Of a stretch of 64,000 nt of DNA, positions 1-64,000 are shown in pieces; position 1 is the first letter of the stretch, and each line of letters opens with the position of its first letter. A program made the translations under genes and the position numbers. The DNA comes from Sulfuricurvum sp. (lineage in GTDB: Bacteria; Campylobacterota; Campylobacteria; Campylobacterales; Sulfurimonadaceae). The notes under the pieces are model-generated. The model had not been told where the DNA came from. It saw nothing but the letters and a program-made list of their open reading frames with translations, and ran no database searches. The stretch spans positions 1 to 64,000 of the forward strand of contig JAQTTG010000002.1 in assembly GCA_028710885.1 (NCBI GenBank), in the 5' to 3' direction.

Positions 1-77
1 GCAACCAAGATTACTGATTAACCCCTTATATCATCCTGATTAACAGAATTTCAGACAATCTATTTTATGATTGCTTT

Positions 78-479
78 ATGAAAATATCACCCAACGCACC
101 CTGCCCCTGCCACAGCGGCAAAAAATATAAACAATGTTGCCAGCCTTACCACAAAGGGATACTCCCCTCGAATTCCCTCAAACTGATGCGCTCACGCTAC
201 AGTGCCTTTGCTCTGGGATTAGCGGATTACATTATGGCAACGACCCATCCGAATAATCCCGATTACACAGAGGATAGAGAAAAATGGATAACAAGCATTC
301 TAGACTTTTCTCACAATAATCAGTTTATCGGATTGAAAATTAATGACTTTATCGATGGGGAGAATGAAGCGTTTGTCACATTTGAAGCGAGTTTGGAGGG
401 CGGACTTCTCAAAGAGAAAAGCCGCTTCTTAAAAGTAGAGGGAAAATGGCTCTATGAGAGCGGTGAGTTTAATGCTTAA
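78..479 (+). CDS. YchJ-like SEC-C motif protein
   Basis: A 133-residue protein of the YchJ (UPF0225) type. It opens with a SEC-C zinc motif, CPCHSGKKYKQCC at residues 9-21, as in the SecA C-terminal tail, followed by the typical YchJ segment with LMRSRYSAFALG near residue 36 and a small NTF2-like C-terminal domain. Its function is not established; zinc binding follows from the Cys pattern. The stop codon overlaps by 4 nt with the stop of the convergent SUMF1-like gene. The family call is secure, the role unknown. Confidence 0.88.
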   Translation: MKISPNAPCPCHSGKKYKQCCQPYHKGILPSNSLKLMRSRYSAFALGLADYIMATTHPNNPDYTEDREKWITSILDFSHNNQFIGLKINDFIDGENEAFVTFEASLEGGLLKEKSRFLKVEGKWLYESGEFNA

Positions 480-1279
480 AACACTTTTCCGTTGATAACA
501 AGACGAAAACCAATATCATTGGCAGCAAAATCAGGACGTGAATAGCCGCGAAAAGAACTTCTCAGGCATAAATAGCCTGTTTTATAGCTTCCTCCGCGAC
601 GAACTTTAAACGATTCACTCTCTGCTCCACCGATACGAGGGCTTCCGTTTGTAGGTGCATTGACATAATTCGCAAAAAAGTCATCCTCGCACCATTCCCA
701 TACATTGCCCAAAAGATCATAAATTCCCAAACGATTTGGAAGTTTTTCCCCAATAACACATGTTCGAAAATTCGCACTGTTTTCATAAACCGCATAATCG
801 TCTAGCATCGCTTCCGAATCTCCGAATGTAAAGCGGGTATTTCCTCCTGCTTTTGCCACATATTCCCACTGAGCCTCTGTCGGAAGAGCATAAAATCGGG
901 TTTTTCCTTCGTAACGATTTAATAACTCCACATACGCTTTTGCATCAAACCAGCTCACCTGCTCGACCGGATGACGACGAGAATTTTCTTCTATTACTTT
1001 GTCATTTTTAAAATACGAGGGGTTCAAGCGAGTCAATTTCACATATTGCTCTTGCGTAACAGGATATTTTGAAATCCAAAATCCTTCAATGCGAACAGAG
1101 TGTGGAGGCGATTCAACATCACCTCCTTCATTGTACTGCGGATTTCTTCCCATCATAAACTCACCGCCGTCTATGTAAAGAAATTCCATCCCTAACGTAT
1201 TGGAAAAATTTCTAGGTACCTCGACAACGGCTTCGGCTATGGGAGTTTCTTCAACTTTCTTTTTTAAAAAATCGAACAA
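476..1279 (-). CDS. SUMF1/FGE-sulfatase domain protein
   Basis: A 267-residue protein whose body is a formylglycine-generating-enzyme-like (SUMF1/EgtB/PvdO) domain. Visible signatures are GGEFMMG near residue 38, NVWEWCEDDF near residue 191 and RRGGSY...IGFRLV at the C-terminus. By my alignment from memory only one of the two catalytic Cys of true FGE is kept (in YLCLRSS), so sulfatase activation is doubtful and a binding or structural role is possible. There is no signal peptide; the N-terminus is FDFLKKK. Translation starts at TTG with AAAGG about 6 nt upstream. No sulfatase gene lies nearby. Confidence 0.82.
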   Translation of the reverse strand: MFDFLKKKVEETPIAEAVVEVPRNFSNTLGMEFLYIDGGEFMMGRNPQYNEGGDVESPPHSVRIEGFWISKYPVTQEQYVKLTRLNPSYFKNDKVIEENSRRHPVEQVSWFDAKAYVELLNRYEGKTRFYALPTEAQWEYVAKAGGNTRFTFGDSEAMLDDYAVYENSANFRTCVIGEKLPNRLGIYDLLGNVWEWCEDDFFANYVNAPTNGSPRIGGAESESFKVRRGGSYKTGYLCLRSSFRGYSRPDFAANDIGFRLVINGKVF

Positions 1280-1361
1280 GCTAGACCTTTAAAAATATGT
1301 TTATTTATTATTTCATAGCATCATAGCAAAAACCGTTCACACTTTGATTAAAAGGAGTTTC

Positions 1362-1391
1362 TTGACAAGCCGCCAATCGATAGTTTATAAT
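1362..1391 (+). promoter_or_regulatory. Sigma-70 promoter of rho
   Basis: TTGACA at 1362-1367 and TATAAT at 1386-1391 are separated by 18 nt, a full match to both consensus hexamers. That is unusual in Campylobacterota, where -35 boxes are usually absent. It would give rho a leader of roughly 75-80 nt. It lies in the 196-nt gap between the divergent SUMF1-like gene and rho; nothing else is seen there. Confidence 0.8.
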
Positions 1392-1475
1392 GTCGTCATA
1401 ATTCCATGACCTGTCAATGACATCTCACCCAAATACTCGCCGATTAAATCCACACACTTTAAGGCATTACCACGT

Positions 1476-2801
1476 ATGAGCGATACCGCAAAAACTCCTC
1501 GAAATAACTCTAAAAACCGAACACATACCCCTGTTGATGGCTTTACAATTGAAGCACTTCGGACCAAAAAGCTTGAAGATCTTCTTGATATTGCTACCTC
1601 ATTAAGTATTGAAGACCCCAATGAACTCAAACGTCAAGATTTGATTTTTGAAATTCTTAAAACTCAGGTACAGCAAGGGGGATTTATCCTTTTTACCGGT
1701 ATTTTGGAGATTATGCAAGATGGTTACGGCTTCTTACGTGCAGTAGACCAAGGGTTCAGCGATTCACTTCATGACGCTTATGTATCCAGCACCCAAATCC
1801 GCCGTTTCGCTCTTCGCAATGGAGATATTGTTACCGGACAAGTGCGCGCTCCAAAAGATCAGGAGCGTTATTACGCTCTTCTCAAAGTCGAAGCAATTAA
1901 CTATCTCCCACCGGAAGAATCAAAAAAACGTCCTCTTTTTGAAAATCTTACCCCTCTTTATGCCCTTGAACAAATCAAACTCGAATACCAACCGACGAAA
2001 CTTACCGGACGAATGATGGATCTATTTTCTCCAATCGGTAAAGGACAACGCGGTCTTATCGTTGCACCTCCACGTTCCGGTAAAACAGAACTCATGAAAG
2101 AGATCGCTCACGGCGTTACCAGCAACCATCCCGAAATCGAACTCATGGTTCTTCTTGTCGATGAACGCCCCGAAGAGGTAACCGACATGGAACGATGTGT
2201 TAAAGGGGAAGTCTACAGTTCTACGTTTGACGAACCGGCAAAAAATCACGTTAAAGTGGCTGAAATGGTCATCGAACGTGCAAAACGACGTGTCGAGCTT
2301 GGCAAAGATGTTGTTATCCTCCTCGACTCCATCACCCGACTTGCTCGTGCATACAATACCGTAACTCCGAGTTCAGGAAAAGTCCTCTCGGGCGGGGTTG
2401 ACGCCAATGCATTGCACAAGCCGAAACGATTCTTCGGTGCTGCTCGTAACATCGAAAACGGCGGAAGTTTGACAATTATTGCAACTGCTCTCGTCGATAC
2501 GGGGAGCCGCATGGATGAAGTTATTTTTGAAGAGTTCAAAGGAACCGGTAACTCTGAAATTGTCCTCAGCCGTAAAATCTCCGATCGCCGTATCTTCCCT
2601 GCGATCGATATTCTCAAATCGGGAACTCGTAAAGAGGAACTCCTCCTCGGTCCGGATGTCTTGCAAAAAGTATTTGTCCTTCGCTCGATGTTGCACAAAC
2701 AAGAAGACGAAGTCGAAGCCCTCCGTTTCCTCTATAATACAATGCTCAAAAGCAAATCCAATATCGAATTCCTCGACAGTATGAACGAGTCGAGCAAATA
2801 A
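1476..2801 (+). CDS. rho: Transcription termination factor Rho
   Basis: A 441-residue hexameric RNA helicase that ends transcription. After a polar N-terminal extension come the Rho N-terminal helical segment (about residues 22-65) and the cold-shock-like RNA-binding domain (GYGFLRA near residue 84). The ATPase core has the Walker A PPRSGKT at about 198-204, [13 protein letters not shown] and the Q-loop region SRLARAYN-like TRLARAYN. Length is normal for the phylum. murI starts 1 nt after the stop codon, so rho and murI are probably cotranscribed from the consensus promoter at 1362-1391. Confidence 0.98.
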
Positions 2802-2802
2802 G

Positions 2803-3552
2803 ATGCGCGTAGGAGTCTTTGACAGTGGTGTCGGTGGACTAAGCGTCGTTAAGTCACTACTGGAACATAAACTCTTCGAAGAGATCATCTACTTCGGAGA
2901 TACTGCCCGTGTCCCCTACGGGGTCAAAGATCAAAATACGATCATCCGCTACTCCCTCGAAGCCCTCGAATTTTTCAAAAACTTTGAAATCGATCTCCTC
3001 ATCACTGCGTGCAATACTGTCAGTGCCTATGCTCTCGATGAGATGAGAGAACAAAGCCACTGTGATGTTATAGGTGTCGTTGACCCTGGTGTTTTAGCAC
3101 TCAAAAATGCAATCCCTAATATTGATGCAAATATCCTGATTTTAGGAACCAAAGCAACCGTCAAATCAGGCGCGTATGAAAAAGGTTTACATGAATTAGG
3201 ATACAACAATCTCAGTGCCATCGCAACATCGTTGCTCGTCCCCATCGTCGAAGAGGGACTATATGAGGGTGAAGTGCTCCAAAGTACGCTGAATCATTAC
3301 TTTGCCCACTTGGAAAAAACTCCCGATGCGATTATCCTCGGATGTACCCATTTTCCTCTGGTCGCTACCGCCATCGATAACTACTTCGATGGAAAAAGTT
3401 CCCTCATCCACTCCGGTGAAGCGATTGTCGAATATCTGGAAAGCCACTACGATTTTACGAAGCGTTTTGAGGAAACAAGCCTCAAATTTTTTGCCTCTGA
3501 AAATCCTGAAGGGCTCCGTCGAGTCGCTAAGGAATGGTTGAATTTAGCTTAA
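2803..3552 (+). CDS. murI: Glutamate racemase
   Basis: A 249-residue cofactor-independent racemase that makes D-glutamate for peptidoglycan. DSGVGGLSV (residues 7-15) is the substrate-binding loop. The two catalytic cysteines are Cys70 in ACNTVSAYA and Cys181 in LGCTHFPL. Length is standard (about 250 residues). It follows rho after one base and precedes dnaX by 39 nt, so the three genes probably form one transcript. Confidence 0.97.
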   Translation: MRVGVFDSGVGGLSVVKSLLEHKLFEEIIYFGDTARVPYGVKDQNTIIRYSLEALEFFKNFEIDLLITACNTVSAYALDEMREQSHCDVIGVVDPGVLALKNAIPNIDANILILGTKATVKSGAYEKGLHELGYNNLSAIATSLLVPIVEEGLYEGEVLQSTLNHYFAHLEKTPDAIILGCTHFPLVATAIDNYFDGKSSLIHSGEAIVEYLESHYDFTKRFEETSLKFFASENPEGLRRVAKEWLNLA

Positions 3553-3591
3553 CCATGATAAACTCTTATTACTAATTTCTAAGGGAAATCC

Positions 3592-5220
3592 GTGAGCAAA
3601 CCATCCGAAGTACTGGCACTTAAATACCGTCCTCGACGTTTCGAAGAGCTTATCGGTCAAGAGAGCATCTCCCAAACGCTCTCATTGGCACTTGATTCGG
3701 GTCGCTTATCCCATGCCTATCTTTTCTCGGGACTTCGCGGTTCGGGAAAAACTTCTACCGCACGGATTTTTGCCAAATCACTCATTTGTGAAAACGGCCC
3801 TACTTCTGCCCCTTGCGATGTATGTAGTCACTGCGTTATGGCAAATGAAGGACGGCATATCGACATCATCGAGATGGACGCCGCTTCCAGCCGTAAAATA
3901 GACGATATCCGTGATCTGATTGAGCACACCAAATACCGTCCTGCCAGCGCAAAGATAAAAATCTTCATCATCGACGAAGTACACATGCTCACCAAAGAGG
4001 CACACAATGCCCTCCTAAAAACCCTCGAAGAGCCACCCGAATATGTTAAATTTATCCTTGCGACGACCGATCCACTCAAACTTCCACCAACAATTTTGAG
4101 TCGTACACAGCATTTTCGTTTTAAACGGATCAGCCATCCAAACATCGTCCACCATCTCAGTCACATCCTCCATTTGGAGAATATAGAGTACCAAGCCGAA
4201 GCACTCGATATTTTAGCTCGTAGTGGTTCGGGCTCTTTACGTGACACCCTCACCCTCATGGATCAAGCGATCATCTATTCCAAAGGATTCGTTGACATTA
4301 AAACCGTCGCCGATATGCTGGGATTACTCGATCCTGATTATATCAGCCGTCTTTTTGACGCCATTTTTGCAAAAGATCGCAATGCGTTGACACACATGCT
4401 CCAAGAACTCGAAGCATATGAATCCGAAATGGTGGTAGATGAGCTAATTGCCTATCTCAAAGAGCGTCTTTATGAGGGAGATCACCGGTTCAGTTCTCTT
4501 GTTATCGAACGATTTTTCCGAATTCTCAGTGATGCCAAAACTCTTTTTGCTATCAATGCGGATGGTGGCTTTGTCGTCACTCTCGCCCTTTTTAAAATGA
4601 TTGAAGCACTAAAAATAAAAGAGATCGATGAAATGATCGAATCACTTGAATCACGTATCACCCATGCACCGGCAAAGAGTTCTCAAGTGACTACCAATGA
4701 GGTTCAAACGATTCATATTACTCCCACTCCGCCTCCTGTAAAATCTCCATTTGAGCAACTGTGTGAACGGATCAGTGATCGAAGTGCTGACTTAGGTACA
4801 TGCTTTAAAAGCAATGTCTCATTCCTCAGTTACGAAGACGATACCCTTACATGGGAAAGCTGTGCAGATGGAGAAGAAAAAGAGCTTCTCAAAAATAGTT
4901 TTGGCATTATCCGCCAGTTTGTAAGAGAGATTTATGGTATTGATACCCAGATTAAATCCAATGCATGCACAAAAGTAGTTGAAGTATCAGAACCACCGAC
5001 CATTCTCGAAGAGACATCGCCTTCAGAAAATCCCGAAATCTCAGTTGAGTCGGACTCAATGGTAGAAGAAGCTGAAATAGGAGTCGGAAGCTGCGTAAGC
5101 CAATGCGATGAAACCAGCGTAAAAGAATTTGACGGTTCAGATATCCTCAAAGAGCCTATGATTCAAAAAGCAGCAGAGCTCTTCGAAGCAACCAAAATTA
5201 CGGTGCAGTCCAAAGTTTAA
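3592..5220 (+). CDS. dnaX: DNA polymerase III gamma/tau subunit
   Basis: A 542-residue clamp-loader ATPase. The AAA+ core has the Walker A GLRGSGKT at 47-54, zinc-module cysteines at 66, 75, 78 and 81, DEVHML (Walker B) and LSRTQHFRF containing the arginine-finger SRT motif. The C-terminal third is acidic, Ser/Glu-rich and low in similarity, as usual. The start is GTG with AAGGG upstream (an AAGGGAA stretch ends 4 nt before it). I saw no A-AAA-AAG slippery heptamer, so a programmed gamma form is not supported here. Confidence 0.96.
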   Translation: MSKPSEVLALKYRPRRFEELIGQESISQTLSLALDSGRLSHAYLFSGLRGSGKTSTARIFAKSLICENGPTSAPCDVCSHCVMANEGRHIDIIEMDAASSRKIDDIRDLIEHTKYRPASAKIKIFIIDEVHMLTKEAHNALLKTLEEPPEYVKFILATTDPLKLPPTILSRTQHFRFKRISHPNIVHHLSHILHLENIEYQAEALDILARSGSGSLRDTLTLMDQAIIYSKGFVDIKTVADMLGLLDPDYISRLFDAIFAKDRNALTHMLQELEAYESEMVVDELIAYLKERLYEGDHRFSSLVIERFFRILSDAKTLFAINADGGFVVTLALFKMIEALKIKEIDEMIESLESRITHAPAKSSQVTTNEVQTIHITPTPPPVKSPFEQLCERISDRSADLGTCFKSNVSFLSYEDDTLTWESCADGEEKELLKNSFGIIRQFVREIYGIDTQIKSNACTKVVEVSEPPTILEETSPSENPEISVESDSMVEEAEIGVGSCVSQCDETSVKEFDGSDILKEPMIQKAAELFEATKITVQSKV

Positions 5221-5239
5221 TACTGCCCCTCTTATTAAT

Positions 5240-5254
5240 TGATAATGATTATTA
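5240..5254 (+). promoter_or_regulatory. Fur-box-like operator
   Basis: TGATAATGATTATTA matches the 7-1-7 Fur consensus (TGATAATNATTATCA) at 13 of 14 defined positions. It lies 57-71 nt upstream of the porin-like gene at 5311, just before a TATTAT -10-like stretch (about 5279), so bound Fur would block initiation. Chance matches occur in AT-rich intergenic DNA, but the match quality and the outer membrane target support it. Confidence 0.6.
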
Positions 5255-5310
5255 ATAATATTTTCAGAAACTTGCCGCTATTATTCTATTAAACATATTT
5301 AGGATAAAAG

Positions 5311-6336
5311 ATGCTCCCACGTTTTGCAATGGCCTCGCTCATGATAGCAAGTACATTATCAGCACAACCCGTATTTAATGTCGAAGGGTATGCAGAGAGC
5401 AATTTCTTAGCCAATTCCCAAAATCGTAGTAAAGGTATAACCTGTTTTACCGTCGAACCTTCCATAGCGTTTGAAAATGGTATAACGCTTCATACCCATA
5501 TCGGATTTCAACACCCAGCTGAAAAAGGGGAATGGTCTGAGGTAGAAATTGAAGCGCTCTCTTTGGATAAAAATTTATCTGAGAATACCATTTTCTCCTT
5601 TGGTAAAATGCACTTACCCGTCGGTCTGTACAACCTATATCATGAACCAATCTATTTTCTCACCATCGAGCCATCTCGAGTCGAATATCTTGTAATTCCA
5701 ACCGAATGGCATGAAACAGCGGCGTTAATCACTCATAAAATTGACTCTATCACCCTAATAGCTGGCGCAATGACCCCAATGGATGCATCTAAGCTCAAAC
5801 GCTCTACCTGGATACATGATGGAAAAGAGAGTTATTTAACCGGTGGTAAAAGAGCCGGATGGCTCATGCGCGCGGATGCGGGAGATATCAATTCCCTGCT
5901 CTATGGTGTAAGTATCGTCAGTACTCCGCTTATCGGAACAAATACCCAAGCAACATTAATTGAAATACATGGATCAGCTCGTTTTCAAAACGGGTGGGAA
6001 GGTAATGCCATCATCTCTAAAGGGTGGATTGGCGATCCTCAAAGCGTTAGTATTGCTGCAAAAGACACCATTTCAAAAACTGCTAAAGGTGCGAGTCTTA
6101 CGATCGGATACGATATAGGTGAGTTCGCCGGATTATCTCACCATACCCTCATCGCATTTGGACACAGTGAATATGCAAACCCCTCTTCTCCATTGGAAAA
6201 TACAGGCTTAGGCGGAACTGCGCACGCTGCTGGGATGGATTGGTTTATCACTCCATCAATCGTTGCTAAAACAGAAATACGTCATAGTAACCACGAAGGA
6301 GATAGAATTGGCATAGGAATCGGATTTGTGTATTAA
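5311..6336 (+). CDS. Porin-like outer membrane protein
   Basis: A 341-residue exported protein. Residues 1-19 form a signal peptide (hydrophobic run ending STLSAQ). The mature part alternates short beta-strand-like segments with Gly/Asn turns and ends in GIGIGFVY, the aromatic C-terminus typical of outer membrane beta-barrels. The segment FGKMHLPVGLYNLYHEP resembles phosphate-selective-porin-like channels, but I cannot name the substrate. AGGAT lies about 6 nt before the ATG. The Fur-box-like site upstream suggests iron-responsive expression. It stands alone: a terminator-like hairpin follows. Confidence 0.72.
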   Translation: MLPRFAMASLMIASTLSAQPVFNVEGYAESNFLANSQNRSKGITCFTVEPSIAFENGITLHTHIGFQHPAEKGEWSEVEIEALSLDKNLSENTIFSFGKMHLPVGLYNLYHEPIYFLTIEPSRVEYLVIPTEWHETAALITHKIDSITLIAGAMTPMDASKLKRSTWIHDGKESYLTGGKRAGWLMRADAGDINSLLYGVSIVSTPLIGTNTQATLIEIHGSARFQNGWEGNAIISKGWIGDPQSVSIAAKDTISKTAKGASLTIGYDIGEFAGLSHHTLIAFGHSEYANPSSPLENTGLGGTAHAAGMDWFITPSIVAKTEIRHSNHEGDRIGIGIGFVY

Positions 6337-6356
6337 AAAAAGATCAAAGATATAAC

Positions 6357-6408
6357 ATAGCAATTCTTCGACGAAGATTACACAATTGCTTGCTATTAAG
6401 TTTTTTTT
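6357..6408 (+). terminator. Terminator after the porin-like gene
   Basis: ATAGCAA (6357-6363) pairs with TTGCTAT (6390-6396), enclosing a smaller TCTTC/GAAGA hairpin. A run of eight T follows at 6401-6408. It lies 20 nt after the porin-like stop codon. The same T-run may double as the T-rich upstream element of the next promoter. Confidence 0.6.
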
Positions 6409-6412
6409 CAGG

Positions 6413-6418
6413 TATACT
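6413..6418 (+). promoter_or_regulatory. -10 box of cold-shock gene
   Basis: TATACT follows a T8 run with no -35 box, the usual Campylobacterota sigma-70 pattern. It would start RNA near 6425 and give the cold-shock gene a leader of about 140 nt. Confidence 0.55.
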
Positions 6419-6424
6419 TTACGT

Positions 6425-6567
6425 ATTGAAAGATGATTTAGAGTTTCATCTTTGGCTTGCTTTTTATTGATGACTTCCGTTAGCAGTACGACCCGCCCTT
6501 AGAATGCTCCACTTTATATTTTCGACCACTTCAGCAATGAAGTGTATTTACAACCAAAGGAATTGCT
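6425..6567 (+). promoter_or_regulatory. Structured cold-shock mRNA leader
   Basis: The inferred leader of about 143 nt carries two clean hairpins: AAAGATGA/TCATCTTT (6429-6453, 8 bp) and CACTTCA-GCAA-TGAAGTG (6527-6544, 7 bp with a GNRA tetraloop). The second ends 11 nt before the AAAGGA ribosome site at 6556-6561. Long leaders that refold with temperature are known for cspA-type genes; that this one does so is inference. Confidence 0.5.
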
Positions 6568-6786
6568 ATGGCAAATCAAGTTAACGGAACAGTCAAATGG
6601 TTCAACAGTGAAAAAGGTTTTGGATTTATCCAACAAGACAACGGCGGTAAAGATGTATTCGTACATTTCCGTCAAATCAACAACACTGGTTACGGCCGTG
6701 TAAGTCTTGAAGAAGGACAAAAAGTTACTTTCACTATCGGTGAAGGCGACAAAGGTCCTCAAGCAGAAAACGTAACAATCCTCTAA
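6568..6786 (+). CDS. Cold-shock protein, CspA family
   Basis: A 72-residue single cold-shock domain that binds single-stranded RNA and DNA. Both ribonucleoprotein motifs are present: KGFGFIQ (RNP1) and DVFVHFRQI (RNP2). The opening [12 protein letters not shown] is typical, and length matches CspA (about 70). Codon use is regular, fitting high expression. A GACG-GCAGA/TCTGC-CGTC hairpin follows the stop codon, and a tiny ORF begins 98 nt downstream. Confidence 0.96.
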
Positions 6787-6793
6787 TCTCCCT

Positions 6794-6818
6794 GACGAGC
6801 AGATTTTTTCTGCCCGTC
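6794..6818 (+). terminator. Hairpin after the cold-shock gene
   Basis: GACG-A-GCAGA pairs with TCTGC-C-CGTC (9 bp, one mismatch) 7 nt after the stop codon. No T-run follows directly, so it may stabilise the 3' end rather than terminate. Confidence 0.4.
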
Positions 6819-6837
6819 TCTCAAAAATCTTTCTATT

Positions 6838-6858
6838 AAGGCACCAATAGGTGTTTTT
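6838..6858 (+). terminator. Weak attenuator-like hairpin
   Basis: AAGGCACC-AATA-GGTGTTTT forms 8 pairs (two G-U) and merges into a T-run. It sits between the cold-shock gene and the 61-residue ORF, so it could limit read-through into that ORF. Confidence 0.35.
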
Positions 6859-6883
6859 CCGAGCCGATTTAAAGGAACCCCCC

Positions 6884-7069
6884 ATGGAAAGCAGAGAAGC
6901 CGTTTTAGACGCATTAAAAGAAGGCAAAAAGCTTACCAGTAATGTCACAGGGTTGCAATATACTCTGATTGGCGGCCAACTTCACGCCCGTAATGGCGAA
7001 AAAACTGACTGGCACGCAAGTGAACTCAATTTTGACAATCCACCATCATGGCTAAATCTTCGTGACTAA
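6884..7069 (+). CDS. Hypothetical 61-residue protein
   Basis: A small polar protein that I do not recognise. I chose ATG 6884 because AAAGGA lies about 8 nt upstream; the open frame extends 33 nt further but without a ribosome site. The sequence begins MESREAVLDALKEGKKL, has a central YTLIGGQLHARNG and ends PPSWLNLRD. There are no Cys, no signal peptide and no membrane segment. It follows the cold-shock gene and may share its transcript. The stop codon lies in the loop of a perfect 9-bp hairpin. Confidence 0.62.
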   Translation: MESREAVLDALKEGKKLTSNVTGLQYTLIGGQLHARNGEKTDWHASELNFDNPPSWLNLRD

Positions 7070-7077
7070 CGAAGATT
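7055..7077 (+). terminator. Hairpin spanning a stop codon
   Basis: AATCTTCGT-GACTA-ACGAAGATT is a perfect 9-bp inverted repeat whose loop and right arm contain the stop codon of the 61-residue ORF. A T6 run appears only about 23 nt later (near 7100), so termination by it is uncertain. Confidence 0.4.
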
Positions 7078-7232
7078 AGCGATCTCTACACCCTCCGTCT
7101 TTTTTAAAAATACCATACCTCATTATACATACATCAACTCTCTCATACACGCTACAGATAAATTAAGATATCTTCACTACAATTATAAAAATAAATTATG
7201 TTTAACAAATCTACTTAAATAAGGTTATGTTA

Positions 7233-8402
7233 ATGATCCAGCATCTTCTTCCTCAATCTGTAGAACCATCTGTACGAGCTGAACAAATCCGCTTGCTGTT
7301 CGTGCAGAATCGAAGTGTACAAGTTCTGGGGATACTTACTGCCATTATTACAGCAATCACACTTTGGAAAGTTACTGACCATTTCCTGATCACTGCATGG
7401 ATTATCCTCATGATCACCGTTTATTTTATGCGCCTTGCCACAACTATTCTCTTTTTTCGTACACATACTAACAATCCATCCACAGAGATATGGGTTCGTC
7501 GCTATATCTTTTGGACATTTTTAGCAGGTGCATCGTGGGGGAGTCTGTCATTTTTATTAAGCCCCGAATGGCCAGCTGCCTATCAAGTAGTCCTTTTTGT
7601 CGTCTATACCGGACTGATAGCCGGAGCATTTAATGCCAATTCATCTGTGTTCATTGCCTTTCCCGCTTTTTATCTCCCGATTGTAGTTCCACTGATGATT
7701 GCAATGTTACGAATGAAAGACGAAGCTTTTTATGCTCTCGCACTTTTGTTTGTCATATATATCGCTTTAATGTATTTCTCGTCTCTTAAATTTTATAACC
7801 AATTAGCATACACTTTAAAACTCCGTTTCGAAAATGAATCCATGACACAAGAATTGTCCCTATATAATGAAAAGCTAACTCATCTCGCTGATATAGACGG
7901 ATTGACCCAACTCTATAATCGCCGATCCTTAGATAGATTTATGATCGCCGAGTGGAATCGACATTACCGAAATAAACAACCTTTATCTCTTCTCTTTATC
8001 GATATAGATTATTTCAAACAATTTAATGATGTGTATGGCCATGAAGCAGGCGATAAATGTCTGATTCATATTGCTCAAATTCTTCAAAAAAATGCAAAAC
8101 GCTCTAGCGATATTGCCGCCCGTTTCGGCGGAGAAGAGTTCGCTATCATCTTACCTGAAACTTCATCGACAGAGGCATTTAAAATTGCTGAAAAAATTGT
8201 CTTGTGCTTAGAAGAATTATCCATTCCGCACACCGGTTCATCAACCTCAGATAACGTCACGATGAGTATCGGCGTTTCCACTCTGATCCCGCAACAACCT
8301 GACAATTCGGAATTACTATTAACTTCAGCCGACAAAGCACTCTATGATGCGAAAGGTTCCGGTCGTAACTGTGTGAAACAAGCTTTGTCGCCTGAGCTTT
8401 GA
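7233..8402 (+). CDS. Membrane diguanylate cyclase (GGDEF)
   Basis: About 389 residues. The N-terminal half has six or so hydrophobic segments (residues 30-195), an unclassified membrane sensor. A short helix leads to a GGDEF domain (about 225-385) with DIDGLTQLYNRR, DIDYFKQFND and the active-site loop FGGEEF. RSSD five residues upstream is an intact inhibitory I-site, so product inhibition by c-di-GMP is expected. AAGG at 7221 fits ATG 7233 (8 nt) better than ATG 7227 (2 nt). It makes c-di-GMP at the inner membrane; the signal is unknown. Confidence 0.93.
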   Translation: MIQHLLPQSVEPSVRAEQIRLLFVQNRSVQVLGILTAIITAITLWKVTDHFLITAWIILMITVYFMRLATTILFFRTHTNNPSTEIWVRRYIFWTFLAGASWGSLSFLLSPEWPAAYQVVLFVVYTGLIAGAFNANSSVFIAFPAFYLPIVVPLMIAMLRMKDEAFYALALLFVIYIALMYFSSLKFYNQLAYTLKLRFENESMTQELSLYNEKLTHLADIDGLTQLYNRRSLDRFMIAEWNRHYRNKQPLSLLFIDIDYFKQFNDVYGHEAGDKCLIHIAQILQKNAKRSSDIAARFGGEEFAIILPETSSTEAFKIAEKIVLCLEELSIPHTGSSTSDNVTMSIGVSTLIPQQPDNSELLLTSADKALYDAKGSGRNCVKQALSPEL

Positions 8403-8473
8403 AACTCAATTCTTATATGGATAGCAAAATCATTCTATGATACTCTACTATCATCTAATCAAACGAGGCAACT

Positions 8474-8833
8474 ATGTTTTTGCATAAACAAATCGACACT
8501 ATCGAATCTGCACCACAAAAAGCAGGTCGTGGCGTGAGTATGAAAATGCTCCTCTCGCCCGATGAATCTCCCCATTTTGCAATGCGTAACTTTACGATCG
8601 ATGCGGGTGGGTATATGCCACTGCATACCAATACAGTCGAACACGAACAATACGTTCTGGGTGGTCGGGCAAAAGTAATCATTGGGGATAAAACAATAGA
8701 AGCGGGAGCAGGAGATGTGTTACTGATCCCAGCAGGAGTACCGCATAGTTATGAGACTATCGGTGAGGAAACGTACAGTTTTTTGTGTCTCGTTCCCAAG
8801 GGAGTGGACGTTATCGAAGTATTGTCGTGCTAA
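8474..8833 (+). CDS. Cupin-domain protein
   Basis: A 119-residue single-domain cupin. The metal-binding motif 1 is visible as PLHTNTVEHEQYVLGG (His, His and Glu near residues 52-60), and motif 2 as LIPAGVPHSYE near residue 85. Such small cupins bind a divalent metal; the substrate cannot be predicted. GAGG lies about 8 nt before the ATG. It is convergent with the tiny lipoprotein gene, with a shared inverted repeat between them. Confidence 0.87.
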   Translation: MFLHKQIDTIESAPQKAGRGVSMKMLLSPDESPHFAMRNFTIDAGGYMPLHTNTVEHEQYVLGGRAKVIIGDKTIEAGAGDVLLIPAGVPHSYETIGEETYSFLCLVPKGVDVIEVLSC

Positions 8834-8841
8834 ATGGGTTT

Positions 8842-8862
8842 CGGGACTAATTATTTGTCCCG
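8842..8862. terminator. Inverted repeat between convergent genes
   Basis: CGGGAC and GTCCCG flank a 9-nt loop in the short space between the cupin stop codon and the convergent lipoprotein gene, overlapping the latter's stop codon. It could terminate both transcripts, but neither side has a T-run. Confidence 0.4.
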
Positions 8863-8978
8863 CGAACAACACGTTTAACGTCATCGATACCATCACCTAC
8901 GCCATTACTAAACTCTTTTGCAGTGCATCCGCCCAAAATAAACATTGCCATTACAAACATAATTCCTAAACGTATCAT
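8847..8978 (-). CDS. Entericidin-like small lipoprotein
   Basis: A 43-residue reading frame starting ATG with AGGAG 5 nt upstream. It has the basic-hydrophobic start MIRLGIMFVMAMF and the lipobox ILGGC (lipidated Cys18). The 26-residue mature peptide contains GVGDGIDDVKRVVRG, resembling the G-x-G-[DE]-x-I core of EcnA/EcnB entericidins. A TATAAT box lies at 9005-9010 on the same strand. The lipoprotein call is firm; the entericidin link is by resemblance only. Confidence 0.78.
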   Translation of the reverse strand: MIRLGIMFVMAMFILGGCTAKEFSNGVGDGIDDVKRVVRGTNN

Positions 8979-9004
8979 CTATTCTCCTAATTATTAATAA
9001 TGCA

Positions 9005-9010
9005 ATTATA
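9005..9010 (-). promoter_or_regulatory. -10 box of the small lipoprotein gene
   Basis: TATAAT on the minus strand, 27 nt upstream of the lipoprotein ATG, with no recognisable -35. It gives a leader of about 20 nt containing the AGGAG ribosome site. Confidence 0.5.
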
Positions 9011-9062
9011 ACAATGTTACCGTTCATCTTGTGTTTATAAACGATTTAGATATCATTGCGCT

Positions 9063-9695
9063 ATGAAAACACAGATCCTTTTTGACAACGACGGAGTTCT
9101 CGTCGATACCGAGCATTGGTACTATACCGCCAGTGCGGAGATACTCCTCTCCAAGGGATTTCATCTGAGCGAAGATCGCTACCGTGAGATTATGATCGCA
9201 GGAGAGAGTGCCTTTTTGATCGCCGAAGAGACGGGAATACCGATCCATGAAACCGACAAATGGCGCAATGAGCGAAATGAACGCTATCAGCACTACCTCC
9301 GCACCGAAGAGATCACCATCACAGGGGCTAAAGAGGTGTTGGCAGAACTCTCGGAGCGTTATCGTATGGGGATCGTCACCTCAGCGTTACGGTGCGATTT
9401 CGACCTCATCCACGCCACGCGCGGGATAACCGATTACATGGATTTTACTCTGTGCAGCGGCGAGTACCCTCGCGCCAAGCCCTACCCTGATCCCTATCTG
9501 TTAGGACTGGAACGTCTAGGCGGTGAGAAACATGAGACGATCATCGTCGAGGATTCGGAGCGGGGATTGCGCTCTGCCGTCGCGGCGGGAATCGAGTGTG
9601 TCATCGTCCATAACCGCTTTACCGAAAGCCACGATTTCAGCACGGCAACCCATCGGATACAAACGCTCGAAGAGCTACTAACACTACTACATTAA
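9063..9695 (+). CDS. HAD-superfamily phosphatase
   Basis: A 210-residue HAD hydrolase of the phosphoglycolate phosphatase/beta-phosphoglucomutase type (subfamily I alpha cap). Motif I is FDNDGVLVDTE at the N-terminus (nucleophile Asp8 and Asp10), motif II is IVTSALRCDF, motif III is the Lys in RAKPYPDPY and motif IV is VEDSERGLRSA. The substrate cannot be assigned. It is GC-richer than its surroundings. The YwbE-type gene follows after 10 nt and is likely cotranscribed. Confidence 0.9.
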   Translation: MKTQILFDNDGVLVDTEHWYYTASAEILLSKGFHLSEDRYREIMIAGESAFLIAEETGIPIHETDKWRNERNERYQHYLRTEEITITGAKEVLAELSERYRMGIVTSALRCDFDLIHATRGITDYMDFTLCSGEYPRAKPYPDPYLLGLERLGGEKHETIIVEDSERGLRSAVAAGIECVIVHNRFTESHDFSTATHRIQTLEELLTLLH

Positions 9696-9705
9696 AGGAC
9701 TAAAG

Positions 9706-9897
9706 ATGGACGGAAAAGAACGCAAAAATATCATGTCGGGCAAACGGGTGAGCATCGTCCTCAAAGAGGATCAGAGAACGGGGAAACTAACGGAGGGGAT
9801 CGTCCGCGACATCCTCACCAAATCACCGAATCATCCGCACGGGATCAAAGTACGGCTTATGAGCGGGGAAGTGGGACGAGTTAAAGAGGTGTTTTGA
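9706..9897 (+). CDS. YwbE family protein
   Basis: A 63-residue protein with the YwbE (DUF2196) pattern: KRVSIVLKEDQRTGKLTEG followed by ILTKSPNHPHGIKVRL and GEVGRVKEV. Length matches Bacillus YwbE. It looks like one small beta-barrel; the function is unknown. AAAGGA lies about 7 nt before the ATG. Confidence 0.88.
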   Translation: MDGKERKNIMSGKRVSIVLKEDQRTGKLTEGIVRDILTKSPNHPHGIKVRLMSGEVGRVKEVF

Positions 9898-9917
9898 AGA
9901 ACTTCATTCTTTTTATA

Positions 9918-11111
9918 TCATGTTTTAAATATTGAAGGATACAAATCGTTTATGAAAACGATATGTCCTTTTTGAGGAAGTAATTTGTCTATCAAGAAAG
10001 TATCCAAAGCCCCATAAACACTCCCACCAAATGGAAGCAAATCCATTCCAACTCCAATGCCCCATCTTATTGTTTTTCCGGATGTTGAATTAACTAAAGA
10101 AGCCATTTTTTCTCTATAATTATTTATCTCATCACTAATTTCATCATCATTTAGGCTATCAGTTTGCTTTAACCACATTCTAAACAATTTACATTCGTTA
10201 CTTTGTCGTATTTCAAGTAATTTTTCAACATCAATGCTACCAATAGTATCAATCTTTGGAAAATCTTTAATCTCCAATATTCTTTGCATTTGACACTCTG
10301 TTTTTTGAGGTGACAAATCTCTTTCTAAGAAAGCCAACTTATCTTCAAATAAAGGAATCTCATTTCCCATAAAACCTGATAATGCATTATGAAACTTCAT
10401 TTCTTCTATTTTTTGATTCAAAGTTCCAATACTTAATAATGATGTTTCGATAACTTTATGCGTATTTTCTTTATTTAAACCAAACTTACTTTCAATATTA
10501 CTTTCAACCAAAAAATCATCTTCACTAAGCTGATGCACAGTAACGTCAAGTTGTTTTGATATATTCTCAAAGCCATATATTTTCATTAAAGCTCTGCTAA
10601 GATGTTTTTTCACTATTTCTTTTCTAAGAATTTCAGATTTCATCTGTTCAATCGATTTATTTCCAAAATCATTAGGCAAACGAGTTAAGTTATCTATAAT
10701 AGAATGCTTAAGTTTGATTTTTTGTTTTGTTGAAATTTTTGGAATTTCATCAGTAATCTTCAAACAATCGCTTACATATTTTTTATCATCAGCAGATTTT
10801 ATAGATGAAAAAGAAAATGATCCAAGTGGCAAAATTTCTCTGCCCTGATTATGACGTAAAAATGTTTGACCAATTTGTCCAATTGAATTTGCTGTAGCTT
10901 GAATTTTAAATATATTTGCATCGAGTAGTTTTATTAAACCTTCGTAACCAAAACAATCAATTAAATATGGAATTTCTTTTAACCGTATCGAATCAAGTAT
11001 ATAAGTCTCAAATAACAACAGTCGTTGCAAGAAAACGTCGAAATCAAAGCGAATGGAATTTTGATCGATCAATTCCGCACTACGCGCAATTAATCTATTT
11101 TGTATATCCAA
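9918..11111 (-). CDS. Unknown AT-rich accessory protein
   Basis: A 397-residue protein I do not recognise. It is Ile/Lys/Leu/Asn-rich and mostly helical in appearance. Near the C-terminus (about residues 345-385) a Gly-rich hydrophobic stretch, WGIGVGMDLLPFGG then GALDTFLIDKLL, could insert into or lie on a membrane, and the tail is HIVFINDLYPSIFKT. No nuclease, ATPase or binding motif is evident. The start is TTG with GAGG about 6 nt upstream. Hand counts give 16/60 and 20/60 G+C in two stretches of the gene against 29/60 in the neighbouring magIII, suggesting acquisition. No mobile-element genes flank it. Confidence 0.8.
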   Translation of the reverse strand: MDIQNRLIARSAELIDQNSIRFDFDVFLQRLLLFETYILDSIRLKEIPYLIDCFGYEGLIKLLDANIFKIQATANSIGQIGQTFLRHNQGREILPLGSFSFSSIKSADDKKYVSDCLKITDEIPKISTKQKIKLKHSIIDNLTRLPNDFGNKSIEQMKSEILRKEIVKKHLSRALMKIYGFENISKQLDVTVHQLSEDDFLVESNIESKFGLNKENTHKVIETSLLSIGTLNQKIEEMKFHNALSGFMGNEIPLFEDKLAFLERDLSPQKTECQMQRILEIKDFPKIDTIGSIDVEKLLEIRQSNECKLFRMWLKQTDSLNDDEISDEINNYREKMASLVNSTSGKTIRWGIGVGMDLLPFGGSVYGALDTFLIDKLLPQKGHIVFINDLYPSIFKT

Positions 11112-11196
11112 TTTAAGCCTCTATTCATTGTCAGTTTTCAGTTTAATGTTCAATTATATCGAAAATGACAGTCATAATAAAAAAACAATTCAAAAG

Positions 11197-11847
11197 TCAA
11201 ATAATTGAGCTAATCCGCTCGATATTCACCACTTTCCCCCGACTATTCCTCTTCACATACTCCACAATCATCCCATGAAACCGCGCAAACGCGGCAGGGA
11301 GTTGAACCGTATCGAAATAGCCTCGTATCCCCGCTTCGCACCACTCCTGCAGCTCATCATAGCTCTCAAACTCATATCCAAACGCGTTTAACAATCGCGC
11401 AGTATAGGCATCGACAACCATAGCTGGACGAGCACACGCATAACAGAGGATACTATCTGCCGTCTCGGGACCGATTCCCTTTTGCGATAAGAGCCATTCA
11501 CGATCAACAGCGAGGGCAAAACTCTCGAAATCGCCATACTCGTCGATCATATTGTGCGAAAGGCGGATGAGATTAGACGCTTTGGCTTTGAACAACCCGC
11601 TCGGACGGATCAGCTCCATCAGGATTTCGCTATGCGTTTTGGCGAGGAGATCGGGGGCTAAAATCTCCGTATTTCGGAGATTATCGAGAGAGATTTGAAC
11701 TCTCTCCCACTGGGTGTTTTGGGTCAAAATTGAGCCGACGACGACTTCAAAGGTTCCATACGCAGGCCACCACAGCGGCGGAGAGTTTTCGAGAAGTTTC
11801 AGTTTTTCGAGTGCGCTAAAGAGTTCAAATGAATCGGAAAGTTCCAT
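11197..11847 (-). CDS. magIII: 3-methyladenine DNA glycosylase, MagIII type
   Basis: A 216-residue member of the endonuclease III superfamily that removes alkylated adenine in base-excision repair. It resembles Helicobacter MagIII throughout: PLWWPAYGTFEVVVGSILTQNTQW, then REWLLSQKGIGPETADSILCY (the helix-hairpin-helix), then VVDAYTARLL. The residues after the hairpin carry the catalytic Asp (VVDAYT). The C-terminal FCL cluster of EndoIII is absent, as in MagIII. It directly follows the ymdB-type gene with no gap. Confidence 0.88.
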   Translation of the reverse strand: MELSDSFELFSALEKLKLLENSPPLWWPAYGTFEVVVGSILTQNTQWERVQISLDNLRNTEILAPDLLAKTHSEILMELIRPSGLFKAKASNLIRLSHNMIDEYGDFESFALAVDREWLLSQKGIGPETADSILCYACARPAMVVDAYTARLLNAFGYEFESYDELQEWCEAGIRGYFDTVQLPAAFARFHGMIVEYVKRNSRGKVVNIERISSII

Positions 11848-12657
11848 TTATTCCTCTACCCATGCATCAGTGCGAAATACCCGTCCGTCATCGAAAATTT
11901 TGAGCTTGAAAGCATCGGTGCATTGCCCCTCTTCGAGGTTCATAATAGCGATTTGGAGGATTTTTCGGCATTTTTCGGGAACTTCAAATCGTCCCGACAC
12001 TCCTGTGATAAAGCGCTCCAACGGAACTCTCGAGTCCATTCCGATCACGTTGTCACGGCAACCGCTCAAACCGATATCACTCATATAGGCTGTCCCGTTT
12101 GCGATCTGAAAATCATCACTCCCCACATGGGTATGAGTTCCGATAATCCCGCTCACTTCGCCCGCGAGCAACATCAGCATAGCGCGCTTTTCGCTCGATG
12201 CTTCGGCATGAAAATCGAGGAAGATATGGTTGATTCCCTCATTTTTGAGACTTGCCACACTGTCGCGGGCGCATCGGAATGCATTATCGACGTAGGGCAT
12301 ACCATAGTGCCCCATGATGTTCAGGACAGCGAGTTTCTCCCCCGCCACATCAAAGACACGACATCCCGTCCCTTTGACGCCCTCAGGGTAGTTATGTGGA
12401 CGCAAAAGCGGCAAAGACTCCAACAACGGTTCGATCTCTTTTTTGTCCCAAGTGTGGTTTCCGCCGCTCATGCAGTCGATCCCCATCTCAAAAAGTTCCT
12501 TGGCATTTTTCATCGTCACACCAAATCCGTGAGAGGCATTTTCGTAGTTGGCGATAACGAAATCGATCTCGTGTTCACGCCGAAGCTTCTTTAAATGCTC
12601 TTTGATCATCATCCGTCCCGGACGACCGACAATATCGCCTATAAACGCTATTTTCAC
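11848..12657 (-). CDS. ymdB: YmdB-type metallophosphoesterase
   Basis: A 269-residue protein of the TIGR00282/YmdB family. Metal ligands are visible in FIGDIVGRPGR, ANYENASHGFG, SGGNHTWDKKE and FLDFHAEASSEK, followed by GTHTHVGSDD. Bacillus YmdB hydrolyses 2',3'-cyclic nucleotides and affects RNase Y and biofilm; the role here is inferred only. It starts at GTG in a GTGA overlap with the preceding membrane-protein gene, implying coupling. Confidence 0.9.
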   Translation of the reverse strand: MKIAFIGDIVGRPGRMMIKEHLKKLRREHEIDFVIANYENASHGFGVTMKNAKELFEMGIDCMSGGNHTWDKKEIEPLLESLPLLRPHNYPEGVKGTGCRVFDVAGEKLAVLNIMGHYGMPYVDNAFRCARDSVASLKNEGINHIFLDFHAEASSEKRAMLMLLAGEVSGIIGTHTHVGSDDFQIANGTAYMSDIGLSGCRDNVIGMDSRVPLERFITGVSGRFEVPEKCRKILQIAIMNLEEGQCTDAFKLKIFDDGRVFRTDAWVEE

Positions 12658-13235
12658 TCTTTCACCTCTGTAAGTTCTTTTCTCAATGCTTCATTCCCCT
12701 GCCGATAGTTCATACTGTCACCATACTCAAAAAAATTCTGATAACGCGAATGGATATTCTTGACCCGTGATGCGTGGCGTATCGGACACCAGTATTGCTC
12801 AGTACGGGCAGCGATCTCGGAGATATACCCCATCAGCCCGTTAAAATAACTGCAATAAAGACAATTAATTTTTTCGATAATGTTTAAATACCCCAAACGG
12901 TGACGATCTACGATGATATAATCACTCCGTTTGACTTTGGCAATCTTGTAAATCGGAAAACAGACCCACTGATAAACACTAACAAATCCATCCAAAATGA
13001 ATGCAGGAATCAAAATAGCATAAATAACCGGAGCACTCAACAAATGCAAAATCGGTGTTGTCACCAAATAGCGAAAAAGTCCCTGACGATCTTTTCGATA
13101 GGATGCAAGCAACTCTTCACGTTTTTTGGTGATTTCGCAGGTAAACTTTTCATACTCATGATGGAGTTCCGCCTCCAACTCCGATTCAAGCGCTTTGATC
13201 CGGACTATAAGTTCGTCAATCTTTTGATGTTCCAT
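12654..13235 (-). CDS. Conserved membrane protein with coiled coil
   Basis: A 193-residue protein without a known domain name. Residues 1-45 form a charged coiled coil (IDELIVRIKALESELEAEL). Two hydrophobic segments follow (about 53-75 and 78-97), then a C-terminal half with paired Cys (CLYC) and WCPIRHASRVKNIHSRYQ. AAAGG lies 6 nt before the ATG. It overlaps the ymdB-type gene by 4 nt and heads the operon with ymdB and magIII. I recall similar hypothetical proteins across Proteobacteria; no role is known. Confidence 0.78.
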   Translation of the reverse strand: MEHQKIDELIVRIKALESELEAELHHEYEKFTCEITKKREELLASYRKDRQGLFRYLVTTPILHLLSAPVIYAILIPAFILDGFVSVYQWVCFPIYKIAKVKRSDYIIVDRHRLGYLNIIEKINCLYCSYFNGLMGYISEIAARTEQYWCPIRHASRVKNIHSRYQNFFEYGDSMNYRQGNEALRKELTEVKE

Positions 13236-13269
13236 CCCGAACCTTTTTTGGCGTTCTATTTAATGAAAC

Positions 13270-13275
13270 TATACT
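13270..13275 (+). promoter_or_regulatory. -10 box just before the metallopeptidase
   Basis: TATACT ends 10 nt before ATG 13286, so transcription would begin at about 13282 and leave almost no leader. No ribosome site is visible. Confidence 0.4.
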
Positions 13276-13285
13276 ACAATTGCAT

Positions 13286-13822
13286 ATGCACACGCTTAAA
13301 TATCTAATGCACTATACCCCAGAGATTCGTCATCAGGTTCAAGATCTTATTACTGATAATATATTGGGAAAACATCTGCTAACCAAATATCCGCATATTC
13401 ACCCCTATATCAGTGATAAAACGCTCTATGATTACGTCATGGAGATCAAAAACACTCACTTTCGAAACTCTGATCCGATCTCTAAAGTCCTCTACGATAC
13501 CAAAATTCGTGATCTGAATTCCGCGCTTGGAACACATACCTTTGTCTCACGGGTACAAGGGGGGAAATTAAAAGCCAAAAACGAGATTCGGATTTCCCAT
13601 TTCTTTAAAAAAGTGCCTGAACCGTTTTTACGGATGATCGTAACGCATGAGTTGGCTCACCTCAAAGAAAAAGAGCATAATAAAGCTTTTTATAAACTCT
13701 GTACTCATATCGAACCATCTTATCATCAGCTCGAATTTGATGTACGCCTATATCTAACCTATACTGATCTTTTCGGAACTCTTTACGAATCTTCTCTGAG
13801 TAATTCTACTAAAACCTCATAG
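13286..13822 (+). CDS. YgjP-like metallopeptidase
   Basis: About 178 residues with the zinc-protease motif THELAHLKEKEHNKAFY near residue 122, the signature of the YgjP/DUF45 (M48-like) family. The third ligand is provided by the second HNKAF half. There is no signal peptide, so it is cytoplasmic; its substrate is unknown. The frame is also open from TTG 13280. I prefer ATG 13286, though ATG 13307 is possible; none has a ribosome site. The 3' end overlaps the convergent rlmC gene by 40 nt. Confidence 0.85.
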   Translation: MHTLKYLMHYTPEIRHQVQDLITDNILGKHLLTKYPHIHPYISDKTLYDYVMEIKNTHFRNSDPISKVLYDTKIRDLNSALGTHTFVSRVQGGKLKAKNEIRISHFFKKVPEPFLRMIVTHELAHLKEKEHNKAFYKLCTHIEPSYHQLEFDVRLYLTYTDLFGTLYESSLSNSTKTS

Positions 13823-14907
13823 TGCGCCGTATGAGGGAACATATCGAAAAGCTCTACCCGATGAAGAGCATATCCACTCAAAACTTCTAAATCTTTTACC
13901 AATGTTACGGCATTGCAACTCGAATAGATAATTCTATCAGGGGCGATTCTCATCAGCCATTTGGATAACTGTTCCCCAAGTCCTCTACGTGGTGGATTGA
14001 CAATCACAACATCCGGTTTAGCTCCCGCATTTGCTCCGAAACTCGCCGCATCTAGTGATTCAAAACGGATATTTGCCATTTCAAGCTGTGTTGCAGAATC
14101 ACGGGCACATGCAATTGCCTCAGCTTCTATTTCAATACCGATAATTTCACGTTCGGGAGTAGCACAATGCAATGCAAATCCCCCTACTCCGCAAAAGAGA
14201 TCCCAAATACGCGTCGGTTTTGACTCACTTACCCATTCACTCGCGGTGTGATAAAGTTTTTCGGCTACATCCGGATTTGTCTGAAAAAAACTTTTAGGTC
14301 TTATATAAAGAGGAATACTGTTTAGGCGTTCTTCTAAGCGCGTTTGTTCAGTGAGAAAAATCTCTTCTTCACCTTCTAAAATAGCCATATGTACCGGTTG
14401 TATATTGACTGTAACAACCTTGAGCTCCGGTGAACGGGACATCAATATATGCAAAGATTTTTCAAGACGTGAAATAATTCCGTGTGAGCGGAGGATAAAA
14501 CGGAGCATCATGGTTCCGTTTGACTTGCTTCGTGTGAGGAGGACGAATTTCAACTCACCTTTTTTCTGTTTGATATCGTAAGCTTTAACCCCTAATTCTC
14601 TCAACCAAAGTTGCACATTTTCCAGAACATGCTGCATACTGATATCATACAGAGGACATTTGATCAAACTAATATCTTCAGAAAGTCCCAATATGACCCC
14701 ATCAAGAGAAGGGGTAGCTACCATTTTTGCTTTATTGCGAAATCCGCGCAGAGGTGAAGTTGCAGGTTTTAAATACGTATGAGGATGAAACGGTTTTAAA
14801 AGAGCCTGTAAATGATCCGTTTTAAGTTTCAATTGTTCGGCGTAATGATAATCGATCCAAGAGCACGAACGACATTGATAGGTATCGAAGTAACTGCAAA
14901 AACTCAT
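13783..14907 (-). CDS. rlmC: 23S rRNA (uracil-C5)-methyltransferase RlmC
   Basis: A 374-residue SAM-dependent methyltransferase that targets U747 of 23S rRNA in Escherichia coli. Iron-sulfur ligands are Cys4, Cys12, Cys15 and Cys84. The SAM-site motif is WDLFCGVGGFALHCA, with VNPPRRG and the catalytic YSSCN near the C-terminus. Similarity to E. coli RlmC (375 residues), as I recall it, is strong along the whole length (GFRNKAKMV, VITVNIQPVHMAI-like, LFDMFPHTAHYEVL). It overlaps the upstream CZB gene by 4 nt. Confidence 0.93.
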   Translation of the reverse strand: MSFCSYFDTYQCRSCSWIDYHYAEQLKLKTDHLQALLKPFHPHTYLKPATSPLRGFRNKAKMVATPSLDGVILGLSEDISLIKCPLYDISMQHVLENVQLWLRELGVKAYDIKQKKGELKFVLLTRSKSNGTMMLRFILRSHGIISRLEKSLHILMSRSPELKVVTVNIQPVHMAILEGEEEIFLTEQTRLEERLNSIPLYIRPKSFFQTNPDVAEKLYHTASEWVSESKPTRIWDLFCGVGGFALHCATPEREIIGIEIEAEAIACARDSATQLEMANIRFESLDAASFGANAGAKPDVVIVNPPRRGLGEQLSKWLMRIAPDRIIYSSCNAVTLVKDLEVLSGYALHRVELFDMFPHTAHYEVLVELLREDS

Positions 14908-15374
14908 TTGGATACGGCTACACTCGCATCAAATGAACTCTGAGGGATAGCATAAAGACGTCGTTCAAGTTTACCGATTTGGAGTAAAACTTCTTCGGAA
15001 GAAGCCTGTAATTTTATAAAATATTCTTTTGCCATCTCTTTTTCTAGATCGCTTATTTTCTTTTTTGAACTAAATATTTTAGAGAAAAATGATTTATCTT
15101 TATCAGAAAAATAGATTTTAAAAATTTTCATATAATGATCATGCAATGCAAAATGAGCTTTTTCGATATCAACTAAACTTCCCATATTTCCAAGTGCATT
15201 GAGCTTTTGACCTTCTCCATAAAACCATTGCCCAAAAGCACAATCGGTACAATTTAACGGAATTGCTGATTCATCAACAGGCAACCCTTCGATCAATGAT
15301 TTGGCACGCTGTACCCATTTAACGTGAGCTTTTTTTGCTTCTCCCAATAACTTCAATGTTACTGCTTTATCCAT
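14904..15374 (-). CDS. CZB-domain zinc-sensing protein
   Basis: About 156 residues with a stand-alone chemoreceptor zinc-binding (CZB) domain. Ligands, numbered from the upstream ATG 15377, are His18 (AHVKW), Cys46 (CAFGQWFYGEG) and His75/His79 (KAHFALHDHY). The C-terminal half is helical and charged. In other proteins CZB domains tune chemotaxis receptors or diguanylate cyclases by zinc binding; here no output domain is attached. GAGGGA lies 5 nt before ATG 15374, favouring it over ATG 15377. TATAAT is found at 15400-15405. It is cotranscribed with rlmC. Confidence 0.85.
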   Translation of the reverse strand: MDKAVTLKLLGEAKKAHVKWVQRAKSLIEGLPVDESAIPLNCTDCAFGQWFYGEGQKLNALGNMGSLVDIEKAHFALHDHYMKIFKIYFSDKDKSFFSKIFSSKKKISDLEKEMAKEYFIKLQASSEEVLLQIGKLERRLYAIPQSSFDASVAVSK

Positions 15375-15399
15375 CATTTTCCCTCAGACTAATTACACG

Positions 15400-15405
15400 A
15401 TTATA
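15400..15405 (-). promoter_or_regulatory. -10 box of the CZB-rlmC operon
   Basis: TATAAT on the minus strand 26 nt before the start codon, without a -35. It also separates this operon from the end of mfd, 65 nt beyond. Confidence 0.55.
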
Positions 15406-15469
15406 CCATTTTCCTATAAGAAAATACGATTTTACCGGTATTTACTCCCTATTAACTTATATAATATTA

Positions 15470-18445
15470 CTATTTTAGCGTACGCAGATAGTGTAAAACA
15501 GTACCAATGAGGTCATCATCGTCTTTACTTTTACTCTGCAACGTCTCTTTAACACCACTTTGGTATTCAATAGTGATGTTTTGGTTGTAGTTGCTCACCA
15601 TTTTGATCTTCTTTTCGATACAGAGTAATTTAATCACCATGATCTCGAAAAACTGCTTCGTAGGGGTATCGGGTTTACCGAAACGATCCCCAACTTCCTC
15701 TTCGATCTCGTAAATCTCACTCGGAGATTCACACTGACTGAGACGACGGTAGAGTTCTAATCTCAAGCGGTCTTCACTGACGATCTCATCGCTGATAAAA
15801 GCACTGACAGTGAGTTTGATGTCCACTCTCGCTTTGATTGCCGTGGTTTGATTGGTAAGGAGTTTGATCGCATCTTCGAGAAGGCGTAGATAGAGGGAAT
15901 AGCCGATGTTTTTGATATGGCCGCTTTGGGCATCCCCGACGAGATTTCCCCCGCCGCGTATTTCGAGGTCATGATACGCCAGCATCGAGCCGCTTCCGAG
16001 AAACGAGTTTGATTCGAGTGCCACGAGGCGCTTTTTTGCCTCTTCGGTGAGATGGTCTTTGTCATCGACGATAAAGTAAGCATACCCCTCGATGTGCCCC
16101 CGTCCGACCCGTCCGCGAAGCTGATGCAGATCCGCCATCCCGAAACGATCCGCCCCGTCGATAATCATCGTATTGACCGTCGGCATGTGGATACCCGATT
16201 CGATAATCGAAGTTGCAAGGAGTACATCATATTGGCGATCGGCAAACTTCGCCAGCTCCTCCTCCGTCACAGTTGCGCTGATCTGCGAGTGGAGAATGAG
16301 GATTCGGATATCAGGGAGAATTGCTTTTAGTTCTCCTGATTTAATCACCATCGAATCGATTGAGTTATGAACATAGAATACCTGTCCGCCGCGACGGAGT
16401 TCGCGCAGTATCACCTCTTTGATCAATTTCTCATCGTAGTTTTTCACAAACGTCCGTACCCCTAGACGCTCTGATGGCGGGGTGAGGAGTTCGGACATCG
16501 TTTTAATCGAGCTCATAGCTTGGTTGAGACTGCGCGGGATCGGTGTTGCACTCATACTGAGAAGATGGACGTTTTCATAGAGCGATTTGAGTTTCTCTTT
16601 TTGTTTAACTCCGAATTTATGTTCTTCATCGATAATGACAATGCCGAGTTTGGCACAGCTCACCCCGAACAGTGCGTGCGTTCCTACGACACAATCGAGT
16701 TCGCCTGCTTCTAGGGCTCGAAGGGTCGCATTTTTCTCTTTGGCAGAGACAAATCGGTCAAGTTTTGCCACCCGAAGCCCAAACGGTGCTAAACGCGCTT
16801 TCAGTGATTGGAAGTGCTGTGAACTGAGCAACGTCGTCGGAACGACGAGGAGTGATTGAAAGCCCCCTTTTGCCGCCGCGAATATCGTGTTCATCGCCAC
16901 CTCGGTTTTTCCGAAACCGACATCTCCGCTGAGGAGCCGATCCATAATATGTCCCGATGAGAGATCACGGATGATTGAGCTGATCGCGCTTGATTGATCC
17001 GGAGTATAATCGAATCCTGATTCTGCTTGGAAACGGCGTAATTCTCCCGCATCCACATTGATCACCGACGCTTTGATCAGGGCACGACTCGCGGCGATTC
17101 CGACAATCTCCGAAGCGATCTCGAACAATCTTGCTTTGACCGACTCTTTGAGCTTGCCGAAACTTCCTTTGCCCAAACGATCAAGGACGGGGAGGCTTCC
17201 TGAGGCGATATAGCGGTCAATCGCATCGAGATTTTCGACAGGGAGGAGAAGTTTATCATCTCCCATGTATTTGATGACGACGAGGTCTTTGATACCGCCA
17301 AGGATTTCTGCTTGCTCAATCCCGACAAATATCCCCACTCCGTACTCTTCGTGGACGACATAATCGCCCACTTTGAGATCATCGAGAAGAATCGACGTAC
17401 GACGACGGCGACGCTTTTTCTCATGGCGGTTGAGGGAAAAAATGATCTCATCGGGGCCGATCAGGTTGAGGACGATCCCCGATGTTTTGACACAGAGGCC
17501 TTTAAGTTCAAAAATCCCTGCTGCTTTGAGCTGGGTATCACTCGCGGCGATCAGGGTAAATTTTTTGGCTTTATGGACACTGCGCAAGGTGTCGAAATTC
17601 CCTCCACCCAATGGAGTGTACCGCTCAGACTCTGGAAGTATTTCCGCTTCCAACCGTGCACGCGGCAACACAGGCTGATTGAGTCCATATGCTTCGTCGA
17701 GGACACTTTTCATCTCTCGGATACGCGCGACTTTTTTTCCCTCGCACAGATCTATGCCGTATTCTCCCAACACCCAAAACCCGAGTGAGGCGATATCTTT
17801 GACAAAACTGTCGCTTTGTGCGGCGGCAATCGCCTTTTCGAATGCTTTGTGCTGATCGCTATCCAGTGAGAAAAAGGCACTCGTTACCTCGATGGAAGCG
17901 AGTTCCTCTTTATCGGTTCGCTGTGTCTCAACATCGAACGCTTTGATCTCTTCCACTTCATCGTCAAAAAGGCTGATACGGTACGGATTGGTTTGGTTGG
18001 GGACATAAATATCGAGAATATCGCCGCGGTGCGACACCTCCCCCTCCATCTCGACCATATCCACAAAGGTGTATCCCCAATGGAGCAGTTTTTCTTTGAA
18101 TGCACTGAGATCGATACGGGAAGCAAACTCGATCGTTTCGCTTTGGAGCAACATAGCGCACGGCATCGGGAAAAGGAGTGTTTTGAGCGGTGCAATAATA
18201 AGTGGTTTTTTAGAGGCCTTGTAATAAGTACGAAGTGCTGCGAAAAGGGCAAAAAGCTCTTCACTAAAGGGGCGTAAATCGTCCATGTAAATCGCACGGA
18301 AATCAGGTAATACGATATGCGGTATCTCTAAAAATGTCGAAACATCACTCAGCTCTGACGCCTCTTTGGCATCCTCACATAAGAGAATTTCGGGGAGTTT
18401 CTTCGGGTTGTTTTTTACATATTCATACCATCGTGCTTGTGACAT
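15470..18445 (-). CDS. mfd: Transcription-repair coupling factor
   Basis: A 991-residue translocase that removes stalled RNA polymerase and recruits UvrA. Order: a UvrB-like N-terminal module, the RNA-polymerase interacting domain (VGDYVVHEEYGVGIFVGIE near residue 358), then helicase motifs SGDVGFGKTEVA (Walker A), IIDEEHKFG, SATPIPRSL and QLRGRVGRG, and the C-terminal TRCF domain. It is shorter than E. coli Mfd (1148) but normal for Campylobacterota. It starts with a TGATG overlap with folC and ends the long operon that begins at yajC. Confidence 0.97.
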   Translation of the reverse strand: MSQARWYEYVKNNPKKLPEILLCEDAKEASELSDVSTFLEIPHIVLPDFRAIYMDDLRPFSEELFALFAALRTYYKASKKPLIIAPLKTLLFPMPCAMLLQSETIEFASRIDLSAFKEKLLHWGYTFVDMVEMEGEVSHRGDILDIYVPNQTNPYRISLFDDEVEEIKAFDVETQRTDKEELASIEVTSAFFSLDSDQHKAFEKAIAAAQSDSFVKDIASLGFWVLGEYGIDLCEGKKVARIREMKSVLDEAYGLNQPVLPRARLEAEILPESERYTPLGGGNFDTLRSVHKAKKFTLIAASDTQLKAAGIFELKGLCVKTSGIVLNLIGPDEIIFSLNRHEKKRRRRRTSILLDDLKVGDYVVHEEYGVGIFVGIEQAEILGGIKDLVVIKYMGDDKLLLPVENLDAIDRYIASGSLPVLDRLGKGSFGKLKESVKARLFEIASEIVGIAASRALIKASVINVDAGELRRFQAESGFDYTPDQSSAISSIIRDLSSGHIMDRLLSGDVGFGKTEVAMNTIFAAAKGGFQSLLVVPTTLLSSQHFQSLKARLAPFGLRVAKLDRFVSAKEKNATLRALEAGELDCVVGTHALFGVSCAKLGIVIIDEEHKFGVKQKEKLKSLYENVHLLSMSATPIPRSLNQAMSSIKTMSELLTPPSERLGVRTFVKNYDEKLIKEVILRELRRGGQVFYVHNSIDSMVIKSGELKAILPDIRILILHSQISATVTEEELAKFADRQYDVLLATSIIESGIHMPTVNTMIIDGADRFGMADLHQLRGRVGRGHIEGYAYFIVDDKDHLTEEAKKRLVALESNSFLGSGSMLAYHDLEIRGGGNLVGDAQSGHIKNIGYSLYLRLLEDAIKLLTNQTTAIKARVDIKLTVSAFISDEIVSEDRLRLELYRRLSQCESPSEIYEIEEEVGDRFGKPDTPTKQFFEIMVIKLLCIEKKIKMVSNYNQNITIEYQSGVKETLQSKSKDDDDLIGTVLHYLRTLK

Positions 18446-19596
18446 CAGTGCTTATTCATCCTCTTTAAAAACGTTTCAGCTACGCTAAACGAGCCGAATA
18501 CCAAATATTCTTTATCTTCATAAATCGAGTCAAATGTCTTGAAAGAAATTTCCAAATCATTCAATACCCTCTCCAATTCACTCCGTTTTACAATCCGAGC
18601 TTCGTCTACATCGATAATCTCGACCGACTCTATAATCGGTTTCAATAGACTCACTATTTCCCAATACTCTTTATCACCGTAGGTATTGTAAATCAGAGTT
18701 ATTTTTTTTCCTGCGTAGGCTTTGGCAATCGATTCTGCCGCCAATGCGTTATGCCCAACATCCAACGTAATATTAGACTCAATTTGACTCAATCGCCCGA
18801 AGAGTGCATTTTGATCAAACAGCTCTTCAGTTGCTTCATACCCCAAAAGTTCAAACGCCGCCATTGCCAATGTAAGATTATCGCGCAAATACTCACTAAG
18901 GCTGTTTTTTGTGGCAATGTGCAATGCCAAGTCTTCAATCTTTGCAGTTTTACGATCCTCTACCAAATAGAGCCGGCACCCTTTTTCATTCGCAATCGCT
19001 CGAGCGATCGTTTCGACCTCAGAGTGTTTTTGTTTTCCTAGCAGTGCAAGGCTCTCCATACTGCGCAGTTTTGTTGTTGCAATCGAGCCAATCGTCGTTC
19101 CCAAAAAAGCGGCATGATCAAAATCAATAGGGGTAAAAATGCTCAATACCTTGTCAAAAACGGCCGTCGCGTCAAATTCACCGCCCAGCCCCGCTTCCAT
19201 CACGACGTAGTCGCACCCCTCATACGCTACCATCGCTAAAAGTGTTGTGTATTCGAAATAACTTAGAGCTTCCGCCGTCTTCTCCGGTAATAAATCAAGG
19301 AGTTTTTGATGTGCCGCTTCAAGCATCTCATCTGAAACATCAGATCCATCAAACCAAATCCGTTCATTAAATCGCAAAATATGAGGTGAGGTGTAGTGCC
19401 CTGTCTTTTTCCCAGATCGATGCAGTGCGGTTGCTAAAAATCGTCCCGTAGAGCCTTTGCCGTTGGTTCCGACCAAATGAATAATTTTAGGAGACGGGAG
19501 AAGAGGAGCGATTTGCCGATACGCTTTAGGAAAACGTTCGACATCGATTACATCGTAAAAAAGAGGCTTTTTAGCTAAAAAATCGTTCAGACTCAT
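18445..19596 (-). CDS. folC: Folylpolyglutamate/dihydrofolate synthase
   Basis: A 383-residue Mur-ligase-like enzyme adding glutamate to folates. The P-loop is HLVGTNGKGSTGRFLA at about 40-55, followed by TSPHILRFNERI and the central GLGGEFDAT. The C-terminal ligase domain carries LDVGHNALAAESIAKA. The length is slightly short of E. coli FolC (422). It starts with a 4-nt ATGA overlap with the diguanylate cyclase and ends in a TGATG overlap with mfd. Confidence 0.94.
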   Translation of the reverse strand: MSLNDFLAKKPLFYDVIDVERFPKAYRQIAPLLPSPKIIHLVGTNGKGSTGRFLATALHRSGKKTGHYTSPHILRFNERIWFDGSDVSDEMLEAAHQKLLDLLPEKTAEALSYFEYTTLLAMVAYEGCDYVVMEAGLGGEFDATAVFDKVLSIFTPIDFDHAAFLGTTIGSIATTKLRSMESLALLGKQKHSEVETIARAIANEKGCRLYLVEDRKTAKIEDLALHIATKNSLSEYLRDNLTLAMAAFELLGYEATEELFDQNALFGRLSQIESNITLDVGHNALAAESIAKAYAGKKITLIYNTYGDKEYWEIVSLLKPIIESVEIIDVDEARIVKRSELERVLNDLEISFKTFDSIYEDKEYLVFGSFSVAETFLKRMNKH

Positions 19597-21134
19597 GCGG
19601 GCTCGACGCGATTTCGCCCTTTACGTTTTGCATCATAAAGTCGCTCATCCGCTCCATTAACAACAGCTTTGAGTGACGGGAAATCTTTGCGTTCTGAAAT
19701 ACCGATACTGACACTCACTTTAATCCGCTCACCTTGAAACATAAAATGAGCTTGCTCGACATGAGAACGTACTTTTTCGCAAAATACTTTTCCTCCTGCT
19801 AAATCCGTATCTCCTAAAATGGCTAAAAATTCTTCTCCACCGTAACGCCCTATGATATCGCTCGTGCGTGCTTCATCTTTTAATATTTTTGAAAATGCAA
19901 TCAATACAGCATCACCTGCTTCATGTCCATAAGTATCATTAACAACTTTAAAGTAATCCAAATCAAGCATTGCAATACAAAACTTACGTCCATGACGCTC
20001 ATATTCTGCTTCTTTTATGGCTAGGTATTCTTCGATTGCTCGTTTATTGTAAAGTTTTGTTAAAAAATCTTCTCGTGAGGCTTGTGTTGCTTGGGTTAAT
20101 TCTGCTTCCAACGCAACAATCTTTTTCCCCATCTGTGTTACTTTATCATTATGTACTTTGAGATCTTTGCTCAAAAGTTCAACTTTTTCTTCTAATGTAC
20201 TAGCAATTGCATAAAGACGTTTATGTGCTGTTTTAAAATCATTAGGTTTATTACTTTCCAATGCTTCTAAATCCCGTTTTACCTCTCTAATCTCAGTCGA
20301 AGAATTTTCACTTCGCTCAATTAGATCAATTAACTGTGCAGAGAGCTTCTCCAAAAGTGTATCTAATGCACGCACCATATCTTCAACACTTTGCTTATCG
20401 AGGGCTATACGCATAGCAATTGCTGTTTTCAGATCTTTTTCACACTCATCAGATGCTACATATTCAGGTTTGTCTTGAAGTTTTTGTGAAAGAGCAATGG
20501 TCGCATTATCCATTGAAGGTGCGATTGAAGGGACCAAAGATGAAACCAGCAGGCGAACTGTTTTAGCATAATCCACACATCCGAGCGCACTATTTACATC
20601 TTGAAGATTCAATCCTTCAATTGTACGACGTAGATTACCCGTATCTATCGTACCAAATTGTGCCAATTTCATCAAGAATGTATCATCATAAATGGTTAAA
20701 AAATTAGTCCAAGCCTGTTTAAGCAGATCAATCTGAGTCACACCACCTTGGCTATCTAAAATCGAAATGGTTTTTTTTGCGAGTGCAGATGCGTCAGGGT
20801 TATGAAGAGCATCTATACTTTGCGCCATTTTTTTAGCAAGTGAACTTAAAAGTTCAACCAATACCGATGCTTCACTTGGATTTAAACGACTAAGTTTTGA
20901 AATTAAAAAGCGGATGAGTTCAGCCGTTGTTCTAACTCGATACTGTTTTATCTCTTCTGCAGTTTTTTTATCAAAAAGTGAAACATAACGATCTATTCCA
21001 CTGCAATCTTCAACGGCAAACCCCGCTTTTTTTGCTTCTGCACAAAAAATTTCGGCATACACATCCGGAGTCCAAACTTTCCCCTCTGCTTTGAGCCGTT
21101 CTACGGTATTACGAACAATTTGATTAATGGTCAT
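19593..21134 (-). CDS. Soluble diguanylate cyclase (GGDEF)
   Basis: A 513-residue cytoplasmic protein. The first 330 residues are helical, without membrane segments. They hold a conserved but unnamed sensory region and a coiled coil (LYAIASTLEEKVELLSKDL). The GGDEF domain follows (about 345-510): DFLTKLYNKRAIEEY, MLDLDYFKVVND and YGGEEF, with the intact I-site RTSD. It makes c-di-GMP. It sits between lptE and folC, a place held by a hypothetical gene in Campylobacter as I recall. It lies 10 nt downstream... upstream of the folC start in transcription order, after lptE... that is, lptE is transcribed after it is not the case: the order is leuS, lptE, this gene, folC. Confidence 0.92.
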   Translation of the reverse strand: MTINQIVRNTVERLKAEGKVWTPDVYAEIFCAEAKKAGFAVEDCSGIDRYVSLFDKKTAEEIKQYRVRTTAELIRFLISKLSRLNPSEASVLVELLSSLAKKMAQSIDALHNPDASALAKKTISILDSQGGVTQIDLLKQAWTNFLTIYDDTFLMKLAQFGTIDTGNLRRTIEGLNLQDVNSALGCVDYAKTVRLLVSSLVPSIAPSMDNATIALSQKLQDKPEYVASDECEKDLKTAIAMRIALDKQSVEDMVRALDTLLEKLSAQLIDLIERSENSSTEIREVKRDLEALESNKPNDFKTAHKRLYAIASTLEEKVELLSKDLKVHNDKVTQMGKKIVALEAELTQATQASREDFLTKLYNKRAIEEYLAIKEAEYERHGRKFCIAMLDLDYFKVVNDTYGHEAGDAVLIAFSKILKDEARTSDIIGRYGGEEFLAILGDTDLAGGKVFCEKVRSHVEQAHFMFQGERIKVSVSIGISERKDFPSLKAVVNGADERLYDAKRKGRNRVEPA

Positions 21135-21144
21135 TTTTTACCCC

Positions 21145-21648
21145 TTATTTAGAGTTCGCACCCTGAGCTGATATTTGTGCAATAAATGCATCAATCGCTT
21201 TTTGTGATCCCTGAGAAATCGCTTCAAAACGCGCCTGTTCAGAAATAATTGAGTTTGGTTCAATAGCAAAATCATACATACCTGTCGTGGTATACATCTG
21301 GTGCTGATCCCCTTTAATACGCTCTATATTCATAAATACCGTAGTCCGGTAGGTAGTAACATACCCGTTTATATTATATTGTAAAGGGATAAAAGATACT
21401 GAAGATATTGAAATTTTTAAATGCGTTTGTGAAGCATTTTTAGAAACTAATGACGTTCTGAATTTTGTAATAACTGCCATATCTACCGCATCTTTAATAA
21501 GGACAGTATTTTGAGGATCTTCCATGGAAACAATAACTTCTGTACTAACACTTTCGCCGACAACAGACTGAGCATAATGACTTGCCGGTTGATATCCGCA
21601 ACCAACAAGAGCAAACACTAAGATAAGTGCAAAAGTCCAATGTTTCAT
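21145..21648 (-). CDS. lptE: LPS-assembly lipoprotein LptE
   Basis: A 167-residue lipoprotein. The signal peptide ends in the lipobox ALVGCGYQP, and the GC-GYQP start is typical of LptE, the plug of the LptD translocon in the outer membrane. The remainder is beta-rich, with a C-terminal helix ending in EAISQGSQKAIDAFIAQI. It begins 2 nt after leuS, the same leuS-lptE linkage as in E. coli, which supports the call despite low sequence conservation. AAAGG lies across the leuS stop codon. Confidence 0.85.
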   Translation of the reverse strand: MKHWTFALILVFALVGCGYQPASHYAQSVVGESVSTEVIVSMEDPQNTVLIKDAVDMAVITKFRTSLVSKNASQTHLKISISSVSFIPLQYNINGYVTTYRTTVFMNIERIKGDQHQMYTTTGMYDFAIEPNSIISEQARFEAISQGSQKAIDAFIAQISAQGANSK

Positions 21649-21650
21649 AT

Positions 21651-24101
21651 TTAACCTTTGACTACGATATTAACAAGTTTTCCAGGTATAACAATCGATT
21701 TTACAATCTCTTTTCCATCGATCCATTTTTCTACGTGAGCTTTTGCAATCTCTATAATTACGGCTTCAATTTCATTGACACCCACTTCTATGGTTGCACG
21801 ATTTTTACCGTTAATCGAAACACCAAGCGTTAGCGAATCAACTTCAAATACCTCATCTAAAACAACTTGTTCTATGAGGTTGTGTCGACTGAAAAGCTCG
21901 GTTGAAAGTTCCCAACATAGATGAGGAATAATCGGCTCCATAATAGAGGTTAAAATCCAATACCCTTCGCTCCAAACGTCACAATTATTTTGTTCATTCA
22001 AAGCATTCATCGCCTCCATAACCCCTGCGATCATGGTGTTAAAGGTATAACGTTCTACAAACACCTCTTGAGCACGTTTTAGAGCTTCATACACTTTTTT
22101 ACGCGCTGTTTTTTCCTCTTTAGTAAGTGTAGAATGATCAATATCTGGAATACTATTCGTTTTACGCACATATTGAGAGCGATCGGCAAACCGTTTGAGG
22201 AAACGAAATGCCCCCTCTACTGCACTGTCATTCCACTCCAATTCTTGAGTCGGAGGGGCAGCAAAGAGGATAAAAAGACGCGCCGTATCGGCACCGTATT
22301 TCTCGATGATTGCATCAGGATCGACAGTATTTCCTTTGGATTTGGACATTTTTGCCCCATCTTTAAGAACCATCCCCTGCGTCAAAAGTTTTTCAAACGG
22401 TTCATCGAAATTCACGTATCCTAAATCTCGAAATACCTTGGTAAAGAAACGTGCATACAATAAATGTAAAATAGCATGTTCAATCCCTCCGATGTAGTGA
22501 TCGACACCCATCCAGTAGCGAATTTGTTCTGCTGAAAATGCCTCATTTTCCCAGTTAAGCGAAGAGGCACAAAAGCGCAAGAAATACCAACTCGATTCGA
22601 CGAACGTATCCATCGTATCGGTTTCACGAATGGCATCTTCTCCACACTTCGGACATTTACAGTGCTTCCACGTCGGGTGTTTCTCTAATGGGTTCCCCTC
22701 TCCCGTAATCTCGATATCATGCGGCAATGCGATAGGGAGATTCTCTTTTTTCTCCATCACCAAACCGCAACTCTCACAATGGACAAACGGAATCGGTGCA
22801 CCCCAATAGCGTTGGCGAGAAACTCCCCAATCTTTGAGTTTATAATTGGTCGTTTTTTGTCCAATCTTCTCAGCTTCAAAATACTCGATAACACTACTTT
22901 GCGCCTCTTTAGAAGGTAATCCATCGAAACGTTCGGAGTTAAACATGATCCCCGTATCAGTATACGCTTTTGTTAAATCTAACTCACCTTCTAAGGGTTT
23001 AATCACCGCATGTATAGGCAAATCATATTTCTTGGCAAAATCAAAATCACGATCATCGTGCGCCGGTACCGCCATTACCGCACCGCTGCCGTAATCCATA
23101 AGGACAAAATTTGCTACCCATACCGGAACACTTTTTTGTGTCAACGGATGGATAACGTTGAGATTTAATGCCACCCCTGACTTCTCTTTTTGCCGATCGA
23201 TAGATGAGCTGTTTTTCATCTCTTTGATCTGTTCAACAACATCATCACTCACAAGCGCGTTCTCTATCATATAAGAGACAATCGGGTGTTCAGGGGCTAA
23301 TGCAGTGTAAGAAACTCCATAAATTGTGTCAGGACGGGTGGTAAAGACATCGAAGCTCTCAAAGTTTCCACCCAGTTTTACGTTACTCTTATTATCGAAA
23401 AAAAGATTAAAGGCTAAACCATTGGATTTTCCGATCCAGTTCTCCTGCATAGTAAGAACTTGTTTTGGCCATCCACCCTCTAATTTTTTCAAATCTTCCA
23501 GAAGTTCATCACCGTATTGGGTAATCTTGAAATAATATTGGTTCATATCTTTTTTGACAATAGGGGTATCACATCTCCAACAGCACCCATCAACAACTTG
23601 CTCATTTGCCAAGACGGTCAAATCATGAGGACACCAATTGAGCATCCCTTTTTTACGGTACAACAAACCTTTTTCATACATATCGATGATAAAGCCCTGC
23701 TCGAATTTGGTATAGAGTTCATCACTCGTCGCCAACTCTCGATCTTTTGAAAAAGAGAATCCGAGAGAAGCAAACTCTTTTTTCATATAATCGATATTGT
23801 CATACGTCCATGTTTTGGGATGTGAACCATTTTTAATCGCCGCATTTTCTGCTGGCATACCAAAACTGTCAAATCCTATCGGATGGAGAACATTAAAACC
23901 TTGCTGACGATAATAGCGGGCAAATGTATCACTAAGGGTGTAGTTACGGACGTGTCCCATATGTAGGCGACCGCTAGGAAAGGGGAACATACTGAGGATG
24001 TATTTTTTAGGTTTGGTAAAATCTTCACTGGGTTCGAAGCTTTTATGCTCCGCCCAATATTTTTGCCATTTAGTCTCTATTTCAGAGGGAATATAATTCA
24101 A
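21651..24101 (-). CDS. leuS: Leucyl-tRNA synthetase
   Basis: An 816-residue class I synthetase. The HIGH motif is [15 protein letters not shown] near residue 43 and the KMSKS motif is [13 protein letters not shown] near residue 570. The editing (CP1) domain shows the [12 protein letters not shown] signature, and zinc-type Cys pairs are present (CPHD, CCWRC). The start codon is TTG with AGGAG 6 nt upstream; no ATG is close by. It lies between secF and lptE. Confidence 0.97.
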
Positions 24102-24129
24102 ACAAAACTCCTAAACATTTTGGTAAATA

Positions 24130-25107
24130 TTAAACAATCCCTTGTTCAAACTGTGATCGTAAACGCTCTTTTTCTGCCCGATTACGTGCTTTTTCTGCAT
24201 GAATAGCTTTGGCTTTAGCCACATCATAACCAAACCAAATTAAAAATGGAGATGCTACGAAAATGGAACTGTATGCTCCGAAAATAACCCCTATTAGCAT
24301 CGCAAAACTAAATCCATGAATAATTTCTCCGCCAAACAAAAAGAGTGTCAAAATTACAAAGAAAACTGTTGCAACCGTCAAGATAGTACGTGACAGGGTA
24401 TTAGTTACACTCTCATTAATAATATCTGCTATGTTATATTGTGCAGCATTTTTAGTATCACGAATCGTCTCACGAATACGGTCAAAAATAACAATTGTGT
24501 CATTAATTGAAAATCCTAAAATCGTTAATAACGCCGCTAATACTGTCAAATCGAATTCAACATTAAACAAACTCACCATTCCTGCAGTAATCACTACGTC
24601 ATGTACCAATGCGATAATTGCAGCGATACCATAACGCCATTCAAAGCGAAATGCCACATAAATTAAAATCCCTATAACAGAAAGTGTAAGGGCTATAATC
24701 CCCTGAGATTGAAGCTCTTTTCCCACTTTTGGTCCAACCATATCAACACGTCTAATCTCAAAGTTACCCGTCCCGTTTAATGCAGTAGTAACTTGTTGAG
24801 CGGTATCTTTAGTTACATCAGCGGTTGTATTTTGGAGACGTAAAATAATCTCACTCGGAGAACCAAACTCTTGTATCCCTGCTGATGAAAAAGGGGTATT
24901 TTTTAAATGTTGACGTATTTCATCGATCATAACCGGTTTGTCATATTTAACTTGAACAACGGTACCACCGGCAAAATCAATCCCATACACAAACCCTTTG
25001 GTAAATATAAGATAAAAAGAAATAATGGTAACAAGCAGCGAAAAAGTAAAGATGGGTTTAACCCATCCCATCAAATTAAACGCTTTTTTTGCTCTAAAAA
25101 ATTCCAT
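24130..25107 (-). CDS. secF: Protein translocase subunit SecF
   Basis: A 325-residue inner membrane protein with six membrane segments. It pairs with SecD to pull exported proteins across the membrane using the proton gradient. The N-terminal YGIDFAGGTVVQV and central LTILGFSINDTIVIFDRIRE are family signatures, with the periplasmic P1 loop between segments 1 and 2. Length is typical. It starts 2 nt after secD, and leuS follows 28 nt later. Confidence 0.97.
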   Translation of the reverse strand: MEFFRAKKAFNLMGWVKPIFTFSLLVTIISFYLIFTKGFVYGIDFAGGTVVQVKYDKPVMIDEIRQHLKNTPFSSAGIQEFGSPSEIILRLQNTTADVTKDTAQQVTTALNGTGNFEIRRVDMVGPKVGKELQSQGIIALTLSVIGILIYVAFRFEWRYGIAAIIALVHDVVITAGMVSLFNVEFDLTVLAALLTILGFSINDTIVIFDRIRETIRDTKNAAQYNIADIINESVTNTLSRTILTVATVFFVILTLFLFGGEIIHGFSFAMLIGVIFGAYSSIFVASPFLIWFGYDVAKAKAIHAEKARNRAEKERLRSQFEQGIV

Positions 25108-25109
25108 AT

Positions 25110-26687
25110 TTACTCCTTGCGCTCAAGGCGAATTCCGAACCATCGGTTCATGTTTCCACTTTTTTCGATCTGTTCTATCAGCGCACTGAAAATTCCATGG
25201 GTACCTAAGATTGCAGTAAACATCGATACTAAAATCCCGACTGCCAATGTTACGGCAAAACCTTTAATTGGACCGCTACCATACATATATAATGCGACAG
25301 CTGCAATCAATGTCGTAAGATTTGCATCCACAAGAGTACTGAATGCATTATCGTATCCACCCTCGATCGCTTTACGCACTTTTGCACCTTCTCGAAGGAG
25401 TTCGCGTATCCGCTCATTGATAATAACGTTACCATCTACCGCCATACCGACAGTAAGAACAATCCCTGCCATACCCGGAAGTGTCAATGTTGCACCAAAC
25501 ATCGCCATGATCGCAATAATCAGAAGGATGTTAATAATCATCGCTGTAGTAGCTACGATACCTGCATAACCGTAGTACACAACCATAAATAAAACAACTA
25601 AAACTGCACCTGTAGCAAATGCAATCAAACTCGCCTTGATACTATCTGCTCCGAGGCTTGGCCCGACAGAGCGTTTTTCCATCATATAGATTGGTGCTAG
25701 TAAAGCTCCTGAACGGAGTGCGATTGCTAGGTCATTCGCTTCGGCAACCGTATAATTTCCGCTAATTTGACCACTTCCACCACCAATACGTTCATTGATT
25801 ACCGGAGCAGAATAAACTTTGCCATCCAATACGATCGCAAGGCGTTTACCGACACTTTTACCAGTAAAGTCGCCAAAAATCTGTGCACCGGCAGAATTAA
25901 GTGAAAAGTTAATTACCGGTCGATTGTTTTGATCGTACCCAACCTGTGCATCTGTGAGCATTGTTCCATCTAAAATTGCAATTTCATTAACGAGGTGTTT
26001 TACTTGTGGCTGAAGTGCATCTTCAAGAATTTTATCACCATAACTTTCTGCTTCAGATTCGCTCATATCGCTTACGCGCATAGAACGTTCTTCATCCACA
26101 GCCATAAGCTCCAATTTTGCAGCACGAGAAATCAGTTCCCGTGCTCGTTGTTCCTCCTGAGGGGTTTTAATCCCAGGAAGTTCCACAAGAATTTTATCTA
26201 CCCCTTGTCTCGCAACAGTTGGTTCAGATAACCCAAATTGATCAAGACGATTCCGGATCGTTTCAATTGCCTGATCTACAGCTTGTACTTTGAGTTTTTC
26301 AACAGCAATCGGTGTGATTGAAATCGCATATTTTCCATCGGCAGCATGAACAACTGTACCCTCAAGTGTTTTTAAATACGTATCAATTGTTGTTGCATCA
26401 TCTGCATCCATTAATTCAAACGTAACTTTGTCTCCTTGAACACTGATTGCATCAAGCAATACATCATTATGTTCGCCGAAATGTTTTAAACCCGATGCTA
26501 TCGATTTAAGCTGGGAGCTCACAGCTTCTTCGGTTTTCACACCCAAAAGCATGTGTAATCCCCCTTGGAGATCCAACCCCAAAGTGATTTTTTTTCCGCC
26601 AGAAGTCTGCGTAAAGGATGGAACTGAAAAAATCAGCCCGATAACCGTTGCAACGATTAATAAAACAACACGATAATTAAACTTCAT
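25110..26687 (-). CDS. secD: Protein translocase subunit SecD
   Basis: A 525-residue partner of SecF. An N-terminal membrane segment is followed by GLDLQGGLHMLLGV, a large periplasmic region containing RNRLDQFGLSEP, and five C-terminal membrane segments with GMAVDGNVIINERIRE, which holds the proton-relay Asp. Length is typical for the phylum. It overlaps the 3' end of yajC by 11 nt. Confidence 0.97.
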   Translation of the reverse strand: MKFNYRVVLLIVATVIGLIFSVPSFTQTSGGKKITLGLDLQGGLHMLLGVKTEEAVSSQLKSIASGLKHFGEHNDVLLDAISVQGDKVTFELMDADDATTIDTYLKTLEGTVVHAADGKYAISITPIAVEKLKVQAVDQAIETIRNRLDQFGLSEPTVARQGVDKILVELPGIKTPQEEQRARELISRAAKLELMAVDEERSMRVSDMSESEAESYGDKILEDALQPQVKHLVNEIAILDGTMLTDAQVGYDQNNRPVINFSLNSAGAQIFGDFTGKSVGKRLAIVLDGKVYSAPVINERIGGGSGQISGNYTVAEANDLAIALRSGALLAPIYMMEKRSVGPSLGADSIKASLIAFATGAVLVVLFMVVYYGYAGIVATTAMIINILLIIAIMAMFGATLTLPGMAGIVLTVGMAVDGNVIINERIRELLREGAKVRKAIEGGYDNAFSTLVDANLTTLIAAVALYMYGSGPIKGFAVTLAVGILVSMFTAILGTHGIFSALIEQIEKSGNMNRWFGIRLERKE

Positions 26688-26943
26688 CCTCGTACTTTCT
26701 TGCCACCGCTTCTTTTACAAGACGACCGTCGGTGTCATTATTCAATTTTACAGCAAAAAATTGATCTTCAACTTTTTTGATCTCAACGATCAATCCGCCA
26801 CTGGTAACAATTTTATCACCTTTAACCAGAGCAGCAACCATTGTTTGATGCTTTTTAGCTTGTTGTTGTTGAGGGCGAATAATCACGAAATACATGATCG
26901 CGATCAAAAATATAAACGGAAGAAGTTGAGAGAGAATTTCCAT
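26677..26943 (-). CDS. yajC: SecDF-associated protein YajC
   Basis: An 88-residue single-pass inner membrane protein of the SecDF-YajC complex. The membrane segment (about residues 5-22) ends in FVIIRPQQQQAKKH, the family signature, followed by the small cytoplasmic domain (LVKGDKIVTSGGLI). I place the start at ATG 26943, with AAGGAT about 6 nt upstream and TATAAT at 26971-26976; a longer open frame lacks a ribosome site and runs into the lnt promoter. Confidence 0.95.
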   Translation of the reverse strand: MEILSQLLPFIFLIAIMYFVIIRPQQQQAKKHQTMVAALVKGDKIVTSGGLIVEIKKVEDQFFAVKLNNDTDGRLVKEAVARKYEDEV

Positions 26944-26970
26944 GTGGATCCTTGAATTCAAAATTGTCGC

Positions 26971-26976
26971 ATTATA
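26971..26976 (-). promoter_or_regulatory. -10 box of the yajC-mfd operon
   Basis: TATAAT on the minus strand 27 nt before the yajC ATG. It is back-to-back with the lnt -10 box at 26998-27003, all within a 67-nt divergent intergenic region. Confidence 0.6.
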
Positions 26977-26997
26977 CTCAAAAGACATTAACATCGT

Positions 26998-27003
26998 TAT
27001 AAT
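26998..27003 (+). promoter_or_regulatory. -10 box of lnt, leaderless arrangement
   Basis: TATAAT ends only 7 nt before the lnt ATG at 27011, so transcription would start at or next to the start codon. No ribosome-binding sequence is present, which agrees with a leaderless mRNA. Confidence 0.5.
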
Positions 27004-27010
27004 TCCACTT

Positions 27011-28231
27011 ATGAAATTAATACTCACTCCGCCAAACCGACTATTACTGCTGCTTCCTCTAGCAATTGCAATCGCATTTTCATCTTTTATTTATTGTGAA
27101 TATTATGGAATTACTTCACCTCTTCTCAATACTGTTTTAGGTTTGAGCGCACTTTTTGGACTATTACACGCACCTAAAAAAGTCCTACCCATTGCAGGTT
27201 TTTGGATTGGGTTATTTTGGTGTTATTGGATTGGGTATAGCTTTCAATATTACGGACTTTCATGGGCCGTATGGCTAGTTGCCCTCGGATTTGGTTTTGT
27301 ATATGCCCTTTATTACGGAGTTATGGGAGTAACTTCTCAGCCTATCATACGGGCATTCATTTTGTTTGCTCTAACGTATGTATGGCCGATGGATTTCAAC
27401 TGGATGCAACCGGAACTTATTTTTGTTGAAAGCTATCTTGGTTTTTCAAAATGGCAATTTGCCCTAATACTCTTTTCTCTCGCTTCTACTGTTTGGTTCA
27501 AAGGGAGAAATAAATTATTCCCACTACTATTACTCTTATTAGCCGTCCAAATCCATTACCCAAAACCTCCAGTTCCTCCGCTTAAAATCAAACTGGTAAC
27601 AACCGATATATCGCAAGATATAAAATGGGAAGCTTCTGAACAAAACCGCCTAAACCAAGACAATTTTATTGAAATTTATAAAGCCATTGACCAAAAATAC
27701 GACCTAATTGTTTTACCGGAAGCATCCTTCGCACTTTACATGAATCATCACCCGCTTTTAACCTCCATGCTGCAAGATTTATCATATCGTATTCCAATTT
27801 TGACCGGAACACTTTATGAAAAAGATGGGATGCATTACAATGTCTCTTATTTATTCCAGAATGGAAAAATTACCATTGCCAAAAAAACGATACTGGTCCC
27901 TTTTGGCGAATACATACCACTTCCAAACTTTTTAAAAACGTGGGTTAATCGAAAAATATTCGGAGGGGGATCTGATTTTGTTACGGCGGATAAACCAACT
28001 GATTTTAAAATACGCGGTATAAAATTCAGAAATGCCATTTGCTATGAAGCCACCCGCGAAGAACTTTATGCTCCAGATGTACGCTATATATTGGCAATGA
28101 GCAATAATGGCTGGTTTACCCCTTCTATCGAACCGACTCTTCAAAACTTACTTATACGGTTTTATGCCCGCAAAAATAATACGATGGTTTTTCATGCTAC
28201 AAATAGCGGAGGAACAGGAATAGTATACTAA
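27011..28231 (+). CDS. lnt: Apolipoprotein N-acyltransferase
   Basis: About 406 residues. Several N-terminal membrane segments are followed by a periplasmic nitrilase domain that adds the third acyl chain to lipoproteins. The catalytic Glu is in VLPEASFALY, the Lys in AKKTILVPFGEYIP and the Cys in RNAICYEATREELY. The protein is shorter than E. coli Lnt (512) and ends right after HATNSGGTGIVY; short versions occur in this phylum. I chose ATG 27011 because MKLILTPPNRLLLLLPLA is a natural N-terminus; the frame is open to 26942. Confidence 0.9.
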   Translation: MKLILTPPNRLLLLLPLAIAIAFSSFIYCEYYGITSPLLNTVLGLSALFGLLHAPKKVLPIAGFWIGLFWCYWIGYSFQYYGLSWAVWLVALGFGFVYALYYGVMGVTSQPIIRAFILFALTYVWPMDFNWMQPELIFVESYLGFSKWQFALILFSLASTVWFKGRNKLFPLLLLLLAVQIHYPKPPVPPLKIKLVTTDISQDIKWEASEQNRLNQDNFIEIYKAIDQKYDLIVLPEASFALYMNHHPLLTSMLQDLSYRIPILTGTLYEKDGMHYNVSYLFQNGKITIAKKTILVPFGEYIPLPNFLKTWVNRKIFGGGSDFVTADKPTDFKIRGIKFRNAICYEATREELYAPDVRYILAMSNNGWFTPSIEPTLQNLLIRFYARKNNTMVFHATNSGGTGIVY

Positions 28232-28269
28232 TACAGTATGGATTAAAGACTTTCATAAGCGTTTAATAC

Positions 28270-28275
28270 TACAAT
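28270..28275 (+). promoter_or_regulatory. Possible -10 box of cysK
   Basis: TACAAT, 28 nt before the cysK ATG, without a -35. CGGGAG serves as the ribosome site. The box is near-consensus and the gap to lnt is only 72 nt, so read-through from lnt is equally possible. Confidence 0.35.
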
Positions 28276-28303
28276 CAGGTTACTTTTTTAGACGGGAGAT
28301 CTC

Positions 28304-29227
28304 ATGAAAATTGCCGCCAACATTACCGAATTAATCGGCAACACCCCTTTGGTACGTCTCAATGCCCCATCAAATGCAACCGGCGCTACTATCTTAGGGA
28401 AATGCGAATTTATGAACCCAACAAGTTCAGTCAAAGATCGTATCGGATTTAATATGATCCGCACAGCAATGGAAGAGGGAAAAATTAATGATGATACGCT
28501 CATTATTGAACCCACTAGTGGAAATACTGGGATTGCACTGGCATCTATTTGCGCTGCACTTGGACTCAAACTCACATTGACTATGCCCGAATCCATGAGC
28601 ATTGAAAGACGCAATCTACTAAAAGCCTTAGGCGCCAACCTTGTCCTTACCCCTGCATCTTTAGGGATGAAAGGTGCGATTGATAAAGCTAATATTTTAG
28701 TCGACTCTCATCAAAATGCTATTGTCTTACAACAATTCGCCAATCCGGCAAATCCTGACATCCACCGTAAAACAACCGCTCAGGAGATTTTACGAGACAC
28801 TGACAATCATGTTGATATCTTTATCGCAGCAGTAGGAACAGGCGGAACACTTACTGGAACAGGCGAAGCACTCCGAGCTGCTTTACCAAATGTTCAAATT
28901 ATTGCAGTAGAGCCAAAAGATTCTCCAGTCCTCTCCGGTGGTAAACCAGGCCCTCATAAAATACAAGGGATCGGTGCTGGATTTATCCCTGATGTTCTTA
29001 ATACAACTCTATATAACGAAGTAATTAGTGTCAGTAATGAAGATGCAATCACAGCAGCCAAAGCACTCGCCAAAAGCGAAGGACTTCTTGTGGGAATTTC
29101 AGCAGGAGCCAATGTACACGCTGCATCACTGATCGCTTCGCGTCCTGAAAATAAAGGTAAAACAATTGTCACTATTCTTTGCGATACAGCGGAACGATAC
29201 CTCAGTACACCGCTGTTTGAAGCCTAA
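28304..29227 (+). CDS. cysK: Cysteine synthase A
   Basis: A 307-residue PLP enzyme forming cysteine from O-acetylserine and sulfide. The PLP lysine is Lys44 in NPTSSVKDRIG. The substrate loop is PTSGNTGIALA, and the phosphate-binding loop is VGTGGTLTGTGE. The motif GISAGANVHAA near the C-terminus is also typical. Length matches CysK (about 310). The aminotransferase gene follows with no gap. Confidence 0.96.
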   Translation: MKIAANITELIGNTPLVRLNAPSNATGATILGKCEFMNPTSSVKDRIGFNMIRTAMEEGKINDDTLIIEPTSGNTGIALASICAALGLKLTLTMPESMSIERRNLLKALGANLVLTPASLGMKGAIDKANILVDSHQNAIVLQQFANPANPDIHRKTTAQEILRDTDNHVDIFIAAVGTGGTLTGTGEALRAALPNVQIIAVEPKDSPVLSGGKPGPHKIQGIGAGFIPDVLNTTLYNEVISVSNEDAITAAKALAKSEGLLVGISAGANVHAASLIASRPENKGKTIVTILCDTAERYLSTPLFEA

Positions 29228-29797
29228 ATGCTTCTAGAGACTCTCCGCTGTGAAAACGGCGAGCTTCTCCATCTCTCATACCATCAATCACGTCTCAATA
29301 AATCCCTTCATACATTAGAGATAAACAAGGAGTATGATTTACAATCATTAATATCTCCCCCATCCACTGGGGTATATCGCTGTCGCTTTCTTTATGATAG
29401 ATCAGGATATAGCGTTGAATTTTATCCTTACGAAATAAAACCCATTAATTCCATCAGGCTTCTTAGTAATAATGCGATCGAATACCCGCTAAAATACACT
29501 GATCGAGGAGCACTCGATACCATGTATAATCAACGCCAGATGTGTGATGACGTGTTAATTGTAAAAAACGGATTGCTCACCGATACAACTCGGGCTAATA
29601 TTGCCCTCTTGATTGATAATAAATGGCTTACACCGGATACTCCATTATTATTTGGAACAACGCGTGAACGCCTTATTCAAAAAGGCTTTTTACATCCGAC
29701 ATCTTTATCTGTCAAAGACATATCAAAAGCAAAAAAAATTGCCCTTCTAAATGCAATGATAGGGTTTATTGAAGTCGAAAATGGTATAATAATTTAA
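29228..29797 (+). CDS. Short class IV aminotransferase, PabC-like
   Basis: A 189-residue PLP-fold protein shorter than typical aminodeoxychorismate lyase (about 270). The probable PLP lysine is in EYPLKYTDRG. The class IV pattern DDVLIVKNGLLTDTTRANI follows, and GTTRERL and LLNAMIGF complete the fold. ADC lyase activity (folate branch) is the best guess, and similar short proteins occur in Campylobacter. It starts directly after the cysK stop codon. Confidence 0.78.
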   Translation: MLLETLRCENGELLHLSYHQSRLNKSLHTLEINKEYDLQSLISPPSTGVYRCRFLYDRSGYSVEFYPYEIKPINSIRLLSNNAIEYPLKYTDRGALDTMYNQRQMCDDVLIVKNGLLTDTTRANIALLIDNKWLTPDTPLLFGTTRERLIQKGFLHPTSLSVKDISKAKKIALLNAMIGFIEVENGIII

Positions 29798-29815
29798 AAA
29801 TATAGGTCTCTAATT

Positions 29816-30277
29816 ATGTTATTTGATATTATAAAAAATCCCTCTTTCGCTAAATTAATGGAAACTCATGTCAGAGACATGCTTATTTACCTTTTTGAAA
29901 ACGATCAGAATTTTGGCATTTTATGTAAAATTGAACATGTTAGCTTCGACCCACAGCTCCCGCAACACTTGAGTGATGAGTTTCGTGCCATGACTCTCTT
30001 TTTCTTAGCAGGCTATACCTTTGAAAGTGCCCGAATTGATAATGATATTTTAATTTTTGAAGCAGGATTCGGACAAGAAAACATCGGCAGCTTTGTCTCT
30101 GTTCCACTCCTTTCCATTGTCCAAATCATTATTGATGATACACCTGCATTTGTCAATTTGGCAATTCCAAAAGAACAACACAAAATTGAAAAGATTGAAA
30201 AAAATGAAGGGGTTCAGAATTCTATGAGCGCATTGCTCGCAAATCCCGAAAATCAGAAGTTTTTGAAAAAGAAATAA
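29816..30277 (+). CDS. Conserved protein, possibly SspB-like
   Basis: A 153-residue protein with no firm family. The central region (about 85-115), FGQENIGSFVSVPLLSIVQI followed by IIDDTPAFVNLA, is arranged like the SspB ClpXP-adaptor core (F-G...VPL.AV..I...). A charged linker ends in NPENQKFLKKK. If related, it would deliver ssrA-tagged peptides to ClpXP; that is inference from pattern only. It lies 18 nt after the aminotransferase gene and convergent to the LysR gene. Confidence 0.6.
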   Translation: MLFDIIKNPSFAKLMETHVRDMLIYLFENDQNFGILCKIEHVSFDPQLPQHLSDEFRAMTLFFLAGYTFESARIDNDILIFEAGFGQENIGSFVSVPLLSIVQIIIDDTPAFVNLAIPKEQHKIEKIEKNEGVQNSMSALLANPENQKFLKKK

Positions 30278-30286
30278 GGGTTGAAG

Positions 30287-31186
30287 TTATAACTTCAATC
30301 CCAATAAATACGTGACAACGTTGTCGATAAACGCATCGTGTTTACGCTCTTTACTGTAAGCAATATAGAACTTGCGTTTGATTTTGTAGTTTTTAATCCG
30401 AGCTTCAAAGAGTTTTCCCTCTTCAACTTCATCCCCAATAACATGACGAGAAATAACTGATACAACAGGGCGCGGTGCATCTTTCGGTGAACGCATAATA
30501 GTTTCTTTAATCGCTGTAGAACTGGCAACAACTCCTATAACACTAAAACCTGAACACTCTACCCCTATCTCTTCAAATACTTCAGAAGTCAATTTACGAG
30601 TATGAGACTTTTCATCGCGGCATATCCAATCAAATTTGTACAGATCTTCTTTACGAAGTTGCTTCGGGATCGGCTGATTTGAGAAAATAACCAATTCATC
30701 CTCTTCCCATTCTCGGTAGATCAATCCATCTCGAAAAATAGGTGATTCAATGAGGGCAATATCAATTTTTTTATTAATAAGCTGATCAATTATCTCTTCA
30801 GAAAAACCAACACGGATATGCACTTCGTTATTAATTTTATCTTTGAGTTGACTCAAATATGACGGCAGAACATAATTCCCGATAGCATAAGAAGCCCCAA
30901 CAATAAAAGTAAACTCTTTACTGATAATTTTTAGAAGTTCTTTCTCACTCGATTGAATAGACTTCTCAAGCTTAGTTGCAATACGAAAAAGATCTTCTCC
31001 CTCTTTGGTCAATTTTATACCATTCTTTTTACGCTCTACAACACGAGTATCGAGATAATCTTCGATAAATTTGATTTGTTGCGTAACGGCTGGTTGTGAA
31101 ATACCAAGCTTAGCTGATGCTTTCGAAAAACTCTTTTCACGGACTACCGTTAAAAATGTCATGAGTTTGGCAAAATCTTTTAACAT
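30287..31186 (-). CDS. LysR-family transcription regulator
   Basis: About 299 residues. The N-terminal winged helix-turn-helix includes FSKASAKLGISQPAVTQQIKFIE, followed by the linker helix and a periplasmic-binding-like effector domain (about 90-295). I chose ATG 31186, with AGGAA about 6 nt upstream; the frame is open 30 nt further without a site. The target and effector are unknown. Neither neighbour is an obvious target: uvrD is divergent and the SspB-like gene convergent. Confidence 0.9.
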   Translation of the reverse strand: MLKDFAKLMTFLTVVREKSFSKASAKLGISQPAVTQQIKFIEDYLDTRVVERKKNGIKLTKEGEDLFRIATKLEKSIQSSEKELLKIISKEFTFIVGASYAIGNYVLPSYLSQLKDKINNEVHIRVGFSEEIIDQLINKKIDIALIESPIFRDGLIYREWEEDELVIFSNQPIPKQLRKEDLYKFDWICRDEKSHTRKLTSEVFEEIGVECSGFSVIGVVASSTAIKETIMRSPKDAPRPVVSVISRHVIGDEVEEGKLFEARIKNYKIKRKFYIAYSKERKHDAFIDNVVTYLLGLKL

Positions 31187-31217
31187 AATAATTCCTATAA
31201 GTTGAATGAATATCACT

Positions 31218-31246
31218 ATTATAACCCATAATTATAACCAATGCAA
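31218..31246 (-). promoter_or_regulatory. Promoter of the LysR gene
   Basis: On the minus strand TTGCAT (31241-31246) and TATAAT (31218-31223) are 17 nt apart. A second TATAAT lies at 31231-31236 inside the spacer, so GGTTATAAT is repeated with a 13-nt period. This may give two start sites or an operator for autoregulation. Confidence 0.55.
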
Positions 31247-31307
31247 TACTTTTTATGCAAATTTCACCCTCTAAAGCCATGGAATTTAAAAAACAGAAAA
31301 CTTGGGC

Positions 31308-31327
31308 TATAATAAAATAACTATAAT
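31308..31327 (+). promoter_or_regulatory. Tandem -10 boxes before uvrD
   Basis: TATAAT occurs at 31308-31313 and again at 31322-31327, both followed by A-rich DNA, 22-36 nt before the uvrD ATG. Neither has a -35. This is the likely promoter region of the uvrD-truB-csrA-ispE-smpB operon. Confidence 0.5.
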
Positions 31328-31348
31328 AAAGAGCAAGGCAATAACAGT

Positions 31349-33397
31349 ATGGATAAAATTCTCGCAGATCTCAATGAAGCACAGCGCAGTGCGGTCGAAC
31401 AGATCGATGGTCCTTTGCTCATATTAGCGGGAGCTGGAAGCGGAAAAACTAAAACAATTACGTCACGTCTAGCCTATCTTCTCGATCAAGTCGGGATACC
31501 TGCGAGCAATACACTCACACTCACTTTTACCAATAAAGCAGCCAAAGAGATGCGTGAGCGCGCAATGAATCTTATCGCTCAAAATTCGTATCCGCCTTTG
31601 CTTTGTACGTTTCATAAATTTGGCCTTCTCTTCTTAAAATTTCATATTCATTTATTAGGGCGTCTCAATAATTTTGTGGTCATTGATACTGACGATAAAA
31701 AAAAGATCATTAAAAGAATCAATGCCGATCTCCCCACAGCACTGATTGCCAGCGAAATTTCCCGTTATAAAAATTCACTGATCACACCCGAAGAAGCCTA
31801 TGCGCAAGCAGAACTTACCAATTATAAACACATCGCAAAAATCTATGAAGAGTATGAAGCCTACCTACTCAAAAATAACTTGGTCGATTTTGATGATTTG
31901 TTATGTCTCACCTATAAATTATTAGATGAACATATTGACTTATGTACTCAAACATCTGAAAAGTACAAATACATTATGATCGATGAGTATCAAGATACCA
32001 ACGAACTTCAACTCAGACTTCTCCAAAAATTGTGTTCAACACACAACAACCTCTGCGTTGTAGGTGATGATGATCAAAGTATTTATGGATGGCGTGGAGC
32101 CCATGTCCGTAATATACTCGAATTTGACCAAGATTTCACGGATGCTATGGTGGTCAAACTCGAGCATAATTACCGATCCACACAGCCAATCCTCACTGTT
32201 GCCAATGCACTGATCGAACATAACCGTTCCCGTCTTGGAAAAACACTCATTGCTACTAAAAGTGGTGGTGATGATGTCCAAACAATCACCTCAAACGATG
32301 AGAGTGAAGAGTCTCAAAAAATTGCAAAAGCAATCAAAGGGCTTATTTCTAGCGGAGTCAGACCTAATGAGATAGCGGTTCTTTATCGGATCAATGCACT
32401 CAGTAGATCGCTTGAAGAGGGCCTCAATCGTGCTGGTGTCGCCTATAAACTTGTCGGCGGACTACGCTTTTACGACCGAGCAGAGATCAAAGATCTTATC
32501 AGTTATTTACGTGTCATAACCAATGTTCATGACAACTTTTCATTAAAGCGAATTATTAACAAACCCAAGCGGGGTCTGGGCAAAGCAACTATTGATAAAA
32601 TTGAACTCTCGGCTATCGAAGCTGGAAAATCGATGTTTGAATTTATATCAACCCTCAGTGACAGTCATCTAGAGGGAATAGTACGAAAAAAGAGTGCCGG
32701 AGAACTTCATGAATTCGTTGCTGAGATACTGGATTTACGTCGCGTAGCTGAAGAGACGATCTACCGCTTTATAGATATGCTGGAAGAGCGTTTTAAAATC
32801 AAAGAGACACTTAAAGGGCTTCCAGATGAAGCTGAAAAAATTGCCAATGTGGATGAATTTTACGGTTTATTCCGTGATTATGTTAAACAAAATCCAGAAG
32901 CCTCTTTAGCAGAATTTTTGAACGATATAACATTACAAAGCGAACAGGATCAAGTTGAGGGTGAGAGTATCTATATCATGAGTATCCACGCTTCTAAAGG
33001 GCTTGAATTTGAACATCTCTATGTTATTGGAATGGAAGAAGGGTTCTTACCACTTATCGGTGATGGCAGCGACCTCGAAGAAGAACGCCGACTCGGATAT
33101 GTAGCCATTACCCGAGCTAAGAGCAATCTAACCCTCTCAAATGTTAATAGCCGCTTTTACAAAGGACGTCGTACCGATCTACAAAAAAGTCGCTTTATCA
33201 ATGAAGCCGGATTGTGTGAAGGATCTCTCATCTTAGAAAAAAATACCTCCTATAAAAAAGGAGATTTGGTTCGCCATAAAATTTTCGGTGCAGGACGGGT
33301 TGAAGGGGTAAGTAAATCAGGTCGCGAATTTAAATTAAATATAAATTTTGGTGGCAACAAACGCGATATCCTTGCCTCTTTTGTTGAAAAACTATAA
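31349..33397 (+). CDS. UvrD/Rep-family DNA helicase
   Basis: A 682-residue superfamily 1A helicase (UvrD/PcrA/Rep). Motifs run in order: GAGSGKTKTITSRLA (Walker A, about 29-37), LTFTNKAAKEMRER, DEYQDTNELQ (Walker B), GDDDQSIYGWRGA, LEHNYRST, SIHASKGLEFEHL and YVAITRAK. The C-terminal tail ends in a Tudor-like fold (GDLVRHKIFGAGRVEG), as in PcrA/UvrD. It acts in repair or fork restart. It heads the operon; truB begins 5 nt later. Confidence 0.94.
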   Translation: MDKILADLNEAQRSAVEQIDGPLLILAGAGSGKTKTITSRLAYLLDQVGIPASNTLTLTFTNKAAKEMRERAMNLIAQNSYPPLLCTFHKFGLLFLKFHIHLLGRLNNFVVIDTDDKKKIIKRINADLPTALIASEISRYKNSLITPEEAYAQAELTNYKHIAKIYEEYEAYLLKNNLVDFDDLLCLTYKLLDEHIDLCTQTSEKYKYIMIDEYQDTNELQLRLLQKLCSTHNNLCVVGDDDQSIYGWRGAHVRNILEFDQDFTDAMVVKLEHNYRSTQPILTVANALIEHNRSRLGKTLIATKSGGDDVQTITSNDESEESQKIAKAIKGLISSGVRPNEIAVLYRINALSRSLEEGLNRAGVAYKLVGGLRFYDRAEIKDLISYLRVITNVHDNFSLKRIINKPKRGLGKATIDKIELSAIEAGKSMFEFISTLSDSHLEGIVRKKSAGELHEFVAEILDLRRVAEETIYRFIDMLEERFKIKETLKGLPDEAEKIANVDEFYGLFRDYVKQNPEASLAEFLNDITLQSEQDQVEGESIYIMSIHASKGLEFEHLYVIGMEEGFLPLIGDGSDLEEERRLGYVAITRAKSNLTLSNVNSRFYKGRRTDLQKSRFINEAGLCEGSLILEKNTSYKKGDLVRHKIFGAGRVEGVSKSGREFKLNINFGGNKRDILASFVEKL

Positions 33398-33402
33398 ACA
33401 CA

Positions 33403-34224
33403 ATGAATCGTCTTTTTGTCGCCTATAAACCAACGGGGCTAAGTTCAAACCAACTATTAGGGCAGCTTAAACGCAAGTATAAAATCAAAAAAGCAGGCTA
33501 TTCCGGTACTTTGGACCCATTTGCCAAAGGGGTATTGATTATTGCGTTTGGCAATCATGGTCGGCTTTTTCGTTTTTTAAACAAAACACCAAAACGTTAC
33601 CGTGCAACGCTATGGCTAGGAGCATACTCCCCAACCCTTGATATTGAAAAAATTGAGACGATTTACGATGTACCGGTTATTGATACAACGAAAATCACAG
33701 AAGTATTACAATCTTTTGTCGGTATATTGACCTATCTACCCCCAAAATACAGTGCTAAGCGCATCGAAGGGCGCAGAGCGTATGAATTTGCTCGCGAAGG
33801 GAAAGAGGTAGATTTACGGGAAATCACCTCCACTATCTATGATCTTTCCCTTATCCACTATTGCCATCCTTTTCTTACATTTGAAGCAACTGTATCCGAG
33901 GGAGCTTATATTCGTTCTCTAGGAGAAATGATTGCTAATACTCTCGGATATAATGGGGCACTGACTGCACTTGAACGTCTCAATGAAGGGCAATTTGTAT
34001 ACGACAATGAAACACCACTTGATGTAAAAACCTCTTTAGGGATTACCAAAAACCGCTATAATGGCACAACGCAAACGATTTTGTTAGGACAGCCATTGGA
34101 ACGTGAAGATTTTGATCTTCAGGAAAATGGAACCTACTGGATCGACAACGGCGACACCATCTCTATCCTTGAAATTACGGATGAAGGTGTACGTTACTTA
34201 CTTAATAAGGTTGAAGCATGCTGA
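33403..34224 (+). CDS. truB: tRNA pseudouridine-55 synthase
   Basis: A 273-residue enzyme that makes pseudouridine at position 55 of tRNA. The catalytic Asp is in YSGTLDPFAKGVL near residue 38. Also visible are RYRATLWLGAYSPTLD and the conserved PPKYSAKRIEGRRAYE. Length fits the phylum. The stop codon overlaps the csrA start by 7 nt. Confidence 0.96.
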   Translation: MNRLFVAYKPTGLSSNQLLGQLKRKYKIKKAGYSGTLDPFAKGVLIIAFGNHGRLFRFLNKTPKRYRATLWLGAYSPTLDIEKIETIYDVPVIDTTKITEVLQSFVGILTYLPPKYSAKRIEGRRAYEFAREGKEVDLREITSTIYDLSLIHYCHPFLTFEATVSEGAYIRSLGEMIANTLGYNGALTALERLNEGQFVYDNETPLDVKTSLGITKNRYNGTTQTILLGQPLEREDFDLQENGTYWIDNGDTISILEITDEGVRYLLNKVEAC

Positions 34225-34448
34225 TTCTCTCCCGAAGAGCTGAAGAATCGATCATTATCGCCGATACAATCACCGTTAAAGTCGTCTCGATCGAAAAAGG
34301 TGTAGTAAAGCTTGGGATCGATGCCCCTCACAATATACGTGTATTAAGAAGCGAACTTGTACGTGCTGTCGAAGATTCTAATAAAGAAGCTTCGCATCTA
34401 CATGATGAATCACTCCTTCAACAACTGGTTCAAAAATTAAAATTATGA
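34218..34448 (+). CDS. csrA: Carbon storage regulator CsrA
   Basis: A 76-residue RNA-binding dimer that controls translation. It begins with the canonical MLILSRRAEESIIIAD and has GVVKLGIDAPHNIRVLRSEL, including the RNA-contact residues Leu4 and Arg44-type positions. In Campylobacterota CsrA is antagonised by FliW and mainly represses flagellin translation; fliW is not in this window. It overlaps truB by 7 nt and ispE by 4 nt, so translation is probably coupled. Confidence 0.97.
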   Translation: MLILSRRAEESIIIADTITVKVVSIEKGVVKLGIDAPHNIRVLRSELVRAVEDSNKEASHLHDESLLQQLVQKLKL

Positions 34449-35215
34449 TCCGTTATCCTGCCTACGCCAAAGTTAATATTTTCCTAAAAATCACTGGGAC
34501 TCGTGGAGAGTATCACACCATCACTTCCCGATTTATGCGTGTAAAATCCCTATTCGATACACTATGGTTCGAATCTAAATCAACACCTGAATTTGAAATA
34601 CGCGGTAATTTTGATTGTGAAGTAAGTTCCAATACCATCTATAAGGCTTATAAACATCTCCTCGCATCCACCCATTCGGAAAGACTTTCCTCATTTATGG
34701 AAACACATGCCGTGTGCGTTGAAAAAAAAATCCCCTCTTTTGCGGGTCTTGGCGGCGGAAGTTCAGATGCAGCAACCTTTTTACGAATGTGCAATGAAGA
34801 GTTAGAGTTAGGATTAAATATTGAAGAACTCGCTGAGATCGGTTCAAACGTCGGTGCCGATGTCCCCTTTTTTGTTTATGGCTATGAATCTGCAAACGTC
34901 AGCGGTATCGGAGAGATTGTTAAACACTTTGATGAGCCGTTGATAAATTTCGATGTCATCACCCCCAATATACAAATCAGCACTCCTGCGGTCTATCACT
35001 ACTATCGGGAAAACCTCTATGCACCGATCAGTACTGAAGAAGCACTACGTCTCGAATCAGCCACTTCACGTGAAATTCTTGATTCTATGGATCCTAAGGT
35101 AGCAAATGACCTTTATCTCTCTGCATTAGGATGCTATAGTGAATTAGAGGAAAAAGAGGGGTGGTTTTTTTCAGGAAGTGGAAGCAGTTTTTTTAGAATT
35201 AAGGAAAGTAATTAA
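34445..35215 (+). CDS. ispE: 4-diphosphocytidyl-2-C-methyl-erythritol kinase
   Basis: A 256-residue GHMP kinase of the MEP isoprenoid pathway. It starts with [19 protein letters not shown]. The ATP loop is [18 protein letters not shown] near residue 99, and [10 protein letters not shown] is the IspE substrate segment. The length is slightly below E. coli IspE (283). It overlaps csrA by 4 nt (ATGA) and smpB by 1 nt. Confidence 0.95.
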
Positions 35216-35667
35216 TGGGCGAGAATATAGCCACCAATAAAAAAGCATTTTTCGACTACTACATCGAAGAAAAATTCGAAGCCGGACTCGTACTAAAAGG
35301 ATCTGAAGTCAAAGCCTTGCGTGCGGCACGTGTTAACCTCAAAGACGGCTTTATCAAGATCGTACGCGGCGAAGCATTCGTATTCGGTGTCCATATCGGC
35401 GTACTCGATACAACGCATCATTTTTATGCCCACGAAGAACGTGGAAGCCGTAAGCTCCTCCTTCATAAAAAACAGATTGACAAAATGTTCAAGGCAGTCG
35501 AAAAAGAAGGGTTTACTCTTGTACCGCTTAGTATCTATTTCAATGACAAAAACCTCGCTAAAATGCAAGTAGCCATCGTCAAAGGGAAAAAACTCTACGA
35601 CAAACGTGATGATTTAAAAGAGAAAAGTCTTAAACGGGATATGGAACGGGCTTTAAAAGGGGAATAA
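35215..35667 (+). CDS. smpB: SsrA-binding protein SmpB
   Basis: A 150-residue partner of tmRNA in ribosome rescue. Typical segments are [38 protein letters not shown] and a basic C-terminal tail ([19 protein letters not shown]). It begins in a TAATG overlap with ispE and ends the operon. No tmRNA gene was seen nearby. Confidence 0.97.
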
Positions 35668-35726
35668 ACTCTTCCATATCCAATGAGATAGAAAGTTATA
35701 TTTTCGATTTTAGCTAGATGATTATG

Positions 35727-35758
35727 ATAAAAAAAAGATTCTGCCGCGAAAGCGACAG
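35727..35758 (-). terminator. Terminator of the rplS operon
   Basis: On the minus strand CTGTCGC-TTTC-GCGGCAG (35741-35758, 7 bp with one G-U) is followed by a run of eight T's. It lies 6 nt after the rplS stop codon and is the clearest intrinsic terminator in the window. The opposite strand lacks a T-run, so it does not serve smpB. Confidence 0.85.
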
Positions 35759-35764
35759 GAGGGA

Positions 35765-36124
35765 TTATTTGCGGCGAATTTCTTTAATACGCGCTGCTTT
35801 ACCTGCAAGGTCACGAAGGTAGAACAATTTCGCACGACGTACACGTCCACGGCGAAGAACTTCGATTTTTTCTAGGCTATCACTGTAGATTGGGAATACA
35901 CGCTCAATACCAACACCGTTAGCACCGATTTTACGTACAGTAATAGTTTTACCAGTACCTTCTCCACGGATAGAGATACAGATACCTTCATAATTTTGAA
36001 CGCGTGATTTATCACCCTCTTTAATGGTTACAGCCAAACGAAGAGTGTCACCCGCACGGAACTCAGGAACGTTTTTGTTAGCGATTTGTGCTTGCTCGAA
36101 ACTTGCAATGTACTTATTTTTCAT
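35765..36124 (-). CDS. rplS: Ribosomal protein L19
   Basis: A 119-residue large-subunit protein at the 30S-50S interface. It has [26 protein letters not shown], the conserved start of L19, then [19 protein letters not shown] and a basic C-terminus [18 protein letters not shown]. It is last in the rpsP-khpA-rimM-trmD-rplS operon, overlapping trmD by 11 nt, and is followed by a strong terminator. Confidence 0.98.
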
Positions 36125-36809
36125 AAGATGTCCTTATTTTATGCTTTTGAAGCTGCTCCGGTCTGAAGTATTTTGTTTTGCATTCAGACAGAGACGATTT
36201 TAGTGCACGAATTTTACTGTGATTTCCCTTTAAGTATTCTGATGGAACACTCATATTCTCATAAACAGGGGGTTTTCCGAATGAAGGGGCTTCAAGTAGT
36301 GGCGATTCGAAACTCTCGTATTCCAAAGACTCGCTGTTTCCCAAAACACCTTCGATATTTCGGGCGATTGCATCGGTCATTACCAAAGAAGGAAGTTCCC
36401 CTCCGGTAAGGACATAATCGCCGATACTGAACACTTCATCACCAAAGCGTTCAACTACCCTCTCATCGATCCCTTCATACCGTCCGCTTACGAAAACCAC
36501 ATGGGACTTTCGGGCGAGACGTTTGGCATCGTTTTGGGTAAATTGTTTCCCTACCGGAGCAACAAAAATAATATGGGCCTCTTTTTCCAATGTCTGAAGT
36601 GCATCAAACAAAGGCTGTGGAGTCATCACCATACCGGCTCCGCCGCCTGCAGCCGTATCGTCTACTTTGTGATGGCGTGAAGCGCTAAAGTCTCTCGGAT
36701 TGAGATAGGAAACCGAAAATTTACCCGACTCCATAGCTCGTTTAAGGATAGAATCCTGAAAATATCCCTCGATCAGATTGGAAAAAATAGTGACATACGT
36801 AAAATGCAT
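36114..36809 (-). CDS. trmD: tRNA (guanine-37-N1)-methyltransferase
   Basis: A 231-residue SPOUT enzyme that makes m1G37 and prevents frameshifting. The trefoil-knot signatures [17 protein letters not shown] and [17 protein letters not shown] are present, with [13 protein letters not shown] upstream. Length is near E. coli TrmD (255). It starts in a TAATG overlap with rimM and overlaps rplS by 11 nt. Confidence 0.97.
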
Positions 36810-37363
36810 TACGATGCCTCTAACAGATCCAATCCGCCCTCTACGGTTATCACTTTAGCGATAGCATCGGCTTTAAGAACGAAGCGATCAATATAAGGGA
36901 TTAGAAACGTCGCAGGAAGCTCTTTTGCAACCAATGACGCCTCGGTAGTTACCAGTAAATAGTCCAACGGTCCGATACGCTCGATCTCTTGAACTTTGCC
37001 CAAAACAGACTCACCCTCTACAACACTAGCACCGATCAAATCAAACCAAAAAAATTCATTCTCGCCAAGATTACAACGCTCTCGTGTTACTTCAAAAGTG
37101 GTAAAAAGTTTGGCATTTGTCAGAGCTTTAGCCGCTTCAGGAGAATCAATTCCCTTGATATGAGCTAACTGCCGATCAGGGTTGTATGATGCTAAAATAA
37201 TATCTTTTCCATTTTCAAGGGTAAAAGAACTATTCGCTTTAAATTGTTCAGGAAAGTCTGTGTAGAGGTTTAATTTCATGTCCCCTTTTAAGCCGACTGT
37301 TCGGCCTAAAGTGGCAACATGCAGTAGATTTGCAGAAGGTGAATTACGAAAGCGGTTCGACAT
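36809..37363 (-). CDS. rimM: Ribosome maturation factor RimM
   Basis: About 184 residues. The N-terminal RimM domain has LHVATLGRTVGLKGDMKLNL, and the C-terminal PRC-barrel has FFWFDLIGASVVEGESVLGK and LIPYIDRFV. It assists 16S rRNA processing. I place the start at ATG 37363 inside the 3' end of khpA (20-nt overlap). There is no ribosome site, so translational coupling is likely; the frame is open further upstream. Confidence 0.94.
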   Translation of the reverse strand: MSNRFRNSPSANLLHVATLGRTVGLKGDMKLNLYTDFPEQFKANSSFTLENGKDIILASYNPDRQLAHIKGIDSPEAAKALTNAKLFTTFEVTRERCNLGENEFFWFDLIGASVVEGESVLGKVQEIERIGPLDYLLVTTEASLVAKELPATFLIPYIDRFVLKADAIAKVITVEGGLDLLEAS

Positions 37364-37583
37364 TAATACGATAGCTCTTTCCATCTTTAGCTTTACAGCC
37401 CGAGATGACAGTTTTGATCGCACCGATCATTTTACCCTCTTTACCGATTAATTTACCTACATCTGCTTGATTTGCATATAGGACGATTTCGGTCACTTCA
37501 TCACCATCAAATGATTCTACCCTGATTTCCTCAGGGTAACTGGCTACTAATTTAGCAAAACCTGCGACGAAGTCCGCAACCAT
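37344..37583 (-). CDS. khpA: KH-domain RNA-binding protein KhpA
   Basis: A 79-residue single KH domain with LIGKEGKMIGAIKTVI, the GxxG RNA-binding loop. In other bacteria KhpA pairs with KhpB/Jag to bind many RNAs. Its place between rpsP and rimM is the usual one. It starts 2 nt after rpsP. Confidence 0.93.
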   Translation of the reverse strand: MVADFVAGFAKLVASYPEEIRVESFDGDEVTEIVLYANQADVGKLIGKEGKMIGAIKTVISGCKAKDGKSYRINVEPLS

Positions 37584-37585
37584 CT

Positions 37586-37816
37586 TTATTTACCGGTAAT
37601 TTTTTTAACGCGATCTGACATTTGAGCACCAACACTCAACCAGTAGTTAAGACGCTCTTCATCTACTTTAGTAGTAATAGGGTCTGTCATTGGGTTATAG
37701 TACCCGATCAATTCGATCCAACCGCCGTCACGACGTTTGCGACTATCGGTTACCGCGATACGGTAGAAAGGTTGTTTTTTGCGACCCATACGGGTTAAAC
37801 GGATGACTGTTGCCAT
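37586..37816 (-). CDS. rpsP: Ribosomal protein S16
   Basis: A 76-residue-class small-subunit protein beginning [20 protein letters not shown], with [20 protein letters not shown] chose ATG 37816 with AAGGA about 7 nt upstream; the frame is open 30 nt further, without support. It is the first gene after two adjacent hairpins that follow ffh. Confidence 0.97.
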
Positions 37817-37844
37817 TGTGTGTCCTTTAAATATGTTTTGCACC

Positions 37845-37902
37845 AAGAAGCTTAGAAGAGTGTTTTACCCACAAAAGTAAAAGAAAAACCTCTAAGCTGC
37901 TT
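37845..37902 (-). promoter_or_regulatory. Hairpin in the rpsP leader
   Basis: AAG-AGCTTAGA and TCTAAGCT-CTT form an 11-bp stem with one internal mismatch and a long loop (37857-37890). It abuts the inverted repeat at 37903-37951 with no gap and ends 28 nt before the rpsP start codon. It may be a leader structure for ribosomal-protein feedback; no ligand motif is recognised. Confidence 0.45.
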
Positions 37903-37951
37903 CAAATGCTAAGTTATAAACTCTTATCAAAAGTTCATAACTTAGTATTTG
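37903..37951 (-). terminator. Inverted repeat after ffh
   Basis: Arms at 37903-37917 and 37937-37951 (CAAATGCTAAGTTAT and ATAACTTAGTATTTG) match over 15 positions with one G-T. It lies 6 nt after the ffh stop codon. No T-run follows on the minus strand, so it may be a processing or attenuating structure rather than a full terminator. Confidence 0.5.
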
Positions 37952-37957
37952 AAAGGG

Positions 37958-39304
37958 TTAGCGTGGTAAACGCGCCCCTTGCATCTGACCCATCATATTT
38001 TGAAGGTCTTTCATCCCCGACTTACCTGAAAAACGTTTAGCCATTTTTGAAGCATTTTTAAACTGTTTCAAAATTCGGTTAACATCAACGATTTCAAGCC
38101 CACACCCTTTTGCCAAACGAGCTTTACGGCTATTATTAAGAAGTTCTGGGTCTTCACGCTCTTTTAACGTCATAGACGAAACAAGTGCTTTAATCTTTTT
38201 GAGTTCACCGGAGTTTTCCAAATCAAAATCTTTGAGCGCAGACGCCATGCCACCCATACCTGGAATCATCCCCATAATGGATTTCATACTCCCCATTTTT
38301 TTGAGGCTCTCCATCTGTTCAAGAAAATCGTTAAAATTAAATTCCCCTTTTTTGATCTTCTTAGTTAGGGCTTTTGCCTTTTTCTCATCAATCACCGAAG
38401 CCGTACGTTCCGCTAAACCTTCTATATCTCCAAAGCCCATAAGACGGTTGACGATGCGATCTGGAAGAAAGATTTCAAGGTCTTCCATTTTTTCACCTGC
38501 ACCGATAAAGCGAAGTGGTACTTGAATCTGAGAAGCGATACCTAAAGCCACGCCCCCTTTAGAGTCACCGTCATATTTTGTGAGGATGACTCCGTCAATA
38601 CCGATTTTCTCGTTAAACGTCGCGGCGGTACGAACTGCGTCTTGACCGGCTAGTGAGTCCGCGACATAGAAAATCTCATGCGGATTGGCAACCGCTTTGA
38701 CTTCCGCCAATTCGCCCATCAACTCATCATCGATTGCAAGACGTCCCGCCGTATCGATTAAGACGACATCAACCAGAACTTTTTTTGCATGATCTAATGC
38801 TGCTTTGACAACCTCAACCGGATTTTTTGTTGCATCATCGGCATAGAGTTCAACATCAATAGCACCGCACACTTGGCGAAGCTGTTCAACCGCCGCAAGA
38901 CGCTGCAAGTCTGCCGCTACGACGAGTACTTTCTTCTTTTGGCGCACTTTGAGCCAATTCGCAAGCTTTCCTGTTGTCGTTGTTTTACCCGAACCTTGCA
39001 AACCGCTCATCAAAATGACAGTCGGAGATACCGGTGCGTAAACAAACCCTGATTTGCCTTTAACGTCCAAAAGAGCATAAAGTGATTGTCGAAGCGCATC
39101 AAGAAATTGATCTTTTCCAATACCGCTTTGTTTGGTTTGAATCTCGACCGAATCAATAAGTTCTTTAACAACTTTGTGATTTACATCGGCTTTCAACAAC
39201 GCTTTTTTAAGTTCGCCGAGAGCCTTGGTTAACGCCTTTTCGTCGTCATGAAAACGGATTTTACGAATGGCAGATGTAAACGATTCGGTCAGTGTATCAA
39301 ACAC
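37958..39304 (-). CDS. ffh: Signal recognition particle protein Ffh
   Basis: A 448-residue SRP GTPase that directs membrane proteins to the translocon. The N domain is followed by the G domain with GLQGSGKTTTTGKLA, VAADLQRLAAVEQL, DTAGRLAIDDELM and TKYDGDSKGG. The Met-rich M domain (about 305-448) has MGSMKSIMGMIPGMGGM, and binds 4.5S RNA. Length is normal. The RNA gene was not seen in the window. Confidence 0.98.
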   Translation of the reverse strand: MFDTLTESFTSAIRKIRFHDDEKALTKALGELKKALLKADVNHKVVKELIDSVEIQTKQSGIGKDQFLDALRQSLYALLDVKGKSGFVYAPVSPTVILMSGLQGSGKTTTTGKLANWLKVRQKKKVLVVAADLQRLAAVEQLRQVCGAIDVELYADDATKNPVEVVKAALDHAKKVLVDVVLIDTAGRLAIDDELMGELAEVKAVANPHEIFYVADSLAGQDAVRTAATFNEKIGIDGVILTKYDGDSKGGVALGIASQIQVPLRFIGAGEKMEDLEIFLPDRIVNRLMGFGDIEGLAERTASVIDEKKAKALTKKIKKGEFNFNDFLEQMESLKKMGSMKSIMGMIPGMGGMASALKDFDLENSGELKKIKALVSSMTLKEREDPELLNNSRKARLAKGCGLEIVDVNRILKQFKNASKMAKRFSGKSGMKDLQNMMGQMQGARLPR

Positions 39305-39348
39305 AAAAACTCCTAAATGCTTTGGTTACAGGGTATAAAAAGTTTCGA

Positions 39349-39354
39349 ATTATA
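39349..39354 (-). promoter_or_regulatory. -10 box of ffh
   Basis: TATAAT on the minus strand 44 nt before the ffh ATG, preceded by an A/T-rich stretch and no -35. AGGAG is present about 7 nt before the start codon. Confidence 0.55.
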
Positions 39355-39387
39355 CTTAATTTTTTCTTGATTTAGACTTTAGGAATT

Positions 39388-40125
39388 TTAACTCCCAAAA
39401 TGTCCAAACACTTTCGGTTCCGGTGCTTCAAATGTTCGCCCCAATAATGTCACTTTTGCAGCATGAAGCATTACGCGTTTCGACTGTCGTCCGCCGTAAC
39501 TTTCATCCCCGATAATCGGATGCTGCGCGTATTTCATGTGAGCGCGGATTTGGTGCGTTCGTCCGTGATGAATAATGAGTTGTACTTTGGTCTTTTTCCC
39601 TGAAATTTCCAAAGGGGTTACTTCGGTTATAGCAGGCTTTCCATTTTTAGCAACCTTGGTATAGGCTTTGTTCCCTTTTTTCTCGGTAATAAGCGGCTGA
39701 TCAATCACGAACGGCTCACTAACCAACCCTTCTACCCACGCAACGTACTCTTTATAGACGTTGTCTTTTTTAAACTCACTAATCGCTTTGAGACGAAATT
39801 CTTCATTTTTGACAAGCATCAAGACACCACTCGTCTCACGATCAAGACGATGAAGAAGTTGTGAACCTTTAAACTGACGCTCAATCTCATCTGAGTTAAC
39901 AAATGCCGGTTTATCGACAACAATCAAATCGTCATTTTCAAAAATCGGACGTACTTTTTCCACTTTTTGGACAATAAAAATCGTCTTTGGACTGATCTCG
40001 CCACGTGCGATCATCACCTTGTTGTTTCCAACATAAACCAAACCACGATCGATCAGTGATTTCGCCTCAGAGTTGGATATTCCCTCTTGCTCCGCTAGGA
40101 GCTTATACGCTTTTGGTTTTTCCAT
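39388..40125 (-). CDS. RluA-family pseudouridine synthase
   Basis: A 245-residue RluA-type enzyme. The catalytic motif is LLHRLDRETSGVLML (Asp in HRLDRETSG), preceded by NDDLIVVDKPAFV and followed by HHGRTHQIRAHM. A short N-terminal S4-like segment (LAEQEGISNSEAKSLIDRG) may aid RNA binding. The target uridine cannot be assigned. It overlaps the waaA 3' end by 23 nt. Confidence 0.92.
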   Translation of the reverse strand: MEKPKAYKLLAEQEGISNSEAKSLIDRGLVYVGNNKVMIARGEISPKTIFIVQKVEKVRPIFENDDLIVVDKPAFVNSDEIERQFKGSQLLHRLDRETSGVLMLVKNEEFRLKAISEFKKDNVYKEYVAWVEGLVSEPFVIDQPLITEKKGNKAYTKVAKNGKPAITEVTPLEISGKKTKVQLIIHHGRTHQIRAHMKYAQHPIIGDESYGGRQSKRVMLHAAKVTLLGRTFEAPEPKVFGHFGS

Positions 40126-41290
40126 TTTTATTCTCCGTTAAATAATTGATTACTTTTTGCAGATCAACACTTCCGTTAATCTGTGATGGCGGCATCGTTT
40201 CTGCATTTCTCAACGCATCAGTGATCCCTTCCAATGAACTAAACTGAACATGTGAGACGTATTTAAACAACTCACGTTGTAAAAATATCTCTTTTCCTGT
40301 AATAATTTTACACCCAAAATGAGCGGGTTCAAGTGGATTATGTCCACCGATAGGTGCAAATGCTCCCCCTAAAATCGCTATATCGCTGATCGCATAGAGG
40401 TTGTTCAGCTCACCCATCGCATCGACAAGGGTAATATCCTCTGTAATCGTTTGCGACTCGCTCCAACGTGAAAAACTCAGTCCTGAAACACTACATTCAA
40501 TCAAATCACCCACTTTGGTAAATCGTTCAGGATGGCGTGGAACGACAAGAAGTTTAGCTGATGGGTTATACTTGCGATACTCTATAAACCCTTGGAGTAT
40601 CCCCTCCTCTTCCCCCTCGTGGGTACTGGCGGCGACGATTACCATCCCCGTTGGCTTCTCATAATGTTTTGTCGCTTCAATCTTTTGGGCGAGTTTAATA
40701 TTACCGACCACTTCGATATTTTTTGCCCCTAAAGCGATAAAGCGTGCCATATCCTCTGTGCTTTGACAAAAAATACGATCACACTGCGACAATAAAATCC
40801 GATAAAACCATCGTAACCGATAGTATTTCGGAAAGCTGCGGTCGCTAATACGGGCATTGAGTGCGATCACCCGCGCTCCGCGTGTACGGGCTAAGCGAAA
40901 GAGCAGATACCAAAACTCCGCTTCGAGAACAACGAGCGTTTTAGGGCGCTCAATCCAAAACCATAGCCATAACTCATAGGGCAAATAGCGCACTTGCGCG
41001 GCATATTTGGAAGCCGCTTCATACCCTGTATGGGTTATGACACTGATAGCAATCTTTTTATCACCCAATTTTTCCACAATCGGTGCAATCGCTTTGGCCT
41101 CACCCAATGAGCAAACATGGAACCAAATTTCATGCGGGTTAAACGGAGGATTTTTTATCCCGAAAAACCGTGCCGGTATCGACTGACGATATTTTTTCTT
41201 GAATGAAAAGATGAGCAGAAGAGGAAAAGCTACAACGTAAAAAAACGTTGCAACTAATGTATAAAAAAGGTCAAACAGTACGTTACGCAC
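40103..41290 (-). CDS. waaA: Kdo transferase WaaA
   Basis: About 395 residues, one N-terminal membrane anchor (LFYTLVATFFYVVAFPLLLI) and a GT-B glycosyltransferase. It adds Kdo to lipid A at the inner membrane. Signatures: IWFHVCSLGEAKAIAPIV with the catalytic Glu, LEAEFWYLLF, and GGAFAPIGGHNPLEPAHFG near the C-terminus. I chose GTG 41290, which overlaps the upstream stop codon by 8 nt; the longer frame would lie inside the upstream gene. Confidence 0.93.
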   Translation of the reverse strand: MRNVLFDLFYTLVATFFYVVAFPLLLIFSFKKKYRQSIPARFFGIKNPPFNPHEIWFHVCSLGEAKAIAPIVEKLGDKKIAISVITHTGYEAASKYAAQVRYLPYELWLWFWIERPKTLVVLEAEFWYLLFRLARTRGARVIALNARISDRSFPKYYRLRWFYRILLSQCDRIFCQSTEDMARFIALGAKNIEVVGNIKLAQKIEATKHYEKPTGMVIVAASTHEGEEEGILQGFIEYRKYNPSAKLLVVPRHPERFTKVGDLIECSVSGLSFSRWSESQTITEDITLVDAMGELNNLYAISDIAILGGAFAPIGGHNPLEPAHFGCKIITGKEIFLQRELFKYVSHVQFSSLEGITDALRNAETMPPSQINGSVDLQKVINYLTENKNGKTKSV

Positions 41291-42008
41291 CGATAGCGTC
41301 AGAGCTCGGTTCCAAGAACAGGATACGTCCACAATGTGGACACATCGTGATCTCTTCACCTTTGATAACATCTGAATAAACTTTATCGCTAATTGCCATA
41401 TAGCATCCCATACATGCTTGATTACGAACAGGAACTGCCGTTGTATTTTTTGCCCAACGACGGATTTTTTGGTAAAACGATAACCCTTTTTGATTCATAG
41501 CACCTACCAAAGCCTCTTTACGGGAAAAAACTTCTTTGCGTTCTTCATCAATTTGTGCCAATTTAACATCAACATCAGCTTTTACAGAAGATAGGCTTGA
41601 TTCAATTTCAGTTTCTTTTACTTCTAACTCATCAATTTTCGCTTGTTTATGATCGATCAATTTTTCCAATCGTGCAATCTCTTCATTAGCAAAATTTACT
41701 TGTTCTTTAGCAATTTCTTCTTCTAACTGGAGAGATTTCATCTCACGCTCAGTTTTAATCTCAGCACTTTTTCGTCCATTTTCTTCCAATTTTGCGGAGA
41801 GTTCGGATAAGTGAAGCTCATTTTTGTGCTTTTTGATCTGTTCATCTTTGATCTCTTGTTTCAAAGCTGAAATATCATCTGAAACACTTTTTTTAGTCGC
41901 TAAAAGTGCTTCATACTGAAGGTTAGCTTCTTCGATTTGTGGTTCAAATGCATCGATCTCTTTATCAACATGAGAGAGCTCGATTAATTGTTCAAGGTGT
42001 TTGTTCAT
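41283..42008 (-). CDS. HP0958-like coiled-coil zinc ribbon protein
   Basis: A 241-residue protein. Residues 1-170 form a long charged coiled coil, and the C-terminus is a C4 zinc ribbon (CMGCYM...CPHCGR). It matches the Helicobacter HP0958 type, reported to stabilise sigma-54 (RpoN) and bind flaA mRNA in flagellar control. That role is borrowed knowledge. It is between nif3-like and waaA, the same order I recall in Campylobacter. Confidence 0.88.
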   Translation of the reverse strand: MNKHLEQLIELSHVDKEIDAFEPQIEEANLQYEALLATKKSVSDDISALKQEIKDEQIKKHKNELHLSELSAKLEENGRKSAEIKTEREMKSLQLEEEIAKEQVNFANEEIARLEKLIDHKQAKIDELEVKETEIESSLSSVKADVDVKLAQIDEERKEVFSRKEALVGAMNQKGLSFYQKIRRWAKNTTAVPVRNQACMGCYMAISDKVYSDVIKGEEITMCPHCGRILFLEPSSDAIGA

Positions 42009-42047
42009 ACGGTTCCTTTTGGAGTTACACGATTACCTAATTTTAGC

Positions 42048-42770
42048 TCAAAGATAGGTGAAGGGGTTCTTAGATGGCGAAATTATAACACTCAATCCTA
42101 ATTTTTCCAAATACCCCCCTAAAACCTCGCCAAAATAGCGCTCGCTTTCATAGTGTCCAATGTCAATCATCGATAATCCAAGCGCGTGAGCTTCCATTGC
42201 ATCATGGTATTTGATATCACCCGTCAAAAAACAATCAGCCTCAATATTGCGCATCAACGATGCACCCGATCCTGTCACCAATGCACACGTTCGGATGTGC
42301 TCATGACATTTCACTCCTCGGGTATGTGGCAATCCTAATGCCATTTTAATCTTGGCAGCAAACGTATCATACGACTCATCTACTCCAAGATAAACTACAA
42401 AACCCTCTTTGGCAATAATCGAATAACCTAAAACCTCAGTAGCAACATAATCATTAAGATGGGTTTGATCAAAATTGGTATGCATCGCAATATTGCTGAT
42501 ATTTTTTCGAATCAGTGGCGCAAGAATTTTTGCGGGGTATTGGTTGAACTGAAGTTGCTTAAGACCGCCAAAAATAACCGGATGATGGGTAATCAGCAAT
42601 GCATTTTCTGGAATTGCATCAATCAGCTCTTCATCAATATCAATACTCAAAACGACCTGAGTAATATCTTGCGAAAAATCACCAACCAAAAGTCCTGAAT
42701 TATCCCAATTCTCTTGCATTACAAACGGTGAAAGTTCATCCAAATACGTATAAATCTCTTGTACTGTCAT
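42048..42770 (-). CDS. Nif3-like dinuclear metal protein
   Basis: A 240-residue protein of the Nif3/YbgI (DUF34) family. Metal ligands include the His pair in LLITHHPVIFGGLK, MHTNFDQTHLN and the C-terminal IDIGHYESERYF. The family forms hexamers with two metals per subunit; links to GTP cyclohydrolase or metallochaperone activity are unsettled. It overlaps the NYN gene by 4 nt. Confidence 0.93.
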   Translation of the reverse strand: MTVQEIYTYLDELSPFVMQENWDNSGLLVGDFSQDITQVVLSIDIDEELIDAIPENALLITHHPVIFGGLKQLQFNQYPAKILAPLIRKNISNIAMHTNFDQTHLNDYVATEVLGYSIIAKEGFVVYLGVDESYDTFAAKIKMALGLPHTRGVKCHEHIRTCALVTGSGASLMRNIEADCFLTGDIKYHDAMEAHALGLSMIDIGHYESERYFGEVLGGYLEKLGLSVIISPSKNPFTYL

Positions 42771-43507
42771 TTTTCATAGCTCCTTTTATGCCGTTTAAGC
42801 CGCACATGAACTGCTTGTGATCCTGATAAAGGGTCAGAATATTTAAATTCAAATTCTCCAAGAGCCTCTATCAAATCTAACAATTTTTTATAACCGTAAC
42901 TACGGGGATCGAATTCAGGAGATTTGTTTATCAGATTCTGTCCAATAGAGCCTAAATACGACCACCCCGCTTCATTGGTTGTATCTTCAATGGCATTACG
43001 GACAAGTGCTAACAATACTTTATCATCCGATTTTATTTTCGGACTAACCGGTTCTTTGTGATTTGAAGTACGACGAAGGTTTTCAGTGTAAACAAACTTA
43101 TCGCACACGCCAATAAAGGCTTTTGGAGTTTTTTGTTCTCCAAATCCGTATACTTTAATTCCTGATTCGCGGATACGGCTCGCCAAGCGGGTAAAATCGC
43201 TATCACTGGAGACGATGCAAAACCCGTCAAAATTTTTTGTATAAAGTAGATCCATGGCATCGATTATCATAGCGCTATCGGTCGCATTTTTTCCAGTTGT
43301 ATAAGCAAATTGTTGCATAGGATGAAGACCGTATTCCAAAAGGATACTTTTCCACCCTTTGAGTTTTGTATCAGTCCAGTCGCCATAAATTCGTTTAACA
43401 CTTGCAATGCCGTGTGCTGCAATTTCATCCATTAACCCTGCGATAATTGAAGGCTGAGAATTATCAGCATCAATCAAGACGGCTAGACGAGCTTGATGGT
43501 CAATCAT
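42767..43507 (-). CDS. NYN-domain nuclease with OST-HTH domain
   Basis: A 246-residue protein. The N-terminal NYN (PIN-like) domain (about 5-150) keeps its acidic residues in AVLIDADNSQPS, ATDSAMIIDAMDLL and IVSSDSDFTRLASRIRE. The C-terminal region (about 165-235) resembles an OST-HTH/LOTUS domain: LLALVRNAIEDTT...WSYLGSIGQNL...FDPRSYGYKKLLDLI. It likely cleaves or processes RNA; the target is unknown. It is coupled to its neighbours by 4-nt overlaps on both sides. Confidence 0.9.
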   Translation of the reverse strand: MIDHQARLAVLIDADNSQPSIIAGLMDEIAAHGIASVKRIYGDWTDTKLKGWKSILLEYGLHPMQQFAYTTGKNATDSAMIIDAMDLLYTKNFDGFCIVSSDSDFTRLASRIRESGIKVYGFGEQKTPKAFIGVCDKFVYTENLRRTSNHKEPVSPKIKSDDKVLLALVRNAIEDTTNEAGWSYLGSIGQNLINKSPEFDPRSYGYKKLLDLIEALGEFEFKYSDPLSGSQAVHVRLKRHKRSYEK

Positions 43508-44085
43508 TTTATATCTCCTAATGATATTAGTGCCTCACGTGCCTGAGGGAAATCGCTTTGCAACTCTAATGCATGCTTATACATACTGCGGGCTTCTTCT
43601 GCCTGATGCATATCAACCAAAAGATTCCCATAATTGTAAAACGTTTGCGCATAGCTATCATCGATTGCTATGGCTTTTAGATAATGATCTTGTGATCGTT
43701 CATATGCATTTTCTGCACGATACAAAGATGCAATTGCATTATGAGTCAAATCATCGTTTTCATCGAGTTCCAGTGACTCTTCATAAAGTTCGATCGCTTT
43801 GAGGCGATCTCCTGTTTTAGCAACAACAAAAGCATACTTATTTAATACCTCCGGATTTTTTCTATCATGCAAATATGCATCTTCAAGATATGTTTTAGCT
43901 TGTAGTAGATCACCTGTTTTATACGACTCATCCGCTTGTTCTACCAATCTTAATGCAAATGAGATATTGTGCTCTGGTTGAATCTCATTTTGGGGCAATG
44001 CATCTTCTAATTGTCGGACATGACGATATATTTGATATGCGAAAAACAGTGTCATAGCAAACATTAATGTTTGAAAAAAACTCAT
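43504..44085 (-). CDS. Membrane-anchored TPR protein
   Basis: A 193-residue protein with an N-terminal membrane segment (FFQTLMFAMTLFFAYQIY) and about four tetratricopeptide repeats from residue 48 on (ALRLVEQADESYKTGDLL, NKYAFVVAKTGDRLKAIELY, NAIASLYRAENAYERSQDHY, YNYGNLLVDMHQAEEARSMY). It is probably a scaffold; partners are unknown. It heads the operon with the NYN nuclease and Nif3-like protein. Confidence 0.85.
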   Translation of the reverse strand: MSFFQTLMFAMTLFFAYQIYRHVRQLEDALPQNEIQPEHNISFALRLVEQADESYKTGDLLQAKTYLEDAYLHDRKNPEVLNKYAFVVAKTGDRLKAIELYEESLELDENDDLTHNAIASLYRAENAYERSQDHYLKAIAIDDSYAQTFYNYGNLLVDMHQAEEARSMYKHALELQSDFPQAREALISLGDIK

Positions 44086-44109
44086 TGGTTCCCCTTTTGT
44101 AACGATAAG

Positions 44110-44115
44110 TATAAT
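44110..44115 (+). promoter_or_regulatory. -10 box of ppk
   Basis: TATAAT, 35 nt before the ppk ATG, followed by a second partial ATAAT. No -35 is seen. It lies in the 65-nt divergent gap next to the TPR gene. Confidence 0.55.
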
Positions 44116-44150
44116 ATAATCACGTTAACTTAACCAAATTGGTAAAAACT

Positions 44151-46250
44151 ATGCCCAACAATTTAAAAGATCCTTCACTATATATCAACCGTGAGCTTTC
44201 ATGGCTCCAATTTAATACCCGCGTTTTGAGACAAGCACAAGACGAATCTTTACCTCTGTTTGAACGCCTAAAATTTTTGGCAATCTACGGAACCAATCTA
44301 GACGAATTTTACATGATTCGTGTTGCAGGTTTGAAAAAACTTTTCAGTGCCGGAGTCAATGTATCGGGAGCCGACCGTTTTACACCTCTACATCAACTTC
44401 GCGAAATACGAGAATACCTTCATAAAGAACAAGAAGCAGTTGAATATTGTTTGCAAGGAATTATGAAAGAACTGGAAAAAGAGGGAATCTATTTCCAATC
44501 ATATAAAGAGGTCACCGCACAACAACGGCAATATCTTGATCGTTATTTCATGGAAAATATCTATCCTGTCGTCATCCCGATCGCCATTGATGCTACCCAT
44601 CCGTTTCCCCATCTCAACAATCTCGGATTCGGACAAATAGTCAAATTACGTGATAAAGAAGACCCTAGTGTGGAGAGATACGGTCTTATTCGTATTCCGC
44701 GTGTACTTCCCCGTTTTGTCGATATCAATAATCGCATCTATATCCCGATCGGGAGTATTGTAGCCGAACATATCCAAGATCTTTTTCCTGGATATGAGTT
44801 GATCAAATTTGCCGCATTTCGGGTTACACGTAATGCCGATATCGCGATTGAAGAAGAGGAAGCAGATGATTTTATGGAGATTTTGGAAGAGGGCTTAAAG
44901 CTTCGTAAAAAAGGGGAACTCGTCCGTTTGGAGCTCAGTGTTCATGCAGATGATGATCTCTTAAACTTCTTTAACCGTCATGCTAATGTTTACAAAGATG
45001 ATATCTACCGTTTTCAAACTTATCTCAATCTCGGAAGCTTGTGGCAGGTAGTAGGAAATAAAGATTTTGCCCATCTAACCAGTCCAAGTTTCAAACCACG
45101 CAATCTTCCGCCGCTTGACAGCGACGAAAGTTTGTACACAACTTTGGATAAACAAGATCTCTTGCTATTTCATCCATTTGAAAGTTTCGAACCGGTCGTA
45201 CGTCTCATCCAAATTGCAGCAAAAGATCCTGACGTTGTTTCAATCCGAATGACACTTTATCGTTCCGGTTCTAAATCACCAATTGTGCAATCACTAATCA
45301 GCGCTGCAGAATCTGGAAAACAGGTAACCGTTATGGTCGAACTAAGAGCCCGTTTTGATGAAGAGAACAACCTCCATTGGGCCAAAGCGCTGGAAAATGC
45401 CGGAGCACATGTTATTTACGGTATCGCCGGGTTTAAAGTCCATGCCAAAGCAGCTCTCATTACCCGCCGCGTAGATGGTAAACTCAAACAATACGCCCAT
45501 ATCGGTACTGGTAACTACAACCCTTCTACCGCAACCGTTTATACTGATATCAGCTATATGACTTCAAACGATGCCATCACGCATGACATGACCCGATTTT
45601 TCCATTTCCTCACCGGATTTAGTAAAAAAGGAAAACTCCACGAACTCTACATGGCACCAACACAAATCAAACCAAAAATTCTCTCGCTCATCCAAAATGA
45701 GACCCGTATGGGAAAAGAGGGAGTCATCATTGCTAAAATGAATGCCCTCGTTGATGAAGATATTATTAAAGCACTCTATAAAGCATCCCAAGCTGGTGTA
45801 AAAATCGAACTAATCATTCGTGGTATTTGCTGCCTACGTCCAGGTATCCCAGGTGTAAGTGAAAATATTCGTGTTATCTCTATCATCGGAAAATACCTCG
45901 AACATGCACGTATTTATTATTTTAAACATGCTGCACCGCAAACGTATATTTCAAGTGCTGACTGGATGCCAAGAAATCTTTTACGTAGGATTGAGCTTCT
46001 CACACCAGTAAGTGGTGAAGAGGTCACCAATAAACTGATTCAAATCGTACAGCTACAAGCTTCTGATAATGTTCTGGCACATGAACTCCAAAATGATGGT
46101 ACCTACAAACGGGTTTCTCATGAGGGGAGCAATGTGATTGACAACCATAAAATTATGGAGACACATGTGAACAAAGTGTATAATGCCCTCAAAAAACATA
46201 CTCCAAATTACGTGCAACAACTCACAACACGTTTATTTAAAGAAAGTTGA
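44151..46250 (+). CDS. ppk1: Polyphosphate kinase
   Basis: A 699-residue PPK1 that makes polyphosphate from ATP. It begins YINRELSWLQFNTRVL, followed by the core LYGTNLDEFYMIRVAG-like IYGTNLDEFYMIRVAG. The phosphorylated His is in GFKVHAKAALITRR, with HIGTGNYNPSTATVYTD following and SADWMPRNLLRRIELL near the C-terminus. Length is standard. I chose ATG 44151; the frame is open from TTG 44139. The carbonic anhydrase-like gene starts 7 nt after the stop codon. Confidence 0.97.
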   Translation: MPNNLKDPSLYINRELSWLQFNTRVLRQAQDESLPLFERLKFLAIYGTNLDEFYMIRVAGLKKLFSAGVNVSGADRFTPLHQLREIREYLHKEQEAVEYCLQGIMKELEKEGIYFQSYKEVTAQQRQYLDRYFMENIYPVVIPIAIDATHPFPHLNNLGFGQIVKLRDKEDPSVERYGLIRIPRVLPRFVDINNRIYIPIGSIVAEHIQDLFPGYELIKFAAFRVTRNADIAIEEEEADDFMEILEEGLKLRKKGELVRLELSVHADDDLLNFFNRHANVYKDDIYRFQTYLNLGSLWQVVGNKDFAHLTSPSFKPRNLPPLDSDESLYTTLDKQDLLLFHPFESFEPVVRLIQIAAKDPDVVSIRMTLYRSGSKSPIVQSLISAAESGKQVTVMVELRARFDEENNLHWAKALENAGAHVIYGIAGFKVHAKAALITRRVDGKLKQYAHIGTGNYNPSTATVYTDISYMTSNDAITHDMTRFFHFLTGFSKKGKLHELYMAPTQIKPKILSLIQNETRMGKEGVIIAKMNALVDEDIIKALYKASQAGVKIELIIRGICCLRPGIPGVSENIRVISIIGKYLEHARIYYFKHAAPQTYISSADWMPRNLLRRIELLTPVSGEEVTNKLIQIVQLQASDNVLAHELQNDGTYKRVSHEGSNVIDNHKIMETHVNKVYNALKKHTPNYVQQLTTRLFKES

Positions 46251-46257
46251 TACCTTT

Positions 46258-46794
46258 ATGATCGGAAACTATTTACACTATACCCCTGAATTCAAAGATC
46301 GTGTTTGGATTGCCGAATCGGCAGATGTGATTGGACGTGCTGAGTTGGGAGAAGATGTCAGCATCTGGTTTGGATGCGTTATACGCGCGGATGTTCACTA
46401 CATAAAAATTGGAGATCGCAGCAATATCCAAGATTTAAGCATGGTTCATGTCACACACCATAAACGCGACGACATGAGTGATGGTTATCCGACGATCATC
46501 GGTAATGACGTTACTGTAGGGCATCGTGTCATGCTACACGGTTGCACGATCGAAGATGCATGTCTGATTGGAATGTCTGCTACTATCCTCGACGGTGCCG
46601 TAATCGGAAAAGAGTCCATCGTCGGTGCGGGGGCATTGGTCACTAAAAACAAAGTATTCCCTCCCCGTTCACTCATCATGGGAAGTCCTGCTAAAGTAGT
46701 CCGCGAACTGACTGATGAAGAGGTTGCTGAGCTTTATGCTTCAGCACGCAGATATGTGAGTTTCAAAGAAAACTATCGCGCCCCTAATGTCTGA
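46258..46794 (+). CDS. Gamma carbonic anhydrase-like protein
   Basis: A 178-residue left-handed beta-helix (hexapeptide repeat) protein of the YrdA/gamma carbonic anhydrase family. Zinc His are in SMVHVTHHKRD and GHRVMLHGCTIED. Repeats run through the middle (ADVIGRAELGEDVSIWFG...). Carbonic anhydrase activity is possible but not proven for YrdA-type members. I chose ATG 46258; the upstream extension overlaps ppk. Confidence 0.92.
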   Translation: MIGNYLHYTPEFKDRVWIAESADVIGRAELGEDVSIWFGCVIRADVHYIKIGDRSNIQDLSMVHVTHHKRDDMSDGYPTIIGNDVTVGHRVMLHGCTIEDACLIGMSATILDGAVIGKESIVGAGALVTKNKVFPPRSLIMGSPAKVVRELTDEEVAELYASARRYVSFKENYRAPNV

Positions 46795-47413
46795 ATTCAA
46801 CCTAGTCCTTGCGGCCGATATCCTCGGAATTATCGCATTTACTCTGAGCGGCTTTTTAGTCGGAGTACGAAACAATCTCGATCTCCTCGGCCTCATCATC
46901 TCCGCTTCTCTTACCGCATTAGGTGGAGGTGTTGTGAGAGATGTTATTTTAGGTCGTACCCCTTTTGCCTTTAATGAATACTATCCCGCCATCACCGTCA
47001 TCACTACAATCCTACTCGCGTTTGCTTTTCGTCTTTACCGTCGTGAACAGTTAGAGCGTCAATGGCTCTTTATCATCTCCGATACAATCGGTCTGGTTGC
47101 GTTCAGTATTACCGGTGCATTGCTTGCTATCGAAGTCGAATTCAATTTCTTCGGTGTCATGATTTTGAGCTTTCTTACCGCCGTAGGAGGGGGAGTATTA
47201 CGTGACACAATGATCAATCAGGTCCCCTCTGTTCTCATTAGTGATTTTTACGGTTCCATCGCTATTATCGTCTCTGTTTTACTGTTGCTCTTAGCACAAA
47301 TAGACATGATTAATACATGGGGAGTAGCAGGTGTTGCATCCTTTGCTATCTTTTTACGCCTTTTAGCGTATGCAAAACAATGGCATTTACCTACACTAAA
47401 TATGGATAAATAA
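46787..47413 (+). CDS. UPF0126/TRIC-like membrane protein
   Basis: A 208-residue inner membrane protein with about seven membrane segments. It consists of two related halves, each carrying a GGGV-RD motif: ALGGGVVRDVILGRTPFA and AVGGGVLRDTMINQVPS. This is the YadS/UPF0126 family, structurally tied to TRIC cation channels. The substrate is unknown. It overlaps the carbonic anhydrase-like gene by 8 nt and mtgA by 1 nt. Confidence 0.92.
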   Translation: MSEFNLVLAADILGIIAFTLSGFLVGVRNNLDLLGLIISASLTALGGGVVRDVILGRTPFAFNEYYPAITVITTILLAFAFRLYRREQLERQWLFIISDTIGLVAFSITGALLAIEVEFNFFGVMILSFLTAVGGGVLRDTMINQVPSVLISDFYGSIAIIVSVLLLLLAQIDMINTWGVAGVASFAIFLRLLAYAKQWHLPTLNMDK

Positions 47414-48276
47414 TGCAAAAACTAAAATTTATTTTTTTATTACTCTTCATAAGTGGGGTTCTAGATATCGGCCGCTACCTCATCTATCCGAATGTTTCCG
47501 AACTACGTAACAGTAACCCTATTCCTAGCGCGTTTATGAAATATCGTGAAGAGGAATGGGCAGAAGAGAATCGTGAAATGAGCATTACACAAAAATGGGT
47601 TCCCATGTCTCAAATTTCTCCAAATGTTATTAAAGCAGTTTTAATCGGTGAAGATGATAAATTTTGGAAACATGACGGTTTTGATGTACAAGGAATGGAA
47701 CAAGCACTTGAGCGTACTCTAAAAAAAGGGAAAATGGCCGGAGGAAGCACCATCAGCCAACAACTTTCCAAAAACCTCTACCTCTCACCGAGTAAAAATC
47801 CGGTGCGCAAAATCAAAGAAGCAATCCTCACATGGCGAATCGAAAAAACTCTCTCCAAGCGACGGATACTTGAAATTTATCTCAATGTTGCCGAATGGGG
47901 AGATGGCATTTTCGGTATCGAGGCGGCCGCACGCCATTATTATCACAAAAGTGCTAAAAACCTCACTGGACTCGAAGCAGCTCATTTGGCTGCAGTACTC
48001 CCTAATCCGATCCGCTTTAATGCAACCGGAAATCAAAAATATGTTAAAAATCGCTCACGCATCATCTATAAAATAATGAAACGAAGAGGGATTGTCATTC
48101 CTCAATTCCAAGAGGTAATGGCTCCTCCAAAAAAAGAAGATAACATGCCATCAGCTGATGATAATCAGAGTGTCAATGATTTATTTAATGCAACACAACT
48201 GCCACAATCTACCAATGAAGAAGGATCTATAACCAATGATGCGAGTCTGGAACAAAACAGTTCTCTCACGTTTTAA
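47413..48276 (+). CDS. mtgA: Monofunctional peptidoglycan transglycosylase
   Basis: A 287-residue glycosyltransferase family 51 enzyme that polymerises glycan strands. An N-terminal membrane anchor is followed by the GT51 domain: AVLIGEDDKFWKHDGFD with the catalytic Glu, GGSTISQQLSKNLYLS, RKIKEAILTWRIEKTLSK and EIYLNVAEWGDGIFGIE. The last 50 residues are polar and low in complexity. It begins in a TAATG overlap and its end overlaps the convergent MFS gene by 4 nt. Confidence 0.95.
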   Translation: MQKLKFIFLLLFISGVLDIGRYLIYPNVSELRNSNPIPSAFMKYREEEWAEENREMSITQKWVPMSQISPNVIKAVLIGEDDKFWKHDGFDVQGMEQALERTLKKGKMAGGSTISQQLSKNLYLSPSKNPVRKIKEAILTWRIEKTLSKRRILEIYLNVAEWGDGIFGIEAAARHYYHKSAKNLTGLEAAHLAAVLPNPIRFNATGNQKYVKNRSRIIYKIMKRRGIVIPQFQEVMAPPKKEDNMPSADDNQSVNDLFNATQLPQSTNEEGSITNDASLEQNSSLTF

Positions 48277-49511
48277 TCTTTCATAAATCGAAGGGTTATC
48301 CAACCAATAATTGATGTTAAAGCTATAAGATAAGCCGGGGCAAAAGGATTTGCACTCAATTGCACTAACGTTGTCATCAATGCCGGAGTTATTCCACCGA
48401 CAATACCAGCAGCACTCCCCAAAATAACTGCCGTAAAAGAAGCCCTATACCCATGATAGCGTAATGCATTTACTGTAGCAGCAAAAATTGGCGATTGAAA
48501 AGAACAGAGTAAAATAACCAACGCAATAGTTGAACCCAAAACACCCCAATAACCGCCGACACTCATTTCATAAAATAATGGATAAACAAAAAGAGTTACC
48601 ATTAATGCAGTAATACGAATAAGACGAAGAGAACCTACTTTATCAGCGATCATTGCCATAATAGGTATAAAAACAACACCGGTAACAATTGAAATGGTAT
48701 TAATTTGACCTGCATCCGCTTTTGACATACCTGCATTGCCCTCAAGCCATATCGGTAGATATACAAAAACCGTATAATATAAAATCCATATGCTAGAAGC
48801 AATAATCAAAAACTGCCAAAATTCGCGGCGGTGATGGCGTAAAATGGCGATAATCGGAACCATTTTATCTTCATTCGGCGTATACGTGTCTGTCAGATTT
48901 TGACGTAGATAAATCCCCGCCGCTGCAATGATGATACTTCCTAAAAACGGAATTCTCCAACCCCATTGCCCCATTGCATCAGCACCGATATACCATAACA
49001 ATGCTCCACAAAAACCTGATCCCAAAGCCATCCCGATTTTAGCCCCTACTGAGACAAAAGAGCCATAAAGATTTTGACGATTGGATGAGGACTGTTCCAC
49101 CAAATAGACAATCGAACTGGCATATTCTCCACCGACAGATAGTCCCTGAACCATCCGCAATAAGACTAATAAAATAGGTGCTAATATCCCGATTTGTCCA
49201 TAGGTAGGTAAAAACCCAATTAAAAAAGTAGGAAGAGCCATCATTATCAGCGAGCTCATCAATGCTGTACGCCGACTGACACGATCTCCGATATGTCCAA
49301 ATATCAAAGCACCGACAGGACGCATAATCATTCCTGCGGCGAATGCTCCAAACGAGCCTAAAAGGGAGAGAAAAGGGTTCGTAGAGGGGAAAAAAAGATT
49401 CCCCATCATCACGGCTAAAAAGCCGATAAGCGCAAAGTCATAATATTCTATGATATTGCCGATGATACCTGCGGCAATGATTTTTTTCTTGGATCGAATC
49501 AAACGATCCAC
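48273..49511 (-). CDS. MFS transporter, MHS (ProP-like) family
   Basis: A 412-residue carrier with 12 membrane segments. It starts IAAGIIGNIIEYYDFALIGF, typical of the metabolite:proton symporter group, followed by RPVGALIFGHIGDRVSRRTAL between segments 2 and 3, and GLSVGGEYASSIVYLVE. The substrate (organic acid or osmolyte) is unknown. It starts at GTG, overlapping the mnmA stop region by 13 nt. Confidence 0.9.
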   Translation of the reverse strand: MDRLIRSKKKIIAAGIIGNIIEYYDFALIGFLAVMMGNLFFPSTNPFLSLLGSFGAFAAGMIMRPVGALIFGHIGDRVSRRTALMSSLIMMALPTFLIGFLPTYGQIGILAPILLVLLRMVQGLSVGGEYASSIVYLVEQSSSNRQNLYGSFVSVGAKIGMALGSGFCGALLWYIGADAMGQWGWRIPFLGSIIIAAAGIYLRQNLTDTYTPNEDKMVPIIAILRHHRREFWQFLIIASSIWILYYTVFVYLPIWLEGNAGMSKADAGQINTISIVTGVVFIPIMAMIADKVGSLRLIRITALMVTLFVYPLFYEMSVGGYWGVLGSTIALVILLCSFQSPIFAATVNALRYHGYRASFTAVILGSAAGIVGGITPALMTTLVQLSANPFAPAYLIALTSIIGWITLRFMKD

Positions 49512-50515
49512 CCGCCGCCAAGCAGTTTTTCTCCGTCATAAAATACACCCGCTTGTCCTGAGGCAACCCCCAATACAGGTTCATGTAACTCAACACGTGC
49601 ATAATCGCCGTCAATTTTAACCGAACATCGTACAGCAGTGGTTCGATAGCGGAGTTTTACGTCACACTCAAACTCAGTGCGTTCATCAAACATATTAACA
49701 CGCTCAAGCTCTACACGCCGGCACTCCAGATCGTCGCGCGTTCCAACAACGATCTGATTCGTTTCGGGTTTGATCTCTACAACAAAATGGGGATCATGAG
49801 CTCCGTTTACAGTGAACCCTTTGCGCTTGCCGATCGTGTAGTGCATATATCCTTTGTGTTTGCCAACCACTTTGCCCTCGATATCGAGCACTTCACCTTC
49901 TTGATCGACAGGGACATAAGGTTTGAGCACATCCATATAGGTAGTTTCGACAAAACAGATTTCTGTGGATTCACTTTGTGATGCAAAAGATTCTAACCCC
50001 TCTATGCTGGCGGCATACGCTTTTATATCGCTTTTATGACGTTCACCCAACGGAAATAGCAAACGAGGAACCAATACAGGGTCAATATAAAAAAGAAAAT
50101 AACTTTGATCTTTAGTATCATCATGTGCTTGTAGGAGATATTGTCCATTATGACGGATATAATGTCCCGTAGCTACAAAATCAGCACCTATACTATCAGC
50201 GTAAGCGACCATTGCTCCAAACTTTATATTACGATTACATAGCGCACAGGGATTAGGGGTTTTCCCCTCTTTATACGTTTCAATGAACGGCATAAATACT
50301 TTTTCATTGAACTGATCTTGTAGATCGAGAATATGCAGTTTCACACCGGCAAAATCAGCTGCTTTTTGCGCACGTAATTGATGTATCTCATGATAGCCGG
50401 GTTTTGAATGAAGCTTCATATAAACACCTTCGACTTCATACCCTTGTTCTTTTAACAATAGTGTCGAAATCGTCGAATCAACCCCACCACTCATCCCGAT
50501 TAATACTTTTTTCAT
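49499..50515 (-). CDS. mnmA: tRNA 2-thiouridylase MnmA
   Basis: A 338-residue enzyme that thiolates U34 of tRNAs for Lys, Glu and Gln. The PP-loop GMSGGVDSTISTLLL is at the N-terminus. The catalytic cysteines are in NPCALCNRNIKFG and STEICFVE. The C-terminal beta-domain ends in GVASGQAGVFYDGEKLLGGGWI. It overlaps the LOG-family gene by 4 nt. Confidence 0.96.
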   Translation of the reverse strand: MKKVLIGMSGGVDSTISTLLLKEQGYEVEGVYMKLHSKPGYHEIHQLRAQKAADFAGVKLHILDLQDQFNEKVFMPFIETYKEGKTPNPCALCNRNIKFGAMVAYADSIGADFVATGHYIRHNGQYLLQAHDDTKDQSYFLFYIDPVLVPRLLFPLGERHKSDIKAYAASIEGLESFASQSESTEICFVETTYMDVLKPYVPVDQEGEVLDIEGKVVGKHKGYMHYTIGKRKGFTVNGAHDPHFVVEIKPETNQIVVGTRDDLECRRVELERVNMFDERTEFECDVKLRYRTTAVRCSVKIDGDYARVELHEPVLGVASGQAGVFYDGEKLLGGGWIV

Positions 50516-51303
50516 ACTTCCATTTCACTTGTACTACATATCGGTCTATCCGCAAAATAGGTAGCAAGAATTTTGTAATATTTGGTATCGTCCAAACCCT
50601 CTTTTTCCAATGTTGCCATTTGAGCTACCAAAGATTTTTCAATTTCACCCACAACACTGTTTAAATCATCAGTCAAGTGAATTAACTTCAGATCTCTTTC
50701 ATCTATCATCCCCTCAGCAAGCATTTTATCCCGTAGAAATTGAACCAATGGTGCATAAAACTCTGTTCCGATAACAAAAAGCCGCACACCCCATACTTTT
50801 CGGGTTTGAATCAATGTCAAAGCTTCAAACATCTCATCGAGTGTTCCAAATCCTCCCGGAAAAATAACATATGCCATCGAATATTTAACCAACATAACTT
50901 TACGTGAGAAGAAATAATCGAAACTACGCCCTTTTGTAATATAAGGATTAGGTTGCTGCTCAGAGGGTAGTTCGATATTCAAACCAATCGATTCGACATT
51001 TTCATGCTTGTAGGCACCGCGATTAGCAGCTTCCATAACACCAGGACCACCGCCGGTTATAATATTGTAACCCCGTTCTCCCAGCATATCTGCCAACGTA
51101 ACTGCCTTTTGGTAATACGGATGATTTTCATCAACTCGAGCACTTCCAAAAATAGTTACCGATGGACCAAGATCCCCTAATTCATCAAATCCCTGAACAA
51201 AGTCAGCGATAATTTTAAAAACGCTCCATACATCGGCTGATTTTATATCTTTGACATAACGATTGCTTTGATACTCTTTTTTTTTACGACCTCGATGTGG
51301 CAT
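50512..51303 (-). CDS. LOG-family nucleotide phosphoribohydrolase
   Basis: A 263-residue Rossmann-fold protein of the LOG/TIGR00730 family. The signatures are TGGGPGVMEAANRGA and FPGGFGTLDEMFEALTLIQT. Family members split the base off nucleotide 5'-monophosphates; older annotation as lysine decarboxylase is wrong. A basic N-terminal stretch (HRGRKKKEYQSNRY) precedes the fold. It starts 2 nt after fliY; the ribosome site AAAGGA lies over the fliY end. Confidence 0.9.
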   Translation of the reverse strand: MPHRGRKKKEYQSNRYVKDIKSADVWSVFKIIADFVQGFDELGDLGPSVTIFGSARVDENHPYYQKAVTLADMLGERGYNIITGGGPGVMEAANRGAYKHENVESIGLNIELPSEQQPNPYITKGRSFDYFFSRKVMLVKYSMAYVIFPGGFGTLDEMFEALTLIQTRKVWGVRLFVIGTEFYAPLVQFLRDKMLAEGMIDERDLKLIHLTDDLNSVVGEIEKSLVAQMATLEKEGLDDTKYYKILATYFADRPICSTSEMEV

Positions 51304-51305
51304 GC

Positions 51306-52169
51306 TTATCCTTTAAGCTTAGTCAAACGATCGCGTTTAGTACCGATAGAAGTGATCTGCACGCCGAAATTTCCATCAACAATAACAACTTCTCCCTGAG
51401 CGATGACATGATCATCGACCAATATATCAAGTGGATCATTAGCTAACTGATTCAACTCAATAACAGATCCGATATCCATACTCAAAACATCTTTCAAAAG
51501 CATTTTTTTCTTCCCGATGCGAACACGAACCGGAAGTTTTACATCCATGATAAGTCCGATGTTTTTCATTTCGGAGTCATCAAGCTTTGTTGCAGTTTCA
51601 TGTGCAGATTCATGAAAAATACTTCCTGTTGATACAGTAGCAGCCGCAGAAGACATACCACCATTCAACGCATTATTTATTGATGAATCTATCACAAACA
51701 TCATCAGTGAATTGATCGTTCCCAATGTAAAAGAAAAAACAAACATTTTTGCATATGCATCAAGATTTACTTCCGTGTTTTCAGCCATAAATTCTGCATT
51801 TTCAGGTTTAATGGTGAGTTTCGGAAGCTCTTTTTGCGAGCCCAATGTTGTACTCATCGCTCCAACGATGTTCGAAACGATCTCCTTGACAGCATCTATG
51901 TCCTCATCTGACATGGTGTCTTTACCCTCACCATCACCGCCAAGCATCATATCACCTAATGCAGTAGCCAATTGCGGCGGCATCATGATAAGTCCACGCC
52001 CTACCGCCTCACCACTAAAAGCTACATGAATTACAGCGATAGGTGGAATAACATTAGAGACGATGGATATGTTTTCTGCTTCTTTGAGCGCTATTACTGG
52101 TGCTTGACCTGTCAATCCTTCGATTGTAGCAACTGCCTCCTGTGCAAATACTCCGGCAAAATCACTCAT
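51306..52169 (-). CDS. fliY: Flagellar motor switch protein FliY
   Basis: About 287 residues of the flagellar C-ring. The N-terminal two-thirds are CheC-like (DAVKEIVSNIVGAMSTTLG). The C-terminal SpoA domain (about 210-285) has GLIMDVKLPVRVRIGKKKMLLKDVL and the NPLDILVDD-like ANDPLDILVDDHVIAQGEVV. I chose ATG 52169, with GGAGG at good spacing (about 6-7 nt); ATG 52175 abuts the site. It overlaps the fliM end by 8 nt. Confidence 0.94.
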   Translation of the reverse strand: MSDFAGVFAQEAVATIEGLTGQAPVIALKEAENISIVSNVIPPIAVIHVAFSGEAVGRGLIMMPPQLATALGDMMLGGDGEGKDTMSDEDIDAVKEIVSNIVGAMSTTLGSQKELPKLTIKPENAEFMAENTEVNLDAYAKMFVFSFTLGTINSLMMFVIDSSINNALNGGMSSAAATVSTGSIFHESAHETATKLDDSEMKNIGLIMDVKLPVRVRIGKKKMLLKDVLSMDIGSVIELNQLANDPLDILVDDHVIAQGEVVIVDGNFGVQITSIGTKRDRLTKLKG

Positions 52170-53259
52170 CCTCATCCTCCTCTAATTCTAATGGCCCGCG
52201 AATCATGTCTTTAACACCGCTGATTCGTGCTTTACGTTTAGTTTCAAACTCTTTAAGTGCCCGTTTGACAGCATCTTTTTCGGTATCGATCAGAGAACTG
52301 ATTTGAATTGATTTTCTAAACCTTCTCAGCCCCATATGACCAACGAATCGCTCCTTACCATCTACACTGACATGCACAACATCATCGGCTGGAATATTGA
52401 GCCTGATAATATCTCCCTCATTTAATTCCAACAATTCATGCAAACTGAGTTCCGCTTCGCCAAGATTAACTTCAACATTGACATGCGCCCCCCCAAGGAG
52501 AACTTGTAGCTCTTGATTGCGGCTTTTTTTCGAACTAGTCTCATTGAGCATCAAATCACGACTTGCTAATTTCGGTAATACCGGCTCTAGTGCGATAACC
52601 GGATAACAGATATTCATCATCCCAGAACTGTGCCCAATAATGATCTCCATAACGACCATAACAACGATCTCATTTTGAGCAACAATCTGAACAACATTCG
52701 GACTCGATTCTTTTGATTCTACCTGTGGATAGAGATCGGTTACAGGCCCCCATGCCTCACGTAGCGTTGCCATCATCACTCTTAAAATCGTCTCAAAAAG
52801 GGAGAGCTCGATATCGGAAAATTCACGATTAGCTTCAAAAGGCTCCCCTTTCCCACCAAGAATACGATCAAGCATTGGAAATGCAATGGATGGATTAATC
52901 TCTAAAACACCGTTTCCTTCCAGTGGTTTCATCGAAAAAACGTTAAAACTCGTCGGATTAGGAAGTGACATCAAAAATTCCCCATAGGTCATCTGATCGA
53001 CGGAGTGAAGCTGTATCTCTACAATAGAACGCATAATAGCTGAAATCTGAGAGGCAATAGAACGAGCCATCTTGTCATGAATCCCTCTAAAAGCACGAAG
53101 CTGCTCTTTAGAAACACGGTTAGGGCGTTTAAAATCATAAAGGGTAATTTGACGCTGTGGGAAAAGGGCATCATCGCCCGCGTCTAAACCGCCATCGCCT
53201 TCATCATCGACAACGTCTAATAAGGCATCAATCTCTTCTTGTGATAAAATATCAGCCAT
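52162..53259 (-). CDS. fliM: Flagellar motor switch protein FliM
   Basis: A 365-residue C-ring protein that binds phosphorylated CheY. It begins with the CheY-binding peptide LSQEEIDALLDVV, followed by the CheC-like middle domain and the C-terminal SpoA domain (VNVEVNLGEAELSLHELLELN). The final residues are very acidic (LELEEDEDE). It starts in a TAATG overlap with fliA. Confidence 0.97.
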   Translation of the reverse strand: MADILSQEEIDALLDVVDDEGDGGLDAGDDALFPQRQITLYDFKRPNRVSKEQLRAFRGIHDKMARSIASQISAIMRSIVEIQLHSVDQMTYGEFLMSLPNPTSFNVFSMKPLEGNGVLEINPSIAFPMLDRILGGKGEPFEANREFSDIELSLFETILRVMMATLREAWGPVTDLYPQVESKESSPNVVQIVAQNEIVVMVVMEIIIGHSSGMMNICYPVIALEPVLPKLASRDLMLNETSSKKSRNQELQVLLGGAHVNVEVNLGEAELSLHELLELNEGDIIRLNIPADDVVHVSVDGKERFVGHMGLRRFRKSIQISSLIDTEKDAVKRALKEFETKRKARISGVKDMIRGPLELEEDEDE

Positions 53260-53945
53260 TATCTGCCCCCCACCGCATCTTTAATTCGTCGAATAACCGA
53301 TTTATGAATCTGCGAAATTCTCGACTCTGTAATATTAACAATCTCACTTATCTCTTTAAGCGTCAACTCTTCAAAGTAATATAGCTGAATAATAATCTGT
53401 TCACGCTCATCAAAACTCATTAATACATCTTTTATAGCATCCAAAAGTTCTTCATATTCTAAACGTTCAAGCGGTCCACCCTCTTCAGGAGTTCCTAATT
53501 GATCATCAAGCGGCATAACCGTATAAATGTCCGATGCTATACGTGCCTCGTGAATTTTTTCTTGTTCTATCCCCAATATTTCTGCCAATTCTGCATTGCT
53601 AGGCTCATCATCATGGTCCGCCATATAACGCTCTATTGCATAATCAATCTCTTTGATCAATTTTCTGCTTGATCGACTCACAGTATCCAGTGAACGCAAA
53701 TAATCGAGCATCGCTCCATACACACGCGTTTTTGCATATCCCCAAAAAGAATCATTTTGGGCTTCATCATACCGCCGTGCCAGTTTCACCAGTTCTTCCG
53801 TTCCAATAGCACACAAATCCATATAATCAATCGAACTCGGAAGTCTCTCTTTCAAACGAAAAGACATCGCTTTTACCGCAGGAAGATATTGTATTGCTAA
53901 TTGATCTTCTCGATGTTTAAGCTCTTGCGAATAACCATTACTCAT
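53259..53945 (-). CDS. fliA: Flagellar sigma factor FliA (sigma-28)
   Basis: About 228 residues. Regions 2 (LPSSIDYMDLCAIGTEELVKLARR, FWGYAKTRVYGAMLDYLRSLD), 3 and 4 (LTLKEISEIVNITESRISQIHKSV) are all present. It directs late flagellar genes and is held by FlgM until hook completion. ATG 53945 overlaps the upstream gene end by 8 nt and gives an N-terminus like that of Campylobacter FliA. A sigma-28 element upstream (54310-54317) suggests autoregulation. Confidence 0.96.
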   Translation of the reverse strand: MSNGYSQELKHREDQLAIQYLPAVKAMSFRLKERLPSSIDYMDLCAIGTEELVKLARRYDEAQNDSFWGYAKTRVYGAMLDYLRSLDTVSRSSRKLIKEIDYAIERYMADHDDEPSNAELAEILGIEQEKIHEARIASDIYTVMPLDDQLGTPEEGGPLERLEYEELLDAIKDVLMSFDEREQIIIQLYYFEELTLKEISEIVNITESRISQIHKSVIRRIKDAVGGR

Positions 53946-54267
53946 GTGCTTGTTTCCGTTCGCTATCATCTAATAATTCGGATTTATGGATGTAAAATGC
54001 ATCAATGAACTGTTCGCGCTTGTTGATTTCACGGACAAAGAAATCAAGATTATGTTCATGAACCTGTTTTGGAAAAGTTTGCCCTTTAACTCCAAGAGTT
54101 TGAAAATACATAGCAACACACATATGGGCAAAAAGATAGAAAAAAGCACTAATTAGGATTACCAATCCCAAAAAATTCTCAGGAGACGTCGATTTTAATA
54201 TCCCAAAAACAATACCGATAAAAAAACCTTGTACTGTTAAAAAAGAGACAAAATTCGAAGCCCGCAT
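53938..54267 (-). CDS. Flagellar-operon membrane protein
   Basis: A 109-residue protein with two membrane segments (SFLTVQGFFIGIVFGIL and FLGLVILISAFFYLFAHMCVAMYF) and a charged C-terminus. It has the same place (flhG to fliA) as the uncharacterised Cj0062c-type gene of Campylobacter as I recall it. Its role is unknown, and position suggests a flagellar one. It is the first gene after the sigma-28 element. Confidence 0.82.
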   Translation of the reverse strand: MRASNFVSFLTVQGFFIGIVFGILKSTSPENFLGLVILISAFFYLFAHMCVAMYFQTLGVKGQTFPKQVHEHNLDFFVREINKREQFIDAFYIHKSELLDDSERKQAHE

Positions 54268-54309
54268 CTTTTCATTATCCTTACCTTCGGGGTATTAGCC
54301 AAAGTAGCC

Positions 54310-54317
54310 TTATCGGC
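54310..54317 (-). promoter_or_regulatory. Sigma-28 (FliA) -10 element
   Basis: GCCGATAA on the minus strand is an exact match to the FliA -10 consensus. It lies 43 nt before the start of the 109-residue membrane protein gene, which precedes fliA. The -35 side (TTCATATA at 11-nt spacing) is poor against TAAAGTTT. It would drive this gene, fliA, fliM and fliY. Confidence 0.5.
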
Positions 54318-54336
54318 AATTAATATACTATATGAA

Positions 54337-55209
54337 TTAAAAGTGTTCCATTAAACGCTTAAATAAACCGCCTAAACCACTCTCTTTGGGATCTACCAGC
54401 ACATTTCGTTCCAATTTTTTTGCAATCCGCTTAACAATCTGTTCTACTTCTGATGTCGGTGTAGCATTTGGAAAATCGCGTGAAAAAAGAGCTCTTTTTT
54501 TAACGCTGGAGGATATTTTAGAATCATTAGAAACTTGCCCTAAATAATTTAATTGTAAACCCCCTCCGATATTTGCCATGGCGACTTTATGAATTTTTTC
54601 AAATAACCCTTCAGCTTCTTTGGATGAACGGACCTGATTCATAACCACATTAATCTCATTTCGTAAACGTGAGGTAATTTTGATAGTCGCATATGCATCT
54701 GTAATAGCTGCAGGGTCTGGAACTGTTACAACAATTACATCATCACATGCACGTAAAAAGAGTTGAATATGTTCCCCGATTCCAGCCCCAGTATCAATAA
54801 GCATCACATCCAAATCATCCAAAACAGAGGCTTGATCCATAAATCGTTCGAATAATCCTCCGGATGCATATTTAAAAATCTCTTCTCCACTCTCTCCCGG
54901 AATCAAAACAAGATTTTTTTCAATTGGGACCAATATATCTTCAACTCTCGCTTCACCCTTTAGAACGTGTAAAATATTTTTTTGAATTTTAACGTTAAAC
55001 ATAACATCGAGATTGGCAAGACCGATATCAGCATCAAAAATTCCTACTTTAAGACCATATTTAGCCATTACGTAGGCCATATTTGAGCTAATAGTACTTT
55101 TCCCGACGCCCCCTTTACCGCTTGTTATAGCGATAAAACGAGTTTTTTTAGCCGCAGTTGTTCGGTTTTGATTAACAAGAGCTTCGAGTTTAGAAGCTTG
55201 ATGACTCAT
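54337..55209 (-). CDS. flhG: Flagellar number regulator FlhG
   Basis: A 290-residue MinD-like ATPase (also YlxH/FleN). The deviant Walker A is TSGKGGVGKSTISSNMA near residue 29, with FDADIGLANLDVMFN and LIDTGAGIGEH following. The C-terminal amphipathic helix that binds membrane is in GGLFKRLMEHF. It limits flagellar number with FlhF. It overlaps flhF by 4 nt (ATGA). Confidence 0.96.
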   Translation of the reverse strand: MSHQASKLEALVNQNRTTAAKKTRFIAITSGKGGVGKSTISSNMAYVMAKYGLKVGIFDADIGLANLDVMFNVKIQKNILHVLKGEARVEDILVPIEKNLVLIPGESGEEIFKYASGGLFERFMDQASVLDDLDVMLIDTGAGIGEHIQLFLRACDDVIVVTVPDPAAITDAYATIKITSRLRNEINVVMNQVRSSKEAEGLFEKIHKVAMANIGGGLQLNYLGQVSNDSKISSSVKKRALFSRDFPNATPTSEVEQIVKRIAKKLERNVLVDPKESGLGGLFKRLMEHF

Positions 55210-56468
55210 ACACCTTCACCTCTATTAAATCCATTCATCAGACATTCAACCAAAAAATCGCTGGTTGCTGCAACCAAATCTTCAGGTACTTCCTGTCCCA
55301 CTGAAAAATAACTGATCGGTACTTTAGTCTCATAAACTAATGAAAAAATATTCCCAAAACCTCTCGTCTCATCGAGTTTGGTGAACATCATCGTATCAAT
55401 CCCAAGCGGTGCGAAATTATCATATGTCGCTTTTAAATCTTCGTATTTAATTGAACTAGGCATTACCAAGACAACATCAACACTGTAGTCAGTATCATTG
55501 CCGCGCAAACACTCGTAAATTTTTTCGATTTTTCCTTTATCGTATGGAGAAGAGCCCATCGTGTCAATCAAAATATAATCACTGTAGCGTAATGCGTTTA
55601 AAGCACTTGAAAATTCGGGGGGGTCTACAACTGTCTCAATCCCAAGTTTCATCATCCGAGCATACTGCATCAGCTGTTCAACCGCTCCGATACGATAGGT
55701 ATCCAAAACAACCAATCCAACTTTATATTTTTTCTCCAAAAGATATGAAAAACGGGCGGCCAATTTAGCGATTGAGGTTGTTTTTCCAACTCCCGTAGGA
55801 CCAACGAGCATAATTACCCGCTTCCCACCGTTTTTCGGTGAAGTTTCGAGGCGAACCGGTATCATTTTCCGCATTAATACTTGAAAATAGCGCTTGACAG
55901 TTTCTGAACTTTCCCTCATTTTAGAGGGCATATGCTCTAATGTTAGCTGCATAATCTCATCAAGATGTTTTTGATCCATTCCACTTTGTTGGGCTAAACG
56001 GTATATCTCAGCAAATTCCGGTGGGATTGCTGCCTGAATTTTCGGAGACTTTTCAGACCAAAACATGTTTTGAATCAGCTTAACTTTATCTCCGAGTTTC
56101 TCGATTTCCTCTTTGATCCGCTTTAGATCTTCACTTTCTGCCGGAACTGTTTGACGAGGTGATCGTTCTTCTTCTGTCACTTCTGCAATTTTAGATATCT
56201 GCTTAGCTGCTTCGGAAATATTATACAAAACGTCACTGCTTTGCTGTGCCAAAGGACGTTGTTTAGTCAAAGGTTCTTGATATTTTTGTTTGATTTTAGG
56301 AGTAACATTTTCTTCAACACCGACGACAATTTCATACAACGCACTTTTTCCAAGTGATTTTTTTTGTAGCTCGCGAGTTTCGATCAGCATTGCCTCTTCG
56401 CCCACTTCCAATTGTGCTTTTTTAAGCGCTTCTGCAGGTGTGGCACCGCTAAATGTCAAGATTTTCAT
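55206..56468 (-). CDS. flhF: Flagellar placement GTPase FlhF
   Basis: A 420-residue SRP-type GTPase that places flagella. The B domain (1-135) begins MKILTFSGATPAEALKKA. The N domain follows, then the G domain with VGPTGVGKTTSIAKLAARF near residue 220, LDTYRIGAVEQL, IDTMGSSPYD and FTKLDETRGFG. In Campylobacterota FlhF is also needed for sigma-54-dependent flagellar genes. It overlaps folK by 20 nt. Confidence 0.96.
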   Translation of the reverse strand: MKILTFSGATPAEALKKAQLEVGEEAMLIETRELQKKSLGKSALYEIVVGVEENVTPKIKQKYQEPLTKQRPLAQQSSDVLYNISEAAKQISKIAEVTEEERSPRQTVPAESEDLKRIKEEIEKLGDKVKLIQNMFWSEKSPKIQAAIPPEFAEIYRLAQQSGMDQKHLDEIMQLTLEHMPSKMRESSETVKRYFQVLMRKMIPVRLETSPKNGGKRVIMLVGPTGVGKTTSIAKLAARFSYLLEKKYKVGLVVLDTYRIGAVEQLMQYARMMKLGIETVVDPPEFSSALNALRYSDYILIDTMGSSPYDKGKIEKIYECLRGNDTDYSVDVVLVMPSSIKYEDLKATYDNFAPLGIDTMMFTKLDETRGFGNIFSLVYETKVPISYFSVGQEVPEDLVAATSDFLVECLMNGFNRGEGV

Positions 56469-56973
56469 ATTGTCTCCGTACGCTCTGCTGAGCCAAACTT
56501 CCGAGCGGTATTGTCACACTAAGCCGTTCACTCCAATGAGGATGAGGAATAACTAACTCCTCATTTTGAATCGAGCGATTTGCAAAGAATATAATATCTA
56601 AATCCAACGTTCTCGGCGCATTCGGAAAACTCCGTTTACGCCCAAAACGTTTTTCAATACGCCATATCAGCCTAAGTAAAGCTTTTGGCTCCAGTGAAGT
56701 AGCAATTTCAATGACCGTATTGTCAAAATAATTTTGTTCTGTAAATCCAAAAGGGGGATTGCGAAGAATCACACCGCTTTGAACCCTGCACAACTGAGGT
56801 AATTTTCCGAGATATACCCACAATCGGTTCATCCGTCGGCGTGTATCTCCAACGTTTCCACCAACTCCGAGGAGAACACGATAGCGATATCCATGAATCG
56901 AACGAAATTTTTTAGGGAAATTACGATCTACATAAATGCGATGTCGATCATCCAATATACGACAAAGCGGCAT
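56449..56973 (-). CDS. folK: Hydroxymethyl-dihydropterin pyrophosphokinase
   Basis: A 174-residue folate enzyme. VLLGVGGNVGDTRRRMNRLW is the HPPK start, and RTLDLDIIFFANRSI carries the metal-binding Asp pair. The N-terminal 30 residues are an extension over E. coli FolK (159). It starts 3 nt after aroQ and ends inside the flhF start, an arrangement shared with Campylobacter. Confidence 0.94.
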   Translation of the reverse strand: MPLCRILDDRHRIYVDRNFPKKFRSIHGYRYRVLLGVGGNVGDTRRRMNRLWVYLGKLPQLCRVQSGVILRNPPFGFTEQNYFDNTVIEIATSLEPKALLRLIWRIEKRFGRKRSFPNAPRTLDLDIIFFANRSIQNEELVIPHPHWSERLSVTIPLGSLAQQSVRRQYENLDI

Positions 56974-56976
56974 ATT

Positions 56977-57453
56977 TTACTCTTCTTCAGCACCTTGCTG
57001 CGCTTGTATCATTGCTTGAATTTCACTGAGAATTTGCATCATCCCTACCATCGCCAAATGGTATCCAAACGGTCCAAATCCAATGACCGAAGATGTACAT
57101 ACCGGAGCCGTCATACTTTTTTGACGAAATTCTTCACGGCGGTAGATATTGCTGATATGAACTTCAATTGTCGGAAGGTTCACCGCGCTGATTGCATCAC
57201 GAATCGCGATAGAGGTATGCGTGTATGCCGCAGGATTGATAATGATCCCGTCCGCATCACCATAACACTCTTGGATACGATCAACGATTTCTCCCTCAAG
57301 GTTGCTTTGATAAAACTCGATCTCAATCCCATTTTGGGTAGCGACCTCTTTCATTTGAGCATGAATCTGCTCCAAACGCATCGGCCCGTATACTTGTTGT
57401 TCTCGAACGCCTAACATATTGAGATTTGGCCCTTGGATTACTACTATTTTCAT
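56977..57453 (-). CDS. aroQ: Type II 3-dehydroquinase
   Basis: A 158-residue shikimate pathway enzyme. It has [18 protein letters not shown] with the catalytic Tyr, [17 protein letters not shown] and [18 protein letters not shown] Glu-rich tail ends the protein. TATAAT boxes lie at 57486-57491 and 57503-57508 on the same strand, so this gene heads the aroQ-folK-flhF-flhG transcript. Confidence 0.97.
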
Positions 57454-57485
57454 TGATTAAACCTTGATTTCTGTTTTAAGGGTAG

Positions 57486-57508
57486 ATTATAAGAGGTTCT
57501 ATATTATA
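57486..57508 (-). promoter_or_regulatory. Tandem -10 boxes before aroQ
   Basis: TATAAT occurs twice on the minus strand (57486-57491 and 57503-57508), 32 and 49 nt before the aroQ ATG. No -35 is seen. This is the likely housekeeping promoter of the early flagellar genes flhF and flhG. Confidence 0.5.
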
Positions 57509-57575
57509 AGCAACTAAATCGGTTTAATCTTGGAAAAAAAATTCTCTTCTAAAGGGAGACTTTTGCTCCTTTCGC

Positions 57576-57581
57576 TATACT
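57576..57581 (+). promoter_or_regulatory. -10 box of the deaminase gene
   Basis: TATACT, 33 nt before the GTG start at 57615, with AAAGG at 57604-57608 as ribosome site. No -35 is seen. Confidence 0.45.
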
Positions 57582-57614
57582 TTATCTTTTAAAATTATGA
57601 TGTAAAGGCACTCA

Positions 57615-58826
57615 GTGCAAATCCTCCTATGTGACACTATTTTTACCAACGAAACCATTCTTCGCAATCATGGTATCGTATTTGACAAAACTATTTTGGA
57701 AGTCACCTCAAACGATAATCTACGTTCCCGTTACGGTGAACAATGTGTTGAACTGGGTGAGGGTTCCGTTATCCTTCCGGGGCTTATCAATTCCCATGTT
57801 CATCTAGAGTTCAGCGCCAACCGTTCTACCCTAACCTATGGTGAGTTTATGCCATGGCTTTCCAGCGTAATCGCCAATCGTGATGATCTAATTCACGAAT
57901 GTGAAGAGACATGTATGAATCAGGCAATCAACATGATGCTTGAGAATGGTATCACTGCATTTGGAGCAGTAAGCTCATATGGATTTGACTTAGACTCTTG
58001 TGCAAATGCACCTCAGAAGGTAATCTATTTCAATGAACTAATCGGTTCTGACCCGATTATGGCAGATGCACTTTATGCCAATTTTCAAGAGCGGCTTTTT
58101 GCTTCACAGCAAATAAGTCGTGAAGGGTTTTACCCCTCAATAGCAATCCATTCACCCTATTCCGTCCATAGGATATTGATCAAAAAAGCTCTTGCTTATG
58201 CAAAAACTCATTCACTACGAACTACAGCACACCTGCTTGAGAGTCCTGCTGAACGACAATGGCTAGATCATAATGAGGGTGACTTCAAACCTTTTTTCAC
58301 TAATTTCCTAAAACAGACTCAAGCTGCTAATACAGCAAAAGAATTTTTGAGCTACTTTAACGAAGTCCCTACCCTCTTTACCCATGCTGTACAAATCAAT
58401 AAAGACGAATTATCAGTTATTCACGAAGGGGGACACTCTATTATCCACTGTCCTATTTCTAATCGTCTTCTCGGCAACGGGGCACTTGATCTGGAAGCTT
58501 TGAATCAACAAAACATTCACTGGCTATGCGGCACGGACGGTTTAAGTTCTAATTACACTTTAAACCTTTTTGAAGAGATGAAATCTGCATTTTTTATGCA
58601 CCACAAACGTGATTTACTCCCTTTTGCCTATGAACTTTGGCAAAGTGTCACAAAAAATGCCGCAGAGGCATTAGGGCTCAATTGTGGTACAATCGCACCT
58701 AATTACGATGCTGATATTGTCGTAACAAGGGTGGATTACCCTATTAACGAACAACTGCCGATCCATCTGATCGTCCAACCACACCATATTGAATCGGTCT
58801 ATATACAAGGGGAAAAAGTCAAATGA
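57615..58826 (+). CDS. mqnF: Aminodeoxyfutalosine deaminase
   Basis: A 403-residue metal-dependent amidohydrolase. Metal ligands are in LPGLINSHVHLEF, the TTAHLLESPAE His, FTHAVQ and GTDGLSSN. It resembles the epsilonproteobacterial (Nis0429-like) enzymes that deaminate 6-aminodeoxyfutalosine in futalosine-type menaquinone synthesis; a chlorohydrolase-like relative is the alternative. menG on the other strand at 60940 fits menaquinone use. The start is GTG with AAAGG 6 nt upstream. It overlaps sppA by 4 nt. Confidence 0.82.
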   Translation: MQILLCDTIFTNETILRNHGIVFDKTILEVTSNDNLRSRYGEQCVELGEGSVILPGLINSHVHLEFSANRSTLTYGEFMPWLSSVIANRDDLIHECEETCMNQAINMMLENGITAFGAVSSYGFDLDSCANAPQKVIYFNELIGSDPIMADALYANFQERLFASQQISREGFYPSIAIHSPYSVHRILIKKALAYAKTHSLRTTAHLLESPAERQWLDHNEGDFKPFFTNFLKQTQAANTAKEFLSYFNEVPTLFTHAVQINKDELSVIHEGGHSIIHCPISNRLLGNGALDLEALNQQNIHWLCGTDGLSSNYTLNLFEEMKSAFFMHHKRDLLPFAYELWQSVTKNAAEALGLNCGTIAPNYDADIVVTRVDYPINEQLPIHLIVQPHHIESVYIQGEKVK

Positions 58827-59695
58827 TAAACTGGATCAAAAAAATCGGCTCTTGCATGGCACGCGGACTTGCATTTATTCAATCCCATTTTAAAGCAACT
58901 GTATTAGTGCTAATCATCTTTTGGCTGTTTCTCCCCTCTGGAGAAGAAGGCATTAATTCTCACAATCTCGAAAAAATCACCCTCAACGGCCCTATTCTAG
59001 ATGCAACATCAATTGTCACTCAAATCGATGAAGCACGTGAAAACAAAGATGTAAAAGGGGTACTTTTTAGCATCGACTCACCCGGCGGCGCGGTTGCCCC
59101 ATCGGTTGAAATCGCTTATGCCATCAAACGTCTATCTGAGACCAAACCAACCGTCGTTTATGCGGCGGGGATTATGGCGAGCGGCGGATATTATTCCGGT
59201 ATTTGGGGAAATGAGATCATTGCCAATCCCGGCAGCATGATCGGTTCTATCGGTGTCATCATGGAAGGTGCAGATATTTCAGGACTCATGGAAAAAGTAG
59301 GGGTAAAAACCCAAGTCGTCCATGCCGGAACCTACAAACAAGTGGGGACATTCGATCGTCCTTGGAGTGCGGTAGAACGTGCAGAGCTTGATAAAGTGAT
59401 CAACGGAACGTACACGATGTTTGTCAGTGATGTAGCTAAAGCACGCAACCTTGATCCAAAACGTAGCGTTGATTATGCCGATGCTCATATTTTTACAGCC
59501 GAACAAGCAAAAAAAGTGGGATTGATTGATAGCATCGGAGTCGAATTTGATGCGAAAAAACGGGTTGAAGAACTCACCAAAGTAAGTGATCCGGTTTGGA
59601 ACAAAGAAGATCCGATGGACAAGTTTTTCAAACGATTCGCGGCAGAGGGTATGAGCTTAGCTCACATGTACTTCCCGCCGGTTACATTGAAGTAA
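58823..59695 (+). CDS. sppA: Signal peptide peptidase SppA
   Basis: A 290-residue inner membrane Ser/Lys protease. One membrane segment (TVLVLIIFWLFLP, near residue 35) is followed by the ClpP-like fold: SIDSPGGAVAPSVE, the nucleophile Ser in AAGIMASGGYYSG, and the general-base Lys in TYKQVGTFDRPWS. It is the short form, about half of E. coli SppA. It degrades left-over signal peptides. The 3' end overlaps convergent xseA by 14 nt. Confidence 0.95.
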   Translation: MINWIKKIGSCMARGLAFIQSHFKATVLVLIIFWLFLPSGEEGINSHNLEKITLNGPILDATSIVTQIDEARENKDVKGVLFSIDSPGGAVAPSVEIAYAIKRLSETKPTVVYAAGIMASGGYYSGIWGNEIIANPGSMIGSIGVIMEGADISGLMEKVGVKTQVVHAGTYKQVGTFDRPWSAVERAELDKVINGTYTMFVSDVAKARNLDPKRSVDYADAHIFTAEQAKKVGLIDSIGVEFDAKKRVEELTKVSDPVWNKEDPMDKFFKRFAAEGMSLAHMYFPPVTLK

Positions 59696-60935
59696 CTTCT
59701 ACTACCTCAGAGCGGACAACTCTCCGCTCGTTCATCGCTTCAAAACGATCTCCAACACTAAGTGCATCCAAATCAATCACTTTCCCATCACGAGCAATCT
59801 GTGCAAATCCGCTTTTGTTTTTGTTTTTTGGATGGTTCGCACTGTAGCCCTCAGTGAGCTGTGTAATCATAAATCGTTTCTGTCGCACTATCGATTCGAT
59901 ACTTTGGTTCAATTGTTCCATTAACGGTGAGAGTTCCCGACGGCTTTGTTCCAACCTCTGCATCATTTGCCGATTAAGACGCTCTCTTAGCTCTTTAATC
60001 GCCTCTTGCTGTACTTGGAGACGATGTTCTACTCCGTGACGTTTAAACGCCTCTTGCATCGATATGAGCTGTTCTCGTTTGCGCTCAAGACGCTGAGAAA
60101 TCATCCCATAGGCACTGGTACGGATTTCATCAATGCTTTGCGTTAGTTCGTTTTGATCGGGGAGAAGCATCTGCATCGCCGCACTCGGTGTCGGTGCGCG
60201 CATATCTGCGACGTAATCGCTGATAACCCAGTCGATCTCATGCCCGACAGCTGACATCGTAGGAGTGTTCATCGCAAAAATCGCATCGGCGACGATCTCT
60301 TCGTTAAACGGCCATAAATCCTCGATACTTCCGCCGCCGCGACCGACAACGACGGCATCTGCACCCAATGTATCGGCAGTGCGCAACGCATCGGCGATCT
60401 GAGGTGCGGCACTTTGTCCCTGTACCAATACATCCAATACGACGAGTTTTACCAACGGCCAGCGATGAGAGGCAACTCTCTGCATATCCTGCAACGCTGC
60501 CCCCGTCGCGGAGGTGACCAAAACGATGGTTTGGGGAAATTTCGGAAAGCTTTTTTTGTGGGTCGGATCAAAATACCCTTTGGCTTCGAGACGAAGTTTG
60601 AGCTGTTCGAACGCCACCGCCAAAGCACCCGCACCGTAAGGCTCGGCACTAAAAGCGTTGATCTGATATTCGCCGCGCGGTTTATAGAGGCTGAGTGCGC
60701 CGTGCAAGATGATATGCGCCCCCTCTTCGAGGGAAAACTTCAAACGTGCGGCATTGCCCTTGAACATCACACATTTGATGGCGGAATCATTGTCTTTGAG
60801 GGTGAAATAGATATGACCGCTGCCGTGTTTGGTGACGCGGGAGAGTTCCCCCTCGACACTGACAAATTCAAAAGAGGTTTCGAGAAGTGTCTTGATCTGC
60901 TCATTTAACGAGGAGACACTAAGTGTTGTCGCCAT
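59682..60935 (-). CDS. xseA: Exonuclease VII large subunit
   Basis: A 417-residue single-strand DNA nuclease subunit. The OB fold (about 5-100) has VEGELSRVTKHGSGHIYFTLKD-type sequence. The catalytic core has VTSATGAALQDM, VVVGRGGGSIEDLWPFNEE and SAVGHEIDWVISDYVADMRAPTPSAA, and a long coiled coil precedes the C-terminus. The partner xseB is not in the window. It starts 4 nt after menG. Confidence 0.96.
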   Translation of the reverse strand: MATTLSVSSLNEQIKTLLETSFEFVSVEGELSRVTKHGSGHIYFTLKDNDSAIKCVMFKGNAARLKFSLEEGAHIILHGALSLYKPRGEYQINAFSAEPYGAGALAVAFEQLKLRLEAKGYFDPTHKKSFPKFPQTIVLVTSATGAALQDMQRVASHRWPLVKLVVLDVLVQGQSAAPQIADALRTADTLGADAVVVGRGGGSIEDLWPFNEEIVADAIFAMNTPTMSAVGHEIDWVISDYVADMRAPTPSAAMQMLLPDQNELTQSIDEIRTSAYGMISQRLERKREQLISMQEAFKRHGVEHRLQVQQEAIKELRERLNRQMMQRLEQSRRELSPLMEQLNQSIESIVRQKRFMITQLTEGYSANHPKNKNKSGFAQIARDGKVIDLDALSVGDRFEAMNERRVVRSEVVEVTSM

Positions 60936-60939
60936 TAGC

Positions 60940-61650
60940 TTACTTTTTACGGGCGATCATCAAGGTTGAAATATCCATCGAAAAGCTTTTGGTGTAGAGC
61001 ATCTCAAATCCTGCCGCTTCGAGTTCAGCTTTCATTTTCGCCACCGTCAAAAATCCCTCGATAGAGTCTGGGAGGTAGCGGTACGCTTCGTAGTTGTTGG
61101 AGATTAATCCGCCGATGCGCGGGAGGACGTTATTCATGTACCAATCCCGTACTTTTCCGAGCAGTGAGGGATTTTCATTTTTCATAAATTCGAGGATGAC
61201 AACCAATCCGCCGGATTTCAGGACACGGTTAAATTCGCGCAATCCCGCTTCACGTTCCACAACGTTACGGATACCGTACGAAATACTAATGATGTCGGCT
61301 GTCGTATCAGGCTTTGGAAGTTCCGTTGCAGGGGCAATATGAAATGTCATTTCCGGAAATTTTTCTCGACCGACGCCGACCATCCCCTCGGAGGGATCAA
61401 CTCCTACGATCTCATCCACCGCAATCTCCGCTTTATCAGCGCGACGTTTCCAGTATCCCATCATATCGCCCGTACCGCACGCGACATCGACGATAGAATT
61501 GAGATTTTTTGTGTTGCAGTATCCATAGGCTAAATCACACGCTTTGCGACGCCAAAAGGTATCGACACCCATACTCAAAACACGGTTAGCTCGATCGTAC
61601 GTCGGAGCTATATCGTTAAACATGGAGACAATTTTTTCTTGACGGGTCAT
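60940..61650 (-). CDS. menG: Demethylmenaquinone methyltransferase
   Basis: About 236 residues of the UbiE/MenG family, catalysing the last step of menaquinone synthesis. The SAM site is VDVACGTGDMMGYW, preceded by FNDIAPTYDRANRVLSMG and followed by YGIRNVVEREAGLREFNRVLK. I chose ATG 61650, with AGGAA about 6 nt upstream and past the ribD stop codon; the longer frame overlaps ribD. Campylobacterota use menaquinone, not ubiquinone, hence menG. Confidence 0.95.
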   Translation of the reverse strand: MTRQEKIVSMFNDIAPTYDRANRVLSMGVDTFWRRKACDLAYGYCNTKNLNSIVDVACGTGDMMGYWKRRADKAEIAVDEIVGVDPSEGMVGVGREKFPEMTFHIAPATELPKPDTTADIISISYGIRNVVEREAGLREFNRVLKSGGLVVILEFMKNENPSLLGKVRDWYMNNVLPRIGGLISNNYEAYRYLPDSIEGFLTVAKMKAELEAAGFEMLYTKSFSMDISTLMIARKK

Positions 61651-61658
61651 GGTGATTC

Positions 61659-62669
61659 CTATTTCTTTTTCATCCAAAGGATAATATCTTCGTGGATTTT
61701 AGCGTGCACTACCTCAAAATCCTCTTGTATGATCCCGAGAGTTTGTGTTCCGCCACCGATTTTGGGAGCAATGTAACTCAAATACCAATCACACACCTCG
61801 CGTGATGCGTCCATCATCGCCGCGCCCCCCTCGATCATCACCAGTTTATACTCACTGATTTTCTCGAAATTCGAAGCGATAAAAACTTCACGATTCGCTA
61901 CAGTAAAAAGGGGGATGTTCCGATCAAAATCAGCCGTTTTGGAATATATCAAAACATCGGGGGCTTTGCCATTCACCAGCCGTGCATCAAGTGTCGGACG
62001 GTCAATGCGTACCGTATTGCCGCCGATGACGATCAGATCACACCGATCACGCAAAGCGTGGACATGTTCACGAGAAGAGGCTGAGCTGATTGTTCCCTTA
62101 TCGATTGTCCCGTCCAACCGCTGTGCCCATTTGAAAAACACAAAAGGGTCATTCTGCCACCGTACAAACGGTTCCAACAGTTTTTTCCCCTCCTCTTCCA
62201 TCACACCAAACGTACATTTGATCCCCGCGTCTTCGAGGATTTTCCCGCCGTTTGCGGCGGTAGGATTTGGGTCATTACACGCAATAAAAAGTTCTTTGAG
62301 TCCTAAATCACGGATGAGCAGAGCGCATGAGGGGGTTTTTCCACTGTGAGAGCACGGCTCCAGTGTTACCGCCATCAATACCGTGTGAAAAATGCCGTTA
62401 TGATGTACTCTGAGGTAGTCGTGGATAGCATGTGCATCATCACACTCAGAGATACTCTCATCACCGCTGAGGAGGGTATAGGCATCACGCAAGGCGTACA
62501 CCTCCGCATGAGGGCCACCCGCGATTTTATGCGTACCGTGCGCGAGGATTACACCATTTTCTAAGAGACAGACGGCACCGACAGCGGGATTGGGAAAAGT
62601 GAGAAGTTGATACTCCCACGCAGAGGAGAGCGCAAGCGTCATAGCATGGGAGGATATTGAGGGTTTCAT
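61659..62669 (-). CDS. ribD: Riboflavin deaminase/reductase RibD
   Basis: About 336 residues. The N-terminal zinc deaminase has GGPHAEVYALRDA and VTLEPCSHSGKTPSCALLI. The C-terminal reductase carries VIGGNTVRIDRPTLDARLV and a short NADPH domain. The deaminase has an insert of roughly 35 residues before the PCSHSG motif (SGDESISECDDAHAIHDYL). ATG 62669 shares one base with the rimP stop (TAATG). Confidence 0.93.
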   Translation of the reverse strand: MKPSISSHAMTLALSSAWEYQLLTFPNPAVGAVCLLENGVILAHGTHKIAGGPHAEVYALRDAYTLLSGDESISECDDAHAIHDYLRVHHNGIFHTVLMAVTLEPCSHSGKTPSCALLIRDLGLKELFIACNDPNPTAANGGKILEDAGIKCTFGVMEEEGKKLLEPFVRWQNDPFVFFKWAQRLDGTIDKGTISSASSREHVHALRDRCDLIVIGGNTVRIDRPTLDARLVNGKAPDVLIYSKTADFDRNIPLFTVANREVFIASNFEKISEYKLVMIEGGAAMMDASREVCDWYLSYIAPKIGGGTQTLGIIQEDFEVVHAKIHEDIILWMKKK

Positions 62670-63100
62670 TACCACTCGAAGTAGGTTTTTGCCTTGCTAA
62701 TAGAGCGGAAAGGGACTCTTTGCTCACCGTTTTCTTTGGTCATCACAATGATCTCGTCGTTTTCGACACCGATCAATTCTCCCTCGAATTTTTCTTTTCC
62801 GATAGTACTCAAAGCAACTTTTTCACCGATCGATTGGATGAAATGCTCTAAGGTTTTAAGACGGCGCTCAATACCCGGGCTGCTTACTTCAAGACGGTAT
62901 TCACCGCTCACCGGAGAGGTGACATCGAGCAAAGGATTGATCAGATGGGTTAGTTCTGCACATTGGTTGAGGGTTACTCCGCCCGGTGCGGTCACACTGA
63001 CACGGAAGATCGTGTTTTCATTTTCGTTTAGGACGGCTGTATCGTAGAGAGACAAGCCGATGGATTCAACCATTTTTTTGATGTCAGATTCAAGACTCAT
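62669..63100 (-). CDS. rimP: Ribosome maturation factor RimP
   Basis: About 143 residues with the RimP N-terminal domain (VTAPGGVTLNQCAELTHLINPLLD, SGEYRLEVSSPGIERRLKT) and an Sm-like C-terminal domain (KFEGELIGVENDEIIV). It assists 30S assembly. I chose ATG 63100, with AAGGAG 7 nt upstream; the longer frame lies inside rbfA. It overlaps rbfA by 11 nt. Confidence 0.95.
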   Translation of the reverse strand: MSLESDIKKMVESIGLSLYDTAVLNENENTIFRVSVTAPGGVTLNQCAELTHLINPLLDVTSPVSGEYRLEVSSPGIERRLKTLEHFIQSIGEKVALSTIGKEKFEGELIGVENDEIIVMTKENGEQRVPFRSISKAKTYFEW

Positions 63101-63455
63101 CTTTTTTCTCCTTGGCGATTTGGGCGAACAACGCCTCAATGTTTTGACTTCGTTTGAGGGTATCATCAAACACAAACGTCATGCGCGGACTGCGAAACCA
63201 CCCCTGATCTTTCATACAATGTTCTTCGATGATAGGACGGGCTTTTTCAAGGAGTTTCAAAAATACTGCTTGCTCCTGTGCCGTGTAATCGTGCGGATCT
63301 AGATATATCTTTGCATCACTACGTCCGCGTGAGCAATGAACATCAATAACATCCACTTCACGCACACGAGCATCGGAGAGCTGGCTGATCGCTTCGGGAA
63401 CCAACTCTTTGAGAATTGACTCCGTTCGTTTGACTTTTATTTGTGCCGGAGTCAC
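63090..63455 (-). CDS. rbfA: Ribosome-binding factor A
   Basis: A 121-residue KH-like protein needed for 16S rRNA maturation at low temperature. It has [42 protein letters not shown]-type central strands and [16 protein letters not shown]. The start is GTG in a 4-nt GTGA overlap with infB. Confidence 0.92.
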
Positions 63456-64000
63456 AGGGATACTTTTTTCTCGATTTTAGTAAAGGTTTCGATAACATCG
63501 CCCACTTTGACATCGGTATAACCGTTAAGAACGACACCACAATCCATCCCTTTACCGACCTCTTTGACATCGTCTTTGAAACGTCTAAGAGAAGTAAGGT
63601 TACCTTCATGAATAACAACACCATCACGAATAACACGAACCATTCCGCCGCGTACGAGTTTACCGTCAACAACCACACATCCTGCAATCGTTCCGGCACC
63701 GCGTGGCATTGGGAACGTGTCACGAACTTCTGCTTGTCCAGTGTTTTCTTCACGGAACTGAGGAGCCATCATACCGCCGAGCAACAATTTAACATCATCG
63801 ATCAACTGATAAATAATGGAGTAGGTCTTGATCTCTACACCCATTTGTTTTGCCATCGCGTTGACATTACCGGTAGGACGAACGTTAAATCCGAGAAGGG
63901 CACAGTTTTCACTGTTGTTGACCAATGCGATATCATTCTCTGTAATACCACCGACGCCGCTGGAAATAACTTCGACTTTAACTTCTTCGTTACGCAATTC
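63452..64000 (-). CDS. infB: Translation initiation factor IF-2 (C-terminal part)
   Basis: About 182 residues of the C-terminal domains of IF-2, open through the window's right edge, so the G domain lies outside. Visible segments are [54 protein letters not shown] and [20 protein letters not shown], all family-typical. It heads the rbfA-rimP-ribD-menG-xseA series. Confidence 0.96.

Follow-up and report, generated by a model that had tools for sequence, protein, structure and literature searches.

The DNA analysed here, a stretch of 64 kb referred to as the window, belongs to a 2.64-Mb Sulfuricurvum genome. Between ywbE and magIII, two genes conserved in the genus, it carries one AT-rich gene, hereafter the cargo gene, which encodes the protein P0001 (Table 1). 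By scan, no terminator-like site lies between the start of the cargo gene and the stop of magIII.

Table 1. Genes and intervals at the ywbE-magIII locus (window coordinates).
Feature	Position	Strand	Remarks
ywbE (DUF2196), left border	9706..9897	+	Conserved in the genus; converges on the cargo gene
Gap between ywbE stop and cargo stop, 20 bp	9898..9917		Without direct or inverted repeat marking an insertion edge
AT-rich cargo gene (P0001)	9918..11111	-	397 aa, TTG start; without known family
Gap between cargo start and magIII stop, 85 bp	11112..11196		Holds AGAGG at 11118-11122
magIII-type HhH-GPD DNA glycosylase, right border	11197..11847	-	Core gene in the genus
ymdB	11848..12657	-	magIII-ymdB junction used as control for the variable slot

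The G+C content of the cargo gene is 0.295 (29.5%), compared with 0.45 for its flanks and 0.416 for the window, and its GC3 is 0.204. Among the listed window ORFs with 150 codons or more, none is lower in either G+C or GC3. In 1194-bp sliding windows over the 64 kb the cargo ORF stands at z = -3.3, and the minimum outside it is 0.345. When the interval was shuffled 1000 times with its dinucleotides preserved, the longest ORF had 152 codons versus 397 in the real sequence, and hence the frame is not a product of chance. An AGAGG ribosome-binding-like site on the minus strand is spaced 6 nt from the TTG, and this TTG aligns exactly with the ATG of the relative P0002 described below, which together support the assigned start. 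The cargo ORF is a real gene. The initial annotation had described a TTG-start protein of 397 residues encoded by visibly AT-rich DNA; the same ORF was recovered, and two of its four hand counts were recounted and reproduced (16/60 in 10561-10620, 20/60 in 10801-10860).

The interval was compared in genomes of the genus sampled at one per species. In 33 of them, the source genome counted, ywbE and magIII adjoin on one contig, with a distance from -5 bp to 6412 bp (6.4 kb) between the two genes. This interval measures at least 300 bp in 23 of the 33 genomes and less than 200 bp in the remaining 10. Wherever magIII and ymdB were both seen, their junction measures -29 to +150 bp. Because this junction is near-constant, the size variation belongs to the ywbE-magIII slot. 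The ORFs in the slot fall into 38 families, 29 of which are found in a single genome, and the cargo gene is the sole member of its own family. It is absent from the slot in all 32 other genomes, which are empty or otherwise filled at this position; the genome closest by magIII identity (G013, 90%) holds a VanZ-like gene instead. Presence, absence and replacement among these genomes, none of which has an orthologue at the locus, strongly back the proposal of a lone cargo gene in the initial annotation, which had itself suggested this comparison.

Judged by sequence matches, known defence systems of several distinct types occur in the slot across the genus. In G017, a match to NsnA/NsnB/NsnC is accompanied by a DndC-like gene (E for the whole set down to 1e-118), G031 carries an Mrr type IV restriction gene (4e-55), and G033 encodes a Fic protein that matches the candidate-defence model PDC-S04 (2e-49). 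G016 contributes an NNH3-domain NACHT protein, whose gene adjoins a pentapeptide gene. HEPN/nucleotidyltransferase pairs occupy the slots of G010, G011, G020 and G031, and two further pairs appear toxin-antitoxin-like by eye (RelE/ParD-like in G007, BrnT/BrnA-like in G036). Other cargo is not defence-related: three genomes have an aldehyde dehydrogenase together with DUF779, four have VanZ-like genes and two a methyltransferase, and small exported proteins occur as well. The G+C content is 0.33 for the NACHT gene, 0.27-0.31 for the NsnABC/DndC-like genes, 0.27 for a TM-pentapeptide gene and 0.32-0.40 for the VanZ-like genes; the aldehyde dehydrogenase cargo (G011, G035) has 0.46-0.48 as opposed to 0.29 for the cargo gene. 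In a comparison of the slot ORF families, no relation between the cargo protein and other cargo was found, and a match of 13 bits to a nucleotidyltransferase cargo was disregarded.

Some of these loci show additional detail. The G017 cargo forms a 5.6-kb block between the core genes (L065:1074-6688), in which NsnA/NsnB/NsnC matches share the space with an unidentified gene of 249 aa and a DndC-like gene in convergent orientation. The NACHT gene of G016 and the pentapeptide ORF downstream of it (L064:1842-4553) share a strand, are separated by 135 bp and may represent a single gene split by a frameshift. Within the window, a short minus-strand ORF at 8840-8979 resembles a small lipoprotein (about 43 aa, LGGC-like lipobox). 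The slots of G009, G018, G030 and several other genomes contain similar sequence, and this small lipoprotein-like gene apparently shifts its place at the locus.

The cargo protein itself gave matches at chance level only in searches of Pfam, NCBIfam, PADLOC, PHROGs and PDB sequences. PADLOC models yielded zero matches to P0001 or P0002 up to E = 10, and P0002 likewise lacks a family match. P0001 also matched phrog_14003 (E 0.004), a hit that P0002 lacks and that was dropped as a family assignment. The protein had been annotated as belonging to no recognisable family, and this stands, since no fitting family and no housekeeping match arose. The same annotation had called its Gly-rich C-terminal tail membrane-seeking, a description that does not hold. 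For a transmembrane helix, a Kyte-Doolittle value of about 1.6 over 19 residues is customary; the corresponding maximum is 1.1 in P0001, located in the C-terminal stretch, and 0.9 in P0002, so that no segment of either protein reaches the required hydropathy and neither shows a conserved transmembrane helix by this measure. Furthermore, the Gly-rich segment is not conserved, and P0002 has a different, longer one in its place. The replaced segment is flanked by ALD[TS]F[LV]IDKL and KGHI[VA]FINDLYPSIF, which are kept in both proteins, and the residues invariant between them include some in FHNALSGFMGNE and FINDLYPSIF. Comparable motifs may occur in unnamed bacterial proteins. The cargo protein is probably soluble; a mainly helical fold can be suggested only weakly, because AlphaFold2 on the single cargo sequence failed (pLDDT 34), and this model was set aside.

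A search of 397 Campylobacterota genomes returned P0002 of genome G468 as the sole true relative, with 63% identity over the full length. Weak matches (E 1e-3 to 0.05) to a chemoreceptor in G136 and an alanyl-tRNA synthetase in G160 were read and judged to be chance, and still weaker ones occurred in G374, G424, G454 and G562. Further searches over overlapping Campylobacterota genome sets found no third family member, and collections of plasmids, phages, genome contigs and viral contigs gave no relative. Both genome-contig scans and five viral-contig scans were seeded by short exact peptides and miss diverged sequences; therefore, diverged relatives may exist outside Campylobacterota. Over 397 codons, P0001 and P0002 differ with dN 0.27 and dS 1.40 (dN/dS about 0.19), and their differences are distributed as 119/66/178 over the three codon positions. 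These values mark the cargo protein as being under purifying selection.

G468 belongs to another family of Campylobacterales and to a different genus from Sulfuricurvum. There, the P0002 gene (GC3 0.20) has a pentapeptide-repeat gene on one side and a DTW gene on the other. No relative lies near the DTW gene in 10 other genomes of the G468 genus. The pentapeptide-DTW interval comprises about 40 bp in G371 and only a few in G252. In G329 two AT-rich genes fill it, in G286 a different AT-rich gene and a nucleotidyltransferase/HEPN-like pair. Because this interval varies as well, the cargo family is represented by a solitary gene in each of two variable slots that are unrelated to one another. 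P0002 thus resembles P0001 in its full-length identity, start, low GC3 and lone position in a variable slot, but differs in genus, in chromosomal site and in the segment that replaces the Gly-rich one. G468 also encodes a 366-aa RelA/SpoT-domain protein (L103:7747-8847), usually with a pentapeptide gene following it; the RelA/SpoT-domain gene is found in most examined genomes of the genus, and its distance to the neighbours shifts.

How cargo enters and leaves the ywbE-magIII slot can be approached from its surroundings. No tRNA gene lies within the 64-kb window and no repeat pair bounding the cargo gene was found. The initial annotation had seen no transposase nearby, and indeed a scan of the first 18 kb that took in all flanking genes but some small ORFs detected no integrase or transposase. 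Neither was an integrase seen among those cargo ORFs of other genomes that were searched or read. The slots of G015, G016 and G017 (L076, L064, L065) contain an extra magIII 3' end, which may mark an earlier insertion or recombination event. These duplicates cover approximately residues 175-216, are 62-78% identical and are accompanied by a 100-aa ORF that also adjoins magIII in G036. In G010 (L067), ywbE is present in two copies, both intact (94% and 92% identity to the ywbE of the source genome), and between them lie the aldehyde dehydrogenase gene, DUF779 and nucleotidyltransferase/HEPN-like genes. By tblastn, the slot of this genome also contains a weak HAD-like match. Duplicated magIII 3' ends and a duplicated ywbE, together with the missing integrases, tRNA genes and repeats, are suggestive of and fit recombination in the flanking core genes, and we infer this to be the likeliest route of swapping.

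The ywbE-magIII slot is a fresh instance of an already known type of hotspot, while the family of the cargo protein is uncharacterised. Mobility proteins are missing from 27% of the hotspots described by Oliveira et al. (2017; PMC5635113), for which recombination at flanking core genes was inferred and recombination or repair genes were noted as flanks. The slot shares with such hotspots lacking mobile elements its core borders, fast cargo turnover, lack of an integrase or tRNA gene, and a DNA-repair gene at one border. Those hotspots, however, were defined within species, whereas the slot was compared across species of one genus. Flanking-core-gene recombination was also considered for the core defence hotspots cDHS1 and cDHS2 of Pseudomonas aeruginosa (PMC10250203), which likewise have fixed core borders and hold varied defence systems amid numerous genes without known function but no single mobile element. 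In contrast to their median sizes of 26 and 6 kb, the slot measures 0-6.4 kb, is often empty and includes plainly metabolic cargo.

Taken as a whole, the data make it very likely that the cargo gene is accessory, horizontally acquired cargo in an exchange slot. A chance open frame in AT-rich DNA, or a mispredicted gene, might account for the TTG start and the missing family match, but this is refuted by the shuffles and by a full-length relative, 63% identical, that shares the start. Since the hosts of P0001 and P0002 belong to the same order, the gene could also have descended vertically in Campylobacterales, have been lost almost everywhere and have become AT-rich through drift. Only two true matches among several hundred Campylobacterota genomes, chromosomal neighbourhoods that differ between the two genera and a site that holds other cargo in close relatives render this history highly improbable. 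Low G+C content, orphan status and sporadic distribution would also fit a morphogenesis or regulatory gene left from a decayed mobile element or prophage, with no present function for the host. We regard such a relic as improbable: relatives were found neither in the phage and viral-contig nor in the plasmid collections, the slot is without any other phage gene, and a dN/dS of about 0.19, measured across two distant genomes, speaks against decay.

The function of the protein is less clear-cut. A niche-adaptive or metabolic accessory gene might merely ride in the slot, which does admit cargo of this sort, namely the aldehyde dehydrogenase/DUF779, VanZ-like and methyltransferase genes. We consider this reading, the main rival to defence, the less likely of the two: the cargo protein matches no enzyme family, its gene is much more AT-rich than the aldehyde dehydrogenase, and low G+C accompanies the NACHT, NsnABC/DndC-like and TM-pentapeptide cargo, albeit the VanZ-like genes too. 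Because defence-related genes form a large share of what else occupies the slot, an argument from location only, defence is the best functional guess, and the defence effector considered in the initial annotation is plausible. Against it, several cargo genes of the slot are not defence genes, and neither the P0001 nor the P0002 gene has an obvious partner from known defence. By analogy with its slot neighbours, the cargo protein might therefore tentatively be seen as a single-gene protection against phage or foreign DNA, at somewhat less than even odds. That it founds a new single-gene anti-phage family, unrelated in sequence to catalogued systems and exchanged via small slots without integrase in environmental Campylobacterota, is a bolder and doubtful proposition.

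Our preferred explanation combines cargo exchange with defence, and we give the two, taken jointly, a probability of about 0.5. The cargo gene, very likely acquired horizontally, is the sole occupant of an integrase-free slot between the core genes magIII and ywbE, where DNA from relatives would be exchanged by homologous recombination within these flanking genes. Its soluble product would act alone, protecting the cell against phage or other foreign DNA.

Such hotspots seem to be little studied in environmental Campylobacterota, as a literature search on genomic islands of Sulfuricurvum yielded nothing on them. An unexplained orphan becomes a testable candidate, which appears constrained and horizontally moving, occurs in two unrelated slots and has neighbours that are often defence-related. 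For these bacteria, the ywbE-magIII slot itself is a convenient hunting ground for undescribed defence genes.
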